NCBI GenBank assembly: GCA_027063545.1
Contig: JAMORN010000013.1
Location: 1 to 7,058 of the forward strand
Direction: 5' to 3'
Origin: JAMORN01 sp027063545 [NCBI: bacterium]
GTDB lineage: Bacteria; JAMORN01
DNA: 7,058 bases
Position 1 is the stretch's first letter; the number at the start of each line of letters is the position of its first letter. This document shows positions 1 through 7,058 of this stretch, piece by piece. The position numbers and the translations under genes are program-made. A model generated the notes under the pieces. The model saw nothing but the letters and a program-made list of their open reading frames with translations. It searched no databases and was not told where the DNA came from.

Positions 1-19
1 AAGTAAGAAAGGAGAAGAT

Positions 20-1294
20 ATGTTAGATTTAAAATTTATAAGAGAAAATTTTGATTATGTAAAGAGTAAAGTAGAAACAAAAAAAATAAAAGTAGATTTA
101 GAAAAATTTAAAGAGTTAGATGAGAAAAGAAGAAAATTACAAACAGAAGTGGACTCTTTAAAAGCTGAAAGAAATAGATTATCTAAAGAAATAGGAAAGT
201 TAAAATCAAAGGGAGAAGATATAAGTGAAATTACAAAAAGTGTAAAGGAGATATCAGCCCAAATTAAAGAGAAAGAAGAGAAATTAAAAGAAATAGAAAA
301 GGAATTTTATTATTTATATAGTTTTATACCCAATCTTCCCCATAATAGTGTTCCAATAGGGGTATCTGAAGAGGATAATGTTGTTGTTAAGGATGTAAAT
401 ATTAAGGTAGAGAAGAAATATAAGGTTTTAGATCATATTCAAATAGCAGAAAAATTAAATTTAATAGATTTTAAAAGAGGAGCAAAGATTACAGGAAGAG
501 GATTTGTTGTTTATCGTGGTTTTGGAGCAAGGCTTGAAAGGGCTTTAATAAACTTTATGTTGGATCTTCATACAAAAGAGCATGGATATGAAGAGATTTA
601 TCCTCCATTTTTTGTAAATAGGGATTCTGCTTTTGGAACAGGACAACTTCCTAAATCTGAGGATCAAATGTATTATATAGAAAAAGATGATCTTTTTGCT
701 ATTCCTACAGCAGAAGTACCAGTTACTAATTTATATAGAAATGAGGTGTTAAGCGAAGATGAGCTTCCTAAAAAATTTGTGGCTTTTTCTCCTTGTTTTA
801 GAAGAGAGGCTGGTAGTTGGGGAAAGGATACAAGAGGACTTTTAAGACTTCATCAATTTAATAAAGTGGAATTGGTAAAATATACTCTTCCAGAGAATTC
901 TTATGAAGAGTTAGAACTATTAAGAGAGAATGCTGAAAAGGTTTTAAAGCTATTAGAACTTCCTTATAGAGTTGTTGAGTTATGTACAGCAGATTTATCG
1001 TTTGCTGCTGCCAAGTGTTATGATTTAGAGTTATGGGCTCCGGGAACAGGAAAGTTTTTAGAGGTTTCAAGTATATCTAATTTTGAAGATTTTCAGGCAA
1101 GAAGAATTAATATTAAATACAAAAGAAAAAATGGAGAAAAGGGATTTGTTCATACATTAAATGGTTCTGGGGTTGCAACAGCAAGACTTATGGTTGCTAT
1201 TTTAGAGAATTATCAAAATGCAGATGGTAGTTTAACAATACCAGATGTATTAAGAGATTATGTAGGTGGAATCTCAGTATATAAAGGAGAATAA
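20..1294 (+). CDS. serS: Seryl-tRNA synthetase (class II aminoacyl-tRNA synthetase)
   Basis: This cytosolic enzyme charges tRNA-Ser (and tRNA-Sec where present) with serine using ATP. The 424 residues are the usual bacterial SerS length. Residues 1-100 are the N-terminal tRNA-binding arm, a Lys/Glu-rich antiparallel coiled coil (about 27-97), followed by the family signature IPNLPHNSVPIG (103-114). The catalytic core shows IPTAEVP (228-234), class II motif 2 with FRREAGS at 260-266 and TRGLLRLHQF at 271-280, EVSSISNFEDFQARR (348-362), and motif 3 around NGSGVATAR (381-389) with its Arg389. One small oddity is CTAD at 322-325, where many SerS proteins have CTGD. The start is well supported: AAAGGAG at 8-14 lies 5 bases before the ATG. 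The stop is 8 bases before the sensor kinase gene, so the two are probably co-transcribed. Whatever promoter drives it lies upstream of the window. Confidence 0.98.
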   Translation: MLDLKFIRENFDYVKSKVETKKIKVDLEKFKELDEKRRKLQTEVDSLKAERNRLSKEIGKLKSKGEDISEITKSVKEISAQIKEKEEKLKEIEKEFYYLYSFIPNLPHNSVPIGVSEEDNVVVKDVNIKVEKKYKVLDHIQIAEKLNLIDFKRGAKITGRGFVVYRGFGARLERALINFMLDLHTKEHGYEEIYPPFFVNRDSAFGTGQLPKSEDQMYYIEKDDLFAIPTAEVPVTNLYRNEVLSEDELPKKFVAFSPCFRREAGSWGKDTRGLLRLHQFNKVELVKYTLPENSYEELELLRENAEKVLKLLELPYRVVELCTADLSFAAAKCYDLELWAPGTGKFLEVSSISNFEDFQARRINIKYKRKNGEKGFVHTLNGSGVATARLMVAILENYQNADGSLTIPDVLRDYVGGISVYKGE

Positions 1295-1302
1295 ATATAT
1301 AA

Positions 1303-2520
1303 ATGAATAGACTAAAAAAAGATTTTAATTCATCAAAGTTTTTTTGGTTTTTAGCCTATATAACAATTTTTTCTTTTGTTGTTATATTATTTATATGGAG
1401 TAAAAAAATAGAAGACGAGTCATATAAAATAGCAAATACATATGCAAGATTATATCCTTTACTTTTAGATAACAGATTACCTGATGATATAAGAAGTTTT
1501 TTATTTGATGAGATACTAAAAAATTCTGTAGTTCCCTTTATTATAACAGATAAAGATGGAAATATTCAAACATGGAAAGGTTTTAAAATTACTGTAGAGG
1601 AGGCTAAAAAGGATAGTTCTAAATTGAAAAAGATAAAAAAGATATTAAAACGAATAGATAAAAAGAACCCACCAATACCTCTTTATTATAATTTTAAAGA
1701 TACAACAATAGTTATTGGATATTTACACTATGAAAACCTAACTAATATAGGTATAGTAGAATCAATGCCTATTATTTTATTTTTTATTACATTAATATTT
1801 GCTTATATTACTTTCACTGGATATAGAATTCTTCAGGAGAGGGAAAAAGAAATAATATTTCAAGCTTTAATGAAAGAAACAGCACATCAATTAGGTACTC
1901 CTATATCATCTATTCTAGGTTGGATTGATATTTTAAGGGAGGAATTTAAAGAAAATAATATAATAGATAAAGAAAAGATTCTTGAATATTTAGATGAAAT
2001 TCAAAAAGATGCTGATAGATTAAAGACAATAAATCATAGATTTGAATATATAGGTTCATTACCTGAAAAGAAAGAAGGAAATATCAATAAAACAATAACA
2101 AAAGTTTGTGAGTATTTCAAAAAGAGAATACCTAAAAATATTAGATTATATACATCTTTAGCAGCTGTTCCTAATTTATATTATAATGAAGTATTGATTG
2201 AGTGGGTATTTGAAAATTTGATAAAAAATAGTATAGATGCTTTGTATAAAGTAAAGGATGCTGTTATTTATATTGAAACACTTTACGATGATAAAAAGGA
2301 TGAAATAGTTATAAATTTTTGGGATAATGGTGTTGGTATTCCTTCTGATATAAGAGATAAAATTTTTGATTCTGGTTTTACAACAAAAAATAAAGGTTGG
2401 GGATTAGGGCTTACACTTGTAAAAAGGATAATAGAAGATTATCACCATGGAAGTATTGTATTGAAAGAGAGTATTCCTTATAAAAAGACACTTTTTGAAA
2501 TTAGATTAAAGGTAAGGTAG
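1303..2520 (+). CDS. Membrane sensor histidine kinase, PorY-like/FCB-type, partner of the adjacent PglZ-domain regulator
   Basis: This inner-membrane sensor kinase is predicted to autophosphorylate on His and pass phosphate to the regulator encoded one base downstream. A short basic N-terminus is followed by membrane segment 1 (about 13-32), an extracytoplasmic sensor region of about 120 residues (33-153, Lys-rich, no recognised ligand motif), and membrane segment 2 (about 154-173). I see no HAMP domain; a short helix (174-190) leads directly to the dimerisation helix with KETAHQLGTPISS (191-203), His195 being the phospho-acceptor. The ATPase domain has an N box (ENLIKNS, 304-310), G1 box (DNGVGIP, 341-347), F box (IFDSGFTTK, 354-362) and G2 box (GWGLGL, 365-370). 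The HQLGTP form and the Trp in GWGLGL resemble, from memory, kinases of Bacteroidota and relatives. AAAGGAGA at 1283-1290, inside the serS end, serves as ribosome binding site with a longish 12-base spacer. The signal sensed is unknown, and PorY orthology is inferred, not shown. Confidence 0.9.
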   Translation: MNRLKKDFNSSKFFWFLAYITIFSFVVILFIWSKKIEDESYKIANTYARLYPLLLDNRLPDDIRSFLFDEILKNSVVPFIITDKDGNIQTWKGFKITVEEAKKDSSKLKKIKKILKRIDKKNPPIPLYYNFKDTTIVIGYLHYENLTNIGIVESMPIILFFITLIFAYITFTGYRILQEREKEIIFQALMKETAHQLGTPISSILGWIDILREEFKENNIIDKEKILEYLDEIQKDADRLKTINHRFEYIGSLPEKKEGNINKTITKVCEYFKKRIPKNIRLYTSLAAVPNLYYNEVLIEWVFENLIKNSIDALYKVKDAVIYIETLYDDKKDEIVINFWDNGVGIPSDIRDKIFDSGFTTKNKGWGLGLTLVKRIIEDYHHGSIVLKESIPYKKTLFEIRLKVR

Positions 2521-2521
2521 A

Positions 2522-4075
2522 ATGGGAAATAGGATTTTATGGGTTGATGATGAGGCAGATTTTTTAAGACCTCATATTATTTTTCTCGAGAATAATGGAT
2601 ACAAAGTAGATGTTGTTTATTCTGGGGAAGATGCTTTAGAAATGATTCAAAAAAATACATATGAATTAATATTTTTAGATCAGAACATGCCCGGAATAGA
2701 TGGACTTTCTTTAAATAAAGAAATAAAAGCTATTAATCCTAATATTAATATTGTAATGATAACAAAAACACAAGATATAGATTTAATAAACTCTGCTATA
2801 GGAGCTAATATTGATGATTTTATAGTAAAGCCTATAAATTCGTATCAACTTTTAAGTATTGTAAAAAAGTATATTGATTCATGGAAAATAAAAAAGGATT
2901 CTTTGATATCAAATTATACAATGGATTATCCAAATTTAGATATAGACATATATAATTCGACATTTGATGATTGGGTGAATTTATATCTTAGAGTAATACA
3001 TTGGGATACTCAAATTATAGAAAATAATGAAGAAGAAATAAAACAAATGCATGAGGAGAAAAAAAGGGAATTAAATGATAAGTTTACTTTTTATATAATA
3101 AAGAATTATTTAAAATGGATTAATGATGAATCAGAAGACGCTCCAACAACATCTGTAGATATTTTTGTTGAATATATAGAGCCATATTTAGAGGTGAAGA
3201 AGAAAGTATTTTTTCTTTTACTGGATTGTTTAAGATTGGACCAATGGATTTTTATAAAGAATATATTGAAGGAAAAATTTATAATCAAAGATGACTATTA
3301 TCTTTCTTTACTTCCAAGTTCGACACCATTTTCTAGAAATGCTATTTTTGCTGGACTTTATCCTATAGAAATTTTTAGACGTCATCCTGAAATTTGGGAT
3401 TTTGAGACAGAAGAGAATATGGGAATGAATACATATGAAGAAGAACTTTTTTCTCTTCAACTGAAATTGTTTGGCTATGATACAAGTAAAATGAAATTTT
3501 TAAAAATTTATTCAAATACTGCATATCATAAGATGTTTGATGAAATAAAAACATACGCGGATAAATACGATATAATAGCAGCTGTTTTTACTTTTATAGA
3601 TAAGTTATCTCATGAGATACGAAATTCATCTATTTTAATAGAGTTAGTAAATGATGAGTATGGATATGTAAATTTAACTAAAGCATGGTTTGAAGCCTCT
3701 ATTTTGAGAAGGGTTATAGAATATTTAGGAGAAAAAGGATTTACTATTATTGTTACAACAGATCATGGTTCTGTATGGGGGAAACGTCCATTAAAGATAG
3801 AGGGAGGAAGGAATATATCAAGAAATTTAAGATATAAACATGGAAGTGTTTTTTATACTGATACAAAAAAAGCTTTTATAATAGAGAGACCTGAAGAATA
3901 TAAACTACCGGTAAAAACCCAAGATTTTAAATATGTATTAGCTACTAATGATTATTATTTTGTTTATCCATCAAATTATAATATCTATAAAAAATATTAT
4001 CAAAACTCTATTTATCATGGTGGAATTTCTATGGAGGAATTAATACTTCCAATATCTATTTTAGAATACAAATAG
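2522..4075 (+). CDS. porX: PorX-like response regulator with PglZ (alkaline-phosphatase-fold) output domain
   Basis: This 517-residue two-domain regulator has no DNA-binding domain. The receiver domain (about 3-120) has the acidic pair Asp9/Asp10, phospho-acceptor Asp53 in LDQNMPG, conserved Thr81 and the Lys-Pro pair (103-104). A helical linker (about 120-225, rich in Trp/Tyr and charge) joins it to a PglZ domain (about 228-517). Candidate metal and active-site residues are Asp235 (LLDCLRLDQW), Thr268 (PSSTPFSR; probable nucleophile), Asp360 and His364 (DKLSH), Asp414 and His415 (TTDHGS), His440 (KHG) and His499 (YHGG). Known of the family: Porphyromonas gingivalis PorX is a zinc-dependent phosphodiesterase acting with kinase PorY in control of type IX secretion. 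The length and the stretch ending in RNAIF (272-276) match PorX as I remember it. The ATG follows the kinase stop by one base, so translation is probably coupled. Calling it PorX-like is safe; its target here is unknown, and no secretion genes are in view. Confidence 0.9.
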   Translation: MGNRILWVDDEADFLRPHIIFLENNGYKVDVVYSGEDALEMIQKNTYELIFLDQNMPGIDGLSLNKEIKAINPNINIVMITKTQDIDLINSAIGANIDDFIVKPINSYQLLSIVKKYIDSWKIKKDSLISNYTMDYPNLDIDIYNSTFDDWVNLYLRVIHWDTQIIENNEEEIKQMHEEKKRELNDKFTFYIIKNYLKWINDESEDAPTTSVDIFVEYIEPYLEVKKKVFFLLLDCLRLDQWIFIKNILKEKFIIKDDYYLSLLPSSTPFSRNAIFAGLYPIEIFRRHPEIWDFETEENMGMNTYEEELFSLQLKLFGYDTSKMKFLKIYSNTAYHKMFDEIKTYADKYDIIAAVFTFIDKLSHEIRNSSILIELVNDEYGYVNLTKAWFEASILRRVIEYLGEKGFTIIVTTDHGSVWGKRPLKIEGGRNISRNLRYKHGSVFYTDTKKAFIIERPEEYKLPVKTQDFKYVLATNDYYFVYPSNYNIYKKYYQNSIYHGGISMEELILPISILEYK

Positions 4076-4097
4076 CATCATAAAGAAAGGAGAAATA

Positions 4098-4532
4098 ATG
4101 GAAAGAAAAAAGTTCGATGGAATAGTGGAAGATAGTATTCATATAGTTGTAAATTATATTGTAGAGAATTTGAATAAAGGGGATAATGTTCTACTTTATG
4201 GAGACTTAGGTGCTGGGAAAACTACCTTAATAAAAAAGATTTTATCAAAATTAGGATTTGATGAAAATAAAATTCTTTCTCCAACGTTTACTCTTATTAA
4301 CGAATATGAGAAAAATGGATTAAAAGTGTATCATATAGATGCATATAGAATAAATGATGATGAAGCAGAATACCTTGATATTCAATCACTTATGGAAAAT
4401 GAAGATTTTATAGTTTTTATAGAATGGCCTGAAAATATAGAAAATTACTTGTCAGTTTTTTTTAAAAAAATATATATTAGTTATAGCAAGGGTGATATCA
4501 AAAAAAGAGATTATATATTAGAGGGGTTTTAA
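4098..4532 (+). CDS. tsaE: tRNA threonylcarbamoyladenosine (t6A) biosynthesis ATPase TsaE
   Basis: TsaE is the P-loop ATPase that works with TsaD and TsaB to place the threonylcarbamoyl group on A37 of ANN-decoding tRNAs in the cytosol. At 144 residues it has the usual size. It shows the Walker A motif GDLGAGKTT (35-43), the family motif SPTFTLINEY (61-70), HIDAYRI (79-85) carrying the Walker-B-like Asp81, and the IEWPEN stretch (108-113). AAAGGAG at 4086-4092 sits 5 bases before the ATG, which fixes the start. It follows the PorX-like gene after 22 bases and precedes the HDOD gene by one base. From memory, tsaE is also found next to porX in many Bacteroidota, which would make this a conserved linkage; I cannot verify that here. 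A run of eight T and seven A lies at 4456-4470 within the gene, but the reading frame is intact. Confidence 0.95.
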   Translation: MERKKFDGIVEDSIHIVVNYIVENLNKGDNVLLYGDLGAGKTTLIKKILSKLGFDENKILSPTFTLINEYEKNGLKVYHIDAYRINDDEAEYLDIQSLMENEDFIVFIEWPENIENYLSVFFKKIYISYSKGDIKKRDYILEGF

Positions 4533-4533
4533 T

Positions 4534-5382
4534 ATGAATCCAGAACAAAAAGTAAAAGAATTTTTTAAAAATATTGATGAAAACAAGGTTTTAAAATTAC
4601 TAAATTATAAATTAATAGATTTAGCTAATAATATTGATTATCTAAGTGTTGATGAAATTGTAAAATATCTTAGTACAGATGTAAATTTAGTTTCAAAGAT
4701 TTTAAAGATTGTAAATTCACCATTCTGGGGATTAAAGTATAATGTAACTTCTATTAAACAGGCTATAGTTTTATTAGGAAGAGATGAGATAAAGAGAATT
4801 ATATATACTTCTATGTTAATAGCTTCATCAGATAATGCAAATTTAGAAAAAGAGGATAGATTATTTTTACTAAAACATTCATTTATAACTGCAGAACTTA
4901 ATAGAATATTTTATAAAGACGTAGATGCATATACAATATTTTTTAAGAATGAACTATTTTTATTAGGATTATTACATGATATTGGTAAAATATTAATGCT
5001 AACATACATACCTAATTTGAAGGAGCTTATACCTGAATTTGTACAAAACAAGGATATTACATTAGAAAGAGAAAAATTAGGACTAGATCATGCTCTTGTA
5101 GGTGGTTTTTTCATGAGAATAATAGGATATCCTAACTATGAAGAAGTTATAAAGAATCATCATTCAACCAAAGTTGACCAATCATCGACTATATATAGAC
5201 TTTTAGGGTTATCTGACTTAATAAGTTATTTATTTTTGACTAATGAATCTTCAAATGAGCTTATTGATAAATTAGATTTTGAAGAGTGGCCTTTAAATGA
5301 ATATATATCTATTAATAAAGATAAAATTTTGGAGACAATTTCAGAATTATATATGTTAAATATAGATAGTCTTTTTGAATAA
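4534..5382 (+). CDS. HDOD-domain signalling protein with apparently intact HD-type residues
   Basis: This 282-residue soluble protein is essentially one HDOD domain, a family tied to bacterial signal transduction and regulation whose biochemical role is usually unknown. Family marks are KIVNSPFWG (58-66) and VTSIKQAIVLLG (71-82), the hallmark HDOD helix pair. Beyond these it keeps the metal-ligand pattern of catalytic HD phosphohydrolases: His115 (LKHS), His148-Asp149 (LLHDIGK), His186, His209-His210 and Asp228 (LSDLI). I see no receiver, GGDEF or EAL domain and no membrane segment. GAGGGG at 4521-4526, within the tsaE end, lies 7 bases before the ATG, and the gene follows the tsaE stop by one base. 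Its place behind a two-component pair suggests a signalling job, possibly in the same pathway; that is inference from position only. Its stop codon is followed at once by the start of a small gene. Confidence 0.9.
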   Translation: MNPEQKVKEFFKNIDENKVLKLLNYKLIDLANNIDYLSVDEIVKYLSTDVNLVSKILKIVNSPFWGLKYNVTSIKQAIVLLGRDEIKRIIYTSMLIASSDNANLEKEDRLFLLKHSFITAELNRIFYKDVDAYTIFFKNELFLLGLLHDIGKILMLTYIPNLKELIPEFVQNKDITLEREKLGLDHALVGGFFMRIIGYPNYEEVIKNHHSTKVDQSSTIYRLLGLSDLISYLFLTNESSNELIDKLDFEEWPLNEYISINKDKILETISELYMLNIDSLFE

Positions 5383-5385
5383 TTG

Positions 5386-5613
5386 ATGGTATATATTAGA
5401 AGACTCTGGACAAAGGAAGAAATAAATTTTTTAAGACAATTTTATCCTCGAATGGGTCCAAATTGGTGCTCGTGGGTGTTGAATATTCCTATTTTTTTAG
5501 TTGAAAAAAAATCCAAAGAATTAGGGCTTGTTTATAGGAGAGTAAAAGAAAAAGACTATAAGAGAGTTAGTGATAAAGGTGTAATATTAGATATAAAAAA
5601 AAGAAAAATTTAG
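5386..5613 (+). CDS. Small basic protein with SANT/Myb-like helix-turn-helix pattern, function unknown
   Basis: This is a protein of 75 residues (76 if the TTG at 5383 is used). Residues are numbered here from the ATG. The first 50 residues follow the layout of short SANT/Myb-type DNA-binding domains: RRLWTKEE (5-12), a helix ending in FLRQFYPRMG (15-24), a Trp-rich second helix (NWCSWVLNI, 26-34) and a third helix ending KELGLVYR (44-51). The C-terminal third is strongly basic (Lys/Arg runs), fitting nucleic-acid binding. There is no clear Shine-Dalgarno sequence. The HDOD stop (5380-5382) is followed directly by TTG then ATG, so translation probably restarts after termination. I prefer the ATG because TTG starts normally need a good binding site. 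The Trp spacing and intact frame argue for a real gene. It could be a regulator or an RNA-binding protein; I do not recognise a named family member and assign no function. Confidence 0.68.
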   Translation: MVYIRRLWTKEEINFLRQFYPRMGPNWCSWVLNIPIFLVEKKSKELGLVYRRVKEKDYKRVSDKGVILDIKKRKI

Positions 5614-5617
5614 TTTA

Positions 5618-5646
5618 TTTAGTGTTTATAAAAATATATGTATAAT
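5618..5646 (+). promoter_or_regulatory. Candidate sigma-70-type promoter for hydF
   Basis: A perfect TATAAT at 5641-5646 lies 17 bases after a weak -35-like TTTAGT (5618-5623, 3 of 6 matches to TTGACA). Transcription would start near 5652, giving a hydF leader of nearly 80 bases. It sits in the only sizeable gap of the window, just after the small HTH-like gene ends, where a new transcription unit is plausible. The weak -35 and the AT-rich background, in which TATAAT occurs easily by chance, keep confidence modest. Confidence 0.4.
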
Positions 5647-5658
5647 TTACATGCTAAA

Positions 5659-5707
5659 CAAAAAACCAAAAAATATTTCAAGACTTAGATTTTTTTCGAG
5701 TTTTTTG
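5659..5707 (+). other. A/T-armed inverted repeat (possible terminator or hydF leader hairpin)
   Basis: CAAAAAAC at 5659-5666 pairs perfectly over 8 bases with GTTTTTTG at 5700-5707. The arms continue inward: C5667 can pair with G5698 past a one-base bulge at 5699, and after a second bulge at 5697 AAAAAA (5668-5673) pairs with TTTTTT (5691-5696), leaving a loop of about 17 bases. T-tracts follow at 5713-5718 and 5720-5724. It could end transcription of the upstream block, but the stem is almost all A/T and the T-run is not directly attached, so it is a weak intrinsic terminator. If the promoter at 5641-5646 is real, the structure lies at the very 5' end of the hydF mRNA instead. An accident of A- and T-tracts in AT-rich DNA is also possible. 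Confidence 0.4.
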
Positions 5708-5729
5708 TGAAATTTTTTATTTTTAAAAT

Positions 5730-7004
5730 ATGAGTTTAAACCAAACCCCAAAGGCGAATCGTCTTCATATAGTACTTCTTGGAAGAACAAATGTAGGTAA
5801 ATCCTCATTTTTAAATTTTATTTCTGGCCAGAATTACGCTATTGTCTCAAATATAGCTGGAACAACAACAGATTTAGTTTATAAAACAATGGAGTTTTTA
5901 CCAATAGGGCCTGTTGTTTGGATAGATACTGCAGGACTTGATGATGAGAGTATATTAGGAGAGTTAAGAAAGAAAAAGACACAAGAAGCAATAAATAGGG
6001 CAGATGTAGGAGTTTTAATCACAGAGGCAGGCAATTGGACTGAGTTTGATCAAAACATATTTGATTTACTTCAGGAGAAAAAACTTCCATTTATAATAGT
6101 TGTAAATAAGATTGATTTATTTGAAGGGGATCCTAAGGAGTATGTTAGGGGGTTAAAAGATAAATTAAATTTTGATAATATTATTTATTTTTCTACAGAG
6201 TTAAAGGATAGAAGAGAGGAATTTTTAAATAATTTTAAAGAATATTTAGTAAAAATTGTTCCAAAGGAGTTTATATCTCAGCCTCCTTTAATTGGAGATT
6301 TAGTTCCAGCAGGTGGGCTTGCTGTTTTGGTTGTTCCTATAGATCTTCAGGCTCCAAAGGGACGTTTAATACTTCCTCAGGTTCAAACTATTAGAGATGC
6401 TTTGGATAATGATGCGTTTGTTATGGTTGTAAAGGAAAGGGAATTACCATTTGCTTTAAGTATTTTAAATAAAAAGCCTGATATAGTTATAACCGATTCT
6501 CAGGTTGTTTTAAAGGTATCTTCCGATGTACCTAAGGATGTTAAATTCACAACATTTTCTATTTTATTTTCTAGATTAAAAGGTGATTTAGTTGAGCAGG
6601 CAAGAGGAGCAGCATATATTGATGCATTAAAATCAGGAGATAAAGTTTTAATAGCAGAGGCTTGTACTCATCATGTTATGGAGGATGATATAGGAAGGGT
6701 AAAGATTCCAAGGTGGATAAGACAATATGTTGGCGGAGATATAGAGTTTGATGTTTATAGTGGATTTGATTATCCAGAAAATTTACAGGAATATAAACTT
6801 GTTATTCATTGTGGTGGTTGTATGTTAAATAGAAAGGAGATGCTTTATAGGCTTCATAAGGCCAAATCATATAATGTTCCTATAACAAATTATGGGGTAA
6901 CTATATCAAAGGTTCATGGGCTATTGGAGAGGACTCTTTCACCTTTTCCAGTAGCATTGATGGCTTATAAAAAGGAATTAAATAAAATAAGAAATGGAAA
7001 ATAA
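5730..7004 (+). CDS. hydF: [FeFe]-hydrogenase H-cluster maturation GTPase HydF
   Basis: HydF is the scaffold GTPase on which HydE and HydG products assemble the 2Fe subcluster before its transfer to [FeFe]-hydrogenase. The GTPase domain (about 10-175) has G1 GRTNVGKSS (18-26), G2 Thr residues in AGTTTD (43-48), G3 DTAG (66-69) and G4 NKID (126-129). The linker and dimerisation region begins with PPLIGDLVPAGG (185-196). The cluster-binding domain has Cys312-x-His314, then 45 residues, then His360-Cys361-x-x-Cys364, the family iron-sulfur ligand pattern, plus NYGV at 387-390. The 424 residues match the family, so nothing is missing. The N-terminus (MSLNQTPKANRLHI) agrees with other HydF proteins and supports this ATG, yet no Shine-Dalgarno sequence precedes it, only T/A-rich DNA. 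hydE, hydG and the hydrogenase are not in the window. The 3' end overlaps the rimO-type gene by 11 bases. Confidence 0.96.
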   Translation: MSLNQTPKANRLHIVLLGRTNVGKSSFLNFISGQNYAIVSNIAGTTTDLVYKTMEFLPIGPVVWIDTAGLDDESILGELRKKKTQEAINRADVGVLITEAGNWTEFDQNIFDLLQEKKLPFIIVVNKIDLFEGDPKEYVRGLKDKLNFDNIIYFSTELKDRREEFLNNFKEYLVKIVPKEFISQPPLIGDLVPAGGLAVLVVPIDLQAPKGRLILPQVQTIRDALDNDAFVMVVKERELPFALSILNKKPDIVITDSQVVLKVSSDVPKDVKFTTFSILFSRLKGDLVEQARGAAYIDALKSGDKVLIAEACTHHVMEDDIGRVKIPRWIRQYVGGDIEFDVYSGFDYPENLQEYKLVIHCGGCMLNRKEMLYRLHKAKSYNVPITNYGVTISKVHGLLERTLSPFPVALMAYKKELNKIRNGK

Positions 7005-7058
7005 GATTAAAAAGATATATTGGGAACAATTAGGTTGTCCTAAAAATCAGGTTGATGG
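6994..7058 (+). CDS. rimO: Ribosomal protein S12 methylthiotransferase RimO, 5' fragment (cut by window edge)
   Basis: Only the first 21 codons are present; the gene runs off the right edge. The peptide reads YWEQLGCPKNQVD at residues 9-21, matching the start of the UPF0004 domain of radical-SAM methylthiotransferases, with Cys15 the first ligand of the auxiliary [4Fe-4S] cluster. The LGCxKNxVD form points to RimO (methylthiolation of an Asp in ribosomal protein S12) rather than MiaB (usually YGCxMN) or MtaB. The ATG overlaps the end of hydF by 11 bases in another frame, and an in-frame TAA at 6988-6990 rules out an upstream start. AAAGGA at 6971-6976 is a possible, rather distant ribosome binding site; coupling to hydF translation is likely. 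The fragment is too short to be certain of the subfamily. Confidence 0.8.
   Translation, partial: MENKIKKIYWEQLGCPKNQVD

What the first reader, a model, noticed from the sequence alone, without database searches (positions are those of the whole stretch)
1303..4075. Sensor kinase and PorX-like PglZ regulator encoded as an adjacent pair
The kinase stop and regulator start are one base apart, so they are almost certainly cognate. In Porphyromonas gingivalis, PorY and PorX are encoded far apart and were linked by experiment. An adjacent pair in what seems a non-Bacteroidota anaerobe would show the ancestral pairing and a role for PorX-type signalling possibly independent of type IX secretion. 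The PorX assignment rests on visible domain order, length and motifs; the wider role is inference.
Basis: partly seen in the sequence, partly recalled or inferred. Interest (0 to 1): 0.6.

Follow-up and report, generated by a model that had tools for sequence, protein, structure and literature searches.

The report
Adjacent PorY and PorX signalling genes
This genome from an unnamed bacterial lineage carries a sensor kinase and its regulator, which in well-studied relatives sit far apart, side by side in what looks like their original arrangement, and they come with the same protein secretion machine, not without it.

Summary
In detail: a 405-aa membrane histidine kinase (1303-2520) and a 517-aa receiver-PglZ regulator (2522-4075), one base apart. 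The regulator is a PorX (539.9 bits, cut-off 300). The kinase is an ortholog of PorY. NCBIfam's 'PorY' model misses it, but also misses real P. gingivalis PorY, recognised by 395 aa, H193, S241, S266 in a genome of ATCC 33277's exact length; kinase cores form one clade. PorX and PorY-type kinase co-occur: both in 298, neither in 90, one alone in 7 of 395 Bacteroidota. The order serS-porY-porX-tsaE recurs in four other sampled genomes, plus one split over contigs; halves (serS-porY or porX-tsaE) remain in ten others and in P. gingivalis. An ancestral cluster is therefore likely. Independence from type IX secretion is not supported: the host has SprA and 22 matches to the cargo signal domain. 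The motor subunit PorL was recognised only in P. gingivalis and G062 of 24 genomes (one short model), so part of the output may differ. Phosphotransfer is inferred.

The parts
1303..2520 (+). porY: membrane sensor histidine kinase, 405 aa, PorY ortholog
1339..1395 (+). first predicted transmembrane segment of PorY (residues 13-31)
   Evidence: hydropathy
1747..1803 (+). second predicted transmembrane segment of PorY (residues 149-167); residues 32-148 are the likely periplasmic sensor
   Evidence: hydropathy; topology inferred
1885..1887 (+). phospho-acceptor His195 in ETAHQLGTPISS
   Evidence: aligned to published H193 of P. gingivalis PorY
2522..4075 (+). porX: receiver plus PglZ response regulator, 517 aa
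   Evidence: NF052313 539.9 bits, cut-off 300; solved PorX 390.5 bits over residues 5-515
2534..2863 (+). PorX receiver domain (residues 5-114)
2678..2680 (+). PorX phospho-acceptor Asp53 (P. gingivalis D58)
   Evidence: D58 from PMC5005315
3200..3790 (+). PorX PglZ domain (residues 227-423)
3323..3325 (+). PorX Thr268, counterpart of the T272 that is mutated in the solved inactive form
   Evidence: T272A from PMC10951265
20..1294 (+). serS, seryl-tRNA synthetase; upstream neighbour of porY also in other genomes
   Evidence: TIGR00414 536.5 bits; gene order
4098..4532 (+). tsaE; downstream neighbour of porX also in other genomes
   Evidence: TIGR00150 103.8 bits; gene order

Best explanation
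This is a PorY-PorX two-component system in its ancestral gene arrangement, serS-porY-porX-tsaE, in a bacterium outside the Bacteroidota that has a type IX secretion translocon and cargo. PorY, held in the inner membrane by two helices, senses a periplasmic or envelope state (signal unknown), autophosphorylates on His195 and passes the phosphate to Asp53 of PorX. Phospho-PorX then acts through its PglZ phosphodiesterase domain and through protein contacts to set expression or activity of the secretion system. Shown here: gene identity, orthology, co-occurrence, gene order, conserved residues, presence of SprA and cargo domains. Inferred: phosphotransfer, signal, outputs, ancestral state. In Bacteroidota the same two genes lie apart but are inherited together.
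For: PorX: NF052313 539.9 bits vs cut-off 300; 390.5 bits to solved PorX; 11 of 12 checked phosphorylation, metal and catalytic columns invariant in 18 aligned PorX, the twelfth (switch Lys82) kept in the window. Co-occurrence PorX/PorY-type: 20 both, 1, 1, 76 neither of 98 (6 of the 21 kinases built the profile); 298, 4, 3, 90 of 395 Bacteroidota. Ortholog of at least 350 bits in 25 of 26 genomes of the P. gingivalis genus. Order serS-porY-porX-tsaE in window and 4 other genomes, a fifth split over two contigs; half-clusters elsewhere. SprA and 22 cargo-domain matches in the host. Phosphotransfer between P. gingivalis PorY and PorX is published (PMC4800418, passages).
Against: No biochemical test. 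Published porY deletion is milder than porX deletion, so other kinases may feed PorX (PMC8050853, PMC11320123; passages). PorL, the motor subunit PorX binds, was not recognised in the host or in 21 other genomes tested. porY adjoins porX in only 7 of 21 PorX genomes. The pair tree is poorly resolved (2 of 15 inner branches starred), so ancestral adjacency rests mainly on gene order. One PorX genome, G039, has no PorY-type kinase, and seven Bacteroidota have one gene without the other. The host genome is 82.7% complete in 355 contigs.
Confidence: 0.87

Rival explanations
1. The kinase belongs to another pathway and sits next to porX only because both landed in a housekeeping cluster; PorX is driven by other kinases or acetyl phosphate.
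For: Published porY deletion is milder than porX deletion (PMC8050853; PMC11320123). In 14 of 21 PorX genomes the two genes were not found adjacent.
Against: Co-occurrence even where unlinked: 298 of 302 PorX genomes in Bacteroidota. The P. gingivalis ortholog binds and phosphorylates PorX (PMC4800418, PMC5005315; passages).
Confidence: 0.06
2. Adjacency is derived or spread by horizontal transfer of a four-gene block, so it says nothing on ancestry.
For: The 18-genome tree is poorly supported and its root is arbitrary; phyla of the sampled genomes are withheld.
Against: Half-clusters serS-porY (G006, G061, G079) and porX-tsaE (G001, G007, G045, G051, G054, G062, G074, P. gingivalis) are what a break of the four-gene cluster would leave; the flanks are housekeeping genes.
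Confidence: 0.15
3. PorXY here works independently of type IX secretion.
For: PorL recognised only in P. gingivalis and G062 of 24 genomes. G062, a Bacteroidota genome, keeps PorX and PorY with no SprA match and one cargo-domain match, so the pair can perhaps outlive the translocon.
Against: The host has SprA and 22 cargo-domain matches; SprA accompanies PorX in 19 of 21 genomes.
Confidence: 0.08

Closest known systems
PorX (P. gingivalis PGN_1019; F. johnsoniae PorX)
   Same: Same receiver-PglZ architecture and length; 36% identity to P. gingivalis PorX; all 12 checked residues kept in the window; one full-length copy in the host.
   Different: Encoded one base after its kinase; host outside Bacteroidota; PorL partner not recognised.
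PorY (P. gingivalis PGN_2001)
   Same: Two membrane helices, short linker from the second helix to the kinase core, phospho-His at 195 vs 193, same ETAHQLGTPISS and GWGLGL motifs; one clade.
   Different: Adjacent to porX and downstream of serS; P. gingivalis porY is about 1.1 Mb from porX.
NCBIfam NF052314 'T9SS_HK_PorY' kinases
   Same: Membrane histidine kinases of similar length.
   Different: A different group: the window kinase scores 42.6 bits (cut-off 350), P. gingivalis PorY does not have it among its best 25 NCBIfam hits, one member (L042) sits behind an OmpR-type regulator, and it follows PorX poorly (over cut-off in 79 of 302 PorX genomes; phi 0.24).

Membership tests
PorX | Receiver domain plus PglZ domain, matching the curated PorX model over its cut-off | tested here: met
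PorX | Phospho-acceptor Asp and PglZ catalytic/metal residues | tested here: met
   12 of 12 checked residues kept in the window; 11 of 12 columns invariant in 18 PorX, the Lys column has Gln in two others (roles other than D58 and T272 are recalled)
PorX | Phosphodiesterase activity; binding to SigP and PorL | not testable with these tools
   needs purified proteins
PorY | Orthology to P. gingivalis PorY (PGN_2001) | tested here: met
   161 bits, 30% over 333 aa; one clade; one high-scoring copy per positive genome (whole or as pieces)
PorY | Two membrane helices shortly followed by the kinase core (TM2 149-173, H193 published) | tested here: met
   window TM2 149-167, H195; NF052314-type L042 has TM2 138-156, H226
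PorY | Phosphotransfer to PorX | not testable with these tools
   published for P. gingivalis only, as far as seen (PMC4800418, passages)
NCBIfam NF052314 | Score over curated cut-off 350 | tested here: not met
   42.6 bits; true PorY also fails, so the model does not define PorY
Type IX secretion host | SprA/Sov translocon | tested here: met
   C259 fragment 261.9 bits, cut-off 200
Type IX secretion host | Cargo with C-terminal signal domain TIGR04183 | tested here: met
   22 matches at E up to 0.001; those printed are over cut-off; of 14 control genomes 2 ring, 1 over cut-off
Type IX secretion host | PorL/GldL motor subunit | tested here: inconclusive
   no match over cut-off (best E 0.017, with a stop inside); positive controls G741 and G062 found; 62-residue model, 82.7% complete genome
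Type IX secretion host | PorK, PorM, PorN, PorV, SigP | not tested

The most novel reading that the evidence does not exclude
PorXY predates the PorL-PorM motor. It began as an operon coupled to the SprA translocon or to envelope state, with PglZ phosphodiesterase signalling as its original output; the PorL contact and the separation of the two genes were added on the way to Bacteroidota.
Probability: 0.25. Interest if true: 0.72.

Novelty: new variant of a known kind. Interest (0 to 1): 0.55.

Why it matters
In P. gingivalis the two genes are called orphans, and their exclusive partnership is doubted because porY loss is milder than porX loss (passages). Joint inheritance in hundreds of genomes and a shared gene cluster in distant lineages support PorY as PorX's general partner. 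The adjacent pair offers a clean system for phosphotransfer work. The result also shows that NCBI's PorY model labels a different kinase group and leaves real PorY unlabelled. That porX and porY co-occur with type IX genes was already reported (PMC10951265, passage).

Tried and rejected
First idea, that the kinase is a new family distinct from PorY: suggested by the low NF052314 score and the separate NF052314 kinase in G062; rejected when P. gingivalis PorY itself proved to be the HQLGTP kinase.

Search for named relatives in genome contigs gave only receiver-domain matches; the host's name and phylum stay unknown. Single-sequence structure prediction of PorY failed (mean pLDDT 38.6), so no fold search was made. 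Pfam finds no sensor domain in any of 19 PorY-type kinases. Promoter and terminator scans gave little more than shuffles (53 against 47.3, sd 7.3; 2 against 1.4, sd 1.4). Papers: only titles and abstract starts were seen in the listings; a search for porX with tsaE returned none. Passages only were read in PMC10951265, PMC11320123, PMC4800418, PMC5005315, PMC5706477, PMC8050853, PMC11285876, PMC7323717 and PMC7712824. No passage or listing seen reports an adjacent porY-porX pair; this covers only that library and those searches.

Full report
What is there. The window is a whole 7,058-base contig of a genome bin of 1.57 Mb in 355 contigs, 82.7% complete. Seven genes or ORFs run on the + strand: serS 20-1294, kinase 1303-2520, regulator 2522-4075, tsaE 4098-4532, an HDOD protein 4534-5382, a 76-aa ORF 5383-5613 and hydF 5730-7004. 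The kinase stop and regulator start are one base apart.

The regulator. It passes NCBIfam's PorX equivalog (539.9 bits, cut-off 300). It aligns over residues 5-515 with the solved regulator 7pv7 (390.5 bits) and over 4-514 with 8ted (355.3 bits). That 7pv7 is P. gingivalis PorX is borne out by its 99.6% identity to the P. gingivalis genome; that 8ted is F. johnsoniae PorX is recalled. Of 12 checked columns (phosphorylation site, switch and PglZ residues) all 12 are kept in the window and 11 are invariant in 18 aligned PorX; the Lys column has Gln in two others. It is the only full-length PorX match in the host; five other matches cover the receiver domain only.

The kinase. NCBIfam's model NF052314, named PorY, gives it 42.6 bits against a cut-off of 350, which at first suggested an unrelated kinase. 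A profile of six PorX-adjacent kinases (A1) was searched in 98 genomes. 21 have a clear ortholog: at least 229 bits in one piece in 20 genomes, and G006 as two contig-end pieces of 144 and 143 bits; the next unrelated kinase scores 132. Six of the 21 were the profile's own rows. A wider profile (A2, 19 rows) finds one copy of at least 350 bits in 25 of 26 genomes of the genus of G577; four of these also show another kinase at 76-78 bits. One of these genomes, G741, has a contig of 2,354,886 bases, the size given for P. gingivalis ATCC 33277 (PMC5706477, passage), with PorX 99.6% identical. Its ortholog is 395 aa with H193, S241 and S266, as published for PorY: length and H193 in PMC5005315, S241 and S266 in PMC7712824. 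The window kinase matches it with 161 bits over 333 aa, and L042, an NF052314-type kinase, with 25 bits. The 20 PorY-type kinase cores form one clade: 100/99 against 23 other kinases, bootstrap not settled, and SH-aLRT 100 against 28 others including L042, by a quick method in which L042 is a long branch. So the window kinase is a PorY. The true PorY does not have NF052314 among its best 25 NCBIfam hits, the 25th of which scores 52.6 bits; that model describes other kinases.

Co-inheritance. In 98 genomes spread over the domain, PorX (over cut-off) and PorY-type kinase: 20 both, PorX only G039, kinase only G055, neither 76. In 395 Bacteroidota: 298 both, PorX only G312, G458, G474, G488, kinase only G355, G402, G462, neither 90. 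NF052314 over cut-off occurs in 82 of 395, 79 with PorX and 3 without. Phi is 0.94, 0.95 and 0.24 respectively; genomes are related, so these are descriptive. Earlier work had reported that porX and porY co-occur with type IX genes (PMC10951265, passage). 39 Bacteroidota appear in the printed rows of both; 16 of them have both genes on one contig, none closer than about 12 kb.

Gene order. Stretches around porX and porY were fetched for these genomes and scanned with window proteins, two P. gingivalis proteins and one further PorY at E up to 1e-4. serS-porY-porX-tsaE is complete in the window, G058, G009, G003 and G069, and split over two contigs in G025. G066 has porY-porX without recognised flanks. 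serS-porY without porX: G061, G079, and G006, where porY itself is broken by contig ends. porX-tsaE without an adjacent porY: G001, G007 (porY about 5 kb further on), G045, G051, G054, G062, G074 and P. gingivalis. G030, G039, G053 and G081 show neither, and G055 has porY alone. Thus porY adjoins porX in 7 of 21 PorX genomes. The two kinds of half-cluster are what a break between porY and porX would leave, so I take the four-gene cluster as ancestral. The concatenated tree of 18 genomes needs three changes of the adjacency state but has only 2 of 15 inner branches well supported and an arbitrary root. PorX and PorY distances correlate (r 0.75), which any two vertically inherited genes could show.

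Type IX secretion. The host has a 1,246-aa open frame of SprA cut by a contig start (261.9 bits on the part held, cut-off 200) and 22 matches to the cargo C-terminal domain (of 14 control genomes two ring, one over cut-off). SprA over cut-off accompanies PorX in 19 of 21 genomes; exceptions are G039 (weak SprA pieces below cut-off) and G062 (none); SprA without PorX: G055, G089. A paper on the cargo domain states that type IX systems may also occur in some other phyla of the same superphylum (PMC11285876, passage). GldL_N was found over cut-off only in P. gingivalis and G062, of 24 genomes; a 62-residue model may miss distant PorL. PorK, PorM, PorN, PorV and SigP were not tested.

Mechanism. 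Shown by others in P. gingivalis: PorY autophosphorylates and phosphorylates PorX (PMC4800418, passages), PorX binds PorL (PMC5005315, passages) and SigP (PMC7712824, passages), and an inactive PorX was crystallised with pGpG in its PglZ site (PMC10951265, passages). Conserved residues make the same chemistry likely here. The signal is unknown; no Pfam sensor domain was found in 19 kinases. The PorL contact may be missing here.

Limits. That the host lies outside Bacteroidota follows from its kinship to G062 being only 'same domain' and from G062's phylum holding G440, whose order holds G577, whose genus holds P. gingivalis. I did not test whether the other genomes with an adjacent pair are Bacteroidota; G062 and P. 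gingivalis form their own well-supported pair in the tree.

Noticed in passing
NCBIfam NF052314; L042:1486-2766; L176:1474-2661: NCBI's 'T9SS_HK_PorY' model does not recognise experimentally studied P. gingivalis PorY and labels a different kinase group, one member of which follows an OmpR-type regulator.
   Followed up: yes
G062 (L010, L090, L211): A one-contig Bacteroidota genome, rated 100% complete, keeps PorX, PorY and GldL but has no SprA match and one cargo-domain match: a candidate for PorXY outliving the translocon.
   Followed up: partly
G055, G089: SprA over cut-off but no PorX over cut-off; G089 also lacks a PorY-type kinase.
   Followed up: no
window 2035-2076 (PorY residues 245-258), P. 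gingivalis S241: The conserved RFxxIG(S) stretch of this kinase family (R, F invariant, I and G nearly so in 19 rows) ends at the position of S241, site of a published suppressor substitution in P. gingivalis PorY (PMC7712824).
   Followed up: partly
window 4534-5613: An HDOD-domain protein and a 76-aa ORF without Pfam or NCBIfam matches continue the gene run after tsaE.
   Followed up: no
window 5730-7004: hydF, [FeFe] hydrogenase maturation GTPase (539.4 bits), fits an anaerobic host.
   Followed up: no
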